From the NCBI GenBank assembly GCA_903911145.1, contig CAIWCD010000002.1, forward strand, positions 62,001 to 126,000: a DNA stretch of 64,000 nucleotides, written 5' to 3'. Under the pieces are notes generated by a model, which worked only from the letters and a program-made list of their open reading frames with translations, made no database searches and was not told the origin of the DNA. Numbering within the stretch: position 1 is the stretch's first letter; each line of letters opens with the position of its first letter. Shown piece by piece: positions 1 through 64,000 of this stretch. Source of the DNA: an uncultured delta proteobacterium. Lineage in GTDB: Bacteria > Myxococcota > Myxococcia > Myxococcales > 40CM-4-68-19. The position numbers and the translations under genes are program-made.

Positions 1-2
1 AG

Positions 3-3000
3 TTTGGCGTGACGCTCAACCAGCCGCTCGCCGATCCTGCGCACGCCTTCTTCTTCACCACCGAGAGCGGCGCGCACATCGACGCGAAGATTGTCCGCTC
101 GGCCAATCTCGAGGAGGAACAGCGCGCGAAGGAAGCAGCGGAGACCGACCCCGCCAAGCGACGGCATGTCGAACGCGCGTCGACGGATGCGCTCAAGTTC
201 AAGAACCAGCAGACCCGATACGAGATCCAGCCGGCCTCGGCGCTGCCTGCGGGCAAGCCGTTCTCGCTGGCTCTCGATGTTGCGGCACACGCGAGCCAGG
301 GCCCGCTGCTCGCAAACGAGGGATGGGAAGGCAAGTTCTCCACCTACGGCGCGATGACCGTCACGCAGATCACGCGCTGCTGGGAAGGAGCGGAGCACTG
401 CTCGCACGGCCCGATCTGGATCCACGTCACCAACCCGCTCGGCAAGGTCTCCGAGTTGCGCTCGCGACTCCACATCGAACCAGCGGTCACGCTCGACTGG
501 GATGACCAGGACGAGGATCTTGGCGCGGAGCTCAGCGCGCAGCGAACGCAGGTGCGCATCCCGGCGAGGTGGAAGCCTGGGACGACCTACAAGATCTCAG
601 TCGATGCCGGAGTCGTGGATCGATTCGGGCAGAAGGCGCCAGCGTTCCTGGGCGACATCTCTCTCGACGATCTCGAACCCTCGATGTTCATCGGACGAGA
701 CGTCGGACTGCTCGAGGCCTCTGGCGACGGCCAACTTCCTGCGCAGACCACCAATGTCGCGGCACTCAACGCCGACATCTGGCAACTGACTCCGGCGGAG
801 TGGCTCGCATTGCGCACTTGCGGTGGCCCTGCCTGCAAATGGCCCGCGCGCAAGCCTGATGCATCGCCGCAAACGGCGCTGACCGATCCGAAGAATGAAC
901 CGCACCTCCACGGAATCGATCTTCGCGCGGCGTTCAAGGACGGACAGAAGACGGGGCTCGCGCTGGTGCGCGCATGGTCGCCCGGAACGGAATCAGAGAA
1001 GGAACCCAATCGCGTGCTGGTGCAGATCACGGATGTGATCGCGCACGCGAAGGTCGGCCTGACGAGCGGCGTGGTCTGGGTAACGTCAGCGCAGACAGGA
1101 ATGCCGCGGCCGGGCGCGCAGGTGGTGGTGATTGGGCGCAACGGCGGGATCGTCGCGCAGGCCACAGCCGATCAGGACGGCCTCGCTTCGCTGCCACCGC
1201 TCGCGCAGCTCGATCCTCGGCCGGTCGACAAGCAGTGGGAGCAGCCGAGCATCCTCATTGCGGCGACGGACCAGGGCGATACGGGCGTCGTGACCACCGT
1301 CTGGAGCGACATCTCGCACGACGTCGAGAGCGCGGCCTTCGATGGCCTCTCTCCGTCGCCGGTGGGCGTTGTCTTCACGGACCGGGGGATCTATCGGCCC
1401 GGAGACACGGTGCACATCAAGGGTGTCCTGCGCAGGCGCGCGAACGCGTCTGCGACGGGACTGGCCACGCCCGCGGGCGCGACCGTCAACGTCGAAATGC
1501 GCGACCCCGATGGAAAGTCGATCCTGAAGAAGACGGTGAAGCTCAACAGATACGGAACCTTCTCATTCGACGCCGCGGTCCCGACCGAGGGTCGCCTCGG
1601 TAGCTACGACGTGGTCGCGGTGCAGCCGGGTGCGTCTGGCGGAGGAAGCTGGGTGGGCTCGTTCAACGTCGCCGAGTACCGAGCGCCCACATTCCGCGTC
1701 GATCTGCTCGCAGGCAAGAGCGCGATCCTCGCCGGCGATCCGCTCGGCGTGAGCATCTCCGCGCGCTACCTGTTTGGCGGCGCGATGAAGGGTGCGAAGG
1801 CCACCTGGAGCATCATGCGCACCAGCTCGGACTTCTCACCGCCGCGCTGCGAGGGCTTCTCGTTCGGCCGCCAGACCTGGGGCTACGATGAGAGCACGCC
1901 CGCGGGAGACAACGGCCTCTTCGCTTCGGGCGACGGAATCATCGACGGACAGGGCAACCTCTCCATCGAGGCAGGCAAGGCCGACGCGCCCGGGGATCGC
2001 CCGGCGAACTACACGATCGAAGCCGAAGTGCAGGACGTCTCGCGCCAGACCGTCGCTGGCCGCACCTCCGTGCTGTTGCACCCTGCAAAATTCTACGTGG
2101 GCATCGCCAGCCGAAGCCTCTTCAGCAAGGCCGGCGAGCCGATGTCGATCGGCGTGATCGCCGCTCAACCAGACGGGGCACGGCTTTCCGGCGTTCCCGT
2201 GCACGTTACTGCCCTGCTGCGTGCGTGGCACTCGGTGCGCAAGAAGGGCGTGGGCGGCGTCTACGAAAACATCTCCGAAGTCGTTGATGAGCCTGCGGGC
2301 AACTGCGACGTCAAGACCGGCGAGGCGAGCGCCCAGGCATCGAGTTGCTCCCTCACCTTGGCAAAGGCCGGCTTCTACACGCTGCGTGCCGAGGCAAAAG
2401 ATGATCAAGGCCACCTCGCGCTCTCGAGCGTCGGAGCCTACGCGCTCGGCGCGGATTTCGCGGCCTGGGCGCGCGGCGATTCGCCGAAGGTCGAACTCGT
2501 CGCGGACAAGAGCGAGTACGCGGTCGGGGACATCGCGCACGTGCTCATCAAGTCGCCCTACGCGGAGTGCAACGCGCTCATCTCGACCGAACGCGAAGGC
2601 GTGATCGATCGGCGCATGCAGAAGCTGGTCGGCACAGCGACGAGCATCGACGTCCCGATCACAGAGGCGATGGTGCCCAACGTCTTCGTCGGCGTGGTGC
2701 TGCAGCGCAAGCGCGTTGAGCAAGGAGGCATCGAGCCGGGCGATGATCCTGGCCGTCCAGCGGTGAAGGCTGGAACACTCGAACTGTCGGTGGGCCGCGC
2801 GATCAAGCGACTGGCGGTCGAGATCAAGGTGCCGAAGGAGGAGTGGAGGCCTCGGCAGACGGTGCCGATCGATCTCTTGGTCAAGGACTCCTCGGGCCAG
2901 CCGCGCAAGGCCGAGATCACCGTCTATGCGGTCGACGAGGGCGTGCTGCGACTGACCGACTATCACGTGCCCGATCCGCTCAACGAGATGTTCCCGCGCC

Positions 3001-5456
3001 ACACCCTCGGCGTCGCGCTCGGCGAGCCGTTGCTCGCGCTGGTGCGCCGCCAGAAGTTCAACGAGAAGGGCGAGATTCAGCCTGGCGGTGGCGGCGGCCG
3101 TGGCCCGAACGGGAACACGCGGAACAAGTTCGTGACCACGGCGCTCTGGACGACCGTGGAGACCGATGCGCAGGGACACGCGCAGGCAACTCTTGAGCTG
3201 CCTGACAACCTGACGACGTTCCGCATCCTCGCAGTTGCGCTCACGGATGCCGATCGCTTCGGCTCCGCCGAGAGCCACGTGCGCGTCTCCCTGCCGCTGC
3301 TGGTGCTGCCGGCGCTGCCTCGCTTCGCGCGCAGCGGCGATGCGTTCGAGGCCGGCGTGGTGGTCAACGCGAAGGGTCTGGGCGCGCCAGCGAGTGAAGT
3401 GAAGGTCTCGGCGGACCTGTCGGGTGCCGTCGCGCTCGCCAAGGATCAGCCTGCCGAACAGACCGTGACCATCGAGGAAGGCGTTGCGCGCGAAGTCCGG
3501 TTCAAGCTCGTCGCCACCGGAAACGGGTTGGCGAAGCTCACGTTCCACGCGTCTGCCGCAGGCGCGCCCGGCGCGGGCGGACCGTTCAGCGACGGCGTCG
3601 AGCAGCAGATCCCGGTGCAGCTGCCGACCGATCTCGAGGCAGTCGCGGTGTACGGCGAAACGGCGCAGAAGAGCGTCGAGGGTCTGCTCTCGCCCGAGGG
3701 TGTCCGCCCCGGTGCCGGTGGACTGAAGCTCACGCTCAGCTCAAGCGCACTCGGAGGCCTCGCGGATGGGATGCAGCAGCTCGTTCAATATCCCTACGGC
3801 TGTGTCGAGCAGCTCTCCTCGAAGCTGATTCCGTTCATCGCGGTTCGTGAAGTGTCGCGCGTCTTCGGCGTCGATCCGGGCCAGAACGTCAGCTCCTCGC
3901 AGGCGGCCGACGCGATGAACCGGATGATGAGCTGGATCACCGAGCGCGACGATGCACCGACGGCAAGCGATCCCGACAAGGTTGTCGTCGAGACGATCCA
4001 CAAGATCCAGGATCTGCAGCTCCCATCCGGTGGCTTCCGCTACTGGCCATCGGAGACCTGTGCGTCGGCCTGGCCGTCGATCTACGCAACGCTCGCGCTC
4101 AGCCGCGCCAAGCAGTCCGGCTACGCGGTCGACGCGGCGGTACTGACGAACGCGAAGAAGTTCCTCGCGCAGAAGGCGGCCGGGACGGCGTCGTGCCCTT
4201 ACGAGCTGGTCGGGCCGGAGACGCGTGCGTTCGCGCTTCAGGTGCTCGCGCGAATGGGCGCACCGCTGCCCGCCTATTACGACGAGCTCTACGCGGAGAA
4301 GGACAAGCTGCCCCTCTTCGGCAAGGCGCTGCTCGCGGACGCGATCGCCGTTGGCAAGGGCAAGCGACCGCGGGCCGAGGCGCTGCTGCAGGACATCCTC
4401 GATCACGCGCAAGAGACACCGGGCGAAGTTCATTTCGCGGAGACCGATGCAAACAGCTACGCCCCGCTTTTCTCGAGCGACGTGCGCACCACCGGGATGG
4501 CGCTGCAGACGCTCGTCGATCTGCAGCCAGGCCATCCGTTCATCAGCAAGATCGCCCGCTACTTCGCCTCGGTGCGGCGCGGGACAGGCAGCTTCCGAAA
4601 CACGCAGGAAGCGGCCTACGCGCTGATGGGCCTCACTGAAGTCGTGCGCGTGCGCGAGCGGACCCCGCCAGACTTCACCGCGAAAGTCTCTCTCGCGGGC
4701 AAGGAGCTGGTGTCGCAACAGTTCAAGGGCCGCTCCCTCGAATTGGTGACCCGGAACGTGCCGATCGACGAGGTGATCGCGGCAGCGAAACAAGGAGGCA
4801 AGACGGGCGCACCGTTCATCTTCACTGTCGACGGGCAGGGTCTGCTCCAGTACAGCGCGCTGCTTCGGTACGCCCCCGCAGCGATGCCGATGAAGCCACG
4901 CGACGAGGGGATGTTCGTGCAGCGCTGGATTGAGCCGTACGACTCCGATGGCAAGGCGGCGACCGAGTTCCAGGCTGGAGAGCTGGTGCGCGTGCGCGTG
5001 CGCGTGGCAACGCGAATGGAGCGCCACTACGTCGCTGTCGACGTGCCTCTCCCGGCCGGTCTCGAGGCGGTCGACCTGCAGCTCGCCACCAGCGCGCACC
5101 AGCCGACCGCGCAGCACCAGGAGCGCAACGAGGGCGAAGGCGAAGAGGGCTTCGACGACAACGGAACCGACGGCCAGGCGGGTGGTGACTCGGGTGGCGC
5201 TGATGACTTCGACGCGACGGGCTGGTTCTACAGTCCGTTCGTCTGGAGCGAGAAGCGCGACGACCGCGCCGTCTACTTCGCCGACGTTCTGCCTGCGGGC
5301 GTCCACGTCCAGTCGTTTGTGGCGCGCGCGACCACACCAGGAAAGTTCCTCCTCAAGCCGGCCAAGGCGGAAGAGATGTACACGCCGGAGGTGTTCGGTC
5401 GCAGCGAGGGCGGAACGATCACGATCGTGGCGCAGAAGCCGCTCGCACAGAAGTAA
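3..5456 (+). CDS. alpha-2-macroglobulin family protein (5' end missing)
   Basis: A bacterial alpha-2-macroglobulin: a large envelope protease trap that covalently captures attacking proteases through an internal thioester. The reading frame is open to the window edge and no signal peptide or lipobox is present, so the true start lies upstream; numbering here is from the GTG at base 9. The bait/MG region includes the typical TDRGIYRPGDTV motif near residue 456. The A2M domain lies near residues 1045-1110 (motifs LPDNLTTFRI and PRFARSGD). The thioester motif CVEQ is intact at residues 1265-1268 in YPYGCVEQ, followed by the helical thioester domain and a C-terminal receptor-like domain. An acidic Gly/Asp-rich insert lies near residue 1720. 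It ends 11 bases before pbpC, the classic partner of this family (as yfhM-pbpC in Escherichia coli), which suggests a joint role in periplasmic defence and wall repair. Confidence 0.95.
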   Translation, partial: FGVTLNQPLADPAHAFFFTTESGAHIDAKIVRSANLEEEQRAKEAAETDPAKRRHVERASTDALKFKNQQTRYEIQPASALPAGKPFSLALDVAAHASQGPLLANEGWEGKFSTYGAMTVTQITRCWEGAEHCSHGPIWIHVTNPLGKVSELRSRLHIEPAVTLDWDDQDEDLGAELSAQRTQVRIPARWKPGTTYKISVDAGVVDRFGQKAPAFLGDISLDDLEPSMFIGRDVGLLEASGDGQLPAQTTNVAALNADIWQLTPAEWLALRTCGGPACKWPARKPDASPQTALTDPKNEPHLHGIDLRAAFKDGQKTGLALVRAWSPGTESEKEPNRVLVQITDVIAHAKVGLTSGVVWVTSAQTGMPRPGAQVVVIGRNGGIVAQATADQDGLASLPPLAQLDPRPVDKQWEQPSILIAATDQGDTGVVTTVWSDISHDVESAAFDGLSPSPVGVVFTDRGIYRPGDTVHIKGVLRRRANASATGLATPAGATVNVEMRDPDGKSILKKTVKLNRYGTFSFDAAVPTEGRLGSYDVVAVQPGASGGGSWVGSFNVAEYRAPTFRVDLLAGKSAILAGDPLGVSISARYLFGGAMKGAKATWSIMRTSSDFSPPRCEGFSFGRQTWGYDESTPAGDNGLFASGDGIIDGQGNLSIEAGKADAPGDRPANYTIEAEVQDVSRQTVAGRTSVLLHPAKFYVGIASRSLFSKAGEPMSIGVIAAQPDGARLSGVPVHVTALLRAWHSVRKKGVGGVYENISEVVDEPAGNCDVKTGEASAQASSCSLTLAKAGFYTLRAEAKDDQGHLALSSVGAYALGADFAAWARGDSPKVELVADKSEYAVGDIAHVLIKSPYAECNALISTEREGVIDRRMQKLVGTATSIDVPITEAMVPNVFVGVVLQRKRVEQGGIEPGDDPGRPAVKAGTLELSVGRAIKRLAVEIKVPKEEWRPRQTVPIDLLVKDSSGQPRKAEITVYAVDEGVLRLTDYHVPDPLNEMFPRHTLGVALGEPLLALVRRQKFNEKGEIQPGGGGGRGPNGNTRNKFVTTALWTTVETDAQGHAQATLELPDNLTTFRILAVALTDADRFGSAESHVRVSLPLLVLPALPRFARSGDAFEAGVVVNAKGLGAPASEVKVSADLSGAVALAKDQPAEQTVTIEEGVAREVRFKLVATGNGLAKLTFHASAAGAPGAGGPFSDGVEQQIPVQLPTDLEAVAVYGETAQKSVEGLLSPEGVRPGAGGLKLTLSSSALGGLADGMQQLVQYPYGCVEQLSSKLIPFIAVREVSRVFGVDPGQNVSSSQAADAMNRMMSWITERDDAPTASDPDKVVVETIHKIQDLQLPSGGFRYWPSETCASAWPSIYATLALSRAKQSGYAVDAAVLTNAKKFLAQKAAGTASCPYELVGPETRAFALQVLARMGAPLPAYYDELYAEKDKLPLFGKALLADAIAVGKGKRPRAEALLQDILDHAQETPGEVHFAETDANSYAPLFSSDVRTTGMALQTLVDLQPGHPFISKIARYFASVRRGTGSFRNTQEAAYALMGLTEVVRVRERTPPDFTAKVSLAGKELVSQQFKGRSLELVTRNVPIDEVIAAAKQGGKTGAPFIFTVDGQGLLQYSALLRYAPAAMPMKPRDEGMFVQRWIEPYDSDGKAATEFQAGELVRVRVRVATRMERHYVAVDVPLPAGLEAVDLQLATSAHQPTAQHQERNEGEGEEGFDDNGTDGQAGGDSGGADDFDATGWFYSPFVWSEKRDDRAVYFADVLPAGVHVQSFVARATTPGKFLLKPAKAEEMYTPEVFGRSEGGTITIVAQKPLAQK

Positions 5457-5467
5457 TCGAGGCAGCC

Positions 5468-5501
5468 GTGGAGCCGATGAGCGCTGACGGATCGGCTCCA
5501 C
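5468..5501. repeat. 11-bp perfect inverted repeat over the pbpC start
   Basis: GTGGAGCCGAT (5468-5478) and ATCGGCTCCAC (5491-5501) are perfect reverse complements around a 12-base loop. The repeat begins on the proposed pbpC start codon, 11 bases after the macroglobulin stop. It could end part of the upstream transcript or mask the pbpC start in the mRNA. No T-run follows, so it is not a textbook terminator. A TACAAT -10-like hexamer lies just downstream (5518-5523). Confidence 0.6.
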
Positions 5502-7813
5502 GCAGCGGCCCGCGCGGTACAATCCGCGTTCGAGCGATCACGCGAAAAGCCTTGCTGGGTGCGGCTCTGCTCGCGTTCGGTCTGATGCTCGCGATCCCTC
5601 TCTCGCGCGAGCGGCTGGAGCTCGCCCGCGCCACCTCGTTGCGAATCGAAGCGCGCGACGGGACGCTCTTGCGCGAGTTGGTGGCGCGAGAGGGAGAAGG
5701 GCACGCGGCTCCTGCCCGCCTCGACGAACTACCCGCACACGTCTGGCAAGCGTTCATCGCGGCCGAGGATGGACGCTTCTTTTCTCATCCGGGGATCGAC
5801 CCGCTGGCGATCGCGCGAGCAGCGAGCGTCGACCTGCGGCGACGGCGATTCGCGCAAGGTGGCTCGGGCATCGCGCAGCAACTTTCGCGAATGCTCGAGC
5901 CACGGCCACGCACACTCGTCGGCAAGGCGGGCGAGGCTCTCTTCGCGCTCAGGCTCGTGCGCACTCTCGGGCGGAGAGAGGTTCTCGAGCAGTACCTCTC
6001 GCGCGTCCCGCTCGGAAACGACGTGCGCGGCGTCGAGGCGGCGGCGCGCCTCTACTTCGACAAGCCCGCGCGCGCCCTCACTGCGCGGCAGGCCGCTCTG
6101 CTCGCGGCGATCCCGCGCGGACCGACAGCCTTCGATCCACTCCGGCATCTCGCAAAAGCAGAGGAGGCCGCGGCTCGCGTCCTCGCCGCGATGCAGACGC
6201 GGGGGTTTCTCACATCGGCCGAGTCCACAGCGGCGCGCGAGGCTCCGCTCGATCTGGCGGCCGAGCGCTTCGAGGCCGCCTTCGAGGCGCCTCATTTCGT
6301 CGAGGCAGTCGCGCGCCACCACGCGCCAGCAGAGGCCGTCGCGATCCGCACGACGCTCGACATCGAGCTCCAGCGAAAGCTCGAGATCGCTGCGCGAGAG
6401 GAGATCGGTGCACTCGAGGAAAAGCGCGCGACGGCCGCAGCGGTGATCATCATCGACAACCTGAGCGGCGAGGTGCTCGCGTACGTCGGCTCGCCTGATT
6501 GGTTCGATGAGGATGCGCAAGGCCGCATGGATGGCGTGCGCACGCATCGGCAGCCGGGCTCGTCGCTCAAGCCGTTCGCCTACGGCGCCGCGATTGATCG
6601 AGGCCTGATGACTGCAGCGACGCTCCTGCCCGACGTCGAAAGCCACTTTTCGACACCGGGCGGCGACTACGTGCCGAAGAACTACGACCGGCGCGCCCAT
6701 GGACCTGTGCGCGCACGCGTCGCGCTGGCCTCGTCGTACAACGTGCCGGCCGTGCGCGTGGCGGAGAAACTTGGCGCGCCGGAGCTGCTCACGGTGCTGC
6801 ACTCCGCCGGATTCGATTCGCTGACGCTCGATGCCGACCACTACGGACTCGGTCTCGTGCTCGGCGACGGCGAGGTCTCGCTCGAAGAGCTCGCGCGAGC
6901 TTATGCGGGGCTTGCGCGCGGAGGTGTCGCAATCCCTGAACTGACATATCTGCGGACGGCGCTGGGCGCGGACGGGAGCACGCTTCCTCTCCCAGCGCAG
7001 ATTCCGGGAAAGCGCTTCCTGCGCAAAGAGGCCGCCGCCATCATCGCCGACATCCTCTCTGACGCAGGCGCCCGCGCACCGTCGTTCGGCCTCGACAACG
7101 CGCTGCGCTTTCCCTTTCCCGTCGCCGCCAAGACCGGCACCTCGCGCGCCTTCACCGACAACTGGACGGCCGGCTTCACGCGCGAGCGCACCGTCGCGGT
7201 CTGGGTGGGAAACATGAGCGGCGCGACCATGCATCACGTCAGCGGCATCACGGGCGCCGGTCCTCTCTTCCAGCGCGCGATGACTCTGGCGATGGAGGGC
7301 GTCGCGAATCCACAGCCGCTGGCACGGGGAGTTGCTCTCGAGGAGAGGACCATCTGCGCACTCTCGGGCGAGCTCGCGGGCCCGCACTGCGCGTCGACTG
7401 CGCAGGAGAAGTTCATTCCCGGAAGCGTGCCGAAGCGGCTCTGCGCGATGCACACGGAGGCTGGCGTCGATCTCGGCGCGCACTACTACGACTGGGCTGC
7501 GCACGAGGGGATCGCGACGCTCTCGACCTCCGAGACGGGCGGCACGCGCGCGGCTCTCGCGTTCCCGTCCGACGGCGACGAGTTCCTCCGCGATCGCGAT
7601 CTCCCCGACGAAGATCAGACGATCCCCGTGCGCGCACTCGCGCCCCGAGGAGGCGGGATGCTCGAATTGCAGCTCGACGACGGCCCGCGCACGCTTCTCG
7701 CCGCGCCGTACTCGACGCGGATTCCGGCGCAGCACGGGACGCATCGATTGAAGATTTTCCGTCGGGGAACTTCGTCACCAGACGCGCAGACCGACTTCAT
7801 CGTGCGCGGCTGA
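5468..7813 (+). CDS. pbpC: penicillin-binding protein 1C (transglycosylase/transpeptidase)
   Basis: Bifunctional peptidoglycan synthase, inner-membrane anchored, acting in the periplasm. After a short cytoplasmic N-terminus and one membrane segment (about residues 28-47) comes a GT51 glycosyltransferase domain with EDGRFFSHPGID (catalytic Glu about residue 100) and QGGSGIAQQLSR. The transpeptidase domain has SSLK (active Ser about 365), SYN (423-425) and KTGTS (555-559). The C-terminal about 100 residues match the PBP1C-specific C-terminal domain. Length (781) is normal for the family. It follows the alpha-2-macroglobulin gene by 11 bases. The annotated GTG start sits inside a perfect 11-bp inverted repeat and has no good ribosome binding site, so a start further in, such as TTG at 5552, is possible. 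Confidence 0.95.
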   Translation: MEPMSADGSAPRSGPRGTIRVRAITRKALLGAALLAFGLMLAIPLSRERLELARATSLRIEARDGTLLRELVAREGEGHAAPARLDELPAHVWQAFIAAEDGRFFSHPGIDPLAIARAASVDLRRRRFAQGGSGIAQQLSRMLEPRPRTLVGKAGEALFALRLVRTLGRREVLEQYLSRVPLGNDVRGVEAAARLYFDKPARALTARQAALLAAIPRGPTAFDPLRHLAKAEEAAARVLAAMQTRGFLTSAESTAAREAPLDLAAERFEAAFEAPHFVEAVARHHAPAEAVAIRTTLDIELQRKLEIAAREEIGALEEKRATAAAVIIIDNLSGEVLAYVGSPDWFDEDAQGRMDGVRTHRQPGSSLKPFAYGAAIDRGLMTAATLLPDVESHFSTPGGDYVPKNYDRRAHGPVRARVALASSYNVPAVRVAEKLGAPELLTVLHSAGFDSLTLDADHYGLGLVLGDGEVSLEELARAYAGLARGGVAIPELTYLRTALGADGSTLPLPAQIPGKRFLRKEAAAIIADILSDAGARAPSFGLDNALRFPFPVAAKTGTSRAFTDNWTAGFTRERTVAVWVGNMSGATMHHVSGITGAGPLFQRAMTLAMEGVANPQPLARGVALEERTICALSGELAGPHCASTAQEKFIPGSVPKRLCAMHTEAGVDLGAHYYDWAAHEGIATLSTSETGGTRAALAFPSDGDEFLRDRDLPDEDQTIPVRALAPRGGGMLELQLDDGPRTLLAAPYSTRIPAQHGTHRLKIFRRGTSSPDAQTDFIVRG

Positions 7814-7838
7814 ACCTGCACAGAAACAGAGACGAGAG

Positions 7839-8153
7839 ATGCTTCACATCAAGGCCACTGCTGTTCGATTTACCGAGGCGGAGGCGTACCCAGGCTGGGT
7901 CGAGTGCCGATTCCTCGACGCCTTCGGGAAGGAGTGGATCTTCGAAGAAAAATGCCCGTACGTCGCTGAGCAGATTTTTCCAGGGGCGCAGTTTCCGCAG
8001 GATGCCGCGATCCCGTGTGAACAGACGGACGAGCACAAAGACGCCGAGGGCCGTTCGCTCGTGACGGTCACAACCCTGCGCCCCATTTGGATCGAGGCGA
8101 TCACTGGCGAGTCGGTCTTCGTCGTCCTGCGCGAGCAGCTGATCGACAGCTGA
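7839..8153 (+). CDS. hypothetical protein, 104 residues
   Basis: No family recognised. The protein is soluble, has no signal peptide, contains many aromatic residues (GWVECRF, EWIFEEKCPYV, PIWIEA) and looks mainly beta-stranded, with two isolated cysteines plus one in the middle that do not form a metal-binding pattern. The ATG at 7839 follows AGACGAGAG, a fair ribosome binding site, and the gene starts 25 bases after pbpC, so it may be the third gene of that transcription unit. Codon use is typical of the window. I infer a real gene from position, start signal and third-position GC; its function is unknown. Confidence 0.7.
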   Translation: MLHIKATAVRFTEAEAYPGWVECRFLDAFGKEWIFEEKCPYVAEQIFPGAQFPQDAAIPCEQTDEHKDAEGRSLVTVTTLRPIWIEAITGESVFVVLREQLIDS

Positions 8154-8157
8154 GTCT

Positions 8158-8169
8158 CTCCCAGAGCGG
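8158..8169. repeat. copy of a small dispersed intergenic motif
   Basis: CTCCCAGAGCGG, the reverse complement of CCGCTCTGGGAG, lies in the convergent gap between the 104-residue gene and rlmH. The same 12-mer occurs at 36937-36948 and with one mismatch at 54789-54800, both between genes. Confidence 0.4.
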
Positions 8170-8187
8170 TCGCGCGCGATCGCGGGG

Positions 8188-8643
8188 CTACTTGTGGTAC
8201 GGCGCGCCCCGCAAGATCTCGAACGCGCGATAGACCTGCTCGAGCACGACGAGGCGCGCGAGACGATGGGGGAGCGTCAGGCGCGAGAGGCTCCAGGAGA
8301 AGCGCGACGACGCGCGCACCTCGTCAGAGAGCCCTTCGTCGCCGCCGATGCAGAGCGAGAGATTCATCGCGCTGTCACGCAGCCGGCCGATGCGCGCGGC
8401 CAGCTCTTCGCTCGAGAGCTCCTTGCCGCGCAGATCGAGCGACCAGATTTCGACGGCCTCTTTTCCGCGCGAGGCGGCATCGAGGATCGATTTTCCCTCG
8501 CGCGTCGCGGCCTGCGGACCCGTCTCCGCACGCAGTTCCGAGAGTTCGAGCGTGCAATTGCGCTTGAGCCGCTCGGCGTACTCGGCGACCCCCTGCGCGG
8601 TGAAGTCGCGATCGCGGCCCACCGAGACAACTCGCACGCGCAT
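8188..8643 (-). CDS. rlmH: 23S rRNA (pseudouridine-1915-N3)-methyltransferase RlmH
   Basis: SPOUT-class methyltransferase that methylates pseudouridine 1915 of helix 69 in the 23S rRNA of the 70S ribosome, using SAM. The 151-residue length is normal (about 155). The SAM-binding knot shows CIGGDEGLSDEV near residue 105, and the protein ends in the family-typical RLVVLEQVYRAFEILRG...PYHK segment. It is the last gene of a minus-strand run proB-proA-rsfS-rlmH; the rsfS-rlmH order is widely conserved. A short hairpin separates it from rsfS, which may reduce its expression relative to the upstream genes. Confidence 0.95.
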   Translation of the reverse strand: MRVRVVSVGRDRDFTAQGVAEYAERLKRNCTLELSELRAETGPQAATREGKSILDAASRGKEAVEIWSLDLRGKELSSEELAARIGRLRDSAMNLSLCIGGDEGLSDEVRASSRFSWSLSRLTLPHRLARLVVLEQVYRAFEILRGAPYHK

Positions 8644-8666
8644 CGTCCGCTCCCTTGAAACGCAAA

Positions 8667-8689
8667 GGGCCGCACTGTGCGCGCGGCCC
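8667..8689 (-). terminator. possible terminator/attenuator between rsfS and rlmH
   Basis: GGGCCGC (8667-8673) pairs with GCGGCCC (8683-8689). Read on the minus strand, the hairpin lies just after the rsfS stop and is followed by a T-rich stretch (TTTGCGTTTC). The T-run is interrupted, so partial read-through into rlmH is likely. Confidence 0.45.
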
Positions 8690-8726
8690 CCTGCAGAATC
8701 TCAAACGTCCCGCGATCGCAGCTCGA

Positions 8727-9455
8727 CTACTTCTTCGCCGCCGGCTTCTTCGCGGCAGGCTTCTTCGCAGCACTCTTTGCGGCGACGCTCTTCGTCGCGG
8801 CCGGCTTCTTCGCGGCGGGTGCCTTGGCGGCCTTCTTCGCAGGAGCCTTCTTCGCCGCCTTCTTCGCCGGCGCCGGGACATCCTCTTCATCGAGCTCGTC
8901 GAGCTCATCCATCTCGTCCGACGAATCTTCAGTCGACGACTGGGCGCTCACCGGAGCTGCGGCCGTGGCCGGCGCGGCCTGAGCAGGCACCGCGGGAGGC
9001 GGCGGAGCAGGATGGACGCGCTTCTGCGGCGCATCGGCCCAGAGACCCTCGAGGTCATAGTGGCCGCGCTCCTCGACGTGAAACACGTGGACGATCAGAT
9101 CGCCGAAGTCGAGCAGCACCCAGCGTCCGCCGCTGTGCCCTTCGCTGCCGACGAGCTTCTGGCCCGCGTCCTTGAGCGTCTTCTCGACCTCGCCGGCGAT
9201 CGCGTCGAGCTGCCGATCACTCTGGCCCGAGACGACGACGAGGAAGTCAGCGTAGCTGCCGCGATCGCGCAGATCGATGATCCGCACGTCCTCGCCCTTC
9301 TTCTCGAGCGCGGCCTGCGCCGCCTTCTCGGCGATCTGCTCGGCCTCGGTGTGCTCGCTGCGGCTCGCCGCGCGAACGGCTGCCCGCGCCGCATCATCGG
9401 GCGTGCGCTGTCTCATGCGGGCGAGCAGGATCTCATCGACTTTCTTCGGGCGCAT
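8727..9455 (-). CDS. rsfS: ribosomal silencing factor RsfS with acidic and KAAKKPA-type tail
   Basis: RsfS binds ribosomal protein uL14 on the 50S subunit and blocks subunit joining when nutrients are short. The canonical domain spans about residues 25-135 (ADFLVVVSGQSDRQ, WVLLDFGDLIVHVF, YDLEGLWADAP). The family is usually 105-130 residues; this protein has 242. The extra part holds a Pro/Ala linker, an acidic block (DEMDELDELDEEDV) and about 50 residues of Lys/Ala/Pro repeats (KKAAKK, AAKKPAAKK) like the tail of histone H1 or HMGA proteins. I chose the ATG at 9455 because it is 30 bases after the proA stop; the longer frame would overlap proA. nadD, often found between proA and rsfS, is absent. 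Confidence 0.93.
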   Translation of the reverse strand: MRPKKVDEILLARMRQRTPDDAARAAVRAASRSEHTEAEQIAEKAAQAALEKKGEDVRIIDLRDRGSYADFLVVVSGQSDRQLDAIAGEVEKTLKDAGQKLVGSEGHSGGRWVLLDFGDLIVHVFHVEERGHYDLEGLWADAPQKRVHPAPPPPAVPAQAAPATAAAPVSAQSSTEDSSDEMDELDELDEEDVPAPAKKAAKKAPAKKAAKAPAAKKPAATKSVAAKSAAKKPAAKKPAAKK

Positions 9456-9484
9456 CTGGTTGTCCTTGCCTGGGCGCGGTTCGA

Positions 9485-10852
9485 CTATCGGCGCGCCTGT
9501 CCGTCGCCTCGTACCACGAAGCGGGTGCAGGTGAGTTCGCGGGCGCCCATCGGGCCGTACGCGTGGAGCTTGCTGGTGCTGATGCCGATCTCCGCGCCGA
9601 GGCCGAGTTCGCCTCCGTCGTTGAAGCGCGTGGACGCGTTGACGACGGCGCAACTGGCGTCAACGCGCCGGACGAATTCCTCTGCGAGCCTGGCGTCGCG
9701 CGTGCAGATCGCCTCGGTGTGCCGGCTGCCGAAGCGCGCGATGTGTTCGAGCGCACCTTCAACTCCGTCGACGATCGAGACGAGCATCTTCAATTCGGAA
9801 AACTCGCAGCCGTAATCGCTCTCGACAGCGCCCAGTGCGGCCTTGCGCTCGCGGCCGGTCGGCACACCCGCGCGCGCCAGAAGCGATTCGAGCTGCGCCG
9901 CTTCGTCGCTCCCGATCGGAGTGGCGAGCGCAGCCTGCACGATCGGCAACGCGCGCGCATCGCACCGCAGCTCGACTCCGGCGACGAACAGTGCCCGCGC
10001 GATCCGCGGCAGTTGCGCATTCATCACCGACGCGTCGACGAGCAGCGCCTCGAGCGCATTGCAGACCGACGGCCGCTGCGCCTTCCCATTCACCGCGAGA
10101 AGCTCAGCGACATTCACGTCGGCATCGGACGCGACGTAGAGGTGGCAGACGCCTTGGTAATGCTTGATCACGGGGATGCGGCTCTTCTCCGCGATCAGCT
10201 TGATCAGCGACGGCCCGCCGCGCGGAATGCAGAGATCGATGCGATCCTCGAGCGAGAGCAGCACGTCGAGCAGCGCGCGATCCGGCTCGATGAGCTGCAC
10301 GGCCGTGCGCGGCAGACCCGCCGCCGAGAGCGCCTCCTGCGCGGCCTCGATGAGCACGGAGTTGGTGCGAAACGCCTCCTTGCCTCCTCGGAGAAGCGCC
10401 GCGTTGCCCGCGCGCAGACAGAGCGCAGCCGCGTCCGCGGTCACGTTCGGACGCGCCTCGTAGATCATCAGGATCGAGCCAAGAGGAGCGCGCACGCGCT
10501 GAATCGAAAGCCCATTGGGACGCGTTCGCGATTCCGTCACTTCGCCGACCGGATCGACCTGCGCCGCCACTTCGCGCAGCGCGCCCACGAGCTGGCCGAT
10601 CCGCTTCGCGTCGAGCGTCAGCCGATCGATCCAGGAAGCGCTCTGGCCCGCACTGCGCGCGGCCGCGACGTCCTCCGCATTGGCCGCGAGCACGCGTGCG
10701 CGAAACGCTGGCGCATCGATCTGGGAGGCCAATTCCTCGATCGCCCGCGTGCGTTGGGCGCTCGTCGCTGCGGCGACCAGACGCGAAGCCTCGCGGGCCG
10801 AGTCGGCCAGCGAGATCGCGCGCGCGTAGGCTGGGTCTGTGTTTGCGCTCAT
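9485..10852 (-). CDS. proA: gamma-glutamyl phosphate reductase
   Basis: Second enzyme of proline synthesis: NADPH reduction of gamma-glutamyl phosphate to glutamate-5-semialdehyde in the cytoplasm. It is an aldehyde-dehydrogenase-superfamily protein with the catalytic cysteine in QRPSVCNALEALLVD (Cys about residue 264), the PRGGPSLIKLI segment and the C-terminal FNDGGELGLGAEIGISTSKLHAYGPMGARELT signature in pieces. At 455 residues it is somewhat longer than the usual 415-420, with extra length at both ends. Its ATG overlaps the proB stop by four bases (ATGA), so the two are translationally coupled, consistent with the need to channel the unstable acyl phosphate between the enzymes. Confidence 0.97.
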   Translation of the reverse strand: MSANTDPAYARAISLADSAREASRLVAAATSAQRTRAIEELASQIDAPAFRARVLAANAEDVAAARSAGQSASWIDRLTLDAKRIGQLVGALREVAAQVDPVGEVTESRTRPNGLSIQRVRAPLGSILMIYEARPNVTADAAALCLRAGNAALLRGGKEAFRTNSVLIEAAQEALSAAGLPRTAVQLIEPDRALLDVLLSLEDRIDLCIPRGGPSLIKLIAEKSRIPVIKHYQGVCHLYVASDADVNVAELLAVNGKAQRPSVCNALEALLVDASVMNAQLPRIARALFVAGVELRCDARALPIVQAALATPIGSDEAAQLESLLARAGVPTGRERKAALGAVESDYGCEFSELKMLVSIVDGVEGALEHIARFGSRHTEAICTRDARLAEEFVRRVDASCAVVNASTRFNDGGELGLGAEIGISTSKLHAYGPMGARELTCTRFVVRGDGQARR

Positions 10853-12024
10853 CCCATCACCACCAGATCGTCGCGATGCACGACGCAGTCGAGCAGCCGA
10901 TACCCGAGCTGCGGTTCGATCTGCTCGCTCTTGAGACCACGGATCTTGCGCAGCTCATCCGCGCCGTAGACGGCCAGACCGCGCGCGAACGGCTTCTCAC
11001 CGACGAGAGCGATCTCGATCAGATCGCCCGCGGAGAAATTTCCCACCACGTCCTTCACGCCGCTCGGCAGCAGGCTCTTCTTGCGCTCGAGCAGCGCCGC
11101 CTTCGCGCCCGCGTCGACTTGAAGTTCACCGCGCGCTTTCAGGTCGAGCATCCACCGCTGCCGCAGCCGCTTGCGCTCGCCCTGCGCAAGCACCAGCGTG
11201 CCGACATCCTCGCCAGCGAAGAGCCGCGCAAGCTCGCCCGGCGCGCCCGAGATGATCGCGCACGGCACGCCAGCTTCGGTCGCGCGCCGCGCCGCGCGCA
11301 GCTTGGAGATCATGCCTCCCGTGCCGACGCTGGAGGTCTCGTCACCTGCGAGCGCCTCGACCGCGGGCGTGACCTTCTCGATCAACGAGATGCGCGTCGC
11401 CGAGGGATCGCGCCGCGGATCGGCCGTGAAGACGCCGCCCGCATCGGTGAGGATCACCAGCAGATCGGCCTCGCAGATGTCGACGACCATGGCGGCGAGC
11501 GCGTCGTTGTCGCCGAACTTGATCTCCTCGACCGAGACGGTGTCGTTCTCGTTGATCACCGGCACCACGCCGCGCTCGAGCAGCGCACCGAGCGCGCGCC
11601 GCGCATTCAGATAGCGGCCGCGATGCGCAACGTCCGCGTGCGTGAGCAGCACCTGCGCGCTGATCAGATTCCGCTCGGCGAACGCATCATCGTAGAGGCG
11701 CATCAGGCGGCTCTGCCCCGCGGCGGCCGCGGCCTGCTTGAGCGCCATCTCCTTCGGACGGCCGGGAAGTCCGAGCCGCTGCACGCCGAGCGCGACCGCG
11801 CCGCTCGTCACGACGGTGGGAAATCGCCGCTGCGCTGGAGCACCCTGTGCACGGGCGAGCGCAGCAACCTCGTCGCAGAGCGCCGTCACGCGCGTCTGGA
11901 ACTGCCGCAAAGCCGCGTCTGGAGCGGCCGCGCTGCTCTTCTTGATCTCGCCAGCGAGCACGGCCGAGCCGACCTTGATGACGGGGCGCTTGCACCGCGC
12001 GAGCTGCTCTCGAGGAGAAATCAC
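10849..12024 (-). CDS. proB: glutamate 5-kinase
   Basis: First step of proline synthesis: ATP-dependent phosphorylation of glutamate, normally feedback-inhibited by proline. The amino-acid kinase domain shows VIKVGSAVLAGE near the N-terminus, VTSGAVALG, NENDTVSVEEIKFGDND and LVILTDAGGVFTADPR. The C-terminal third (about residues 290-385) is a PUA domain, as in the long ProB form. The start is GTG at 12024. The sequence before it has no ribosome binding site but carries TACAAG six bases upstream, the geometry expected for a leaderless mRNA. Divergent from hflX. Confidence 0.96.
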   Translation of the reverse strand: MISPREQLARCKRPVIKVGSAVLAGEIKKSSAAAPDAALRQFQTRVTALCDEVAALARAQGAPAQRRFPTVVTSGAVALGVQRLGLPGRPKEMALKQAAAAAGQSRLMRLYDDAFAERNLISAQVLLTHADVAHRGRYLNARRALGALLERGVVPVINENDTVSVEEIKFGDNDALAAMVVDICEADLLVILTDAGGVFTADPRRDPSATRISLIEKVTPAVEALAGDETSSVGTGGMISKLRAARRATEAGVPCAIISGAPGELARLFAGEDVGTLVLAQGERKRLRQRWMLDLKARGELQVDAGAKAALLERKKSLLPSGVKDVVGNFSAGDLIEIALVGEKPFARGLAVYGADELRKIRGLKSEQIEPQLGYRLLDCVVHRDDLVVMG

Positions 12025-12107
12025 GCCGCGCTTGTAGCGGGCCGCGGCCGGTTTCGTCGAGTCCGGGGAGCGGGGCGCCAGTGAAATCGTGGTAGGCCCG
12101 CCCGCAG

Positions 12108-13802
12108 ATGAAAGACGATCTGTTCGGAAACACCGAGGGGCTCAAGGCCAACCAGAGCAAGCGGCTGCTCGCGACGTATCGGCGCCGCGTGCACCAGAGC
12201 GAGCTCTGCTCCGCGGAACTTGCGCGCCACCTCACCGAGGTCTCCCGCGAGCTCGGGCGGCAGATCGGCGTGCTGATCAACCGGCGCGGCGAGATCGAGA
12301 ATGTCGTGGTCGGCGATGCGCACCAGCTGGTGCTGCCGGACATCGGGCGCGCGCGCGCAGGATCGTCGCGTCTGCGCGGCGTGCGGCTGGTGCACACGCA
12401 CCTCAAGGACGAGCCGCTCACGCGAGACGACCTGACGGATCTTGTGCTGCTGCGCCTCGACGCGGTGGTCGCGATCGTCGCGCGCGAGGACGGCCTGCCG
12501 GGTCGCGTGCACGTCGGCACGCTCGTGCCGTTCGACAAGACGAAGCCGGGGAGCGATCTCTCGCGCCAGGAGACGTTCGAGAGCGTCCACGCGCTCGACA
12601 ATGAATTCGAATCGCACATCTCCGCGCTCGAGCAGGAGATGGCCCGCGCGACGCCGACTCGCGCGGTTGGCTCGGAGGGGCGCGCGATCCTCTGCGGTGT
12701 CTACTCGGGTGGCAATCTCGCGGGCGCCGAAGCGTCGATGACCGAGCTGAAAGAGCTCTGCCGCACGGCGGGCGTCGAGGTGGTCGACACCGTGCTGCAG
12801 GGGCGCCACCAGGTCGATCCGCGCACGCTCGTCGGCAAGGGGAAACTTCAAGATATCCTCGTGCGCTCGATGGCTCTGGCAGCGGATCTGCTCGTCTTCG
12901 ATCGCGATCTGCAACCGTCGCAGGCGCGCCACATCGGAGATGTCACCAGCTTGCGAATTCTCGATCGCACGCAGCTCATCCTCGACATCTTCGCGAGGCG
13001 GGCGCAGAGCGCCGACGGCAAACTTCAAGTCGAGCTCGCGCAGCAGAAGTATCGGCTGCCGCGCCTGGTGGGTGCGGGCGAGGCGCTTTCTCGCTTGGCG
13101 GGCGGCATCGGCGGGCGCGGTCCGGGCGAGACGAAGCTCGAGATGGATCGCCGGCGCGCGCGCGATCGGATCACCTGGCTCGAGGAGCGGATCGATCGGC
13201 TCTCGACCGATCGCGAAGTGCGCCGGCGCCAGCGGCGGCGGGCGGACGTGCCGCAGATCTCGATCGTCGGCTACACGAATGCAGGCAAGAGCACACTGCT
13301 CAACGCACTCACCGAATCCGACACGCTCGTCGAGGACAAGCTCTTCGCGACGCTCGATCCGACCAGCCGTCGGCTGCGCTTCCCGCACCAGCGCGAGGTC
13401 GTGCTGACCGATACGGTCGGGTTCATCCGCGATCTGCCGAAGGATCTGGTGACCGCGTTTCGCGCCACTCTCGAGGAGCTCGAGGACGCCGATCTGCTCC
13501 TCCACGTCGTCGACGCGAGCGACCCGCGCGCGCAGCAGCAGATCGATTCGGTCGAGAAGATCCTCGCCACGCTGCCACTCGAGAAGACGCCCCGTCTGTT
13601 CGTCTTCAACAAGATGGATCGCGCGCCCGCGGCCGCGCAGCTCGCCCACGAGAAGAACGGCGTCGCCATCTCGGCGTCGACGCGGCAGGGCTTCACCGAG
13701 CTGCTCGAGCGCGCGGAGCAGGTGCTCTGGCGCGAAGGAAAAGTGCAGGCACCGGGCGCGGACGAGGCCGGTCCAGCGTTTCTCGGCGTGCGGAACAATT
13801 AG
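12108..13802 (+). CDS. hflX: ribosome-associated GTPase HflX, long form
   Basis: GTPase that splits stalled or stress-damaged 70S ribosomes. It shows the HflX-specific LVGKGKLQDI and RLAGGIGGRGPGETKLEMDRRRARDRI segments, then the G domain: GYTNAGKST (G1, residues 388-396), DTVGFIRDLP (G3) and NKMD (G4). Length is 564 residues against about 430 for the common form; the extra roughly 190 N-terminal residues form a separate alpha/beta domain found in the longer HflX variants. It is divergent from proB across an 83-base gap. The ATG at 12108 is the first in frame and has no clear ribosome binding site. Confidence 0.95.
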   Translation: MKDDLFGNTEGLKANQSKRLLATYRRRVHQSELCSAELARHLTEVSRELGRQIGVLINRRGEIENVVVGDAHQLVLPDIGRARAGSSRLRGVRLVHTHLKDEPLTRDDLTDLVLLRLDAVVAIVAREDGLPGRVHVGTLVPFDKTKPGSDLSRQETFESVHALDNEFESHISALEQEMARATPTRAVGSEGRAILCGVYSGGNLAGAEASMTELKELCRTAGVEVVDTVLQGRHQVDPRTLVGKGKLQDILVRSMALAADLLVFDRDLQPSQARHIGDVTSLRILDRTQLILDIFARRAQSADGKLQVELAQQKYRLPRLVGAGEALSRLAGGIGGRGPGETKLEMDRRRARDRITWLEERIDRLSTDREVRRRQRRRADVPQISIVGYTNAGKSTLLNALTESDTLVEDKLFATLDPTSRRLRFPHQREVVLTDTVGFIRDLPKDLVTAFRATLEELEDADLLLHVVDASDPRAQQQIDSVEKILATLPLEKTPRLFVFNKMDRAPAAAQLAHEKNGVAISASTRQGFTELLERAEQVLWREGKVQAPGADEAGPAFLGVRNN

Positions 13803-13835
13803 TTTGTACTCAAAGCATCTGTTGGATCGCGTTTC

Positions 13836-13865
13836 TTGACTTTGCGGCGCGCGGGAATCTACTGG
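13836..13865 (+). promoter_or_regulatory. sigma-70-like promoter, leaderless geometry
   Basis: TTGACT (13836-13841) and TACTGG (13860-13865) are separated by 18 bases. Only eight bases separate the -10 element from the ATG at 13874, so transcription should begin at or next to the start codon. Confidence 0.5.
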
Positions 13866-13873
13866 GCGCCGTT

Positions 13874-14296
13874 ATGACGTTCATCGGACATGCGCTCGTG
13901 CGCCTCTCTGTCGCGACCGTGGGGCTTGCTCCGCGCGCAAAGAAGCCCGACGAGGCCGACGACGAAGGACCGCTCGCGCTCTGGCACTGGATCGAAGATC
14001 ACGGCGACGTCGTCTTCCCGCTCATCGGTCTCATCATCTTCGTGCTGGTGGTGATCGCGGTGCGGCGCGCGATGGTGAGCCAGGAGCAGGAGATCAAATC
14101 GCGACGCGGCCAGATGGACACCATCGTCCGGCTGATGCGCGCCAAGCTCTCGCTGACGGCCGATCAGACCGCGACCGAGCTGGGCATCAATCGCTACCAG
14201 GCCTCGACGCTGCTCGATGAGCTCGTCAAGGAGGGCGCGCTGGTGCAGGGGCGGCTTCCCGGCGGCGTCGTCAACTACCGCCTCAAGGGCCTCTAG
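13874..14296 (+). CDS. membrane-anchored winged-helix protein, 140 residues
   Basis: No named family recognised. One strong membrane segment (about residues 48-70, VVFPLIGLIIFVLVVIAV) is followed by a positive stretch, a short coiled segment (about 74-85) and a C-terminal helix-turn-helix/winged-helix region (about 95-138) with the pattern LSLTADQTATELGINRY then LLDELVKEGALVQGR, as in MarR- or DeoR-like DNA-binding domains. The N-terminus (residues 1-20) may be a weak first membrane segment. It is probably an inner-membrane protein with a cytoplasmic DNA-binding or protein-binding domain. A promoter with -35 TTGACT lies directly upstream. No ribosome binding site is visible, consistent with a leaderless start. 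Confidence 0.75.
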   Translation: MTFIGHALVRLSVATVGLAPRAKKPDEADDEGPLALWHWIEDHGDVVFPLIGLIIFVLVVIAVRRAMVSQEQEIKSRRGQMDTIVRLMRAKLSLTADQTATELGINRYQASTLLDELVKEGALVQGRLPGGVVNYRLKGL

Positions 14297-14329
14297 ACCG
14301 CACTGGGCGCGGCCTTGCGCGATTCGCAC

Positions 14330-15139
14330 TCAGTGTGCGCGCGCATGCTCGATGCAGTACTCGGTCGCCTTGCCGCCGCACTTCTCCACGCAGTCGCAGA
14401 TGCGGAACTCCATGCGCGGATCGTCCTTCTCGCTCTTGCCGCAGAGCGCGCAGACGCGGATGCGCACGGGCATGGCAGCCGCGGTACGGAACTGCGTGCG
14501 AGCCCGACCGCGCGAAGAGATGCGCGCCTTTCCCTGCAAGCGTGAGCGCAACGCCTCGCCGCAGAAGAGCAGCAGCGTGCCGACCGCGACGGCGATGCCC
14601 GCGCGCGCGGGCCAGTCTCCCGAGATGAACTGCCAGACGAGAAACGCGGCGGTGAGCAGACCGATCCAGCGCATGCGGACCGGGAGCACGAAGTAGATGA
14701 GGATCTCGTAGTCGGGAAACTCGATCGCGAACGCGAGGAGGAGCGCCTGGTCGATGAAGAAGTTCGTCACCGGCCCGACGAGCAGCGCGCTCGCGATGGT
14801 GCCGATCGCGGCGAGGAAATAGAAGGCGTCGAAGCGGAACGTGCCCCACTGCTGCTCGAGCGAATTTCCGATCGTGTAGAGGAAGAGCAGGCCCATCAAG
14901 GTCCAGATCGGTCCGAGCATTCCGCCCGAGATGCTCCACGGCATGAAGAGGAACGTGACGAGGCGCCAGACCTCGCCGCTCTTGATCGCGTTGCCGTCGA
15001 GGACGAACGCTTCGGTCAACTCGGGGCGCGTGAGGCAGATGAAGTAGACGATCGCGGAGAGGCCGACGAGCCACCAGATGATGTGCGCGGGGGCATAGCG
15101 ACCGAATCGGCGCTCGAGCGTGGAGAGCAGGCGTTCCAT
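14330..15139 (-). CDS. rhomboid-like membrane protein with C-terminal cysteine cluster
   Basis: Polytopic membrane protein of 269 residues with about six segments. The N-terminal part resembles the rhomboid/derlin fold: GEVWRLVTFLFMP in the first loop and a LEQQWGTFRFDAFYFLAAIG turn. The GxSG serine and matching histidine of active rhomboid proteases are not present, so it is probably a non-proteolytic pseudo-rhomboid. The last 60 residues are soluble and cysteine-rich (CALCGKSEK, CDCVEKCGG, YCIEHARAH), which looks like a small zinc-binding module. I chose the ATG at 15139 over the GTG nine bases upstream because TTACAA lies about 12 bases before it. Convergent with the gene at 13874 and divergent from pdxH. 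Confidence 0.75.
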   Translation of the reverse strand: MERLLSTLERRFGRYAPAHIIWWLVGLSAIVYFICLTRPELTEAFVLDGNAIKSGEVWRLVTFLFMPWSISGGMLGPIWTLMGLLFLYTIGNSLEQQWGTFRFDAFYFLAAIGTIASALLVGPVTNFFIDQALLLAFAIEFPDYEILIYFVLPVRMRWIGLLTAAFLVWQFISGDWPARAGIAVAVGTLLLFCGEALRSRLQGKARISSRGRARTQFRTAAAMPVRIRVCALCGKSEKDDPRMEFRICDCVEKCGGKATEYCIEHARAH

Positions 15140-15222
15140 GGGGCGCACGTTGTAACAGAGCGGCGCGGTGCAGTGGCGAAACGGCGCGGTGCACGACGAC
15201 GAGATGTGATCTAGATCGGCGC

Positions 15223-15909
15223 ATGACCGATTCGACCGAGACCACTGCGGCGCCGCTCACGCACGCTGGACGCCGCGCGCCCGAGCCGCTCGATCCGCGC
15301 ACCGCAGAGGTCTTCCACGCCAGCGTGAGCGATCCGCTCGCGCGCTTCACGGGGCTGCTCGAGCTCGCGCGCGCAAATCCGCACACGAGAGAACCGACCG
15401 CGATGTCGCTCTCGACGGTGGACGCGGATGGCCAGCCCTCGTCGCGGATCGTGCTGCTCAAGCAACTCGACGCGCGCGGCTTCGTCTTCTTCACGAATCT
15501 CCACTCGCGCAAAGGGCGCGCGATCGCCGCGAACTCGAGAGTGGCGCTGCTCTTCCACTGGCAGGCGCTCGAGGTGCAGGTGCGCATCGAGGGGCCGGCC
15601 GTGCTGGTGCAGGACGCCGAGGCCGACGACTACTTCGCGCACCGGCCGCGGCAGAGCCAGCTCGGCGCGTGGGCCTCGGAGCAGAGCGAGGAGCTTGCGT
15701 CGCGCGAGGAGCTGATCGCGCGCTTCAAGAAGCTCGACGAGAAGTTCGCAAATCAGCCCGTGGCGCGGCCGCCGCACTGGTCGGGCTTCTACGTCGCGCC
15801 GCGCACGATCGAATTCTGGCGGAATCAGGAGAGCCGGCTGCACGAGCGCGAGCGCTACAGCCGCGCGGACGAGCGCACGCCGTGGGCGCACGCGCTGCTC
15901 AATCCGTGA
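15223..15909 (+). CDS. pdxH: pyridoxamine 5'-phosphate oxidase
   Basis: FMN-dependent enzyme that oxidises pyridoxine or pyridoxamine 5'-phosphate to pyridoxal 5'-phosphate, the final step of vitamin B6 synthesis and salvage. Family motifs: MSLSTVDADGQPSSRIVLLK, FVFFTNLHSRKG (FMN phosphate contacts), RPRQSQLGAWAS and the C-terminal signature RPPHWSGFYVAPRTIEFWR...RLHER in pieces. The 228-residue length is typical. The ATG at 15223 has TAGATC five bases upstream and no ribosome binding site, so the mRNA may be leaderless. Transcribed alone, divergent from the rhomboid-like gene. Confidence 0.97.
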   Translation: MTDSTETTAAPLTHAGRRAPEPLDPRTAEVFHASVSDPLARFTGLLELARANPHTREPTAMSLSTVDADGQPSSRIVLLKQLDARGFVFFTNLHSRKGRAIAANSRVALLFHWQALEVQVRIEGPAVLVQDAEADDYFAHRPRQSQLGAWASEQSEELASREELIARFKKLDEKFANQPVARPPHWSGFYVAPRTIEFWRNQESRLHERERYSRADERTPWAHALLNP

Positions 15910-15931
15910 GGATTCAGATAGTCTCACGCGC

Positions 15932-16348
15932 ATGCCAAATACGAATTCGCGCACGCATTCCGTTCTTGCGGCTCTGCTCCTCTGCACCGCCTTCGCGGCC
16001 CGCGCAGAGACGCTTCATTACGGACCTGAGGTGGTCACCCTCCACGGGACGTTGGAGAAGAAGACCTTCTACGGCGCGCCGGGCTTTGGCGAAGACCCGA
16101 AGCACGATGCCGTCGAGCCGCGCTACATCCTGAAGCTCGACGCCCCGGTTGACGTCGTCGCGACCGCCGCCCAGCAGAAGGAAGGGATCGAGGTTGCGGA
16201 GATGGCGATCACGGAGATCACCGTGAATGAAGCAGATCTCGACGCGCAGGTCGGCAAGCACGCGCAGTTTCGCGGGATGCTGAGCCACGCGATCAACGGG
16301 CACCACCACACGAAGATTCTCCTCGACCCGATCAAGACCGGAAAGTGA
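15932..16348 (+). CDS. DUF4431-type secreted protein
   Basis: 138 residues with a clear Sec signal peptide (about residues 8-25, hydrophobic SVLAALLLCTAFAARA, cleavage after ARA). The mature part follows the DUF4431 pattern: VVTLHGTLEKKTFYGAPGFGEDP, then YILKLDAPVDVV, then a beta strand region ending in HHHTKILLDP. It is predicted to be a small periplasmic or secreted beta protein. The molecular role is not known to me. Starts 22 bases after pdxH; a TAGTCT element seven bases before the ATG suggests its own promoter. Confidence 0.8.
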   Translation: MPNTNSRTHSVLAALLLCTAFAARAETLHYGPEVVTLHGTLEKKTFYGAPGFGEDPKHDAVEPRYILKLDAPVDVVATAAQQKEGIEVAEMAITEITVNEADLDAQVGKHAQFRGMLSHAINGHHHTKILLDPIKTGK

Positions 16349-16369
16349 TCGGCGGCCCGCCGCGAGGCG

Positions 16370-17764
16370 CTACTTCGCCTTCGGCCCCGTCATCTCCTCC
16401 GGCTTCACCCACGCGTCGAACTGCTCGCTCGTGACGTAGCCGAGCTCGAGCGCCGAGGCCTTCAAGGTCGTGCCGTCCTTGTGCGCCTTCTTCGCGATCT
16501 TCGCCGCCTTGTCGTAGCCGATGTGCGGGTTGAGCGCGGTGACGAGCATGAGCGACTCGTGCAGCAGCTTGTCGAGGCGCGCGCGATCCGGCTCGATGCC
16601 GCGCGCGCAGTGCTCCTCGAACGAGAGCATCCCGTCGGCGAGCAGGCGCGTCGACATGAGGAAGTTGTGCGCGATGAGCGGCTTGAAGACGTTGAGCTCG
16701 AAGTTCCCGCTCGCGCCGCCGAAGTTCACCGCGACGTCGTTGCCGAAGACCTGCGCGCAGAGCATCGTCAGCGCTTCGCTCTGCGTCGGGTTCACCTTGC
16801 CCGGCATGATCGACGAGCCCGGCTCGTTCTCGGGAATGCGCAATTCTCCGATGCCGCAGCGCGGGCCCGACGCGAGCCAGCGCACGTCGTTGGCGATCTT
16901 CATCAGGCCAGCCGCAAGCGTCTTGAGCGCGCCGTGCGCGAAGACGAGCGCATCGTGCGCGGCGAGCGACTCGAACTTGTTCGGCGCCGTCACGAACGCG
17001 TGCTTGGCAACCTTCGTGATCTCCGCCGCGACGCGCACGGCGAACTCAGGATGCGCGTTCAAACCCGTGCCCACCGCGGTCCCGCCGAGCGCCAGCTCGC
17101 GCAGATGCGGCAGCGCCGAGTCGACGTGCTTCTTCGCCCAGTCGAGCTGCGCGACGTAGCCGGAGAACTCCTGGCCGAGCGTGAGCGGAGTCGCATCCTG
17201 AAGATGCGTGCGGCCGATCTTCACGATGCTGGCGAACTCGGCGCTCTTCTTCGCCAACGTCTCGCGGAGCACGCCCAGCGCGGGAATGAGATGCGCCTCG
17301 ACCGCCGCCACCGCGGCCACGCTCATCGCGGTCGGGTAGACGTCGTTCGACGACTGCCCCTTGTTCACGTCGTCGTTGGGATGCACGAGCCGCTCTTCGC
17401 CGCGCAGGCCGCCGAGAATCTCCGACGCGCGATTGGCGAGCACCTCGTTCATGTTCATGTTGGTCTGCGTGCCCGAGCCGGTCTGCCAGACCGCGAGCGG
17501 AAACTCGCCATCGTGCTTCCCTTCGATCACTTCGTCAGCGGCCGCGATGATCGCGTTGGCCTTCTTCTCGTCGAGAACTTTCAGGTCGCAGTTCACCTGC
17601 GCCGCGGCCCGCTTGACCTGCGCGAGCGCCTTCACGAGCGCGGGCGGCATCTTCTCGGTGGAGATCTTGAAGTTCTGCAGAGAGCGCTGCGTCTGCGCGC
17701 CCCAGAGCTTCTCCGCGGGAACTTCGATGGGACCGAACGTATCCTTCTCGATGCGCGTCGCCAT
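16370..17764 (-). CDS. fumC: fumarate hydratase class II
   Basis: Iron-independent fumarase of the citric acid cycle, reversible hydration of fumarate to (S)-malate in the cytoplasm as a homotetramer. The superfamily signature [15 protein letters not shown] lies near residues 316-330; other landmarks are [27 protein letters not shown] and [17 protein letters not shown] in pieces. Length 464 matches FumC. The ATG at 17764 is chosen over the in-frame start 54 bases upstream because GAGGAG sits six bases before it. Divergent from the RDD protein gene. Confidence 0.97.
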
Positions 17765-17869
17765 GGTGATCTCCTCGAAAGTTGCGCGCGTGATAGCGCG
17801 GCGGTCGCGCCACGACAAGGCGACGCGGCGACGCAGGCCGAGACTTTTGCGCTGATTGCGGTGCGATTC

Positions 17870-17897
17870 TTGACGGCTCGCGCACTCGACTTACTGT
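17870..17897 (+). promoter_or_regulatory. promoter of the RDD-protein gene, leaderless geometry
   Basis: TTGACG (17870-17875) and TACTGT (17892-17897) with a 16-base spacer. Six bases separate the -10 element from the ATG at 17904 and there is no ribosome binding site. Confidence 0.55.
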
Positions 17898-17903
17898 CGC
17901 CAC

Positions 17904-19091
17904 ATGCAATGCGTTCGTTGTTCGCAGCCGCTGACTCCTCGCGCAGATCGTTGCCTGCGCTGTTTCGCGCTCAATCCGCAGAACCGTCCCGAGCCGATCG
18001 TCGCGAAGACAGCGCCAGTCGTGCGCGCGCCGATCGTCGAGCAGCCCATCGCGCTCTCGATCGAATCAGATCCGCCGCAGCTCTCCGCTGCGCTCGGCGC
18101 GCTCTCGATCCATTCCGAGCCGCCGCTGATCTCGCCGAAGGCTTGCGACACCGACCCGCAGTTCGGCCTCACCATCGACGCGCTCGCGCAGACGCCGATC
18201 GCCGCAAGTCCGCGCCAGGAGCCGCTCATCGCGCCGCTGGTTGCGCCGCTGATCTCTCCCGACGCGCCCAGGACAGAGCCGCTCTTCGGGCAGCGGATCG
18301 CGATGCTCGCGGTGGACACGGAGCCGGCGTTCACGCAGCCGACGCCGTCGTCGCTGCCGCGCTTGCGCGAGCAGTACGCGGGCGAGCCGATTGTGATCGA
18401 ACGTCTCCCGTCCACGCCCCAGTCGGCCGCGCGCAAGATCGATGCGCTCGCGCAGACGGCGCTCCTGCTCAGCGATGTCGATCTGCCGATCGATCCTGAA
18501 TGGCGCTCGTCCCCGCCGCCGATGCGCGCACCGAGGATCCCGCGCGCACCGCACGCGAACCTCGTGCACAGCGCGGCGCCGGAGCCGACTGCACCTCCGG
18601 CCGCAGCACCGCGTGCACCGTCTCTTCTGGGCGCGCAGATCAAGGCCTGGGCGATCGATGCCGCGGCGATTGCACTGACGTCGACGCTCTTCGTCGCGAT
18701 CTCCGTGCTGCTGCTCGGCGAAAAGAGCATGGCACCGCTCGGTACGCAGTCGTGGCAGAGCTGGGCGGACGGGCTGCTCTTCACGCATCATCTTCCGCTG
18801 CTCTGGTGCCTGCTCACGGCGACGCTCGCGCTCGGCTACTCGTGGCTCTTCACGGCGCTGATGGGCCGCACGCTGGGCCTGCGCACGATGGGGCTGACGC
18901 TCAAGCGCGTGGATGGCTCGCGCGTCGATCCGGTGCAGTCGCTCGCGCGCGCCGCGCTGGCGCTGCCCTCGGTCGCGCTGGGATGTTTTGGCTTCGTGCT
19001 CGCGCTCCTCGATCCGCGCGGCCAGACGCTGCACGACAAGCTTTCGCGCACGCTGGTGGTGAGCGATGGCTCGCGCACCGGGTCTGTGTAG
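17904..19091 (+). CDS. zinc-ribbon plus RDD-domain membrane protein
   Basis: 395 residues. The N-terminus is a short zinc ribbon, CVRC-x10-CLRC (residues 3-20). Residues about 30-225 are Pro/Ala/Ile-rich, low in complexity, with the phrase IDALAQT occurring twice, and are probably disordered. The C-terminal about 150 residues are an RDD domain with three membrane segments (near 250-275, 295-320 and 350-375) and the family's R, D and DP residues (AWAIDAAAI, LDPRGQTLHDKLSRT). RDD proteins are inner-membrane proteins of poorly defined transport function. Five bases separate it from the next gene, so both are likely co-transcribed. Confidence 0.85.
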   Translation: MQCVRCSQPLTPRADRCLRCFALNPQNRPEPIVAKTAPVVRAPIVEQPIALSIESDPPQLSAALGALSIHSEPPLISPKACDTDPQFGLTIDALAQTPIAASPRQEPLIAPLVAPLISPDAPRTEPLFGQRIAMLAVDTEPAFTQPTPSSLPRLREQYAGEPIVIERLPSTPQSAARKIDALAQTALLLSDVDLPIDPEWRSSPPPMRAPRIPRAPHANLVHSAAPEPTAPPAAAPRAPSLLGAQIKAWAIDAAAIALTSTLFVAISVLLLGEKSMAPLGTQSWQSWADGLLFTHHLPLLWCLLTATLALGYSWLFTALMGRTLGLRTMGLTLKRVDGSRVDPVQSLARAALALPSVALGCFGFVLALLDPRGQTLHDKLSRTLVVSDGSRTGSV

Positions 19092-19096
19092 CGCCC

Positions 19097-20620
19097 ATGC
19101 CACGACGCCTCATCCAGCTCGCCTCACTCCTGCTCGCGCTCGCGTCTCTGGCCTCGTCGGCGGCGTCGCGCACGAAGAGCAAGGCGAAGTCGCGCGAGCC
19201 CGTGATCGCCGCAGCCGCACTCGTCGGCGAAATCGTTCCCGCGAGCGCGCCGGCCGCGATTCTCCTCGACGGGGCAGATGCCGCGTCAGGTCTGGTCGCG
19301 CTCTTGTCGAGCGCTGGACGGTACGCGCCGTCGCTGCAGCCCAGGCTGATTTCGCAGGATCTCTCGCGCGCGCTCGGCGTCGATCCGTTCTCGCCCGGAA
19401 TCGATGCGGGCCTTGCTGGGAGCGGTCCGCGTGCGATCATCCTCGATCCGCGCGCGCTCGCGTTCACGGCCCCCGTCGGCGACGAGGCGCTTGCGAAGCA
19501 TGCACTTCAAGTGTGGCTTTCGCAGCTCGGACCGGTTCGTCCGACGAGGCAGAGTCCGGGTCCACTGCACGGTCCGCTCGTCTCGGGCGGCGGCGATCAG
19601 GTGCGCGCCGGAATGATCGCGCCCGTGGCCGGCTCGATGCGTCTGATCACGGCGTCGGGTCGCAACGCAGCCGCACTCGTTTCGCAGCTCGCGCACGTCG
19701 GGCGCAAGAAGCAGGACAACACGCCGCTCGGGATGGACGAGACGCTCTCGGCCGCTCTCAGCGCGGTCCCGGGCCCCTTGCGCCTCTGGAGTCGCGGACA
19801 GGCGCCCGTGCTCGGCGCGCTCGTTTCTCTCGACGCGAACGCGAACGGCCTTTCCGCTCATGGCCTGCTCCTCGCGATCGCCGGGAGCGCGGCGCTGCTC
19901 GACGGAACCGCTCCGCCCGAGAGCGCGTGCGATGGCACTCCTCTCTTCTGCGCGCGCGCCGCTCCGGGTCCTGCGCTGCGCACGCTCGCGCCGCTGCTCA
20001 TTCGCGAGTTGGTCGCGCGCGATCTTTTCGGCCGCCAGCGCGATCCGATCGATCGGCTGCTGCAAGGCGCGCTCTCCCTCACACAGGGGCCGGTGCTCCT
20101 GCGCGTCGATTCGCTCTCCGCGCGCGCTCTGACCACGCCCGAAAAGCTTCTCGGCGCGCTCACGTCTTCTCTCTCGAGCGGAGCGTCCGCGGAGCCGCTC
20201 GCGATGCCCTCTCCGCTGCCGGCACAGTGGGCCGCGCTGCCTGCGCCGCAGATTGGAGCGATGCTCGCTCCTGCGACGCAGCTCTGCCTCCAGTCGCAAA
20301 CAGGCCTGCTCTGGCTCTCGAGCCCCTGCGCGCCCGCGCCACCGCATCTTCTCGAGACGGGAGGGGCGCGCGAAATCACGGCCCGCCTCGACAGTGCGGC
20401 ACTCGCACGCAGCCTCTCTCCGCTGACCGCACTCGACGCACTGCGCGGCCCACTCGCTGCCGGCGCGTTCGCGGGCAAACTCCTCTGGGGCGCTCTCTTC
20501 GCGAACTCAGGTCCCATCGATCTCGCGGCCCGCCCGACCACGCAGACCGACGCCGCTCTCGCAGGCGCGCTCGATCTCTCGTTTGCCTGGCCCCTTTCCT
20601 CGGCGGGCGCGCAGCAGTAG
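19097..20620 (+). CDS. secreted protein of unknown function, 507 residues
   Basis: No family recognised. The ATG at 19097 gives a clear signal peptide (RLIQLASLLLALASLASSAAS) and follows the RDD gene by five bases; frames starting earlier would overlap that gene. The mature protein is rich in Ala, Leu, Ser and Pro, has few charged residues, and holds scattered cysteines (about residues 276, 284, 396, 406) that could form disulfides. Several segments read like a beta-rich periplasmic or surface protein (for example GSMRLITASGRNAAALVSQLAHVGRK in pieces). It ends 12 bases before pccB. Function unknown. Confidence 0.75.
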   Translation: MPRRLIQLASLLLALASLASSAASRTKSKAKSREPVIAAAALVGEIVPASAPAAILLDGADAASGLVALLSSAGRYAPSLQPRLISQDLSRALGVDPFSPGIDAGLAGSGPRAIILDPRALAFTAPVGDEALAKHALQVWLSQLGPVRPTRQSPGPLHGPLVSGGGDQVRAGMIAPVAGSMRLITASGRNAAALVSQLAHVGRKKQDNTPLGMDETLSAALSAVPGPLRLWSRGQAPVLGALVSLDANANGLSAHGLLLAIAGSAALLDGTAPPESACDGTPLFCARAAPGPALRTLAPLLIRELVARDLFGRQRDPIDRLLQGALSLTQGPVLLRVDSLSARALTTPEKLLGALTSSLSSGASAEPLAMPSPLPAQWAALPAPQIGAMLAPATQLCLQSQTGLLWLSSPCAPAPPHLLETGGAREITARLDSAALARSLSPLTALDALRGPLAAGAFAGKLLWGALFANSGPIDLAARPTTQTDAALAGALDLSFAWPLSSAGAQQ

Positions 20621-20632
20621 CTTGCCGCCCCC

Positions 20633-22204
20633 ATGAGCGACCAACATCTCTCTCCCCGCGAGCGGCTTGCCCACCTTGACGCGCAGGCAGAGCTCGGCGG
20701 CGGCCAGGATCGCATCGACAAGCAGCACGCCGACGGCAAGCTGACCGCGCGCGAGCGCATCGAGCTGCTCCTCGACCCGGGCTCGTTCCTCGAGCTCGAT
20801 AAGTTCAAGACCCACCGCTGCAACGACTTCGGAATGGCTGAGAAGAAGTTCCTCGGCGACGGCGTCGTCACCGGCTACGGCACCGTCGAGGGCCGCCAGA
20901 TCTTCGTCTTCGCGCAGGACTTCACCGTCTTCGGCGGCAGCCTCTCGGGCGCCTACGCGGAGAAGATCTGCAAGGTGATGGATCTCGCTGTCTCCACCGG
21001 CTGCCCCGTGGTGGGATTAAACGACTCCGGCGGCGCGCGCATTCAAGAGGGCGTCGTTTCGCTCGCGGGATATGCCGAGATCTTCTATCGCAACGTCGCG
21101 GCCTCGGGCGTCGTCCCGCAGCTCTCGGCGATCCTCGGCCCCTGCGCAGGCGGCGCGGTCTATAGCCCGGCCATCACCGACTTCATCGCGATGACCAAGG
21201 GCTCCAGCTACATGTTCATCACGGGCCCCGACGTGATCAAGACGGTCACGCACGAGGAGGTCTCGAAGGAGGATCTCGGCGGCGCGCAGGCGCACAACGC
21301 GCGCTCGGGCGTCGCGCAGTTTGCCGCCGAAGACGAAGCAAGCTGCATCCGCACGCTGCGTGAACTTCTCTCGTACCTGCCTTCGAACAACCTCGACGAC
21401 GCACCGGTTGTGGCGACGCAGGATCCGCTCGACCGCAAGGATGAGTCATTAAAGTCGATCGTCCCGGCCAATCCCAACAAGCCCTACGACATTAAAGAAG
21501 TCATCCGCGGCGTCGTCGACGATCGCCACTTCTTCGAGGTCGCCGAGCATTACGCGAAGAACATCGTCATCGGCTTCGCGCGCCTCGGCGGACAGAGCGT
21601 GGGAATCGTCGCCAATCAGCCTCAAGTGCTGGCGGGCGTGCTCGATATCGATGCCTCGCGCAAGGCGGCGCGCTTCGTGCGCACCTGCGATGCGTTTAAT
21701 ATCCCGTTAATCACCTTCGTCGACGTGCCTGGATTCCTGCCGGGGACGTCTCAAGAGTGGGGCGGCATCATCACGCACGGCGCGAAACTGCTCTATGCCT
21801 TCGCGGAAGCGACCGTGCCGAAGCTGACCGTGATTACCCGCAAGGCATACGGCGGCGCATATGACGTGATGGCGTCGAAGCATATCCGCGCGGATATCAA
21901 CCTCGCCTGGCCGACTGCGGAGATCGCCGTGATGGGCCCCGAGGGCGCGGTGAATATCGTCTTCCGCAACGAGCTGGCCGAGAAGAGCAAGGGCGGGCCG
22001 GGCGCGGCCGAGGGTGCGCGCAAGGAGCTTGCGCAGAACTATCGCGATACCTTCGCCAATCCCTATAAGGCCGCCGAATTGGGATATGTCGACGAGGTGA
22101 TTCTCCCCGAGGAGACGCGCCCGCGCCTCTGCCGCGCGCTCAAGATGCTCGCCAACAAGCGCGTCGAAGCGCCCAAGCGCAAGCACGGCAATATCCCGCT
22201 TTAA
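20633..22204 (+). CDS. pccB: propionyl-CoA carboxylase beta (carboxyltransferase) subunit
   Basis: Transfers the carboxyl group from carboxybiotin to propionyl-CoA (or a related acyl-CoA) to give (S)-methylmalonyl-CoA. The 523-residue protein has both halves of the crotonase-fold carboxyltransferase: [31 protein letters not shown] (acyl-CoA oxyanion region) and, in the C half, [20 protein letters not shown] and [15 protein letters not shown] in pieces. Closest to the PccB/MmdA type rather than AccD. The biotin carboxylase and biotin carrier genes are 3.7 kb downstream, separated by an opposite-strand lipoprotein gene. In-frame TTA leucine codons (for example at 21017, 21449 and 21707) stand out from neighbouring genes. 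Ends at a strong hairpin terminator. Confidence 0.96.
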
Positions 22205-22226
22205 TCGACGCAACTCATTGCAGACA

Positions 22227-22269
22227 TGAAAACGGCGGCCCGGGAGAGAATCCCGAGGCCGCCGTTTCA
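22227..22269. terminator. strong bidirectional terminator
   Basis: Left arm TGAAAACGGCGGCC plus CGGGA pairs with TCCCG plus GGCCGCCGTTTCA around the loop GAGAA, one small bulge per arm. It lies between the convergent pccB and lipoprotein genes, with TTTCATTTTC following on the plus strand and a short A/T tract (TTTTCATG) on the minus strand. Confidence 0.85.
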
Positions 22270-22288
22270 TTTTCGATTGGGAGTGCGC

Positions 22289-24919
22289 TTAAGGACCGGG
22301 GTGATACTTCCAGACCGTCAGGAAGACGTTGTTTCCCGATTGAGAGTTTCCCACCAGATAGAGCCCGTCATTGGTGACCACCGGAGTCAGCTGGTTTGAG
22401 TTGTTTCCCGTGCCGGCATCCGGGAACGGAATCGTATTGGTGTTCCAGGTATCGTGGGTCGGATCGTAGCGATTCAACCCGAAGTACTGGGAGTGATCGT
22501 AGGTCGGGAACGAGCTGTTCGACTGGATTGACCATTGGCTCGCAACGTAGATTGAACCGGCATAGCTCCAGGCCTGCGAGGTCGACACGCCACCGCCAAC
22601 ATGGAGGTCCGGTTGGATGGTCTCGAGCGCCCAGGTGCCACCATCAACGCTGGGATCGAGAACCGCCGGCCGCGTTCCGGTAAAGCTGCCGTTCGCGGCG
22701 CCGCCGAACGCATAGATCTTCCCATTGAAGACCGTCATGCTCTCGCCGGAAGACGGATAGGGAAATGCGTCGGGTTCATACGTCCAACGATTCGTCGCCG
22801 GATTGTAGATGTTGACGTCGGTATCGTTGGTTCGACCACCGACGTAATAGATCAGTCCATTGGCCCCGATCTGTCCGGTCTCGCCGAGCGTGTCTGCGCC
22901 ACCATCCGGAAGCGCTGCATAGAGCGGAGCGCCCCAGGTGTTGCTCGACGGATCGTAGCTCGAGCCCACGCTTGCGCTTCCACCGTCGGGATTGGGCATC
23001 GGATTGGAGAAGTTATAGAGCTTGCTTCCGCTCGCAACGATGCCCGAGGCCGACCCGCAGTTGGTGCAGAACGAGCTTGGCGCGAGTGCGACGAACCCCG
23101 TTCCAGCATCGGCGGTCGGCGAGGTGCGCGTATCAAACGACCAGAGATGTGCCGCGCTATTGCCGTTGTAGGTATCGCCGAGGATATAGATGAATGAACC
23201 AATCGACGACATATCGGTCCAATAGTCGAGCGTGACCGAAGGAAGCGTGCCGACAATCGACCAGGCGCTCGCGTAGACGGTCCAGCTGTAGCTGGCCGGC
23301 GTCGGATCGACATTTCCCGCCAGGTCGACCGCTGCCACAGTCAACGTGTGCGCTCCTTCGCTGACGGTTGGATATTGAAGCTGCGCGAAGAGGTGCCCGT
23401 TCTGCGTCGCGGTCTGGGCCACGCTGCAGGCCGTCAGCGTTGTCGTGTCAAAGCCACAGAGGAACGAGCCCGTCGGGTCGGTGGAGCCGACGATGAACTC
23501 AGCGTCGCTGAAATAGGAGAGCGGCGCCGGGGTGGTCGGCAGCTTGGTATCCGGCGGCGTCGTATCGACGGTCCAGGTCCAGCTTGGCGGATTGGTCTCG
23601 ACGTTGCCTGCGGGATCGACGGCAGACACGGTGAACGAGTGCGGGCCATCCGCCAGCGCGGCCGTGGTGAACGGCGACGTGCACATCACCGCGGCCTGCG
23701 TGTCGAGGCGGCAGCTGAACGTCACGACGTCATTGGCCGGTTGCGAGGCGAACGTAAACGTCGCGGCCGCGATCCTGGTCAGCGCGGTCGGATGGGTCAG
23801 CAGGACAGTGATCGGCGCGACGGTGTCGATGTTCCAATTGAAGGACGGCGGGTTCTGCTCAATGAGCGCGCCGACCTGAGCGGTCACGGTGAAGGTGTGC
23901 GCCCCATCGGCGAGCCCCGTGTACGTTTTGGGTGACGTGCAGGCCGTCGCGGTCGCGCCATCGAGCCCGCAGCTGAACGTCGCGCCACCGAGCGTCGCGA
24001 TGAAATTGAACGTGGCGCTGGCGAAGTGGCTCGCGGAATCGGGCGTGCCGGTGAGCTGCGTCTGCAGCGTCTGCGCGCTCTCGATGATGAAGAAGAGCTG
24101 CGCCGGCGACGGATCCTGCAGTCCATTGGAATCGATTGCAGCGACGAGGAACGAGTGCGTGCCGAGCGCGAGGTTGCTGGCGGTGAACGGCGAGCTGCAG
24201 GCCGCTTGTGCGCCATCGAGTGTGCAGACGAACGTGCTGTTCGGCTTCGTGCTCGAGAAGGTGACCGTGATGCTCGTCGCCTCGGTGCTCGAGGGTGGGC
24301 CCGTCAGGATGGTCGTGTCGGGAGGAGTCGTGTCGATGATCCAGGTGTAGCTCGCGGGTGTCGGATCGACCGCCCCCGCCGGATCGGTGGCGACCACGGT
24401 GAACGTGTGCGAGCCCTCGGCGAGATTCGAATAGGTCAGCGGTGAAGTGCAGGCAGCCGCGGCCGCGCCGTCGAGCGTGCATGCAAAGGTCGAGCTGGCG
24501 ATCGTGCTCTCGAAGAGGAAAGCCGCGCTGGCCGTGGTCGCGACCGCATCGGGATGGAAATCGATCTTCGTATCCGGAATGCGCGTATCGATATTCCAGT
24601 TCGCCTCGGCCGGAGTCTGATCGACCGTGTCATCTCCCGCGACAGAGGCGACCGCGAACAGGTGCGCACCATCGACAAGCCCCGTGTAGGTGGTCGGCGA
24701 GGTGCAGGGAGCTGGCGTCGCGTTGTCGAGCGAGCAGACGAAGGAGATGGCGCGGCTGCTCCCGTGAAACGTGAAGGTCGCGTTCGCCGACAACGACTCG
24801 GCCGCGGGTCGACTGTCGAGCACGGTATCGAGCGGCGCGAGATTCAGCGTGCGGGTGTTGTTGCACGCGGCGGCAGCGAGAATCGATAGCGCGCCGATCA
24901 CCAGTTTCTTGCGGATCAT
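22289..24919 (-). CDS. lipoprotein with six Ig-like repeats and a Kelch-like propeller
   Basis: 876 residues. The N-terminal signal ends in a lipobox (LAAAAC, Cys19), so it is membrane-anchored outside the cytoplasm. Residues about 29-555 hold six repeats of about 85 residues, each with the core FxCxLD(G), then CTSP, then (L)xxGxHTFxV, then a DPxPxxxxWxID closure. The paired cysteines of each repeat probably form a disulfide. From about 555 to the end come Kelch-type blades (motifs YILGD, YYVGGR, KIYAFGG, YLVGN) with Asp-Gly-rich loops. The architecture suggests a surface adhesion or recognition protein. The start has a good ribosome binding site (AAAGGGG). Divergent from the methyltransferase at 25091. 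Confidence 0.85.
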   Translation of the reverse strand: MIRKKLVIGALSILAAAACNNTRTLNLAPLDTVLDSRPAAESLSANATFTFHGSSRAISFVCSLDNATPAPCTSPTTYTGLVDGAHLFAVASVAGDDTVDQTPAEANWNIDTRIPDTKIDFHPDAVATTASAAFLFESTIASSTFACTLDGAAAAACTSPLTYSNLAEGSHTFTVVATDPAGAVDPTPASYTWIIDTTPPDTTILTGPPSSTEATSITVTFSSTKPNSTFVCTLDGAQAACSSPFTASNLALGTHSFLVAAIDSNGLQDPSPAQLFFIIESAQTLQTQLTGTPDSASHFASATFNFIATLGGATFSCGLDGATATACTSPKTYTGLADGAHTFTVTAQVGALIEQNPPSFNWNIDTVAPITVLLTHPTALTRIAAATFTFASQPANDVVTFSCRLDTQAAVMCTSPFTTAALADGPHSFTVSAVDPAGNVETNPPSWTWTVDTTPPDTKLPTTPAPLSYFSDAEFIVGSTDPTGSFLCGFDTTTLTACSVAQTATQNGHLFAQLQYPTVSEGAHTLTVAAVDLAGNVDPTPASYSWTVYASAWSIVGTLPSVTLDYWTDMSSIGSFIYILGDTYNGNSAAHLWSFDTRTSPTADAGTGFVALAPSSFCTNCGSASGIVASGSKLYNFSNPMPNPDGGSASVGSSYDPSSNTWGAPLYAALPDGGADTLGETGQIGANGLIYYVGGRTNDTDVNIYNPATNRWTYEPDAFPYPSSGESMTVFNGKIYAFGGAANGSFTGTRPAVLDPSVDGGTWALETIQPDLHVGGGVSTSQAWSYAGSIYVASQWSIQSNSSFPTYDHSQYFGLNRYDPTHDTWNTNTIPFPDAGTGNNSNQLTPVVTNDGLYLVGNSQSGNNVFLTVWKYHPGP

Positions 24920-25090
24920 GAATTGCCCCTTTGGTCGGTACGTTCGCGCGGACGCGCAGAATCGAGAGACGATACATCACCGGGCATTGATGCCGTACCC
25001 GCGCATGACTTTGCGTCCAGCGATGTTTCCTCCTCGACACAGGCGCAGGCACTTGCGCGCGGACGAACTCCGTGTGCTTTCGAGGACGAT

Positions 25091-25768
25091 ATGGATCCTC
25101 ACTTGAGCTTCTTCGCCCGCTGGGGCGCGTTCTATGAATCGACGCCGTTCCTCGGGCCCGTGCTGCGCGCGCAGCAGGACCTCGCGATCGAGCGGCTCGC
25201 AGCGCAGGCCGGCGAGCGCATCCTTGATCTCGGCTGCGGACCGGGGCGCGCTCTCGAGATGCTTGCGCGATCGGGCGCGAAATCGATCGGCCTCGATTAC
25301 AGCGGCGAGATGCTCCGCGGCGCCAATCGCCACGCACCGGTGATTCGCGGCAGCGCGGTCAATCTGCCCTTCGAGACGGGGACGCTCGACGGAATTCTCT
25401 GCACCAACAGCTTCCATCACTATCCAGAGCCGCAAGGCGTGCTGCGCGAGATGCGGCGCGTATTAAATCCCGGCGGCCGCCTCGTGCTCGTCGATCCCAA
25501 TCTCGATCATCCGCTGGCGCGCCTGACCATCTATGGCGGCGAGGCGCTGCTCTTCGGGATGGGCGTGCATCTCCATGCGCCTGCAGAGTGGAGCGCGATG
25601 TTCACGGAGGCCGGATTCTCCCGCTCGCAGGTCGAGCCGATCGTGCCCGCGCCGCTGCGCTGGTTGCTCAATCGGAAGGTCGTGCAGGAGCAACTCAAGC
25701 GAGTGCCCGGCATCGGTGCGCTCGCGGACCCGCTCGCTGTCTCGCTCTGCGCGATGGCCTGGGCATAG
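25091..25768 (+). CDS. class I SAM-dependent methyltransferase
   Basis: 225-residue Methyltransf_11-type enzyme. Motif I is ILDLGCGPGRALEML (about residues 43-57), motif II LDYSGEML, motif IV GILCTNSFHHY, followed by EMRRVLNPGGRLVLVDPN. Close in style to ubiquinone/menaquinone-type and lipid methyltransferases, but the substrate cannot be told from the sequence. I chose the ATG at 25091 because the longer frame (start 24923) would place a long unconserved Ser/Arg-rich stretch before the fold and run up to the divergent lipoprotein start. It lies 98 bases before the biotin carboxylase gene. Confidence 0.85.
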   Translation: MDPHLSFFARWGAFYESTPFLGPVLRAQQDLAIERLAAQAGERILDLGCGPGRALEMLARSGAKSIGLDYSGEMLRGANRHAPVIRGSAVNLPFETGTLDGILCTNSFHHYPEPQGVLREMRRVLNPGGRLVLVDPNLDHPLARLTIYGGEALLFGMGVHLHAPAEWSAMFTEAGFSRSQVEPIVPAPLRWLLNRKVVQEQLKRVPGIGALADPLAVSLCAMAWA

Positions 25769-25866
25769 CAACGCGAGAGCCTCGCGCGGCAAATGCGTCG
25801 TTGCCTGCAGTGCCGCTTGCGATCAAGATCCCGCGCCTCGAACGTCGGCTGCAGCAGGAGGAATCG

Positions 25867-27429
25867 ATGGGCATTCAAAAAGTCTTGATCGCCAATCGCG
25901 GCGAAATCGCCGTGCGCGTCGCGCGCACCTGCCGCGAGATGGGGATCGCGACGGTGGCGATCTACAGCGATGCCGACCGCGCGGCGCTGCACGTGCGCTC
26001 CTGCGATGAAGCCGTGCGCGTCGGTCCTGCGCCGTCGCGAGAGAGCTATCTGCTCATGGATGCAGTGCTCGCCGCCGCGAAGGCCACGGGCGCCGATGCG
26101 ATCCATCCCGGATACGGCTTCCTCTCCGAGAACGCGACCTTCGCGCGCGCGTGCAAGAAGGCGGGCATTACCTTTATCGGCCCGCCGCCCGAGGCGATGG
26201 ACGAGATGGGCGAGAAGACGCGCGCGCGCCGCACGATGATCGCCGCGGGCGTGCCGGTGGTGCCGGGATTAAAGGAGCCGATCGCCGAGACGCCGGAAGC
26301 CATTGCGGAGGCCAAGCGACTCGCGCTCGGATTTGGTTATCCGATCATGCTGAAGGCCGCGGCTGGCGGTGGCGGCAAGGGAATGCGCCTCGTCGAGAAG
26401 CCGGAGGATTTCGACGCCGCTCTCGCGACTGCTCAGCGAGAGGCGCTCAATGCCTTCGGGGATAATCGCGTCTATCTCGAGAAGGCAGTCTCCAGGCCGC
26501 GCCACGTCGAGATTCAAGTATTCGGCGATACCCACGGACACGCGATCTATCTGGGCGAGCGCGAATGCAGCGTGCAGCGACGCCACCAGAAGGTGATTGA
26601 AGAGACGCCGTCAGCGATCGTCGACGAATCGATGCGGGCCGCCATGGGCGCGGTCGCGGTGAAGGGCGCATTGGCCGTCGGATATGTCGGCGCGGGCACT
26701 TTCGAGTTCCTCGTCGATGGCAACACCCGCGATTTCTATTTCCTCGAAATGAATACCCGACTTCAGGTTGAGCATCCGGTGACGGAGCTCTGCTGCGGCG
26801 TCGACCTCGTGCGCTGGCAGATCGAGATCGCCAATGGGAAACCGCTGCCGTGGACGCAGGCCGATGTCTTGCGCAACGTGCGCGGACACGCGGTGGAAGC
26901 GCGCATCTATGCCGAGAATCCGGCGAAGAACTTCCTGCCCAGCCCGGGTGTGATTCAGGAGTTGAAACTCGCCGACGGTCCGGGCGTGCGCAACGACTGC
27001 GGCTTTACCAGCGACTCGGAAGTGCCGCGCTTCTATGACCCGATGATCGCGAAGCTCGCGGTCTGGGCGGAGACGCGCGAGTTGGCGATCGCGAAGTTGT
27101 CGCGGGCATTAAGCGAGACGATGGTGAAAGGCATTACCACCAACGTCAGCTACTTGAAGGGTATCCTCGGCCTCGAGGAGTTTCGCGCCGGAGATTACGA
27201 TACTGGCCTCTTATCCCGTGCGGCCGATCGATTAATCCCCAAGCCACCGCCCGCCGATGCTGCATTAACCGACGAGCAGGTGATCGCGCTCGCGGCCGCG
27301 GCCATCTGGCAGCTCGAGCAGGACCAGCGCGCCGTGCTCGCGGGTGGGAAGAGCGGCCAGTCGGGAAATGACGCGGAGTCGCGCTGGGCGCAGGCGGCAC
27401 GCATGCAATCGCTGCGGAGGATGTCGTGA
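25867..27429 (+). CDS. accC: biotin carboxylase subunit of an acyl-CoA carboxylase
   Basis: ATP- and bicarbonate-dependent carboxylation of biotin. 520 residues covering the pre-ATP-grasp domain (KVLIANRGEIAVRVARTCREMG), ATP-grasp domain with the glycine loop KAAAGGGGKGMR, RRHQKVIEE and the signature FLEMNTRLQVEHPVTE, then the biotin carboxylase C-terminal domain. The start at 25867 has AGGAGG seven bases upstream; longer frames are not family-like. The biotin carrier follows with a four-base overlap (GTGA), so carboxylase and carrier are separate proteins rather than the fused PccA. With pccB this gives a complete propionyl-CoA carboxylase set. Five in-frame TTA codons (26269, 27109, 27211, 27232, 27265). 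Confidence 0.96.
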   Translation: MGIQKVLIANRGEIAVRVARTCREMGIATVAIYSDADRAALHVRSCDEAVRVGPAPSRESYLLMDAVLAAAKATGADAIHPGYGFLSENATFARACKKAGITFIGPPPEAMDEMGEKTRARRTMIAAGVPVVPGLKEPIAETPEAIAEAKRLALGFGYPIMLKAAAGGGGKGMRLVEKPEDFDAALATAQREALNAFGDNRVYLEKAVSRPRHVEIQVFGDTHGHAIYLGERECSVQRRHQKVIEETPSAIVDESMRAAMGAVAVKGALAVGYVGAGTFEFLVDGNTRDFYFLEMNTRLQVEHPVTELCCGVDLVRWQIEIANGKPLPWTQADVLRNVRGHAVEARIYAENPAKNFLPSPGVIQELKLADGPGVRNDCGFTSDSEVPRFYDPMIAKLAVWAETRELAIAKLSRALSETMVKGITTNVSYLKGILGLEEFRAGDYDTGLLSRAADRLIPKPPPADAALTDEQVIALAAAAIWQLEQDQRAVLAGGKSGQSGNDAESRWAQAARMQSLRRMS

Positions 27430-27959
27430 GATATCACGCGATCATTCAAGGACAGGAGCGGCTCGTCGAGGTCGTCGCGCACGGCTCGCTCTTTCGCATC
27501 GAGATCCATCCCGGCGCCGCGGCCGTCGTGGGCAAGGAGCCGCAGCGTCTCGAGGTCGACGCGGTCCATCTGCATGGATCTGCCGTCTCGATATTGAGTA
27601 ATCAGCATAGCTATGCCTGCGATATCGAGCCGGGCCTCGAGGGCAAGGTCGCGGTGCTCGTCAACGACAGCGTGCACGAGCTGGAGATCCTCGACGAGCG
27701 CAAGCTGCGCATGCGGCGCGCGGGCGGGAAGTTCTCGCTCGATGGCCCGCAGCGGATCGACGCGCCGATGCCGGGCAAAGTGGTTCGCGTGATGGTGAAG
27801 AAAGGCGACACCGTCACGGAGGGACAAGGGCTCGTCATCGTCGAGGCGATGAAGATGGAGAATGAGCTCAAGAGCCCGAAGGCCGGCGTGGTGAGCGAGC
27901 TGTTCGCAGTCGAGGGCGCGGCAGTTGAGAACGGCGCGAAGCTCGTCGTGATCGCTTAA
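27426..27959 (+). CDS. biotin carboxyl carrier protein of the acyl-CoA carboxylase
   Basis: 177 residues. The last about 70 form a biotinyl/lipoyl barrel: IDAPMPGKVVRVMVKKGDTV and EAMKMEN with the biotin-accepting lysine at about residue 143, flanked by both methionines as required for biotin ligase. The N-terminal 100 residues resemble the linker/BT-like region between the carboxylase and carrier parts of fused propionyl-CoA carboxylase alpha chains, so this looks like the C-terminal part of PccA as a separate gene. GTG start overlaps the accC stop by four bases. Confidence 0.93.
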   Translation: MRYHAIIQGQERLVEVVAHGSLFRIEIHPGAAAVVGKEPQRLEVDAVHLHGSAVSILSNQHSYACDIEPGLEGKVAVLVNDSVHELEILDERKLRMRRAGGKFSLDGPQRIDAPMPGKVVRVMVKKGDTVTEGQGLVIVEAMKMENELKSPKAGVVSELFAVEGAAVENGAKLVVIA

Positions 27960-27971
27960 TCGATCTCTTGA

Positions 27972-28922
27972 TTAAGTCGAGGACGACTGCGCAGGGGCAG
28001 CTGCCGACGACAACATCTCGCGCAGAGCCGCGCCCGTCACGGCTCCTGCAAGCGCGCCGCCGCAAAGCGCGAAGCCCGGCCCGATGAACGGCGAGGGGAT
28101 CGGCACCAGCGACTGCGCGCCGATCAGCAGCGCCGCGGCCACATCCGCGACGGGCAGTGCAAGCAGCCAGAGCCAGCGCTTGTTCAGCGAGCGCGGCAGG
28201 CAGAACCACTGCGCGGGCGCCATCAGCGCGCACGAGACGATCGCCATCACCAGCATCAGGATGAGCGAGCGCCAATGGCCGTGCGGCATCAGCGACGAGG
28301 AGAACAGCCTCGCGGCGGCGTAGCGACTGAGGCCGGCGGCACAGAGCGAGGCGACAATCCACTGCGCGCGCACGCCGATCGGTCGCAGCACGAGCCACTG
28401 GCCGACGGCGAGCACGAGCGACGAGCCAGCCGCGGCGGCCATCGCGAGATAGGCCTCGGTGTATCCAGCGTGCCCGCGGGCGAAGAGCGAGGCGAACAGC
28501 ACGGAGTTCACCAGAGCGTGGCCCGCGTGCAGCGCAATCCAGAGAGACGTCAGGCGACCGGGCGCGATCAAGGACGCCCCGCGAAAAGCGGTCGGCGCAT
28601 CTGGAGTCGTCGCCGCAGGGTCTGCTTGCTCCGTCTTCTCGAGCCGCCACCAGGCCCACCACGACAAGAGCGCGGACGGGAGAATCGGGATCAGCACCAG
28701 CAAGCTCCCGTGGCCGTTGAACTGGTCATCGAGAATCTGTCGCTGGTTGAGCGTCGCGGCGAGCATCAGCCCGATGGCACCGAGCGACCAGCAGAGCGCG
28801 GTCCAGGAGACGCCGCGGTTGCTCCTTCGCGTGAGCAACAGCAGCAGCGCCGGCACGCCATAGACGAAGAGCGCGACGATGACGAAGGCGAGCTCAACGA
28901 AGTCATTGAAGCGAAGATCCAT
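27972..28922 (-). CDS. polytopic membrane protein of unknown function
   Basis: 316 residues with about eight hydrophobic segments (near 12-30, 42-60, 74-93, 132-153, 159-178, 186-205, 217-238, 250-290). No catalytic or transport signature is recognised. Loops are short and the N-terminus is acidic (MDLRFNDFVELAFV), which suggests it faces the periplasm. It is convergent with the biotin carrier gene, 12 bases away, and no link to propionate metabolism is apparent. Start is ATG at 28922 without a strong ribosome binding site. Confidence 0.75.
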   Translation of the reverse strand: MDLRFNDFVELAFVIVALFVYGVPALLLLLTRRSNRGVSWTALCWSLGAIGLMLAATLNQRQILDDQFNGHGSLLVLIPILPSALLSWWAWWRLEKTEQADPAATTPDAPTAFRGASLIAPGRLTSLWIALHAGHALVNSVLFASLFARGHAGYTEAYLAMAAAAGSSLVLAVGQWLVLRPIGVRAQWIVASLCAAGLSRYAAARLFSSSLMPHGHWRSLILMLVMAIVSCALMAPAQWFCLPRSLNKRWLWLLALPVADVAAALLIGAQSLVPIPSPFIGPGFALCGGALAGAVTGAALREMLSSAAAPAQSSST

Positions 28923-28988
28923 CTCGCCACGTTATCGGCCGCGTCGGGTCCCGTCGATCTCGATGTCCATTGATCGAGAGGACGCTTC

Positions 28989-29277
28989 CTATCGCTCCGT
29001 GAAGAGATTCCAGAGCTCCTTCACCCAGGAGAGGCGGAGGATTCTGCCCCTCCAGGCGAGAGACGACAGCACGGATACCCGTGCGTCGATTGGCTGGCCT
29101 TCGGATGCCTGCTGCTGAACCGCGAGCTGCAGATCTGCGTCGACCCGGTCGGTCTTCGCGGCAAGCCGGGCAGTGCAGGCCCGCGCCGGCGTCCGGCATC
29201 GGCGGAATCGGTCCATCGATGTCGATCTGTTCGCGCAGTGCGCGCGCAAGCTCGTCGGAAAAATCCTCGGGACCCTG
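28989..29277 (-). pseudogene. possible frameshifted small gene
   Basis: This 370-base stretch between the membrane gene and mcmA holds no intact gene. Two overlapping minus-strand frames each look protein-like for part of the way. The first, from about 29277 to 29155, reads [19 protein letters not shown] and then CPAC. The second, from about 29160 to 28989, reads [11 protein letters not shown], then WRGRILRLSWVKELWNLFTER and a stop. Both have about 75% GC at third positions, while their continuations turn into Arg/Pro-rich shadow sequence. A single frameshift near 29140-29160 would join them. It may be a decayed gene, an assembly error or chance. Confidence 0.3.
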
Positions 29278-29292
29278 CTAGAAGTCGCCTCC

Positions 29293-30957
<1,665 letters not shown>

Positions 30958-31962
30958 ATGAGCGATGCGCCGCAGATCAGCGTGCTGTTGCCTGCGCGCA
31001 ATGCAGCCGCGACGCTCTGGCTTGCGATCGAAGACGTGCTCGCGCAGCAGGACGCACCAGCCTTCGAGCTGATTCTCGTCGACGATGCTTCGACTGATCA
31101 GACGGGCGAGATCGCGCACGCGTGGGCGGCTCGCGATTCGCGCGTGCACGTCCTGCGCGGCGCTGGAACAGGACTCGTCGATGCACTCAATCTCGGGCTC
31201 GCCGCCTGCCGCGCGCCGCTGGTGGCGCGGATGGATGCCGACGATCGCACGCACCCTTCCCGCCTGCGCCTGCAGAGCGCCTGGCTTGCCGACCATCCGC
31301 GCGCGGGAGCGGTTGGCTCGCTGGTCCGCCTGACGCCACGGCCGCTCTCTCCAGGACTTGCGCGGCTCGAAGAGTGGCTCGACAGCGCGGTCACGCAGGA
31401 GCAGTGCGCGGCCGCGCGCTTCATCGAATCGCCGCTGGTTCATCCGAGCATGATGTTGCGCAAGCCCGCTCTCAGCGCGGTCGGGAACTATCTCGATCGC
31501 GGATGGGCCGAGGATTGGGATCTGCTGCTGCGCCTCGTAGCCGCCGGCTACGGCCTGGGAAAAGTTCCCGAGGTGCTCCTCGAGTGGCGCGACTCCCCCG
31601 AGCGGCTGACCCGCACGGGCGCGGCCTATCGAGCGTCGCAGATGGTCCGGTTGCGCGCGTTTCATCTCGCAAGCGGGCCGCTTCGCGGACGCGAGTTTGA
31701 TCTCTGGGGGGCCGGGCCGACGGGCAAGCAGCTCGCGCGCGCTCTCGAGGCACATGGACTCTCTCCGCGGCGCTTCATCGATATCGATCCGCGCAAGCAG
31801 GTGGCACGCGGGAAGCATGTGCTGCAGGCGGATGCCCTCGGCGGCCCCGATGGCGCGCTGATCCTCTGCGCTGTCGGCGCGGCAGGCGCACGAGAGAGCA
31901 TCCGCGCGTGGCTGCAGCCTCTCGGGCACAGCGAGGGCCGCGACTACCTGTTTGCTGCCTGA
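30958..31962 (+). CDS. family 2 glycosyltransferase with C-terminal nucleotide-binding-like domain
   Basis: 334 residues. The N-terminal GT-A domain has ISVLLPARNAAATLW, LVDDASTDQTGEI and the metal-binding MDADDRTHPSRL, ending with GWAEDWDLLLRLVAAGYGLG, typical of GT2 sugar transferases using nucleotide-sugars. After about residue 225 comes a second domain starting FDLWGAGPTGKQLARALE, a GxGxxG-like dinucleotide or CoA-binding fold also seen attached to other GT2 enzymes. The ATG directly abuts the mcmA stop (no gap), so it is translated from the same mRNA, though no metabolic link is evident. The acceptor is unknown. Confidence 0.88.
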   Translation: MSDAPQISVLLPARNAAATLWLAIEDVLAQQDAPAFELILVDDASTDQTGEIAHAWAARDSRVHVLRGAGTGLVDALNLGLAACRAPLVARMDADDRTHPSRLRLQSAWLADHPRAGAVGSLVRLTPRPLSPGLARLEEWLDSAVTQEQCAAARFIESPLVHPSMMLRKPALSAVGNYLDRGWAEDWDLLLRLVAAGYGLGKVPEVLLEWRDSPERLTRTGAAYRASQMVRLRAFHLASGPLRGREFDLWGAGPTGKQLARALEAHGLSPRRFIDIDPRKQVARGKHVLQADALGGPDGALILCAVGAAGARESIRAWLQPLGHSEGRDYLFAA

Positions 31963-31995
31963 CATCGTCGCCGCGCGTGATATTCGTTTTCGGGA

Positions 31996-33462
31996 ATGAA
32001 CGAGCCTGGGCACGACCTGCGCAGCGAAGTCGGGGAGCTCCTCGTCGATCGCGGAGTGCTCACGGTCGAGGCTCTCGCGCGGCCAGTGGTTTCCGAGAGC
32101 GTTTTCTTCGCGCAGCTGATCGAGGACGCCGCCTGCAGCGAAGGCGCGCTGGTGGCGTTCCTCGCTGAACGCAGCGGCTTTCCCGGCATCGACCTCTCGA
32201 TGAGCGCGCTGCTCCTCTCCGCTCTCGATCTGATCCCGAGGCCGGTCGCCGAAGGAGATCAGATCCTGCCGCTCTCCACGGAGGGAGGCCGACTCCATCT
32301 CGCGGTCACCGATCCGGAAGCGGCGAACGAGAGCATCGATGAGGTCCGCTTCATCACCGGAATGGAGATCTCGCTCTACATCGCGCTCCCTGCGCCGCTC
32401 GAGCGCTGCATCCTCGCGGCCTTCGATGCGCGCGAGCGGGGTGAGACGCTGTGGAGAGGCGCGGGGATCGCCGCGGATGCCCCGCCGCGACTGGCGATCG
32501 TCTCGTCGTCGCTGACTCTCGACGCTCTCTCGCACGGGCTCTCGACCCACTCCGCGGTGTACCCGACGAGTGGGCCGATCGCGCGCGCACCCGCGCCAGA
32601 AGCGGCGGCGAGCGCTCCCCACAGCGATCACTCGCTCGCGACGATCCAGATCGAGATCGGCGACGAGACGGGCGAGCACGAGCAGCTGATCGGCTCGGTG
32701 CGCACAGGGCCGAAGCGGATCCTCATCGTCGACGACGAGCCGGACATCATCCGTCTTCTCAGTCGCGCGCTGCAGATCAAGGGCTACCTCGTCGAGAGCG
32801 CCTCGGACGGTGCTCTCGCGGAGGCCCGCCTCGATAAGGAGCCGCTGCCCGATCTGGTTCTGCTCGACGCGATGCTGCCGCACGTGCACGGCTTCGAGGT
32901 CTGCCAGCGGCTCAAGGCGAACAAAGCGCGCAGAGCAGTGCAGGTGATCATGATGAGCGCGGTCTATCGCGGCTGGCGATTCGCGCAGGACGTGAAGGAG
33001 TCGTACGGCGCGGACGACTTCGTCGAGAAGCCGTTCCATCTCGCCGACCTCCTTCGCCGCGTCGACGAGCGGCTCGCCGAAGGCAAGAGCGTGCCGCCGC
33101 CCACGCAGGCGGTCGAGAAGCTCTATCGCGCTGGCGTCGATGCCCTCTCGCGCGGCAATGCCGAGGAGAGCCGCACTGCTCTTGAGTCGGCTGCGCGCAT
33201 CGACCCCTTCGCTCCGCGCGTCCAGTTCGCGCTCGCGCAGGCCTACGTCGCGCAGGGTGATGTCTATCGCGCGATCTCGGCCTACGAGCGCGCCGTCGAG
33301 CTGCGTCCGAAGCTCTTCGCGGCGCTGAAGAACCTTTCGGCGCTCTATCTGGAGAAGGGTTTTCGCACCAAGGCGACGGAGACTCTCGAGCGCGCATTTT
33401 CCGCCGCGCCCGATCCGAAGGCGCGCGACGAGATCCGGATTCTCCTCGAGCGGCTAGGATAG
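31996..33462 (+). CDS. MshEN-receiver-TPR signalling protein
   Basis: 488 residues with three parts. Residues about 8-150 resemble the MshEN / GspE N-terminal domain found on type II secretion and type IV pilus ATPases, which in several cases binds cyclic di-GMP (motifs GELLVDRGVLT, FPGIDLSM, LLSALDLIPRPVAE). After an Ala/Pro linker, residues about 239-360 form a CheY-like receiver: RILIVDDEPDI, phospho-acceptor Asp about 291 in LLDAMLPHVHG, and EKPF with its lysine. The rest is a tetratricopeptide region of about three repeats. No output enzyme or DNA-binding domain is present, so it probably works by protein contact, perhaps coupling c-di-GMP and phosphorylation to pilus or motility machinery. 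Confidence 0.85.
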   Translation: MNEPGHDLRSEVGELLVDRGVLTVEALARPVVSESVFFAQLIEDAACSEGALVAFLAERSGFPGIDLSMSALLLSALDLIPRPVAEGDQILPLSTEGGRLHLAVTDPEAANESIDEVRFITGMEISLYIALPAPLERCILAAFDARERGETLWRGAGIAADAPPRLAIVSSSLTLDALSHGLSTHSAVYPTSGPIARAPAPEAAASAPHSDHSLATIQIEIGDETGEHEQLIGSVRTGPKRILIVDDEPDIIRLLSRALQIKGYLVESASDGALAEARLDKEPLPDLVLLDAMLPHVHGFEVCQRLKANKARRAVQVIMMSAVYRGWRFAQDVKESYGADDFVEKPFHLADLLRRVDERLAEGKSVPPPTQAVEKLYRAGVDALSRGNAEESRTALESAARIDPFAPRVQFALAQAYVAQGDVYRAISAYERAVELRPKLFAALKNLSALYLEKGFRTKATETLERAFSAAPDPKARDEIRILLERLG

Positions 33463-33468
33463 ATCGCC

Positions 33469-33804
33469 ATGACGATTCCATATGTGAAGCACGCGTTTGT
33501 CTGCACGCACGAACGCCCGGCGGACAATCCGCGCGGCTCCTGCGCCGCGAAGGGCGCCGAGGCGCTACTCAAGTCTCTCAAGGCGGCAACGAACGCGCGC
33601 GGCCTCGGCAAGACGGTGCGCGTACAGAAGTCGGGCTGCCTCGATAACTGCGAGATGGGCTGCTCGATGGTCGTCTATCCCGAGGCCGTCTGGTACGGCG
33701 CCGTCACGCAAGCGGACGTGCCGGAGATCGTCGATCACCTCGCGGGAGGCGCGCCTGTGCAGCGACTTCGCGTCGAGGGGAAGGTCTCGACAAAGACTGA
33801 ATGA
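33469..33804 (+). CDS. thioredoxin-like 2Fe-2S ferredoxin
   Basis: 111 residues of the thioredoxin-fold [2Fe-2S] ferredoxin family (similar to the shethna-type ferredoxins and the NuoE C-terminal domain). The cluster ligands fit C12, C25, C57 and C61 (HAFVCTHER, GSCAAKGAE, SGCLDNCEMG); C65 is an extra nearby cysteine. The VVYPEAVWYGAVTQAD strand-helix region is also family-typical. It is a small cytoplasmic electron carrier whose partner is not shown by its neighbours. Starts six bases after the MshEN-REC-TPR gene. Convergent with the glycosyltransferase at 33809. Confidence 0.9.
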   Translation: MTIPYVKHAFVCTHERPADNPRGSCAAKGAEALLKSLKAATNARGLGKTVRVQKSGCLDNCEMGCSMVVYPEAVWYGAVTQADVPEIVDHLAGGAPVQRLRVEGKVSTKTE

Positions 33805-33808
33805 ACGT

Positions 33809-34549
33809 TCATTCAGTCGGGCGGAACGCGCCTTTGTTTCCGAGTTTGGGAAAGCCGCGCGAGACGCTTCGGTAGTGGAAGATGAAGCTCGACGGCACAT
33901 AGCAGCAGGCGCGATTCATCTTCCTCCAGCGCGTCTGCAGCTCATCTTCATTTCCCGTCAGCCGGTGCTTGGGATCAAAGACGTGCTCCGCATCGAAGGC
34001 ACCGCTCCACCAGACGTCGGTCTTTGCCATCATGAAGAAGCCATTCACGTGGGCCGGCTTGTGGCAGACGCCGGGATATCGCGTGCGCAGCGCGCTCGCC
34101 TGTTCGGCAAGCAGCGCGGGATCGTCGCTCAATTGATATCCCGGTAGATGGCGCTCGATATCCTGTGTCGGCAGATATCCCGGCGCGTTGCTCAACGGTC
34201 CGGCCAGCGAAACGCCCGCTTCAATCGCGTCTCGCAGCGGCTCGAACCAGCCCGGTGTGAAACGGATATCGCTGTTGGTGCAGACGGCATATCGGCTGCC
34301 CAGTTCGCGCGCGCGCGAAAGGCCCCAGTTCCACGAGCGGGTTAATCCGGCCCATTCATTAAAATGGTGCCGCTCTAGTCGTTCCTGCGGCCACGCTTTC
34401 CAATCGACGCTGTCCCAATCGGGGCTGCAATCATCGACCACGAGGCACTGCAGATCGATCCTCGGCGTGACCGCGAAGAGGCTCTCGGCTGCGCGCCGCG
34501 CATAATCGAAATGGCCAAACGTGGGGAGGACAACGGTCAACTCGGGCAT
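33809..34549 (-). CDS. family 2 glycosyltransferase
   Basis: 246 residues. GT-A fold with LTVVLPTFGHFDYARRAAESL, the nucleotide-sugar site CLVVDDCSPDW, a SNAPGYLPTQDIERHLPGYQ loop and NSDIRFTPGWFEPL in the place of the DxD motif. The start at 34549 shares one base with the stop of the upstream methyltransferase-glycosyltransferase gene (TGATG), so the two are translationally coupled. The C-terminus stays typical of a sugar transferase acting on a repeated glycan. Several TTA codons and other A/T-rich codons, as in its partner. Confidence 0.85.
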   Translation of the reverse strand: MPELTVVLPTFGHFDYARRAAESLFAVTPRIDLQCLVVDDCSPDWDSVDWKAWPQERLERHHFNEWAGLTRSWNWGLSRARELGSRYAVCTNSDIRFTPGWFEPLRDAIEAGVSLAGPLSNAPGYLPTQDIERHLPGYQLSDDPALLAEQASALRTRYPGVCHKPAHVNGFFMMAKTDVWWSGAFDAEHVFDPKHRLTGNEDELQTRWRKMNRACCYVPSSFIFHYRSVSRGFPKLGNKGAFRPTE

Positions 34550-36090
34550 CACCGTCCGCCTTGAAGCAAGGGGCCCATCCGCGCCGAAAGCGCGTCGGCA
34601 TCGTCCTTCGCGAGCAGCTCTCCGGCATTCTTCATCAGCGCCGGCCAATAGGCAGAGAGATCCGCGCGCGCAAGCGGCTGCCCATTGCCGAAGTCACGGT
34701 TGGTCTGTGCGAATCGCTCAATCGCGTTCGGCTTGTTTCCAATCGCGCTGATATGTCCCACGCCTGGCTGGCTCCATCGATAGATGTAGCTGACCGTCGT
34801 CGCCAGCAGCGTCGCATCCGGATCTGCCGGCGCGCGATCCTCTTCGTGATCAGGAATGACATATGCGCGCTTTGCACGCGTGAAGGCCTCAAGCAGAGCC
34901 TTGGCCTGCCCGCTGTGAATCGGCTGATATCCACCGAGCGCAAGCGCCGCCTCGCGCTTGAAGACCATCGTCCCTTCATAGACGTTGTGCTGGATCCCCT
35001 TCACCACCAGATTCGGCCCCGCGACCCGCGGCGCATCCGGCGGGGAGACGAGCGACCCGAGCATTCCCCACGCACCCGCCGACTTCACGCAGTCCATCTT
35101 CGTACGCAAGAGCGCTGCCACGCTGCGCGAGAGGTGCCAGGGCAGATAGAGATCGTCGTCATCCCACTGCGCGACCAGCTCGGTTTGCGCCATTTCCAAT
35201 AACGCCTGGCGCTTCTCCCCGAGATTAGAAAACATCTTCGGGACGTTTTTAATCTCGATGATTCCCTTAAACTCATCCGCGACGGTTAATGGGGTTTCCG
35301 CATCATTGAGGATCAGCAGCCGCTTGCGCGGATAGTCCTGATTGAGGAAGCAGGTCACCACGTCCTGAAGCAGCGTAAAGCGCCCATAGGTCGCGCAGAG
35401 GCTGGTGATCCAGGGCAACTGATCGGCGGCGAGATCGGCGAGCGGCTGGATCCAGAGCGGCTTCGCGACAGGAGGCTTGAGGCGCTCTGCGAGCGGTTCC
35501 GCGTGAGTCAGATTCAGCCACGCTGTCCGCACCTTCGCGAAATCCTGGTAGCTCACCTGCTCGGCGTTCATCGGATCGCCGCTGAGCGAAAGCGGTTTCG
35601 CCGGCGTGCTCGGGTCGATGATTCCCACGCCGTGATCGGTATCGAGCACGAAGCAGCGATAGGGCAGGTCCATCCGCAACCGGACGAACGCGCGCCAGAC
35701 ATCGCCGTTCCAATCCTTCGCCTGCCGCGGAACGATCTGCGCAGCCTCGGTGGAGGGATTGCAATCGTGCATCACCACCAGCCCGCCGGGAGCAAGCCGC
35801 GAGAGCGCATTTCGCACGTCGCGCAGCACCTGATCGGCGTGGTGCAGGCCGTCGACGAAGATCAGATCGAACGTTTCCTGATTGGCGGCGAAGAAATCAT
35901 CCGAGCCCATCGCGTGGAGAATTTCACTCGGCGAAGGCTTGAAGAGCGGCGAAGGATCGACCGCGACCTTGCGCGTGGCGCCGCGGATGGCGCGGAAGCA
36001 GTGCCCGTACTGGACACCGATCTCGAGATAACGCCGATATCCGCGCTGGCGGATGAGCTCATTGAGGATGTCTATTCTCGTGACCGCCAT
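34549..36090 (-). CDS. methyltransferase-glycosyltransferase fusion
   Basis: 513 residues. Residues 1-170 are a Methyltransf_24-like SAM domain (RRYLEIGVQYGHCFRAIRG, DLIFVDGLHHADQVLRDV, GGLVVMHDCNP). Residues about 225-460 are a GT-A glycosyltransferase domain (VTCFLNQDYPRKRLLILND, VAQWDDDDLYLPWHL with the DxD-type metal site). Fusions of these two activities in one chain are found in some capsule and O-antigen loci, where sugars are added and O-methylated. The second glycosyltransferase follows with a one-base overlap. Divergent from the amidotransferase gene. Confidence 0.85.
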   Translation of the reverse strand: MAVTRIDILNELIRQRGYRRYLEIGVQYGHCFRAIRGATRKVAVDPSPLFKPSPSEILHAMGSDDFFAANQETFDLIFVDGLHHADQVLRDVRNALSRLAPGGLVVMHDCNPSTEAAQIVPRQAKDWNGDVWRAFVRLRMDLPYRCFVLDTDHGVGIIDPSTPAKPLSLSGDPMNAEQVSYQDFAKVRTAWLNLTHAEPLAERLKPPVAKPLWIQPLADLAADQLPWITSLCATYGRFTLLQDVVTCFLNQDYPRKRLLILNDAETPLTVADEFKGIIEIKNVPKMFSNLGEKRQALLEMAQTELVAQWDDDDLYLPWHLSRSVAALLRTKMDCVKSAGAWGMLGSLVSPPDAPRVAGPNLVVKGIQHNVYEGTMVFKREAALALGGYQPIHSGQAKALLEAFTRAKRAYVIPDHEEDRAPADPDATLLATTVSYIYRWSQPGVGHISAIGNKPNAIERFAQTNRDFGNGQPLARADLSAYWPALMKNAGELLAKDDADALSARMGPLLQGGR

Positions 36091-36169
36091 CGAGCTCCCC
36101 GTGCGCGCCGCTCTCGATCTAATCTCTGGTTATACACGGGGCGTTCTGCAAGCCACGCGAGGTGAATGC

Positions 36170-36922
36170 ATGTCGATCCTCATCGTCCAGACCGGTACGT
36201 GTGGCCCTCTCGCTACGGCGCACGGTGATTACCCCGAATGGTTTCGCCGCAGCCTCGGCCGCACCGCCGAAGAGATGCCGCTGCTGAGCGCGCACGAGGG
36301 GATGCGGCTGACTCCCGACGCGCTCTTTTCGCGCGGCACCAAGGGGATCATCGTCACCGGCTCGCCGCTCTCGATGACGACTCCCGAGGCCTGGATGGAC
36401 GAGCTGGCGGGAGAGCTGCACCGCGCTGGCAGCCGCGGACTGCCCGTGCTCGGCGTCTGCTTCGGGCACCAGATGCTCTGCCACGGCGCGGGCGTCTCCG
36501 TCGTGCGCAACCCGCGCGGGCGCGAGATTGGCACCGTGCAGGTCCAGCTCACCGAGGCGGGCGCGCGCGATCCGCTCTTTGCCTGGACTCGCGCGCAGGC
36601 AGGCTGGGCGCAGGATTGCGCGCACGGACTCGTCTCGGTGCAGGCAACGCACGTCGATGCGGTCTATCCGGTTCCAGCGAGAGCGACGCTGCTGGCGAGC
36701 AACGAGAACACTCCGGTGCAGGCGGTGCGCTTCTCGGAGACGGTCGCGTCGGTGCAGTTCCATCCGGAGATCGCTCCCCAGACTCTGCGCGACCTGATCG
36801 TCTCGCGCGCAGAGCTGATCAAGGGCGAGGGCCGCGACGCCGCGCAGATCGCGCAGGCCGTCCACGACACGCGCTCAGTCGAGCTGCTTCGCGCCTTCGC
36901 CGAGCAGGCCCGGCACGCGTAG
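36170..36922 (+). CDS. class I glutamine amidotransferase
   Basis: 250-residue stand-alone glutaminase domain. The catalytic cysteine is in LGVCFGHQM (Cys97), with the histidine and glutamate in SVQFHPEI. The surroundings (GIIVTGSPLSMTTPEAWMDEL, NTPVQAVRFSE) resemble the GMP-synthase-like amidotransferases that also include gamma-glutamyl hydrolases of the YvdE/PuuD sort. The ammonia acceptor cannot be deduced. I chose the ATG at 36170 because GAGGTGA precedes it by a few bases; the longer frame from 36053 has no family similarity. Confidence 0.85.
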   Translation: MSILIVQTGTCGPLATAHGDYPEWFRRSLGRTAEEMPLLSAHEGMRLTPDALFSRGTKGIIVTGSPLSMTTPEAWMDELAGELHRAGSRGLPVLGVCFGHQMLCHGAGVSVVRNPRGREIGTVQVQLTEAGARDPLFAWTRAQAGWAQDCAHGLVSVQATHVDAVYPVPARATLLASNENTPVQAVRFSETVASVQFHPEIAPQTLRDLIVSRAELIKGEGRDAAQIAQAVHDTRSVELLRAFAEQARHA

Positions 36923-36924
36923 GC

Positions 36925-36963
36925 GATCGCTGCGAGCCGCTCTGGGAGCGGACGGGAGCGATC
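36925..36963. terminator. nested hairpin between convergent genes
   Basis: GATCGCT (36925-36931) pairs with AGCGATC (36957-36963), enclosing CCGCTC (36937-36942) and GAGCGG (36946-36951) around a 3-base loop. It overlaps the end of the DUF4395 gene. It lacks a T-run, so it would be a weak terminator; the inner hairpin is shared with other gaps (see the dispersed motif). Confidence 0.4.
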
Positions 36964-37426
36964 ATCCCTTGATCGGTGCGCAGTCGGTGCAGGTGTCGGC
37001 GGGAATCAGCCCGATCCGCTGCAGGCGTGCGTAGGTCCAGCAGCCCATGCAGAAGCCGAGCGCGGCCTCCAGCGTGGCGAAGAGCAGCACCAGCCCGACG
37101 AGCGACCAGGCGATGCGATCCTGGCCGGCCGCAAAGAGCGCAGACGCACAGAGGGTGCAGAGCGCGCCGATCCCTTGCGCGAATCGCTTCGGCGCGCCAG
37201 TGACCGGTCGCACGTCCCACAGCCTGGCCGCGCTGAACATCGCCACGCGCGCCAGCGGACTGAACCGCGGCCCCCAGCCAAGCCGGAGGAGAAAGCCGAG
37301 CGCGAGCGGCGGCACAAGCCAGGGCAACTGCAGCACAAGCGCCAGAGAGAGGGTGAGCGCGACGACGCCGGCGACCACGCGGGCCGCTCGTTCGTTGACC
37401 TGCTGCGGGAAGGAGAAGAGCGTCAT
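36962..37426 (-). CDS. DUF4395 family membrane protein
   Basis: 154 residues, the normal length. The hallmark NER-type start (VNERAARVVAGVV) is followed by hydrophobic segments (about residues 12-45 and 90-125), the GWGPRFSPLARV turn and FCMGCWTYARL near the end, then CTDC. Four cysteines close to the C-terminus may bind metal or form disulfides. The function of the family is not established. I chose ATG 37426; the longer frame has Arg/Pro-rich non-conserved sequence ahead of it. Divergent from the creatininase-family gene. Confidence 0.85.
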   Translation of the reverse strand: MTLFSFPQQVNERAARVVAGVVALTLSLALVLQLPWLVPPLALGFLLRLGWGPRFSPLARVAMFSAARLWDVRPVTGAPKRFAQGIGALCTLCASALFAAGQDRIAWSLVGLVLLFATLEAALGFCMGCWTYARLQRIGLIPADTCTDCAPIKG

Positions 37427-37493
37427 GTTCAACCTTTCGTGAGCCTTGGATGCGGGGCAACGAGAAAGGTCGCGCTCTGCTAACATCGGTCGC

Positions 37494-38222
37494 GTGATCC
37501 TCAAGCTCTCCATCTGGCGCGACGTCGAGGAGTATCTGGCGCGGCGCAACGACGTCGTCATTCCCGTCGGGAGCACCGAGCAGCACGGGCCGTCGGGGCC
37601 GCTGGGCACCGATCTGATCGCCGCGGAAGAGGCCGCCGCGGGCCTCGGCGAAGAGCGGCTCTGCGCCGTCGCGCCGACGATCCCCTTTGGCACAAGCCAG
37701 CTCCACAGCGCCTTTCCCGGCACCATCAGCCTGCGGCCGATGACGATGATCGCGGTGGTGCGCGACGTGATCGCAAGCCTCCATCGGCAGGGCTTTCGTC
37801 GCTTCCTCCTCGTGAATGCGCATCCGGAAAGCGCGGGCGTGCTCGAGGCCGCGGTTCAGCAGAGCCAGGGCGATCTCGACGGCGTGCGCTGCCTGCTCTT
37901 CAACTGGTGGGAAGCGCCCGAGGTGAAAGCGACGATGCTCGAGCTGTTCGGCGCGCGCGAAGGGCAGCATGCGACGCCGGGCGAGCTGTCGCTGGTGCGC
38001 AAGTTCTATCCGCGAGGCGTGCTCGATCTGCCGCCGATGGAGCGATTCGAGCCCGTGGCTGCGCCCGCGCGCTGGGCTCCCGCCGACATGCGCACGCGCT
38101 ACCCGGACGGCAACATCGGCAGCGATCCCTCGCTCGCCAGCGGCGCCTCGGGAGACCGCCTCTTCGTCGTGCTCCAGCGTGCGCTCGTCGCGGCGCATCG
38201 GCGGCTCGTCGAGGAGCCGTAG
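37494..38222 (+). CDS. creatininase-family amidohydrolase
   Basis: 242 residues from a GTG start at 37494 (TAACAT lies seven bases upstream, so perhaps leaderless). The family signature VIPVGSTEQHGPSGPLGTDLIAAEEAA provides the Glu, His and Asp metal ligands. PFGTSQLHSAFPGTISLR and ELFGAREGQHATPGELS also match. The usual NGHGGN turn reads NAHPES here, a clear departure from the family, so substrate and activity may differ from creatininase or the mycofactocin/riboflavin-related members. No pathway is indicated by neighbours. Confidence 0.82.
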   Translation: MILKLSIWRDVEEYLARRNDVVIPVGSTEQHGPSGPLGTDLIAAEEAAAGLGEERLCAVAPTIPFGTSQLHSAFPGTISLRPMTMIAVVRDVIASLHRQGFRRFLLVNAHPESAGVLEAAVQQSQGDLDGVRCLLFNWWEAPEVKATMLELFGAREGQHATPGELSLVRKFYPRGVLDLPPMERFEPVAAPARWAPADMRTRYPDGNIGSDPSLASGASGDRLFVVLQRALVAAHRRLVEEP

Positions 38223-38234
38223 GTCGAGCGACAG

Positions 38235-40898
38235 CTACCCGAGCTCCTTCACCAGCCAGACCGGCAGATGGTGCTCGGCGAGCAGCGCGAAGAACGATGA
38301 GCCGCGCGGAATCATCTCGAATACGCCGAGGCCGCCGGTCTTCTCCAGACCGCGAAAGAGCGCCCGCCCCGAGTAGACGAACAGCTCGAGCAGCGCGCCA
38401 GTGTGCCGCTCGACGAGCATGACCAGCGAGAGCTGCTGCTGCGGAAAGACGAACTTCTCGGCGAGCGAGGGATGGAGCGCCAGCGTGACGAGCTCACGGT
38501 GCAGCACGATGAGATCCTCGTTCGCGCGCGACTCGAGATAGGCCGCGAGCGCCTCTTCGGAGACGGCCGCGCCGCCGTTGTAGATGTCGCCACCGTTCGC
38601 GTTCGGCCCGTCGTTCGAGAGCCGCTGCACGAAGAGATGCACGCTCTCGCGCAGCGAGAGCTCCGCGGCGTCGAGATCTCCGCGGTCGAGCGCGCCACGC
38701 ACCCGCGCCTCGAGATCAGGAGAGATGGGGATCGAGAGCGGCTGGGCGAGGAAGACTTGAAGAGGACAGGTGAGCCGCGGCCTGCCCATGAGCGCACGCG
38801 TCGCCGCCAGCTGCGACTCGACGCGCGCACGCACGCCGCCGTTGCGCGCCGTGCCGCGTGCGCTCTCGTTGATCTTCTCGGCGATCGAAACCTTGATCGA
38901 ACCGAAGATGTGATCGTCGAACGTCGCCACTTCCGGCGCGGCGCCGAAGGAGATGAAGATGCCGGCGTCGAGCTTCTCGCCGCGCACCAGCGCGAGCTCC
39001 TGCTCCCGCTCATCCGCGAGGCGCGCGAGCTCCTGGTGCAGCACGCGCAGCCTCGTGCGCGGCTCCTCGCCGGATTCCGGATCGATCGTGCCACGCGCGA
39101 GCGCGTCGTTCGCCACGGCGATCTGCCGGTCGAGCAGCTCCCGGCGCACCTCGACCCGGTGCTCGATGTCGCGCGCCGAGCGGGCCACCACGTCGCGGTT
39201 GGCGTCTCCATCGAGGCGCCGTGCGTAGGCCTGCAGCGCGGCGCGGATGTCCGCAGCCAGCTCGACGAGCGAGGCGATGTCTCCCGAGAAGCTGACGGCG
39301 TCGCCGAGGAGATTGTTGAGATAGAGGCCGCCCTTGTCGCCCAGATGCGCGGCGCCGTGGTGGTGCTTGGCGGCCGCCGTGAGGATCGGCTGGTAGAATT
39401 CGCGCTGGAGGAAGTCTGCGACCACGGCCTCCTTCAGCATCGCGGTTCGCTTGGTGAAGTCCTTCACGTCGCAGAAGAGGTGGCCCATCTGCGTCGGGCC
39501 TGCGCGCTTGGCGAGCACGGCGTGATCCGAGAAGCCGAACCAGTAGAGGCGCCCGCGCTCGTATTCCGAGGTGAGTCCGTCCTCGCTCTCGCCGCCTGAG
39601 CGATGCGCGAGAGCGCTGCTGGCCTGCTCGAGAAGCTGCTCGCACGCGGCGTCGACAGCGAGCGCGGCGATCGATTGGGCCACCAGCTTGAGGGCCTCGT
39701 TCGCCGAGAGCCAGCCGTGCGCGGGATGATCGTCGCTCCACTCCGCGGCGGCGTGGGCGATCTTGTCCAGCCGGCTGCGCGCCTCGGGATGCGTGCAGGC
39801 CTGCGCGCGCTGCTCGGCCGCGTGCGAGAACGCTTTGCGACGCTCGGGAGTCGCGAGCACCCGCTCGAGCGCGCCCGGCAGGCCGAACAGCTGCGGCAGG
39901 GTCAGTCCCTCGAACTGGAGCTGCGGTGAGCGTCCCAGCTCGACCAGCTTGAGCGAAGCGAACAGCTCGTTGCGCAGCGCAGCCTGCGCGCCGATCCGCT
40001 CTGCGCGCAGCACGATCTCGCGCGGGCCCGATGCGAGCTCGGCGAGCGCCTCGCGCGCGATCTGTTCGGGCGTGACTCCCGCGAGAAGTTGCGCGCGCTT
40101 CGCCTCGAGTTTCGTCGGCAGCTCGAGGAACGGCACGCCATACGCTGTGAGCCCACTGCCGGGCAGGAGCTTGCCGCCGCCGAACCAGACGAGCGGATGC
40201 AGGCTCGATTCAATCTGAGGATGATCGAGCGGAAGCTGCGCCTCGTGCGCCGCGAGCCGCAGGGCGAGCAGCAGACCTGCACCGACCGCGCCCGAGATGA
40301 TCCGCGTCAGTTGCGGAGTCAGGCCGAGCGCGCGCAGCCCCGCGATCGTCGGCTCCGCGCAGGCCCGCAGCGCGAGCAGCGCAAGAAAGGGAGTCGGCTC
40401 GTGCTGGCTGCTCTCGCCGCTCTCTTCGCGTGCGCGCGACAGCAGCGTGTTGAGAGCGCCGAGCAGCGTCCGCCCCGGACGGCCCTGCGCGATCCAGGCG
40501 GCGACCAGGCCGGCGTCGAGCGCTGGATGCAGCTGTGCTGCGTCGGAGAAGAGCCGCCGCACCGCCTCCCGCGTCACCGACGCTGGAGCGCTGTACGAGA
40601 TCGGCCGCAGCAGCTGCGGATCGAATCCGTTCCGCAAGAGCAGCCGATCGTACTCGTCGGGCCGCAGCGCCGCGCGATGCCGCATGCAGAGCAGCTGCGC
40701 GAGATCGAGCGCCGCTTGCTCGAAGAGCGTGACAAGCGCGCCATCGACCGCCACGGGAATGCAGAGATCGGCGAGCGAGGTTCCGAGGTGGAAGCGCAGG
40801 TTGCGCCCATCGAGCCGCAGCAACTCGCCAAGCGAGCGCCCTCCCGCCGCACCCCGCAGGCGCGGCCACAACGAGAGCCTCTCGGACGCGTAACTCAC
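38235..40898 (-). CDS. large protein with divergent class III nucleotide cyclase-like domain
   Basis: 887 residues, no membrane segment. The N-terminal 440 residues are helical and unassigned. Then comes a region resembling a class III cyclase: HLFCDVKDFTKRTAML with the first metal-binding Asp at about residue 477, and LNNLLGDAVSFSG with the second Asp at about 533. The spacing (56) exceeds the usual about 44 and the stretch between contains a His-rich insert. The substrate-specifying residues cannot be assigned by eye. A coiled-coil region (about 570-640) and a further conserved-looking C-terminal region follow. It may be an adenylate or guanylate cyclase or an inactive relative. The GTG start is six bases after TAAAGT. 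Divergent from glnB. Confidence 0.7.
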   Translation of the reverse strand: MSYASERLSLWPRLRGAAGGRSLGELLRLDGRNLRFHLGTSLADLCIPVAVDGALVTLFEQAALDLAQLLCMRHRAALRPDEYDRLLLRNGFDPQLLRPISYSAPASVTREAVRRLFSDAAQLHPALDAGLVAAWIAQGRPGRTLLGALNTLLSRAREESGESSQHEPTPFLALLALRACAEPTIAGLRALGLTPQLTRIISGAVGAGLLLALRLAAHEAQLPLDHPQIESSLHPLVWFGGGKLLPGSGLTAYGVPFLELPTKLEAKRAQLLAGVTPEQIAREALAELASGPREIVLRAERIGAQAALRNELFASLKLVELGRSPQLQFEGLTLPQLFGLPGALERVLATPERRKAFSHAAEQRAQACTHPEARSRLDKIAHAAAEWSDDHPAHGWLSANEALKLVAQSIAALAVDAACEQLLEQASSALAHRSGGESEDGLTSEYERGRLYWFGFSDHAVLAKRAGPTQMGHLFCDVKDFTKRTAMLKEAVVADFLQREFYQPILTAAAKHHHGAAHLGDKGGLYLNNLLGDAVSFSGDIASLVELAADIRAALQAYARRLDGDANRDVVARSARDIEHRVEVRRELLDRQIAVANDALARGTIDPESGEEPRTRLRVLHQELARLADEREQELALVRGEKLDAGIFISFGAAPEVATFDDHIFGSIKVSIAEKINESARGTARNGGVRARVESQLAATRALMGRPRLTCPLQVFLAQPLSIPISPDLEARVRGALDRGDLDAAELSLRESVHLFVQRLSNDGPNANGGDIYNGGAAVSEEALAAYLESRANEDLIVLHRELVTLALHPSLAEKFVFPQQQLSLVMLVERHTGALLELFVYSGRALFRGLEKTGGLGVFEMIPRGSSFFALLAEHHLPVWLVKELG

Positions 40899-40985
40899 GC
40901 GGGCACTTTAGCTTAGGACCGCCTCGGGACGCGCAGGTTCGCAGCGAGGTTTTTCTGCCGCACCGGCCAACTGACCGACCGACCA

Positions 40986-41014
40986 TTGCAGCGCGCATTT
41001 CCCGCGGCTACTGT
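40986..41014 (+). promoter_or_regulatory. glnB promoter
   Basis: TTGCAG (40986-40991) and TACTGT (41009-41014) with an ideal 17-base spacer. It leaves a 40-base leader containing AAGGA before the glnB start. The -10 TACTGT is identical to that of the RDD gene. No sigma-54 (-24/-12) element was found. Confidence 0.6.
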
Positions 41015-41059
41015 GCGCGACTCTTTTCGCCTGGCGCACCAGCTCTGCGCGGCTCTTAA

Positions 41060-41407
<348 letters not shown>

Positions 41408-41429
41408 AGATCGCAACGATTCATCAATC

Positions 41430-41501
41430 CCCGGCCAATCGAGGCCGGGTCAACCGCAGCGGGTTGCATGAGATCCGCTGACACCGGGAGCCCGGCGAGG
41501 G
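41430..41501 (+). promoter_or_regulatory. structured glnB-glnA intergenic leader
   Basis: Three consecutive hairpins can form: CCCGGCC/GGCCGGG around AATCGA, CAACC/GGTTG around GCAGCG, and CCGGG/CCCGG around AG. None is followed by a T-run, so rather than terminating they may tune glnA translation or stability. The glnA ribosome binding site AAGGAG is just downstream (41508-41513). No known riboswitch recognised. Confidence 0.35.
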
Positions 41502-41520
41502 CACCCACAAGGAGCGCGAG

Positions 41521-42972
41521 ATGGCGTTGAAGCCGAAGGATGTTCTGGCCCTGGCGAAGGATCAGAAGGCGGTGATGGTCGACCTCAAGTTCATGGACTT
41601 CGTCGGCCTCTGGCAGCACTTCACCATCCCGCTCCCCGAATTGACCGAGGGGATCTTCGAAGAGGGCCTGGGCTTCGACGGCTCCTCGATCCGCGGCTGG
41701 GCGCCGATCCAGGCGAGCGACATGCTCGTCGTGCCGGACGCCGATACCGCGAAGATGGATCCGTTCATTAAAGATCCGACGCTCTCGATCATCTGCAACG
41801 TCGTCGATCCGATCACCAAGGAGCCCTACTCGCGCGACCCGCGCTTCATCGCGCAGAAGGCCGAGCGGTATCTCAAGGCGTCGGGCATCGGCGACGTGGC
41901 CTACTTCGGGCCCGAGGCCGAGTTCTTCATCTTCGACGGCATCTCCTACGATTCGTCGCCGAATGCTTCTCATTACAAGATCGAATCGCGCGAAGGCCAG
42001 TGGGAGACGGGCTCCGCCACCGAGCAGTATTTCGACGGTAAGCAGACCATTACCCGCCCGAACCTCGGATATAAGCCGCGATATAAGGAAGGATACTTCC
42101 CTGTCGCGCCGATTGATTCGCAGCAGGATATCCGCACCGAGATGTGCCTCTTCATGGAGAAGGTGGGCATCCAGGTCGAGCGCCAGCACCACGAGGTTGC
42201 GACGGCAGGCCAGGCGGAGATCGATATCCGCTACGATAGCCTCGTCAATACCGCCGATAAGCTGATGTGGTTCAAGTACATCATCAAGAATGTCGCATTG
42301 AAGAATGGCAAGACCGCGACGTTCATGCCCAAGCCGCTCTTCGGCGACAACGGCTCGGGAATGCATACCCACCAGTCGATCTGGAAGGCGGGCAAGCCGC
42401 TCTTCGCGGGCGATGGATATGCGGGTATGAGCGAGATGGCGCTGCACTATATGGGCGGCCTCTTGAAGCACGCGCGGGCGCTCGCAGCGATCTGCAATCC
42501 GACGACGAACTCCTATAAGCGGCTCGTTCCCGGATTCGAAGCGCCGGTGAACCTCGCCTATTCGTCGCGCAATCGATCGGCGTCGATCCGCATCCCGATG
42601 TATTCGCCGTCGCCAAAGGCCAAGCGCCTCGAGTTCCGCTCGCCGGATCCGTCGTGCAATCCCTATATGGCGTTCGCGGCGATGTTGATGGCCGGCCTCG
42701 ATGGTATCGAGAACCGGATCGATCCGGGAGAGCCGCTCGATAAGGATATCTACGGACTATCGCCCGAGGAGTTGAAGGACATTCCGAAGATGCCGGGCTC
42801 GCTCGAGGAGGCGCTGCAGTGCCTCAAGGACGATCACGAGTTCTTGCTCAAGGGCGATGTCTTCACGCAGGACGTGATCGATACCTGGATTGAATTGAAG
42901 ATCGAGAAGGAGCTGAACCCCGTCCGCCTGCGCCCGACGCCGATGGAGTTCGCGCTCTACTTCGATATCTAG
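41521..42972 (+). CDS. glnA: glutamine synthetase type I
   Basis: ATP-dependent ligation of ammonia to glutamate; dodecamer in the cytoplasm. Motifs: [12 protein letters not shown] (beta-grasp loop), [30 protein letters not shown] (ATP and metal site) and NRSASIRIP, plus the flap region around [21 protein letters not shown]. The adenylylation tyrosine lies in [11 protein letters not shown] (about residue 411), so activity is probably set by GlnE-type modification under PII control. 483 residues, slightly above the usual 468-475. Strong ribosome binding site AAGGAG. Rich in TAT, ATT and GAT-ATC steps relative to neighbours. Ends at a repeat-plus-terminator region. Confidence 0.98.
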
Positions 42973-43015
42973 GGATATCGGCGCATATCCCCGAACTATC
43001 GGGATATCGGCGCAT
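42972..43015. repeat. 15-bp direct repeat and hairpin after glnA
   Basis: GGGATATCGGCGCAT occurs at 42972-42986 and again at 43001-43015. Between them ATATCCCCGA (42985-42994) can pair with TCGGGATAT (43000-43008) around ACTA, with one bulge. The element starts at the glnA stop codon and precedes the terminator. Confidence 0.7.
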
Positions 43016-43019
43016 CAAC

Positions 43020-43057
43020 GAACGGCCTGTCCTTCGCGGGGCAGGCCGTTCTTGTTT
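43020..43057 (+). terminator. intrinsic terminator of glnA
   Basis: GAACGGCCTG (43020-43029) pairs perfectly with CAGGCCGTTC (43042-43051) around a 12-base loop, followed by CTTGTTTG. It terminates glnB-glnA 100 bases before the efflux operon. Confidence 0.85.
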
Positions 43058-43163
43058 GAGAGCCCCTGTCGGATCTTCTCGCTTCATTCGGAACGGCGCG
43101 CCGCAACCACCTCGTTAGCATCGGGCGACCTGCCCTCATGCCCAGCACCGAGCACGAACGCAC

Positions 43164-44300
43164 ATGACCACCAAGAGCAAGATCTGGATCGCCGTCGTCG
43201 TCGGAATCATCGTCGTCATCGGCGCGCTCGCCGGGACCAAGGCGCTCCAGATCGGAGCCATGAAGAGCGCGGGCGCGTCGTTCGTGCCGCCTCCGGAATC
43301 GGTGACGACCGCGAAGGCCGAGATGGCCGACTGGCGCGCTTCGCGCGCTGCCACGGGCACGCTGGTCGCGCAGCACAGCGTGACGCTCGCCGCGGAGCTT
43401 CCGGGACGGGTGACGGAGATCCTCTTCGACTCTGGTGCGACCGTGCATCGCGGGCAGGAGCTGGTGAAGCTCGACAGCTCGGTGGAGCAGGCCCAGCTTG
43501 CCTCCGCGGAGGCCGACGATGTTCTCGCCAAGCAATCTCTGACGCGCGCGAACGCGCTGCGCGAGCACGGGAGCAACACGCCCGCCGATATCGAAGGCGC
43601 CCAGGCTCGGGCCGCGCAGACGCAGGCGATTCTTGCGCAGCTGCGCGCGACGATTGCCAAGAAGGTCATCCGCGCGCCGTTTGATGGACGCATCGGCATC
43701 CGCCAGGTCGAGCTCGGGCAGATCGTCTCCGCCGCGACGCCGCTCGCAAGCCTGCAGTCGGTGAGCCCGATCTACGCCGAGTTCTGGCTCCCGCAGCAGA
43801 CGCTCTCGGATCTCAAGCTGGGCATGGAGACGACGCTGCACAGCGACGCCTATCCGAGCGCCGTCTGGCGCGGACGCATCAGCACCATCACTCCCGAGGT
43901 CGACGTCGCGACCCGCAACGTCAAGGTGCGCGCGACCTTCCCGAACATCGACGGACAGCTGCGGCCCGGCATGTTCGGCAACATCGAGGTGCTCTCGCCC
44001 GACCAGCACGCGCAGCTGATCATCCCAGCGACGGCGGTGCTCTACGCGCCCTACGGCGACTCGGTCTATTCGGCGGTGGAGAAGAAGAGCGCAGACGGCA
44101 AGAGCACGCTGACGGCCCAGCAGAAGTTCATCCGGCTGGGAGAGCGACGCGGCGATTACGTCGCGGTCGAATCGGGCCTCACCGCGGGAGAGGAGATCGT
44201 CTCGAGCGGAGTCTTCAAGCTGCGCAACGGCTCGTCGCTCGCAGTGAAGAACGAGCTCAAGCCCGACGTGCAGGCGCACCCCAACCCGCTCGAGCGATAG
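43164..44300 (+). CDS. RND efflux periplasmic adaptor subunit
   Basis: 378 residues of the HlyD/AcrA (MdtA-like) membrane fusion family. One N-terminal membrane segment (residues 5-25) anchors it to the inner membrane. The lipoyl half-motifs are around residues 75-110 (GRVTEILFDSGATVHRGQELVKLD) and 165-190 (IRAPFDGRIGIRQVELGQIV), separated by a helical hairpin. Then come the beta-barrel (LWRGRISTITPEVD region) and membrane-proximal domains. It links the pump to the outer membrane channel. First gene of a three-gene operon; the next starts 12 bases on. A TTAGCAT -10-like element lies near 43112. Confidence 0.94.
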   Translation: MTTKSKIWIAVVVGIIVVIGALAGTKALQIGAMKSAGASFVPPPESVTTAKAEMADWRASRAATGTLVAQHSVTLAAELPGRVTEILFDSGATVHRGQELVKLDSSVEQAQLASAEADDVLAKQSLTRANALREHGSNTPADIEGAQARAAQTQAILAQLRATIAKKVIRAPFDGRIGIRQVELGQIVSAATPLASLQSVSPIYAEFWLPQQTLSDLKLGMETTLHSDAYPSAVWRGRISTITPEVDVATRNVKVRATFPNIDGQLRPGMFGNIEVLSPDQHAQLIIPATAVLYAPYGDSVYSAVEKKSADGKSTLTAQQKFIRLGERRGDYVAVESGLTAGEEIVSSGVFKLRNGSSLAVKNELKPDVQAHPNPLER

Positions 44301-44312
44301 GAAAGCCGCGCC

Positions 44313-47300
44313 ATGCGCTTCACCGATCTCTTCATCAAGCGGCCGGTCATCGCGATCGTCCTCAATCTCCTCATCGTCATCGCCGGCCTTCAAGCCGTGC
44401 GCTCGCTCAACGTCCGCCAATATCCGCGCAGCGACAACGCGTCGATCACGGTGACGACCGCCTACGTCGGCGCGAGCGCAGCGCTGGTGCGCGGCTTCAT
44501 CACGACGCCGCTTGAGCGCGCGATCGCGGCGGCCGACGGAATCGACTACATCGAGTCGCAGAGCCTGCAGGGCGTCTCGACGATCACCGCCCGCCTGCGC
44601 CTCAACCAGAACGCCACGCAGGCGCTCGCGGAGATCAGCTCGAAGGTCGATGCGGTCCGCCGCGATCTGCCGCCCGAAGCGGAGATCCCGATCCTCAACG
44701 TCGAGTCCGCCGACAGCCAGTTCGCCTCGGCCTACTTGAGTTTCTCCTCTGAGTTTCTCAAGCAGAACGAGATCACCGACTACCTCGTGCGCATCGTCCA
44801 GCCGCGGCTCTCGGCGCTCGAGGGCGTGCAGCGCGCGGACATCCTCGGCGCGCGCACCTTCGCGATGCGCATCTGGCTCAAGCCCGATCGAATGGCCGCG
44901 ATGGGCGTGAGCCCCGCGCAGGTGCGGGCCGCGCTCGCAAGCAACAACTATCTCGCCGCCGTCGGCCAGACGAAGGGCAACCTCGTGCAGGTCAACCTCA
45001 CCACAAACACCGATCTCAAGTCGGTGCGCGAGTTCCAGCAGCTCGTCGTCAAGGAGAGCGACGGCGCGGTGGTGCGGCTTCAGGAGATCGCCGAGATCGC
45101 GCTGGGCGCGGAGGATTACGACGCAGTCGTGAACTTCTCGGGGCAGACCGCCGTCTTCGTCGGCATCTGGTCCTTGCCGAACGCGAACTCCCTCGATGTC
45201 ATCAAGCGCGTCCGCAGCGAGATGGCCTCGCTGCAGCACGATCTCCCCGAGCAGATCACCGGGCGCATCGCCTACGACGGCACCGCCTATATCCAGAGCG
45301 CGATCAGCGACGTCGAGGAGACGCTTCTCGAAACGCTGGTGATCGTCGTTGTGATCATCTTCCTCTTCCTCGGCTCGCTGCGCTCCTCACTCGTTCCCGT
45401 CGTCGCGATCCCCGTTTCGCTGATCGGCGCGATCTTCATCGTGCAGGTGCTCGGCTTCACCATCAATCTGCTCACGCTGCTCGCGGTCGTCCTCTCGGTC
45501 GGCCTCGTCGTCGACGATGCGATCGTCGTGGTCGAGAACGTCGAGCGCCATCTGCAAGAGGGCCTCTCGGCGTTCGACGCCGCGCTCAAGAGCGCACGGG
45601 AGCTGGTCGGGCCGATCAGCTCGATGACCATCACGCTCGCCGCCGTCTACGCGCCGATCGCGTTTCAGGGCGGACTCACCGGCTCGCTCTTCCGCGAATT
45701 CGCGCTCACGCTCGCGGGCGCCGTCACCATCTCGGGCGTCGTCGCGCTCACGCTCTCTCCCGTGATGGCGTCGCGCCTCCTGAAGCCCGGCCACGGCGAG
45801 CACGGCTTCTCGGGCTTCATCAACCGCACCTTCGAGCACGTCAAACAGCTCTATGGCCGCATGCTCGACGCCTCGTTCACGGCCCGCCCCGCCATCTACA
45901 CCGCGTGGGTCATTGTCAGTCTGCTCGCCGTCGCGATGTTCACTCTCTCTGCCAAGGAGCTCGCGCCTGCGGAAGATCAGGGCATCGTCTTCAACATCGA
46001 GAACGCGCCCTCGAACTCGACGATCGATCAGATCACGCAGTCGACGCGCGCGATCAACAAGGCCGCGTTCGAGATCCCCGAGACGGCGTTCACGTTCCAG
46101 GTGTCGATGCCGACGGGCGGCTTCACGGGCGACGTGCTCAAGCCTTGGTCTGAGCGCAAGCGCAACGCGTTCCAGATCCAGCCTGAGGTGCAGGCGAAGA
46201 TGAGCGCGATCCCCGGCCTGCAGACCTTCTCTGTGCTCCCGCCCGCGCTGCCCGGTGGCGGAACCTTTCCCGTCGAGCTCGTCGTCTCCTCGACCGCCGA
46301 CGCGACCGAGATCCTGACCTTCGTGAACCAGCTGCGCGACGACGCGGCGAAGAGCGGCATGTTCGCGTTCCCGCCGCTCATCGACACCAAGATCGATCAG
46401 CCGCAGACGGAGATTGAGATCGATCGCGAGAAGGTGGCCGCGCTCGGCCTGAACCTGGCGCAGGTCGGGCAGGACATGGGCGCTGCGATCGGCGGCAACT
46501 TCGTCAACCGGTTCAGCATCTCGGGCCGCAGCTACAAGGTGATCCCGCAGATCCTCCGCGCCGAGCGCATGACGCCTGAACAGCTCGCGCAGATCCACAT
46601 TGCGGGGCCGGGCGGACAGCTGATCGCGCTCTCGACGATCGCGACGCTGCACGACAGCGTCACGCCCCGCTCGCTCAATCGCTTCCAGCAGCTCAACGCC
46701 GTCAAGCTCAGCGGCGTCGCGATCCGGCCGCTCGACCAGGCGCTCAAGTCCATCGAGGACAATGCCGCGAAGATCCTCCCGCAGGGATATCGCATCGACT
46801 ACACGGGCGAGTCGCGCCAGTTGCGCAAGGAGGGCGACAAGTTCCTCCCCGCGTTCCTCCTCGCGATCGTGCTCATTTTCCTGGTGCTCTCTGCGCAGTT
46901 CAACAGCTTCAGAGATCCGCTGATCATCCTCGCTGGTTCGGTGCCGCTCGCGATGTTCGGCGCGCTGATCATGACGTTCCTCAAGATGCCGAATCCGAAC
47001 ATGCCGTTCTGGACGAATGGCTGGACGACGACGCTCAACGTCTATTCGCAGGTCGGCCTCGTCACGCTGGTGGGCCTCGTCGCGAAGAATGGAATCCTCA
47101 TCGTCGAGTTCGCCAACAAGCTGCAGGAAGAGGGGCACACGAAGCTTGCGGCGATCCGCGAGTCGGCGCTGACGCGTTTGCGGCCTGTGCTCATGACGAG
47201 CGTCGCGACGATCGCGGGGCACTTTCCGCTCACGCTCGTCACCGGTCCCGGCGCCTCCGCGCGCAACAGCATCGGACTCGTGCTCGTGACGGGAATGGCC

Positions 47301-47423
47301 GTGGGCACGGCCTTCACACTCTTCTTCGTCCCGTCGATCTACCTGCTCATCGCCAAGGATCATCGGGCCGACGCGAAGGAACCGGTCACCGCAGACGCGC
47401 CTGCAGAGACGGTGAGCGCATGA
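44313..47423 (+). CDS. RND multidrug efflux transporter permease subunit
   Basis: 1036 residues, proton-driven trimeric inner-membrane pump of the HAE1 family (AcrB/MexB/MuxB-like). It has twelve membrane segments in two repeats, each with a large periplasmic loop. Landmarks include FIKRPVIAIVLNLLIVIAG at the start, the proton relay region in GLVVDDAIVVVENVERHL (segment IV; paired aspartates) and the second-half segments LAIVLIFLVLSAQFNSFRDPLIIL and GLVAKNGILIVEFANK. Start has AGGAAAG upstream. The outer membrane factor gene overlaps its stop by four bases (ATGA). Confidence 0.96.
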   Translation: MRFTDLFIKRPVIAIVLNLLIVIAGLQAVRSLNVRQYPRSDNASITVTTAYVGASAALVRGFITTPLERAIAAADGIDYIESQSLQGVSTITARLRLNQNATQALAEISSKVDAVRRDLPPEAEIPILNVESADSQFASAYLSFSSEFLKQNEITDYLVRIVQPRLSALEGVQRADILGARTFAMRIWLKPDRMAAMGVSPAQVRAALASNNYLAAVGQTKGNLVQVNLTTNTDLKSVREFQQLVVKESDGAVVRLQEIAEIALGAEDYDAVVNFSGQTAVFVGIWSLPNANSLDVIKRVRSEMASLQHDLPEQITGRIAYDGTAYIQSAISDVEETLLETLVIVVVIIFLFLGSLRSSLVPVVAIPVSLIGAIFIVQVLGFTINLLTLLAVVLSVGLVVDDAIVVVENVERHLQEGLSAFDAALKSARELVGPISSMTITLAAVYAPIAFQGGLTGSLFREFALTLAGAVTISGVVALTLSPVMASRLLKPGHGEHGFSGFINRTFEHVKQLYGRMLDASFTARPAIYTAWVIVSLLAVAMFTLSAKELAPAEDQGIVFNIENAPSNSTIDQITQSTRAINKAAFEIPETAFTFQVSMPTGGFTGDVLKPWSERKRNAFQIQPEVQAKMSAIPGLQTFSVLPPALPGGGTFPVELVVSSTADATEILTFVNQLRDDAAKSGMFAFPPLIDTKIDQPQTEIEIDREKVAALGLNLAQVGQDMGAAIGGNFVNRFSISGRSYKVIPQILRAERMTPEQLAQIHIAGPGGQLIALSTIATLHDSVTPRSLNRFQQLNAVKLSGVAIRPLDQALKSIEDNAAKILPQGYRIDYTGESRQLRKEGDKFLPAFLLAIVLIFLVLSAQFNSFRDPLIILAGSVPLAMFGALIMTFLKMPNPNMPFWTNGWTTTLNVYSQVGLVTLVGLVAKNGILIVEFANKLQEEGHTKLAAIRESALTRLRPVLMTSVATIAGHFPLTLVTGPGASARNSIGLVLVTGMAVGTAFTLFFVPSIYLLIAKDHRADAKEPVTADAPAETVSA

Positions 47424-48811
47424 TGACGAGAGCATCCATGTTCGAGAGATCGTTGGTGTACCAATCATTGGTGTTCAAAGCATTTGCCGCCGCCACGCTC
47501 GGCATGGCGCTCGCCGCGCAACCCGCGCATGCGCTCCAGCCGCTGCAAGAGTTTCTCGCCGGTGCACGCTCGGCCAACCCCGATGCACTCGAGGCTGCAG
47601 CCAACGCGAACCAGCAGGATGCGCTCGCCGATGTGCAGCTCGGCCGCGCCCTGCCTGGGCTGCAGCTGCGCGGGACGTACACGCACAACCAGTACGACTC
47701 GAAGTTCACGCTGCCCACCGCGAGCGGGCAGCCGCCGATCACCGTGATGATCCAGCCCTACGACGCGTTCGACGCCTACTCGACGATCAACGTGCCGCTC
47801 ATCGATCTCGCGCAGTTCAAGCGCATCGCGGTCTCGCGCACGGGAGCTGCACAGACGCGCAAGCAGATGGAGGCTGTGCAGCTGCAGATCAGCGGCGCCG
47901 TCGCGCAGGACTATTTTCAGCTGGTCGCGAACCTCGCGCTCGTCGAGGCGTCGAAGCGACAGCTCGAGGTGTCGCGCACAAGCCTCGCGCTGATCGAGGA
48001 CAAGTTCCGCCTCGGCAGCGCGCCCGAGCTCGAGGTCGATCGCGCGAAGTCCGAAGTGGAGCGGCAGGTGCAGCAGCTCGCCGCTGCGGAGCTGCAGCGC
48101 GAGATCTCCGCGCGCGCGCTGACATCGGCGAGCGGGATCGCGCCGCAGCTGACGGCGGGCGCCGACTTCCCCGAGGATCTCCACGCCGAATCTCCACTCG
48201 ATGAGCTGGAAAGATCGATCGATGCGCTTCCGCAGACGCAGGTGGCGAAGCTTGCGACCGACGCCGCCGACGGCACGCTGCTCGCGCAGAAGCTGACGCT
48301 CGTCCCTGCGCTCTCGGGCTCCTTCAGCGAGCACGTCAGCAACGCCGCGGGCTTTGTCGGCAGCAACTCGAGCTACTTCTACCAACTCGCGCTCAACTGG
48401 AATTTCGACTTCACCAACATCGCGAACATCCGCGCGGCGCAGGCAGCATCCGAGGCCGCGCGAGCACGAGAGTTGCGCAGCCGGCTCGCGGCCGGAGACG
48501 AGATCAGCCGCGACTGGAACAGCGTGCGCGCCGCGATCGCGCGGAGCCAATCAGCGCGCGTCGAGGTGAAGACGAGCCAGCACGCCGCCGACCTGGCGTT
48601 CGATCGCTACCGCGCGGGCGCCTCGACCCAGCTCGAGTTGCTGCAGGCGCAGCGCGATGCCTTCAGCGCCGAGGTCTCGCGCATCCAGGCCGACGCCGAT
48701 CTCGCCAACTCCCGCGCGCAGCTGCGCCTCTCCGTGGGGCAGTCGCTCGATCAGACCGCCTCTTCGATCACGACGCGGACGCCCCCGCCATCGCCGGCAC
48801 CGCAGCGGTAG
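47420..48811 (+). CDS. TolC-family outer membrane efflux channel
   Basis: 463 residues. A signal peptide (residues 15-39, cleaved about after AHA) precedes a TolC-type structure of two repeats of outer-membrane-efflux domain with long alpha-helical barrels (for example RSTLALIEDKFRLGSAPELEVDRAKSEVERQV in pieces, and the second repeat near ARELRSRLAAGDEISRDWNSVR, ending FDRYRAGASTQLELLQAQRDA). The third gene of the pump operon, ATG overlapping the permease stop by four bases. The substrates of this pump cannot be read from the sequence. Confidence 0.93.
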   Translation: MMTRASMFERSLVYQSLVFKAFAAATLGMALAAQPAHALQPLQEFLAGARSANPDALEAAANANQQDALADVQLGRALPGLQLRGTYTHNQYDSKFTLPTASGQPPITVMIQPYDAFDAYSTINVPLIDLAQFKRIAVSRTGAAQTRKQMEAVQLQISGAVAQDYFQLVANLALVEASKRQLEVSRTSLALIEDKFRLGSAPELEVDRAKSEVERQVQQLAAAELQREISARALTSASGIAPQLTAGADFPEDLHAESPLDELERSIDALPQTQVAKLATDAADGTLLAQKLTLVPALSGSFSEHVSNAAGFVGSNSSYFYQLALNWNFDFTNIANIRAAQAASEAARARELRSRLAAGDEISRDWNSVRAAIARSQSARVEVKTSQHAADLAFDRYRAGASTQLELLQAQRDAFSAEVSRIQADADLANSRAQLRLSVGQSLDQTASSITTRTPPPSPAPQR

Positions 48812-48857
48812 AGCGAAGCAGACTCCGCGAGCCCGGGCGGCGTGAACCGAGCGGGCG

Positions 48858-49631
48858 TCAGCCAAGCCGGCCGGCGAGATGCTGCACGACGCTCAAGGCC
48901 GCAAGTCCCGCCGTCTCCGTGCGCAGCACCAGCGGGCCGAGGCTCGCGCGCACAAAGCCGTGCTGCTCCGCGGCGGCGAGTTCGTCGGGAGAAAAGCCAC
49001 CTTCGGGTCCGACGACGAGCAGCAGCTTCTCCGCGCCCAGTGCGGCTTCGCCGAGACGTAAGCGCGTCGCGAGCGGATCGAGAACCACTCCGCGACGCGC
49101 AGGCTCCTCGCCAAGAATCGCGAACAGCTCGTCCCATCTGCGCGGCGCATCGATCGTCGGCACGTCAGCGCGCCCACACTGGCGCGACGCTTCGTCTGCG
49201 ATCTTCTGCCAGCGCACCACCTTCGCAGCGCCCCGCTCCTCGTCGAGCTTGACGATGCTCCGCTCGGCCGCGAACGGAATCACGCGCGCGACGCCCAACT
49301 CGGTCGCCTTCTGGATCACCAGCTCGAGCTTGTCCCCTTTTGCGAGCGCCTGCGCGAGCGCGACATCGAACGCAAAGCCACGCCCAGCCTGATCTTCCGC
49401 ATCGAGAGCGATCTTCTCGAGCGACGTGAGCGCTGGCGCACCGAGCAGGGAGAGAGCCAACTTCGCCGACCAGCGCGCGCCCTGTCCGTCGAAGATCTCC
49501 AGCGCATCACCCGCCACGAGTCGGAGCACCGAGACAAGGTAGCGGGCCTGCTCGGGCGTGAGCGCCACGTGCGCGTCCTGTGCGGAGGCGAGCTGCGCGG
49601 GCGTGACGAGGAGTCTGCGGAGCGGCGACAT
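48858..49631 (-). CDS. rsmE: 16S rRNA (uracil-1498-N3)-methyltransferase
   Basis: SPOUT-fold methyltransferase acting on U1498 of 16S rRNA in the assembled 30S subunit. 257 residues from the ATG at 49631 (MSPLRRLLV); longer frames would cross the PadR promoter. Motifs: HVALTPEQARYLVSVLRL (PUA-like N-domain), ALAKGDKLELVIQKATELGV, and the SAM knot LLVVGPEGGFSPDELAAAE followed by LGPLVLRTETA. Convergent with the TolC gene. Confidence 0.95.
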   Translation of the reverse strand: MSPLRRLLVTPAQLASAQDAHVALTPEQARYLVSVLRLVAGDALEIFDGQGARWSAKLALSLLGAPALTSLEKIALDAEDQAGRGFAFDVALAQALAKGDKLELVIQKATELGVARVIPFAAERSIVKLDEERGAAKVVRWQKIADEASRQCGRADVPTIDAPRRWDELFAILGEEPARRGVVLDPLATRLRLGEAALGAEKLLLVVGPEGGFSPDELAAAEQHGFVRASLGPLVLRTETAGLAALSVVQHLAGRLG

Positions 49632-49704
49632 GCGGGAGATCTTATCCGCGATCACTCCAGTCACGGCGCTCGATGAACGGCCCGCGCGGCTCGCGTGACG
49701 CTCA

Positions 49705-49737
49705 AGGTATTCCCAGTAAGCCTTGACTGGTATACCT
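49705..49737. promoter_or_regulatory. operator-like dyad before the PadR gene
   Basis: AGGTATTCCCAGT (49705-49717) and ACTGGTATACCT (49726-49737) form an imperfect dyad: the right arm's reverse complement is AGGTATACCAGT, matching the left arm except around the fourth-last base and one extra base. A TTGACT hexamer (49723-49728) overlaps the centre. It is a likely autoregulatory site for the adjacent PadR regulator and may also affect the divergent rsmE. Confidence 0.6.
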
Positions 49738-49758
49738 AACCATGACAAGCTTAGTTTC

Positions 49759-50130
49759 ATGAGCAGCGAGAAGACAGACGGGCAGGTGCTCAAAGGGCTG
49801 CTCGACACGCTGGTGCTCGGCGTGCTCGCGGAAGAGGACGACTACGGCTTCGGGATTCTGCAGAAGTTGGCCGAGCGCGCGGGCGACAGCCTCGCCCTCA
49901 AGGAGGCCACGCTCTATCCGCTGCTGCACCGCATGGAGAGCCGCGGATTTCTCGAGTGCTACTGGCGCCCCGGCCAGCGCGGCACGGACCGCAAGTACTA
50001 CCGGATCACCGACGACGGACACGCCCACCTCAGCGAGCGGCTCGTCGAGTGGAAGAAGGTCGCGTCGATCCTCGAGACCGTGGTGCTTGAGCGGCGCCGG
50101 CCAGAGAACGTGAAGAAAGGCAGGAAGTGA
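49759..50130 (+). CDS. PadR family transcriptional regulator
   Basis: 123 residues: N-terminal winged helix (LDTLVLGVLAEEDDYGFGILQKL, TLYPLLHRMESRGFLECYW, GTDRKYYRITDDGHAHL) plus a C-terminal dimerisation helix, the small PadR-s2 type. Such proteins usually repress an adjacent membrane gene and themselves. The ATG at 49759 is used; a TTG 36 bases upstream would lie inside the operator dyad. No strong ribosome binding site. The next gene begins one base after the stop, so the pair is one unit. Confidence 0.92.
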   Translation: MSSEKTDGQVLKGLLDTLVLGVLAEEDDYGFGILQKLAERAGDSLALKEATLYPLLHRMESRGFLECYWRPGQRGTDRKYYRITDDGHAHLSERLVEWKKVASILETVVLERRRPENVKKGRK

Positions 50131-50131
50131 G

Positions 50132-51106
50132 ATGGGACTTCTTCGATTCCCCGGCGGCACGATCGCACCCCAAGCGTTGACTGGCGACGCGGTGCTCGAT
50201 CGCTATCTCGTCGATCTCGACGCGAAGTTGCACGGCATCGCGGCGCTGCGTCTACGCACGCTCGCGGAGATCAAGGACACGCTGCTCGAGCGCAAGGAGC
50301 AGGCGCTCGCGAGCGGGAAGTCCGCGCTGGATGCGGCCGAGAGCGCCGTCCGGGAGATCGGTGACGCCGAGGAGTTCGCGGCACCGCAGCGTGCTGAGCT
50401 GCGCAAGCTTGCGCTTCAGCGGGGCCTGCCGTTCGGCCTGTTCATGGCTCTCTTCCAGTACGCCGCGATGTCCCTGCATCACCACATCGCCTGGTGGCCC
50501 ATGCTTCCCATTTTCGTCGCCATCTACGCGGCGACAGGAGCGACGTTCGGCATCGCGACGGCCTACTTCCAGGCGTTCGGCCCGCCAGGGAACGAACGGG
50601 TTCTCTCGAATGATCCGAGCGCGTATCTGGTCACCGAGCGCTCGCACGCGGGAACTGTGCTTCTGACGTTCTACTTTTTCGGAAGCGGACTCGTCATGGT
50701 GCTCGGCGGACTCAAGATCGTTTCGTCCTTCGCGCGCATCGTGTTCTGGGTCCTCAGGCCGTCGAGTCAGAACGTGCCGTTCGCGCAAGCACTGGCCATC
50801 GGCTTTGGATTGATCAGCGTCGCGCTCGGAGTGCTCCTCTGGAACCTCCTTCGCCGCTACCGCGTCGATCCTGCGGGCTTCTCGATCGAGGGGCTCGGGC
50901 CCGTTCGGCGGATCGAATGGGGCGCAGTGAAGGAGATCGCGCCGCTCGGAAAGCGTTTTCGCTGGGCTCCACGGATCTGGAAGCGCATCAGCGTGATCAC
51001 CTTCGTCGACACGGCCGGCCGTGAGCAGCGCATGCTGGTGTCGCCCTCGATGAGCAACGCCGACCGCTTTCTCCTCGAGCTGCGCGAACACGTCGCGCGC
51101 AGCTGA
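50132..51106 (+). CDS. HAAS-domain membrane protein, partner of PadR
   Basis: 324 residues. Residues 10-95 form a helical HAAS-type signalling domain (DRYLVDLDAKLHGIAALRLRTLAEIKDTLLE..., repeated heptad-like helices) that is typically encoded directly after PadR regulators. Four membrane segments follow (near 100-120, 125-150, 175-205, 225-245), then a C-terminal soluble domain (about 250-320, GLGPVRRIEWGAVKEIAPL) like a bacterial pleckstrin-homology fold. It is probably a sensor or effector at the inner membrane controlled by, or controlling, the PadR regulator. GGAAGTGAG is just upstream. Confidence 0.8.
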   Translation: MGLLRFPGGTIAPQALTGDAVLDRYLVDLDAKLHGIAALRLRTLAEIKDTLLERKEQALASGKSALDAAESAVREIGDAEEFAAPQRAELRKLALQRGLPFGLFMALFQYAAMSLHHHIAWWPMLPIFVAIYAATGATFGIATAYFQAFGPPGNERVLSNDPSAYLVTERSHAGTVLLTFYFFGSGLVMVLGGLKIVSSFARIVFWVLRPSSQNVPFAQALAIGFGLISVALGVLLWNLLRRYRVDPAGFSIEGLGPVRRIEWGAVKEIAPLGKRFRWAPRIWKRISVITFVDTAGREQRMLVSPSMSNADRFLLELREHVARS

Positions 51107-51147
51107 TCTGCACGAGCGCTACGACGGAGCCCGACCGCGCCTCACGC

Positions 51148-52041
51148 CTACGCGCGCGCAAGCTCCACGCGCAGCCAGCCATCCCGCTCGTGCCGCGACA
51201 CGGCCTTCAAGCCCTGCGCGACATACGCCTCGGTCGCTTCATCTCCCTGCGGTGCAAGCAGCCCCGAAAGCACCAGCCGCCCGCCGGGCGCGACCTTGCG
51301 CGCGATCTGCGGCGCGAGCTCGACGAGCGTGTTGAGCAGAATGTTCGCGATGACGATCTGAAACGGCTTGTCGTACGGCGCGGGCAGATCATCACAGTCG
51401 CGCAGCTGCCAGGAGATGCGATCGGGCGTGAGGCCATTGAGCGCCGCGCCCTCCTTCGCCGCGTCGATCGCCACGGGATCGTTCTCGGTGCCGCAGATGC
51501 GCGCGCCCGCGCCCAGCCTGGCCGCGAGGATCGCGATGACTCCGCTGCCCGTGCCGACGTCGAGCAGATCGGCGCCGGGAAATTCTTTCAACAGCTCGTC
51601 CGTGCGCTCGAGGCAGAGCGCCGTCGTCGCGTGCGCGCCCGTGCCGAACGCCATGCCGGGATCGATCGCGATCGCGACTTCACCGGCAGCGAGCGCGGGC
51701 ATGTCCCACGGTGGGTGCACGAACGAGCGCGGCCCCACGCGCAGCGCCTTGTGGTGCGCGCGCCACGAGAGGCTCCAGTTCTCCTCGATGATCTCGATCG
51801 GCGTCGGAACCTCGAGCGTCGGCAACTCGCCCGCGAGCACCTGCGCTGCAGTCTCGGCATCCGCGCGGCTGCCGAAGTGCGCGATGCAGCGCCAGCGGCC
51901 TTCCGGAAGCGGCGGCGTGCCCGGCATCAGCAGCATCCCCGGCTCCTGTGTCTCGACGCCGAGCGCGCCCTCGTCGAAGCAGAGCGACGACGCGATCTCG
52001 AGCTCGGCCTCGGGTGCGAGCAGCACGAGTGCAAAACTCAT
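51148..52041 (-). CDS. prmA: ribosomal protein L11 methyltransferase
   Basis: Class I SAM methyltransferase that trimethylates lysines of ribosomal protein L11. 297 residues: N-terminal substrate domain with IIEENWSLSWRAHHKALRVG, then the family-specific AIDPGMAFGTGAHATT, SAM motif I LLDVGTGSGVIAILAARLGA, and the NPPY-like catalytic FQIVIANILLNTL. Its start overlaps the stop of the M16 peptidase gene by four bases, so the two are one unit. Convergent with the HAAS gene. Confidence 0.96.
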   Translation of the reverse strand: MSFALVLLAPEAELEIASSLCFDEGALGVETQEPGMLLMPGTPPLPEGRWRCIAHFGSRADAETAAQVLAGELPTLEVPTPIEIIEENWSLSWRAHHKALRVGPRSFVHPPWDMPALAAGEVAIAIDPGMAFGTGAHATTALCLERTDELLKEFPGADLLDVGTGSGVIAILAARLGAGARICGTENDPVAIDAAKEGAALNGLTPDRISWQLRDCDDLPAPYDKPFQIVIANILLNTLVELAPQIARKVAPGGRLVLSGLLAPQGDEATEAYVAQGLKAVSRHERDGWLRVELARA

Positions 52042-54728
52042 GACTGCAATCCTTTCGTTGCACCGGCGCGCGCACCCGGCTCGCCGCGGAGTTCGTCTGG
52101 GATCGCCGCATCAGGCGCGACGAGCGCGATCGTTTCTCTCTCGGGCGCGAGCAACGACTCGGCGAGCGCGCGCACCTTCTCTGCCGTCACGCTCGCGATC
52201 CGCTCGGCATATCCACGCGACCATTCGGCCCCGAGGCCGTAGCACTCATCGAACGCCATGATCGCTGCGCGCGCCGAATTTCGCTGCAGACCGATCGCCT
52301 GGCTACCGATCAGATGTGTGCGCGCGCGATCGATCTCGGCCGCACCGGGCGCGGTCGCGCGCATGATCGCGAGCTGCTCGCGCATTCCGGCGAGCGCCTC
52401 GCTGACTTTGCCGGGACCGCAGCCGATGTACGTCGCGAAATATCCCGGATCGACACCCTCCATCGCGAAGCTCGAGACGCTGTAGGCGAGGCTCTTCTTG
52501 TCGCGCAGCTCGAGGAAAAGGCGACCGCCCTGCCCCGAGAGGATCGCCGAGAGAACTTCGAGCGTGTCGCGATCGGGAGACGACAGCGAGAGCCCCGGAT
52601 AGCCGAGCACGAGGTGGGCCTGCGCTTTCTCGAGTGCGCGCACGGCCGCACGGGGCGCGGTCTGGAGCGATTCGCGCGGAGGAGAGAGAGCCGGCGCAGC
52701 CGCCGTGTTCTTGCCGATGCTCGCCAGCACCCGCTCGCGCACTTCAGCGGGATCGACATCGCCGACGACCGCGATCACGGCAGCGCCCGGCGAGTAGAGG
52801 CGAGCACGCAGCGACGCGAGTTGTGCGCCATCAACGCGCGCAAGGCTCTCCGCGTTCCCGAGCAGATCGAGCCGATATGGGTGCTTCTGAAAGAGCGTCT
52901 CGGCGAAGAGCTGGAAGGCCGCGCCAGCCGGATTGTCATCGCGCGAGCGCAGCTCCTCCTTCTGCAGCGCGGTCTCGCGCTCCACCTCGGGCGCGCGGAA
53001 GACGGGCTCGCAGGTCGCCTCCGCGAAGAGATCCCACGCCCGTTCGAAGTGGCGCGAGAGCGCCTCGGCGCGCAGGCCGAACGAGTTGCGGCCGGAGTTT
53101 CCACCGAGCGAGCCGCCCATCTCTTCCATCTGCTTGGCGATCTCTTCTGCTGTTCGCGTCTTCGTCCCCTTCGAGGCGAGGCGCGCAAGAAGAAGCTGCC
53201 AGCCGCCGTCGGTCGCCGTCTCCGCGCGCAGGCCGCCGTTCCAGACCGTGCGCATCGCGACAAGAGGAACCGCGCGCTCTTCACGGATCAGCAGCGTGCC
53301 TCCGCCGGGAAGTTTTTCGCGCAGAAGCTGCCCGCCAGTGTCCTTGCCCGCACGCAGCGCGCGCCGCACGGGTGGCGGACGGGAGAGCGCCGGGGCCGCA
53401 GGAGGCAGCGTCACGGCGAGCGCAATCTTCGACGCCTCATCGAGCATCGCAGTGAGCGCCGCGCTGTCGAGCGCAGCATCTGCCTCGGTCGGCAGAAGCG
53501 CCGCTGCATTGAGCGCGCGCGGATCGAGCCAGCGCTGCGCCGCTTCGAGCACCAGCTGCGGCGTCATCGCGGCGATGCGCGCGAAATATTTCTCCTCGAG
53601 AGCAAGGCCGCCCTTCGCCGTCAGATAGAAGCCCAGCTTGCGCGCCTGCCCCTGCACCGTCTCGCGCTGGAAGACCGCATCGCTCTCGAGGAGCCGACAC
53701 GCGCGCTCGAGCTCATCGGCCGAGATCTCTTCGGTCCGCAGCAGATGCAGCTGGCGCGCGGCTTCACCGACGGCCTCGCGCAGCTTGTCGGGCGAGAGCG
53801 TGAACGAGAGCATCGTCAGCCCGCGATCCTGCGGCGTGTAGCAGCTCGCGTGCAGCTCGTTGACCAGCAGGCGATCGCGCTTCATCGAGCGGAACAGCCG
53901 CGACGCCTCGCCGTGACCGAGCACGATCGAGAGCGCGTCGAGCGCGGCGACATCATCGTGATCGATCGGCGGCGCGGGCCACGAGAGCGTCAGCTGCGCT
54001 TCGCGGACTCCCTGCCGCACGAGCTTCGCGCGCGACCGCTCCTGGAGCGGTTCAGCGGTGCGCGGCGGCGCGGGAACGAATGCATCGTTTGCTTGCGCGC
54101 CTTCGCGATCCTCGAATCGAAAATATTTCCGCGCCGCCGCGAGCACGTCGGCCTCGCGCACATCGCCGACGACCGCGACGGTCATGTTCTCTGGCCGATA
54201 CCAGCGTCGATAGAAGTTGAGAATGCGCTCGCGCGTGTGGCTGCGGACACTCTGCTCGGTGCCGATCACGGGCAGGCGATACGGATGCGTCTGGTATGCG
54301 GTGGAGAAGAGCGCCTGCGAAACGACACGGCCGGGTGAGTCGGCCGAGCGGTTGATCTCCTCGCAGACCACTTCGATCTCGCGCGTCAGCTCCTCGCGAT
54401 CGAACGCCGCGGCGCTCACCGCGTCGGCCAGCACCGCGAGTCCCGTCTCCCAATATCGGCTCGCGATCGTGACGTGATAGACGGTCTGATCGAACGAGGT
54501 CCAGGCGTTGATCTCGCCGCCCGCCGCCTCGATCTGGCGCGCCACTTCTCCGGGCCCGCGCGACTTCGTTCCCTTGAACAGCATGTGCTCGTGGAGATGC
54601 GCGATGCCGGCCTCGTCGGGCGTCTCGTCGGCCGAGCCGACCTTCACCCAGATCTGGATGGCCGCGACGGGCGCGGTGTGATTCTCCTCGACGTGAACGG
54701 TCAGTCCGCCTTCGATCTGCGTGGGCAT
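52038..54728 (-). CDS. M16 family zinc metallopeptidase, two-domain
   Basis: 896 residues from the ATG at 54728 (MPTQIEGG). Two M16 halves: the first has the inverted zinc motif HLHEH (His44, Glu47, His48) with the third ligand Glu in VVCEEINRS, an active catalytic half. The second (about 470-880) has lost HxxEH and is the usual inactive partner (MRTVWNGGLRAETATDGGWQLLLAR in pieces). Related to pitrilysin and processing peptidase-like enzymes that degrade or process peptides. No signal peptide is visible. I chose this start because the open frame upstream is Arg/Pro-rich shadow sequence without family similarity. Overlaps prmA by four bases. Confidence 0.9.
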   Translation of the reverse strand: MPTQIEGGLTVHVEENHTAPVAAIQIWVKVGSADETPDEAGIAHLHEHMLFKGTKSRGPGEVARQIEAAGGEINAWTSFDQTVYHVTIASRYWETGLAVLADAVSAAAFDREELTREIEVVCEEINRSADSPGRVVSQALFSTAYQTHPYRLPVIGTEQSVRSHTRERILNFYRRWYRPENMTVAVVGDVREADVLAAARKYFRFEDREGAQANDAFVPAPPRTAEPLQERSRAKLVRQGVREAQLTLSWPAPPIDHDDVAALDALSIVLGHGEASRLFRSMKRDRLLVNELHASCYTPQDRGLTMLSFTLSPDKLREAVGEAARQLHLLRTEEISADELERACRLLESDAVFQRETVQGQARKLGFYLTAKGGLALEEKYFARIAAMTPQLVLEAAQRWLDPRALNAAALLPTEADAALDSAALTAMLDEASKIALAVTLPPAAPALSRPPPVRRALRAGKDTGGQLLREKLPGGGTLLIREERAVPLVAMRTVWNGGLRAETATDGGWQLLLARLASKGTKTRTAEEIAKQMEEMGGSLGGNSGRNSFGLRAEALSRHFERAWDLFAEATCEPVFRAPEVERETALQKEELRSRDDNPAGAAFQLFAETLFQKHPYRLDLLGNAESLARVDGAQLASLRARLYSPGAAVIAVVGDVDPAEVRERVLASIGKNTAAAPALSPPRESLQTAPRAAVRALEKAQAHLVLGYPGLSLSSPDRDTLEVLSAILSGQGGRLFLELRDKKSLAYSVSSFAMEGVDPGYFATYIGCGPGKVSEALAGMREQLAIMRATAPGAAEIDRARTHLIGSQAIGLQRNSARAAIMAFDECYGLGAEWSRGYAERIASVTAEKVRALAESLLAPERETIALVAPDAAIPDELRGEPGARAGATKGLQS

Positions 54729-54785
54729 CTGCAGAGCGTAACAGGAGCCGCGGGCTGTGACCGGGCATTCGACGCAACGTACGCA

Positions 54786-54804
54786 GAGCCGCGCTGGGAG
54801 CGGA
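54786..54804. repeat. copy of a small dispersed intergenic motif
   Basis: GAGCCGCGCTGGGAGCGGA, 18 of 19 bases identical to 36934-36952 and sharing CTGGGAG with the copy at 8158. It lies between the M16 peptidase and hydrolase genes and can form a short hairpin. Confidence 0.4.
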
Positions 54805-54817
54805 TCTCCGCGCCTCG

Positions 54818-55615
54818 CTAGAACGGCGCCGCGATCACCTTCGCGAGCGCGAGCGGCCGCTCGAGATGCGGGCAATGGCCGGCCTTCTCGAGCAGATGGA
54901 ACTGCGCGCGCAGAAGCTCCTTGCGCCAGAACGGCAGCGTCTCGGCGGGCAGCAGGCGATCGCTTGCACCCCAGATGAGACGCGTCGGAACGCTCAGGTT
55001 CGCAAGATCGCCGCTGGCAATGAAATCGCTTTCGACGAGAGAGGTGATGACTCCGCTGATCGGCGGCGCGCGCATCTGCTTGAGCACTTCGCCGGGAAAC
55101 AGCTCGAGCGCCTTGGGCGCGCTGTGGAACGCGCTGCGCAGGTAGCGGCGCGCGCCGTGGTGATCGTCGGCGAGGATCAGCTTGCGGAACGGATCCCACT
55201 CCGCCTCGGGCAAGAGCGGCCCGCCCGGATTCACCAGCACCAATCCCGGCGGCGAAATCGAGCCCTCGAGAATCAGTTTGAGTGCCAACCATCCGCCCAG
55301 CGAATGGCCGACGATGCGCGCCCCCGGAACAGCCTGGGCCGCGGCCCGCGCGCCCGCGAGCATCGTCGAGAGCTTCCAGTTCGGCGGCGCCTCCGACAGT
55401 CCGTGGCCGGAGAGATCGACGATGTGCACGCGAAAGCGCGCGAGCAGCGGCAGCGAGGCCTGCCCCCAGCCCGCGATCGAATCACCGAGGCCGTGCAGCA
55501 CGAGCAGAGGCGGCAGCTTGCGCGAACCGCGCGCGACCATGCGCAGCCGACCCGCGGGAGTCTCGAGGTGCGTCACCTCGCCGCCCGTTTCGGCCAGCTT
55601 GCGCAACAGCGACAT
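54818..55615 (-). CDS. alpha/beta hydrolase
   Basis: About 265 residues from the ATG at 55615, or 284 from a TTG at 55672 that almost touches the histone-fold gene. Alpha/beta hydrolase fold: VLHGLGDSIAGW (oxyanion), nucleophile elbow VGHSLGGWLAL, acid in WGASDRLLP and the histidine in KAGHCPHLE. Size and motifs are as in MhpC-like or lipase-like esterases; the substrate is unknown. The short gap to the upstream histone-fold gene suggests joint transcription. Confidence 0.85.
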   Translation of the reverse strand: MSLLRKLAETGGEVTHLETPAGRLRMVARGSRKLPPLLVLHGLGDSIAGWGQASLPLLARFRVHIVDLSGHGLSEAPPNWKLSTMLAGARAAAQAVPGARIVGHSLGGWLALKLILEGSISPPGLVLVNPGGPLLPEAEWDPFRKLILADDHHGARRYLRSAFHSAPKALELFPGEVLKQMRAPPISGVITSLVESDFIASGDLANLSVPTRLIWGASDRLLPAETLPFWRKELLRAQFHLLEKAGHCPHLERPLALAKVIAAPF

Positions 55616-55675
55616 CGCGAACGGCTCGCGCGGAGTGCGGGCGCGCTGCTCGATGGCCTCGGAGCGCGTCAAGGT

Positions 55676-55885
55676 CTAGATGTCTTCGGGGCGCAGCGTC
55701 GAGCGGCCATTCGCTGTGCAGCGCGCGATCGCCTTCACGACGGTCTCTTCGACATGCGTCGAGAGCGCGTGGATGAACTCGTCGGAGACGCGCTTCTCCT
55801 TGCTGCGGATGAGCTCGCGCACCTTCGACTGGACGATGAGCAGTTCCTTCTTCTCCGCAGAGGCAGCTTCCGTCGATTCAGCCAT
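55676..55885 (-). CDS. miniature histone-fold DNA-binding protein
   Basis: 69 residues starting at 55885 with GGAGAG seven bases upstream. The pattern matches a single histone fold: helix 1 (LIVQSKVRELIRSK, about 16-29), loop 1, long helix 2 (about 34-58, SDEFIHALSTHVEETVVKAI), then GRSTLRPEDI, the equivalent of the archaeal histone loop-2 motif RKTVKAEDI. The chain ends there, so helix 3 is missing or very short. A short charged N-terminal tail precedes the fold. Bacterial proteins with this fold are known (for instance Bdellovibrio), so DNA binding is likely, but the assignment is by eye. Read with the hydrolase; divergent from carF across 172 bases. Confidence 0.72.
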   Translation of the reverse strand: MAESTEAASAEKKELLIVQSKVRELIRSKEKRVSDEFIHALSTHVEETVVKAIARCTANGRSTLRPEDI

Positions 55886-56057
55886 CGTTGCTCTCCCGTG
55901 GTGGGTTTGAGATCGTGGGCTCGTTTGAGTAACAGCGCGCCGCCGCACGCGCAACGCACGAGTCCTCCTCTGGAAGAGTGAGTCAATCGCGCGCATATCC
56001 ACCTGCGCTTTGCCCTGATACGGTCGCGCCCTTTGGTTGATGTGAAAGGTGGAACGC

Positions 56058-56873
56058 GTGGACAAGCCCTACGGGATCGAGCAGCGCGACAAGAAGGCCC
56101 TCACCGCTGGCTACAGCCCGAACATCCGCCGTTTCGAGATCACCAGCATCATCGCCTTCACGCTCTCGATCCTCTGGCTCGGCAGCAAGATCGCGCCTGG
56201 CGTGGTCGCCCGCCCCGTCCTCGCACTGGCGATGTTCTTCGTGGGCGCGCTGGGCGCGGACTTCCTCACCGGCATGTTCCATTGGGCCGCCGACACCTGG
56301 GGCACCGTCGAGTGGCCGATCGTCGGCGTGGGTCTCATTCGCCCGTTCCGCGAGCACCACATCGATCAGCTCGAGATCACCCGCCACGACTTCATCGAGA
56401 CCAACGGCGCAAGCGCGTTCATCACCTTCTTCTTCATCATCGCTGCGGCCCAGCTTCCGCAGGGTCCGGGCCTGACCTGGCAGTTCTGCGTCGGCGCCGC
56501 CACCCTGTCGACGATGATCCTCGGCTTCTTCACCAACCAGTTCCACAAGTGGTCGCACGAATCGCGCCCGCCCGCTCTGGTGGCGGCTTTGCAGCGCTGG
56601 CACGTGATCCTGCCGGTCGGTCATCATCAAGTGCATCACGTCGCGCCGTACACGAAGTACTACTGCATCACCAACGGCTGGCTGAATGAGCCGCTGCACC
56701 AGATCGGGTACTTCCGTGTCATGGAGCGGGTGATCTCGGCCGTGACGGGCCTCGTCCCACGCGAGGATGATCTCGGCAAGAAGGCCGCGACCGCGCTGGT
56801 CGATGACGCGCTCAAGAGCGCCGAGGCCGCAGCAACCTCGACGAGCAGTGCCCCTTCGCAATCGGGCCGGTGA
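56058..56873 (+). CDS. carF: CarF, plasmanylethanolamine desaturase
   Basis: CarF/TMEM189 enzyme that introduces the vinyl ether bond of plasmalogens from plasmanyl lipids; in Myxococcus xanthus it is needed for the singlet-oxygen light response. 271 residues from GTG 56058; AAAGGTGG seven bases upstream favours this over the GTG at 56049. About four membrane segments. The histidine set of the family is present: H75 (FHWAADTWG), H100/H101 (REHHIDQLE), H110 (TRHDF), H163 and H167 (FHKWSHE), H182, H189/H190 and H193/H194 (GHHQVHHVAPYTKYYC), H214. Presumably binds two irons in the inner membrane. Confidence 0.95.
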   Translation: MDKPYGIEQRDKKALTAGYSPNIRRFEITSIIAFTLSILWLGSKIAPGVVARPVLALAMFFVGALGADFLTGMFHWAADTWGTVEWPIVGVGLIRPFREHHIDQLEITRHDFIETNGASAFITFFFIIAAAQLPQGPGLTWQFCVGAATLSTMILGFFTNQFHKWSHESRPPALVAALQRWHVILPVGHHQVHHVAPYTKYYCITNGWLNEPLHQIGYFRVMERVISAVTGLVPREDDLGKKAATALVDDALKSAEAAATSTSSAPSQSGR

Positions 56874-56933
56874 TAGCGTCCGTGAATTCGCAGGGGGGCG
56901 TTTGCCCGCCGCTCTGCGCACCGGAGGCTTCGC

Positions 56934-58688
56934 TTGGCCCTGCTCGCGCTCTCTCGACACCTGACGTTCCACGCCCGCGGTGACGCTGCATTCGTCTGGC
57001 ACGGCCTGACCGGCGATGTCGCGGAGATGAGCCGCGATGTGCTCGCGCTCCTGCTCTGCTTCTCGCCCGCCGCCGAGGAGAATGTCGTCGCGAAGGCGCC
57101 GCCCGCGGGCCTGACCAGGCAGCAAGTCGAAGAGTTCGTTCCCATCCTGCGCGCGCGTCGCATGCTGGTGCTCGCGCCCTCGGGGCAACACAAGATCGAC
57201 GAGATGTCGCCGCTGCTCGCGGGTGTTCCACGCATCCCACGCGCGGCCGTCTATCTGCGCCGCAAGCGCGATGACAAGCCGCTCGAGATCACCCTCTACA
57301 CACGCGATGGCAAGCCGCTCACGCTCGACGAGACGACGGCGACGCTCTTTGATCGCTGCGACGGCGAGCACACGCTCGGGCAGGTGCTCGCGGATGCGGG
57401 TCCCGCAGCTCTCGAGCCGCTGTTGCGTCTGGCGCGCGCCGATGTCGCGGCCCTGAAGATTCTGCCCAAGCGGGTCAGCGAGGGCGGCGTCGTGCTCAAT
57501 CCGGCGGCCGAGTCGACGATGCCCTATCCCGAGCTGCCTGACGTGCGCGCCTATGCTGCGGGCGGCCGTGCGCCCGGCGGCGCTCCGGACGATCTGCGCG
57601 GCTATCACGAGAACATCGACGACGCGCAGGCGCAGTTCGACGAGACGGAGACGACGCTCGCGCATCTGTTCCGCGAGCCGCACGCGTCGCTCAAGGGCCG
57701 CACGTTCGGCGCTGCGCTCGCCTCGGGTCTGCTGCTGCGCGGGGCGCTCCGGCACGCGAAGGGCCGCAAGATCCGTCTTCTCGAAGTCGGCGGCGGATTG
57801 GGTTTCGTCGGCGAATCTCTGCGCGCTGCTCTCGCCGCCGCGCCCGAGGGTGCGGCCGGAATCACGGCGATGAACATCGACCTCTCGCCCGCTCTTGCTG
57901 CGGCCCAGAAGCAGAAGGGGCTTTCTGTCGCGCGCGCCGATGCGCTCGCGCTCCCCGCGAAAGAGGAGAGCTTCGACCTCATCATCTCCAACGAGATGGT
58001 CGGCGATCTCGGCACCAGCATCGACCCGAATCCGCCTGCACCCGAAGTCGTCGAGAGCGCGCTGGCGACCGCGCCAGCAGCGGGCGAGCGCGATTCGGAT
58101 CGTCCCGACAGCGATGGGTCCGAGGGTGAGGGTGACGACGTGGATGGCAACAGGCCGGTCGCGCCGCCTCCGCCTCCGCAGCAACCGGCGACGCCTCAAG
58201 GTCCGCGCATGATCAACGACGGCGCGGTGCGCTTCGTGCGCGAAGCGGCCGCGATGCTGGCGCCGGGAGGGATGCTCTACGTCAGCGAGTTCGGCGATCC
58301 GACGGCCAATCCGATCTGCTCGACGCATCTGGATCACGACGAGTGGTCGATCCGTTTCGCCGATCTACAGGCCGCCGCGACCGCTGCGGGCCTGGGTGCG
58401 CGCGTCGTTCCTCTTTCCGAATTGCTCTCGCTCGACGGTGCACCGCAGGCGCTCTCGACGACACGCGCGTCGTTCGCGGCACTGCGCGCGCTCTTCGGAG
58501 GTCAGGGCCTGAAGCTCACCAAGCGGGCCTGGCTGCGCACGGAGATCGAGGCGCTCGCCGACGGGAAGCTGGACCTCACCGAGGTGCGCGGCCTGCAGTG
58601 GGCGCCGCTGGGAGAGCGCACGATGGGTCTGCAGCCGCGCGAGTTCTGGGCGCTGGTGGCCACCAAGCCTGGACGCACGCTGCACTGA
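56934..58688 (+). CDS. PqqD-like domain plus SAM methyltransferase protein
   Basis: 584 residues starting at TTG 56934, which has GGAGG six bases upstream. The N-terminal 200 residues include one or two PqqD-like (RiPP recognition-type) winged-helix segments: a clear one at about 115-160 with LDETTATLFDRCDGEHTLGQVLADAG, and a weaker one near 5-50. Residues about 255-530 hold a class I methyltransferase (LLEVGGGLGFVGESL motif I near 278; DLIISNEMVGDLG), interrupted by an acidic/proline-rich insert (about 380-425) and followed by AAMLAPGGMLYVSEFGDP. There is no obvious precursor peptide. It lies 60 bases after carF and may be co-transcribed. Confidence 0.75.
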   Translation: MALLALSRHLTFHARGDAAFVWHGLTGDVAEMSRDVLALLLCFSPAAEENVVAKAPPAGLTRQQVEEFVPILRARRMLVLAPSGQHKIDEMSPLLAGVPRIPRAAVYLRRKRDDKPLEITLYTRDGKPLTLDETTATLFDRCDGEHTLGQVLADAGPAALEPLLRLARADVAALKILPKRVSEGGVVLNPAAESTMPYPELPDVRAYAAGGRAPGGAPDDLRGYHENIDDAQAQFDETETTLAHLFREPHASLKGRTFGAALASGLLLRGALRHAKGRKIRLLEVGGGLGFVGESLRAALAAAPEGAAGITAMNIDLSPALAAAQKQKGLSVARADALALPAKEESFDLIISNEMVGDLGTSIDPNPPAPEVVESALATAPAAGERDSDRPDSDGSEGEGDDVDGNRPVAPPPPPQQPATPQGPRMINDGAVRFVREAAAMLAPGGMLYVSEFGDPTANPICSTHLDHDEWSIRFADLQAAATAAGLGARVVPLSELLSLDGAPQALSTTRASFAALRALFGGQGLKLTKRAWLRTEIEALADGKLDLTEVRGLQWAPLGERTMGLQPREFWALVATKPGRTLH

Positions 58689-58807
58689 TCGCGGGCGTTG
58701 GAGTGCGCTGCAGCAGCTCGTCTGTGCTGGGTGCGGCGGCCTCGCCAACGGACCCGAAGCGAAGCCTTGTTGGGAATTCCTTCACGACCGGATTCGAGAA
58801 ACACGCT

Positions 58808-60454
58808 TTGAAGTTTTTCTCATCGCGGATTCTTCCCGCAACCCTCGTTGCCTTGCTTGCTCTACTGCCTCTCGCGGCGGTTCTCGCCTACGGCGTACGT
58901 GTCCCGATCGAGGATGAGTGGGATCATCTTGAGCAACTTGTGCGGCTCGAGCATGGGCAACTCCATCTCGCGGACCTGTTCGCTCGGTACAACGAGCATC
59001 GCCTCGTGTTCACGCGCGTCGTTTTGTACGCCCTGGATCTCGCGAGTGGGTTTGACAACCGCTGGTCGATGCGGCTGAGCGGACTGTTGGTGGCGGCCTG
59101 CATCGCGATGCTGACCGCTTCGACGATGTCCGGCGGTTGGACGGCTCGCGGTCTGTGGAAGTGCGTTCCTGTCGCGCTGGTATTCGCCAATCTCAGACAG
59201 CTCGATGGGCTTCTCTGGGGCTGGGCGGTGCAGGCCTATCTTTGTCTCGCGCTCTCGGTCGCAGCGCTCGTCGTGCTCAAGGAGGGGCAAGACCGCCGCC
59301 GCGTGCTCGCGTTCTGTGGACTTTCTCTACTCGCCGCCGCGAGCTGGGCAGCGGGCATCGCCGTCTTTCCTGCCGCGCTCCTGCAATGGTGGTGCGCTCG
59401 ACCCAGGCACGACACGACTGGAGCGCGCTTCCGCCTCGGCCCGCTTGCGATCACCATGACGTTCGCGCTCACCAGCGTCTGGCTCGCATGGGGAGTTCCG
59501 CTCGAGAGCAGCGGAGTCCGGTTCGGCGAGCGTGCAACCGCGCTGCTGCTCCTGCTGGGAAGTCCGCTCTCCGGGGATCCGGCGCTCGCAACAGTCGCGG
59601 GGGCCTCGCTGCTCGCGGTCTCCACTCTGGTTCTATCGATGGTTGCGACGCATCGACTCCGACTTACGCAGGGAGCTCTGCCGGTGGGAGTTCTTTCGTT
59701 CGGTCTTGGAGCCGCGCTGCTCCTGGCGATTGGACGAGCGTCTGCGGACTGGCACGACCTGCTCAACGCCCGCTATGTCGCGGTGCTCGCCACCATCCCC
59801 GCCGGTCTCTGGCTCCTGCTCCTGCAACTCCAACCCACGCCGCCTGCTCTCCCCGCTCTGGCCGCATTGCTTGCTTTAGCAACTCTCTGGGCCGCGGCAA
59901 CGGGCGCACGAGAAGCGGTCGCGCTCGGCCCGGTGCGACAGACGGAACGGCGGTTGCTGGCCTGGTTCGCCCGCACCGCCGCGCTACAGACCGACCAAAC
60001 GCTCCACTTCCTCGGAAGCAACACGCCCGCCGTTCGCCGCGGCGCGCAGTCGCTCGAGAGGCTGCATTGGAACGTCTGGCGCAGCGACGAGGCGGCGCCG
60101 CGCAGTCTGTCTGCAGGTGTCGCGGTCGGCACACTCGAACTGCTCAACGGAGGGCCCATCCCGAGCGATACTCACGCCGTCCTCCAACTGCCGGGCGAGA
60201 CGCTGTTCGACATCAAAGGTCGCGCGCTCGACGCCGCGGGTCGCGCTGCTCGCGTGTTTATCGCCATCGATGACGTTCGACTTCCCGCCTATCTCGAGGA
60301 AGACAGCCCCGAATACGAGGGTCGCTTTCGAGCGCAACTCTGGCTGCGCCCGTTGGGTCTGGGCCTCCATCGCGTCCGCGTCCTTGCGGGAGCGGAAGGC
60401 GGCTCGACGGAGGCGCTTATTGCTGCTCCGATTTGGGTCGAGGTGCTTCCATAG
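58808..60454 (+). CDS. polytopic membrane protein, GT-C glycosyltransferase-like
   Basis: About 548 residues. The frame is open well upstream into the previous gene, so the start is uncertain: TTG 58808 is chosen because it directly precedes a signal-anchor segment (LKFFSSRILPATLVALLALLPLAAVLAYG); GTG 58703 and GTG 58724 are alternatives. About ten hydrophobic segments. The first loop carries EDEWDH then NEHRLVF, an acidic pattern like the catalytic first loop of GT-C (polyprenyl-phosphate sugar) transferases. The last 200 residues are a soluble extracytoplasmic region. The substrate is unknown. Confidence 0.6.
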   Translation: MKFFSSRILPATLVALLALLPLAAVLAYGVRVPIEDEWDHLEQLVRLEHGQLHLADLFARYNEHRLVFTRVVLYALDLASGFDNRWSMRLSGLLVAACIAMLTASTMSGGWTARGLWKCVPVALVFANLRQLDGLLWGWAVQAYLCLALSVAALVVLKEGQDRRRVLAFCGLSLLAAASWAAGIAVFPAALLQWWCARPRHDTTGARFRLGPLAITMTFALTSVWLAWGVPLESSGVRFGERATALLLLLGSPLSGDPALATVAGASLLAVSTLVLSMVATHRLRLTQGALPVGVLSFGLGAALLLAIGRASADWHDLLNARYVAVLATIPAGLWLLLLQLQPTPPALPALAALLALATLWAAATGAREAVALGPVRQTERRLLAWFARTAALQTDQTLHFLGSNTPAVRRGAQSLERLHWNVWRSDEAAPRSLSAGVAVGTLELLNGGPIPSDTHAVLQLPGETLFDIKGRALDAAGRAARVFIAIDDVRLPAYLEEDSPEYEGRFRAQLWLRPLGLGLHRVRVLAGAEGGSTEALIAAPIWVEVLP

Positions 60455-60574
60455 CGGAACGAGACTCCCCTCAGCAGAGGACGGGGCAGAGGCCAGACCG
60501 ATTTCGAGAACTCTTCTCGGCCCAGGTCTGCGGGCGCGTTGCACGACACCTTCTCGATCGCTCGCAGGCGTTCC

Positions 60575-61237
60575 CTAGAGAGGAGCCGCCCTGCGCAGCG
60601 CCGCGATCGCCTCGGCGTAGTTCTTCTCGCCGAACACCGCCGTGCCCGCGACCAGCACGCTCGCGCCCGCCGAGATCACGCGCGGTGCGGTCTGCGGCGT
60701 GATCCCGCCGTCCACTTCAATGCGCGTACCGAGCCCACGCTGCGCGATGCGATTGGCGAGCCGTTCGATCTTCGGCAGGCAGCTCTCGATGAAGCTCTGT
60801 CCACCAAATCCGGGATTCACCGTCATCACCAGCACGAGATCGGTCGTGTCGAGCACGTAGTCGATCGCGTCGTCGTGCGTGCCCGGATTGAGCGCGACAC
60901 CCGCGAGGCAGGAGTGCGTGCGGATCTGCTGGAGCGTGCGGTGCAGGTGCGGCGAGGCCTCAGCGTGCACGGTGATCGTCCGCGCGCCGGCCTTGGCGAA
61001 CGCCTCGACGTACTTTTCCGGCTCGACCATCATCAAGTGACAGTCGAGCGGGCGGGTCGCGACCTTCTTCATCGCGGCCACCACGGGCGGCCCCCAGGTG
61101 AGATTCGGCACGAAGCGGCCATCCATCACATCGACATGAATCCAGTCGGCTCCCGCCGCCTCGACGGCGCGAATCTCCTCGCCGATGCGGGCGAGGTCGC
61201 AGGAGAGCAGAGAGGGCGCGATGAGGAGTGGGTGCAC
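60575..61237 (-). CDS. rpe: ribulose-phosphate 3-epimerase
   Basis: Interconverts ribulose 5-phosphate and xylulose 5-phosphate in the pentose phosphate pathway. 220-residue TIM barrel with IAPSLLSCDLARIGEEI, HVDVMDGRFVPNLTWGPPVV (metal His and Asp), HLMMVEPEKY, MTVNPGFGGQSFI and IEVDGGITPQTA, ending in VAGTAVFG. GTG start (61237). Upstream lie two tandem GAAC-N4-GTTC-like boxes in the short gap to rsmB. Confidence 0.97.
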   Translation of the reverse strand: MHPLLIAPSLLSCDLARIGEEIRAVEAAGADWIHVDVMDGRFVPNLTWGPPVVAAMKKVATRPLDCHLMMVEPEKYVEAFAKAGARTITVHAEASPHLHRTLQQIRTHSCLAGVALNPGTHDDAIDYVLDTTDLVLVMTVNPGFGGQSFIESCLPKIERLANRIAQRGLGTRIEVDGGITPQTAPRVISAGASVLVAGTAVFGEKNYAEAIAALRRAAPL

Positions 61238-61263
61238 AGATTGCTCGAGGTCGAAGTCGTTTA

Positions 61264-61298
61264 GAACGTGCGTTCGATTTTTAGAATGATCGTTCTAA
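61264..61298. promoter_or_regulatory. two tandem GAAC-N4-GTTC-like boxes before rpe
   Basis: Box 1, GAACGTGCGTTC (61264-61275), fits the Gram-positive-type SOS consensus GAACRNRYGTTC exactly. Box 2, GAATGATCGTTC (61284-61295), is the same pattern with one change and extends to a palindrome TTAGAATGATCGTTCTAA (61281-61298). The boxes are 20 bases apart, two helical turns, and the outer arms TTAGAACG and CGTTCTAA also pair. They overlap the end of rsmB and lie 26-61 bases upstream of rpe. Confidence 0.5.
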
Positions 61299-62677
61299 TG
61301 GCCAGATTTCGAATCGCTGGCGGCGCGGCGCATGCGGATGGCGAAGAAGCCGTCGGTGCCGCTGCGGTTGGGCAGAGCGAGAAGCGCTCCGTCGTCGCGA
61401 ATGAGCGCCTGCGCTGCGGGCCGCGCCCAGCCTGGCGGCGGTGCTTCGCGGACAAAGTCAGGGTGCGCGGCGAGGAAGCGCGTGATCGTCTCGTCGCACT
61501 CCTCGGGCGTGAAGGTGCAGAGCGCGAAGACGAAGAGGCCGCCCTTCTTGCAGAGAGGCTCCAGCGCGTTGAGCAGCCGCAGTTGCAGCGTCGCGAGCCG
61601 ATCGATGTCCTCAGGCGTGCGACGAAGCTTGAGCTCCGGGTGGCGTCGCAGAGTGCCGAGACCCGAGCAGGGCGCATCGAGGAGGATCAGATCGAACGAC
61701 TCAGGACCCTCGCCCGGCAGAGGCAGCGTCGCATCGGCAGCACGCGCCTCGAGGTTGAGATAGCCCATGCGCCGCGCGGCCTCGGCGATGATCTTCGTCT
61801 TGCGCGCATGCAGATCGATGGCGACGACGCGGCCCTCAGGTCCGACCAGTTCAGCCAGATGGCAGGCCTTGCCGCCGGGAGCAGCGCAGGCATCGAGAAC
61901 GCGCGCACCCGCGCTGGGCGCGGCATAGAGCGACACGAGTTGCGCCGCTTCGTCCTGCGCCTGGAAGAGTCCCTGCGCGTGGCCTTCGAGATCGAGCGCG
62001 GGCGGTGCGCCCTCCTGCAGCACCAGCGCGTCGGGCGAATAGAGACCGGGTTCGCTCTGCAGGCCATCGGCGAGCAGCGCGGCCTGCGCCTCCTCAAGCG
62101 TGGCCCTCTTGCGGTTGCGCCGCACCGTCGCGCGCGCCTGCGTTTGATTGGCGCGGCAGAGAGCCTCGGTTTCCTCGAGACCCAACGCGCGACTCCAGCG
62201 CTCGACCAGCCAGCGAGGATGCGACGTGATCGCCGCGATGCGCCCGATCGGATCGGTATCCTGAGAGGGCGGCGGCGGCGAAACGCGAACCTCGGAAAGA
62301 CGACGCAGGATCGCGTTGACGAATCCCGCAGCGTTCGGCGCGCGCAGCTCCTTGCAGAGCTCGACCGCCTGGTGAACCACCGCGCGCGCGGGCACGGTCG
62401 GATGGTGCAACAGCTCGAACGCACCGAGCCGCAGCACCGCGCGCACCGGTCCGTCCATCTGCGCAAGCGGGCGTGCACTGTGGGCCTCGATCGCGCGATC
62501 GAGCTCCTGCTGCCAGCGCACCGTCCCGTAACTCAGCTCCGTGGTGAGCGCGGCCTCGCGCGGCTCGATCGCGCCCGCGGAGCGCAGCGCGCCGTCGAGC
62601 GCGAGATTGAGAAACGCGCCCCCCTGCTCCACGCGCTGGATCACTTCGATGGCAAGTCGTCGCGCGGTCGAGGGCAC
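61295..62677 (-). CDS. rsmB: 16S rRNA (cytosine-967-C5)-methyltransferase
   Basis: 460 residues. The N-terminal NusB-like RNA-binding domain (about 1-150, EAALTTELSYGTVRWQQELDRAI in pieces) is followed by the RsmB/NOL1 methyltransferase domain: LDACAAPGGKACHLAELVGPEG motif I, LLDAPCSGLGTLRRHPELK with catalytic Cys, and LCTFTPEEC with the second Cys. Start is GTG at 62677. Divergent from trpE. Confidence 0.95.
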   Translation of the reverse strand: MPSTARRLAIEVIQRVEQGGAFLNLALDGALRSAGAIEPREAALTTELSYGTVRWQQELDRAIEAHSARPLAQMDGPVRAVLRLGAFELLHHPTVPARAVVHQAVELCKELRAPNAAGFVNAILRRLSEVRVSPPPPSQDTDPIGRIAAITSHPRWLVERWSRALGLEETEALCRANQTQARATVRRNRKRATLEEAQAALLADGLQSEPGLYSPDALVLQEGAPPALDLEGHAQGLFQAQDEAAQLVSLYAAPSAGARVLDACAAPGGKACHLAELVGPEGRVVAIDLHARKTKIIAEAARRMGYLNLEARAADATLPLPGEGPESFDLILLDAPCSGLGTLRRHPELKLRRTPEDIDRLATLQLRLLNALEPLCKKGGLFVFALCTFTPEECDETITRFLAAHPDFVREAPPPGWARPAAQALIRDDGALLALPNRSGTDGFFAIRMRRAASDSKSGH

Positions 62678-62732
62678 AGGAGTGCGCTCCTATCACGCCG
62701 CGCCGCTCCAGAGTGGATCCGGCGATGATCGT

Positions 62733-62760
62733 TTGCGCCGCGAACGATCTCGACTAGCGT
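62733..62760 (+). promoter_or_regulatory. putative trpE promoter
   Basis: TTGCGC (62733-62738) and TAGCGT (62755-62760) with a 16-base spacer. The first in-frame ATG of trpE is 14 bases after it. No Trp-rich leader peptide or obvious attenuator fits in the short 5' region. Confidence 0.35.
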
Positions 62761-62774
62761 GCCGCGCATGCGCA

Positions 62775-64000
62775 ATGCATCGATTTCCCGGAGTCGTCTT
62801 TGGGGCCCGCGTTCACGCGGTTGAGCTTCCTGGCGATCTGCTGACGCCGTTCGGCGTCTTCTGTCTCCTCGATCAACAGCAGGCACCCGGCAGCGACGCC
62901 TTCCTCTTCGAGGGCGCGCTCGGTCGCTACAGCTACGTCGGCGTCGCGGACAACTCCCGCGCGAAGAGCGGCCGTTTCATCGTGCGCAACGGCCGCGTCG
63001 TCGAAGATGGTTTGCACTCAAACCATCCTCTCGAGGCGCTGCGCGAAAAGCTCGCGTCGATCGCCACTCCGCGCGCGCCTGGCCTGCCTCCGTTCTGCGG
63101 CGGCCTCGCCGGGTATCTCGGATGGGCCGCCGCGAGATGGAGCGAATCGCTCCCGCAGAGGCTGGGCGCAGATACGCTCTTTCCCGACGCCGATCTTCTG
63201 CACGTGCGCGAGCTCGTCTCGTTCGATCATCGGTCGGGTCGAGCGTGGGCTGTCGCAAGTGGCGATGGCCGCGGCAAGGACTCCCCTGAAGCGTGCGCAG
63301 AGCGCCTTGCCGAACGGGTCCTGGGAGTGTTCCGGGCCGCGCCCAGAGCGGTCCGCAGCGATCGAGCAACGTCTCGTGCAGCTTCGCGCGCGGCTTCGCG
63401 TCGCGGCCACGGAGGGTTCCCTCCGGAGCTGCTTCGCGCCGCAGCTCCCCCGATGATCGCCGATGGGTCACGCCTCGAATCGCTGCTCTCGCCTCTCGGC
63501 GGCGGCGAGAAGGAGTTCCTGCGCAAGGCCCGCCGCGCGCTCGACTACATCCGTGCTGGCGACGTCTTCCAGGTCGTCCTCTCGCAGCGCTTCGAACTGC
63601 CCGACTGTGACGGCTTCTCGCTCTACCGCACGCTGCGCGCGGCTTCGCCTGCGCCGTACCATTTCTATCTGCGACTCGGTGGACGCGAGCTGTTTGGCGC
63701 CTCTCCTGAGTTGCTCGTGCAGGTCGAAGAGGGCGCGGTCGCGGTGCGGCCCATCGCCGGCACGCGCAGACGGGGCGCGACGTTCGCGGAAGACCAGGCG
63801 CTCGAGGCCGAGCTGCGCGCGGATCCGAAAGAGAAGGCCGAGCACGTGATGCTGGTCGATCTCGGCCGCAACGACATCGGCCGCGTCGCGAACATCGGCT
63901 CGGTGCGCGTCCCTCGCCTGCTGGAGATCGAGCGCTTCAGCCACGTCATGCACCTGGTCTCCGAGGTGACTGGCCAGCTGCGACCCGAGCTCACCGCAGT
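62775..64000 (+). CDS. trpE: anthranilate synthase component I (3' end missing)
   Basis: Chorismate to anthranilate, first committed step of tryptophan synthesis. The frame is open from ATG 62775 to the window end (408 codons). N-terminal domain with DAFLFEGALGRYSYVG; GGLAGYLGW; an Arg/Ala-rich linker near 185-210; then the chorismate-binding domain: RRALDYIRAGDVFQVVLSQRFE, PYHFYLRL, LFGASPELLV, RPIAGTRRRG, DPKEKAEHVMLVDLGRNDIGRV and VERFSHVMHLVSEV-type segments. The usual LLES tryptophan-sensing motif reads LFEG and the following loop is shortened. PabB cannot be fully excluded, but the overall match is to TrpE. The partner trpG would lie beyond the window. Confidence 0.9.
   Translation, partial: MHRFPGVVFGARVHAVELPGDLLTPFGVFCLLDQQQAPGSDAFLFEGALGRYSYVGVADNSRAKSGRFIVRNGRVVEDGLHSNHPLEALREKLASIATPRAPGLPPFCGGLAGYLGWAAARWSESLPQRLGADTLFPDADLLHVRELVSFDHRSGRAWAVASGDGRGKDSPEACAERLAERVLGVFRAAPRAVRSDRATSRAASRAASRRGHGGFPPELLRAAAPPMIADGSRLESLLSPLGGGEKEFLRKARRALDYIRAGDVFQVVLSQRFELPDCDGFSLYRTLRAASPAPYHFYLRLGGRELFGASPELLVQVEEGAVAVRPIAGTRRRGATFAEDQALEAELRADPKEKAEHVMLVDLGRNDIGRVANIGSVRVPRLLEIERFSHVMHLVSEVTGQLRPELTA

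Follow-up and report, generated by a model that had tools for sequence, protein, structure and literature searches.

Fewer than 2% of bacterial genomes encode a histone (PMC10627809, PMC12701072), and detailed studies exist for few of these proteins, chiefly HBb and HLp. A short open reading frame in the 64,000-nucleotide stretch of myxobacterial DNA analysed here (the window) raises the question of whether it encodes a histone and, if so, of which kind. We find that its 69-residue product, from a soil-type lineage of myxobacteria, is genuinely related to histones and is a new, divergent member of the already known face-to-face (FtF) alpha3 histones. The FtF group, found in bacteria and archaea and described only recently, is predicted to assemble into four-part rings around which DNA is wrapped.

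A coding gene with a conserved histone signature

The frame (MAESTEAASAEKKELLIVQSKVRELIRSKEKRVSDEFIHALSTHVEETVVKAIARCTANGRSTLRPEDI) lies exactly where a first-pass annotation of the window had placed it. It runs on the minus strand, which that annotation had not given, from an ATG at 55885-55883 to a TAG at 55678-55676, and the ribosome-binding site described there as good is indeed present (Table 1). The GC fraction at third codon positions is 0.91, and dN is lower than dS in comparisons with each of nine same-family relatives, the differences falling mostly at codon position 3. This excess of silent over replacement change, coupled with 91% GC at third positions, identifies a real coding gene under purifying selection rather than a chance frame.

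Table 1. Features of the histone locus, in coordinates of the window
Feature	Position	Strand	Evidence
FtF-type alpha3 histone gene	55676..55885	-	ORF; PDB matches solely alpha3 histones; orthologues; purifying selection
Ribosome-binding site GGGAG	55893..55897	-	Sequence; 7 nt 5' of histone ATG
Short N-terminal tail, residues 1-12, acidic, Ser/Ala-rich, varies among relatives	55850..55885	-	Alignment
Helix alpha1, residues 13-28; paired-end-of-helices Q19-S20-K21, basic R23, R27	55802..55849	-	AlphaFold2; HLp equivalents
Long helix alpha2, residues 35-58, dimerisation; FtF tetramer residue R55 invariant	55712..55783	-	AlphaFold2; alignment
N59, loop 2 with RD clamp R61/D68 and T63, alpha3 66-68	55679..55711	-	AlphaFold2; N59, R61, T63, D68 invariant
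Alpha/beta hydrolase, start 3 nt past histone stop	54818..55672	-	Pfam Abhydrolase_1 8e-23; adjoins in six relatives
M16 peptidase, downstream, conserved synteny	52038..54733	-	Pfam PF00675/PF05193
prmA (ribosomal protein L11 methyltransferase), conserved synteny	51148..52041	-	Pfam PF06325
carF-like plasmanylethanolamine desaturase, divergent, outside conserved neighbourhood	56049..56873	+	NCBIfam NF045946; Pfam Lipid_desat

A single-sequence phmmer search of the PDB returned four matches up to E=10, all of them alpha3 histones: HTkC (5.2e-7), two HBb/Bd0055 sequences (2.6e-5 and 3.3e-5) and HLp (6.2e-5). As nothing else matches within that limit, the likeness to histones is above chance. A family profile built from 14 homologues, one of them of a second histone type (type B, below), ranks HLp (4e-17) and HTkC (7e-16) first, followed by HBb (2e-11) and then by archaeal HMfA-type nucleosomal histones. 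Standard family libraries miss the gene, as its description as overlooked had implied: Pfam gives the protein no significant family and lists no match to PF00808 (CBFD_NFYB_HMF), and the NCBIfam model archaea_histone (NF043032) scores 19.7 bits, below its cut-off of 50.

FtF histones are defined by a torus tetramer with the hallmark residues R48, N52, R54, T56 and D61; bacterial dimers such as HBb are without R48 and N52 (Schwab and colleagues, PMC11390915). In HLp, the tetramer contacts are made by R49, N53 and R55 (Hu and colleagues, PMC12701072). The corresponding residues of the window protein, R55, N59, R61, T63 and D68, show no variation across the 14 aligned homologues, and the pattern RxxxNxRxTxxxxD recurs in all 36 Myxococcota loci checked. 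The window protein therefore carries the residues that mark FtF histones (R, N and RxTxxxxD) and does not show the absence of Arg and Asn that marks the HBb type, in which these positions are occupied by S and D. In HTkC the tetramer Asn is replaced by E, which means that N59 cannot serve as a strict FtF marker. The loop-2 motif RxTLxPxD, to which the first-pass annotation had drawn attention, is conserved in the homologues.

Predicted fold and closest known histones

Structure prediction, carried out on single chains throughout, points to the same family. An AlphaFold2 run on residues 12-69, with a four-sequence alignment of the protein, one close relative and two IMG/VR viral histones, yields helices at 13-28, 35-58 and 66-68 with loops between them, in five models with pLDDT of 87-89. 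An earlier run with two close sequences had given one continuous helix over residues 3-58 and no loop 1; we regard this as an artefact of a shallow alignment, since four sequences suffice to bring out the histone fold in all five models. Homologues carry 2-4 extra residues exactly at loop 1, evidence for a real loop there and against a continuous helix.

The top eight PDB chains found with Foldseek are all HTkC, HLp or HBb (probability 1.00, TM 0.67-0.72); their E-values, 0.007-0.08, are modest because the chain is short. VIA alignment places HLp first (Z 6.7, rmsd 2.4 A over 56 residues) and eukaryotic histones next (Z 6.0), scores of a size that, taken alone, is weak for a small helical protein. 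Sequence matches in the PDB, the four-sequence prediction, Foldseek and VIA together bear out the histone fold that had been proposed from the DNA letters. Alpha3 histones have a third helix of 3-4 residues and an alpha2 shorter than that of nucleosomal histones (PMC11390915). The model agrees, with an alpha2 of 24 residues and an alpha3 confined to residues 66-68, as does the earlier reading of a single fold with a truncated third helix. The protein ends at residue 69, one residue past this helix, leaving no room for the third helix of about 10 residues of HMfB-type nucleosomal histones.

HLp of Leptospira perolatii, an FtF histone (PDB 9QT0, 9QT1, 9QT2), is among the closest known systems, being the best match of the family profile in the PDB and the best by VIA. 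The two proteins are about a third identical and share a short N-terminal tail, the residues R49/N53/R55/D62 of HLp, its S14-K15 and R59, and its K21 (as R27). DNA wrapping has been shown for HLp, whereas the window protein is known from its sequence and predicted fold. HTkC, an archaeal FtF histone from Thermococcus kodakarensis (PDB 9F2C), is the best single-sequence match in the PDB, with 46% identity over 54 columns of the Foldseek alignment and a similarly truncated alpha3; it differs in two extra residues in loop 1, in the Glu at the tetramer Asn and in having no tail. HBb (Bd0055) of Bdellovibrio bacteriovorus (PDB 8CMP, 8FVX) has the alpha3 fold, a single fold, the RxT....D clamp and an SK that starts alpha1, but is a dimer that bends DNA.

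Proposed DNA wrapping and competing readings

We propose that the protein is a bacterial FtF alpha3 histone that probably forms a torus tetramer wrapping some 60 bp of DNA, as HLp does. By homology with HLp, two chains would pair through their long alpha2 helices, and two dimers would contact one another at each end via R55, N59, R61 and the short alpha3, giving a flat torus. Such a tetramer would bind the DNA backbone without sequence preference, via alpha1 (S20, K21, R27) and loop 2 (T63, R65), and would help to organise the nucleoid alongside HU/IHF. DNA binding itself is likely on the strength of the HLp comparison. A13/S14/K15 and K21 contact DNA in HLp (PMC12701072); in our alignment mapping, S14, K15 and R59 of HLp are identical in the window protein (S20, K21, R65) and K21 is replaced by R27, while A13, T27, G29 and K54 are changed to Q19, V33, D35 and G60.

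One competing reading, offered as a possibility in the first-pass annotation, is a bender like Bd0055; such a protein would bind as a dimer and form no tetramer. HBb is among the four PDB sequence matches, and its structures rank close to FtF ones by fold in both Foldseek and VIA. Against this, R55 and N59 are both present in the window protein, the published bacterial dimers lack both, and the family profile places FtF histones well above HBb. A Bd0055-like dimer is therefore improbable, and ranks below an FtF tetramer that wraps DNA; Bd0055 is not the best grouping for this protein. What stands of the original reading as a minimal bacterial histone is the histone itself and its shortened third helix, in a kind already described from Myxococcota, FtF histones of this phylum having been published in 2024 (PMC11390915). 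That the protein is a helical hairpin or long coiled coil, resembling histones by chance, is very hard to credit: the long helix of the two-sequence prediction would fit it, yet the significant sequence matches and top fold matches are all histones, the deeper alignment gives a confident histone fold, and the RD clamp is invariant.

Charge raises a different alternative, in which a histone fold serves as a near-neutral partner subunit, for example of a basic second histone or within a protein complex, and not as a general DNA packager. The window protein has a pI of 6.7 and a net charge of about 0, some of the HLp contact residues are lost, and five sister genomes encode a basic second FtF histone, type B, with a pI of 9.9. 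This type shares the FtF signature and occurs in the same family; it is under a third identical to the window protein, strongly basic, has RKT against RST in loop 2 and carries a C-terminal extension. However, a second histone was not found in the window's genome (98.96% complete), which thus offers no evident histone partner; alpha1 SK, R27, T63 and R65 are also retained. We consider a partner role unlikely for this protein. In a broader form of the idea, the near-neutral Myxococcales FtF clade might have shifted away from plain packaging, towards heterotetramers with type B, towards weak or regulated binding, or, where it is alone, towards a role apart from DNA; this too we regard as a speculative and rather unlikely outcome. 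The DNA-wrapping FtF tetramer remains our preferred reading.

Genomic setting and distribution

The histone and the adjoining alpha/beta hydrolase are probably on the same transcript; the listed hydrolase start is a TTG, with an ATG further in. Within the family, the hydrolase (in six relatives), the M16 peptidase and prmA lie 3' of the histone. An RluA/RluD-type pseudouridine synthase (PF00849, some with an S4 domain; Pfam assignment made for two of the loci) precedes the histone on the same strand in 12 of 14 loci from four families (L022-L026, L028-L032, L034, L035). In the window, the gene directly upstream is the carF-like one (281.5 bits against NF045946, under the cut-off of 500) and not a pseudouridine synthase. 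The histone had been described as lying at a conserved place between carF and a hydrolase gene, with conservation beside carF in related genomes suggested as a check. The hydrolase half of that claim holds in six relatives, and carF is near the histone in none of the relatives examined, contig L029 being too short upstream to tell. We thus reject a link between carF and the histone; carF at this position is particular to the window's genome. The neighbours look like housekeeping genes and do not point to any specific partner.

Upstream of the histone in L023-L025 and L027-L031, we observe a conserved pair resembling -35 and -10 elements (TTGAAA ... CTGTTAGA/CTGTTAC). In the window the pair is weaker, near 55940-55950, with only GCTGTTAC kept. 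The pair stops some 10 bases short of the ATG in L029-L031, where the message could be leaderless.

Of the 11 other genomes in the family, 10 contain an orthologue (62-82% identity); the remaining one is a draft of 88% completeness, broken into 1,070 pieces. In the rest of the order the distribution is patchy, some histone of the same profile occurring in 21 of 145 genomes, and across the phylum sample such histones occur in 43 of 195. A homologue is also present in G017, a complete genome on a single contig from another family of the order. The genome_contigs scan found only one relative. Five family genomes encode type B (MAKKxxEPLVIASKAK...NGRKTVRxHDF) together with the near-neutral type (type B loci L053-L057, in G005, G007, G008, G004 and G011, respectively). 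A second weak match in G010 (L019, G010:C183:2009-2167) has a C-terminal extension with repeats, lacks the histone signature and was excluded from the count; its frame of 216 residues contains two short cysteine-containing repeats (CPVPGC.., CRVEGC..) and looks unrelated to histones. The match at L076, in a ClpP-like protease, is due to chance.

As to a mobile origin, plasmid and phage records gave no match to the protein, and a scan of viral contigs with the window-clade profile found nothing. FtF-like histones with the signature R..N.RxTxRxxD are encoded on viral contigs of IMG/VR (L072:2705-3034 and L073:2917-3165, both on the plus strand), and L075 holds an identical protein. Of these histones, the one on a contig of 221,679 bases has a long lysine-rich tail and adjoins an SbcD-like exonuclease gene.

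Our data define a divergent histone clade that falls below the curated Pfam and NCBIfam cut-offs for histones, present throughout one myxobacterial family and patchily across the phylum. The window's genome also encodes three HU/IHF genes (G000:C6:13941-14210, G000:C18:53887-54147 and G000:C48:287980-288249), and is a case of a histone coexisting with these proteins. The clade offers a further target, beyond Leptospira, on which DNA wrapping by histones of bacteria can be tested.
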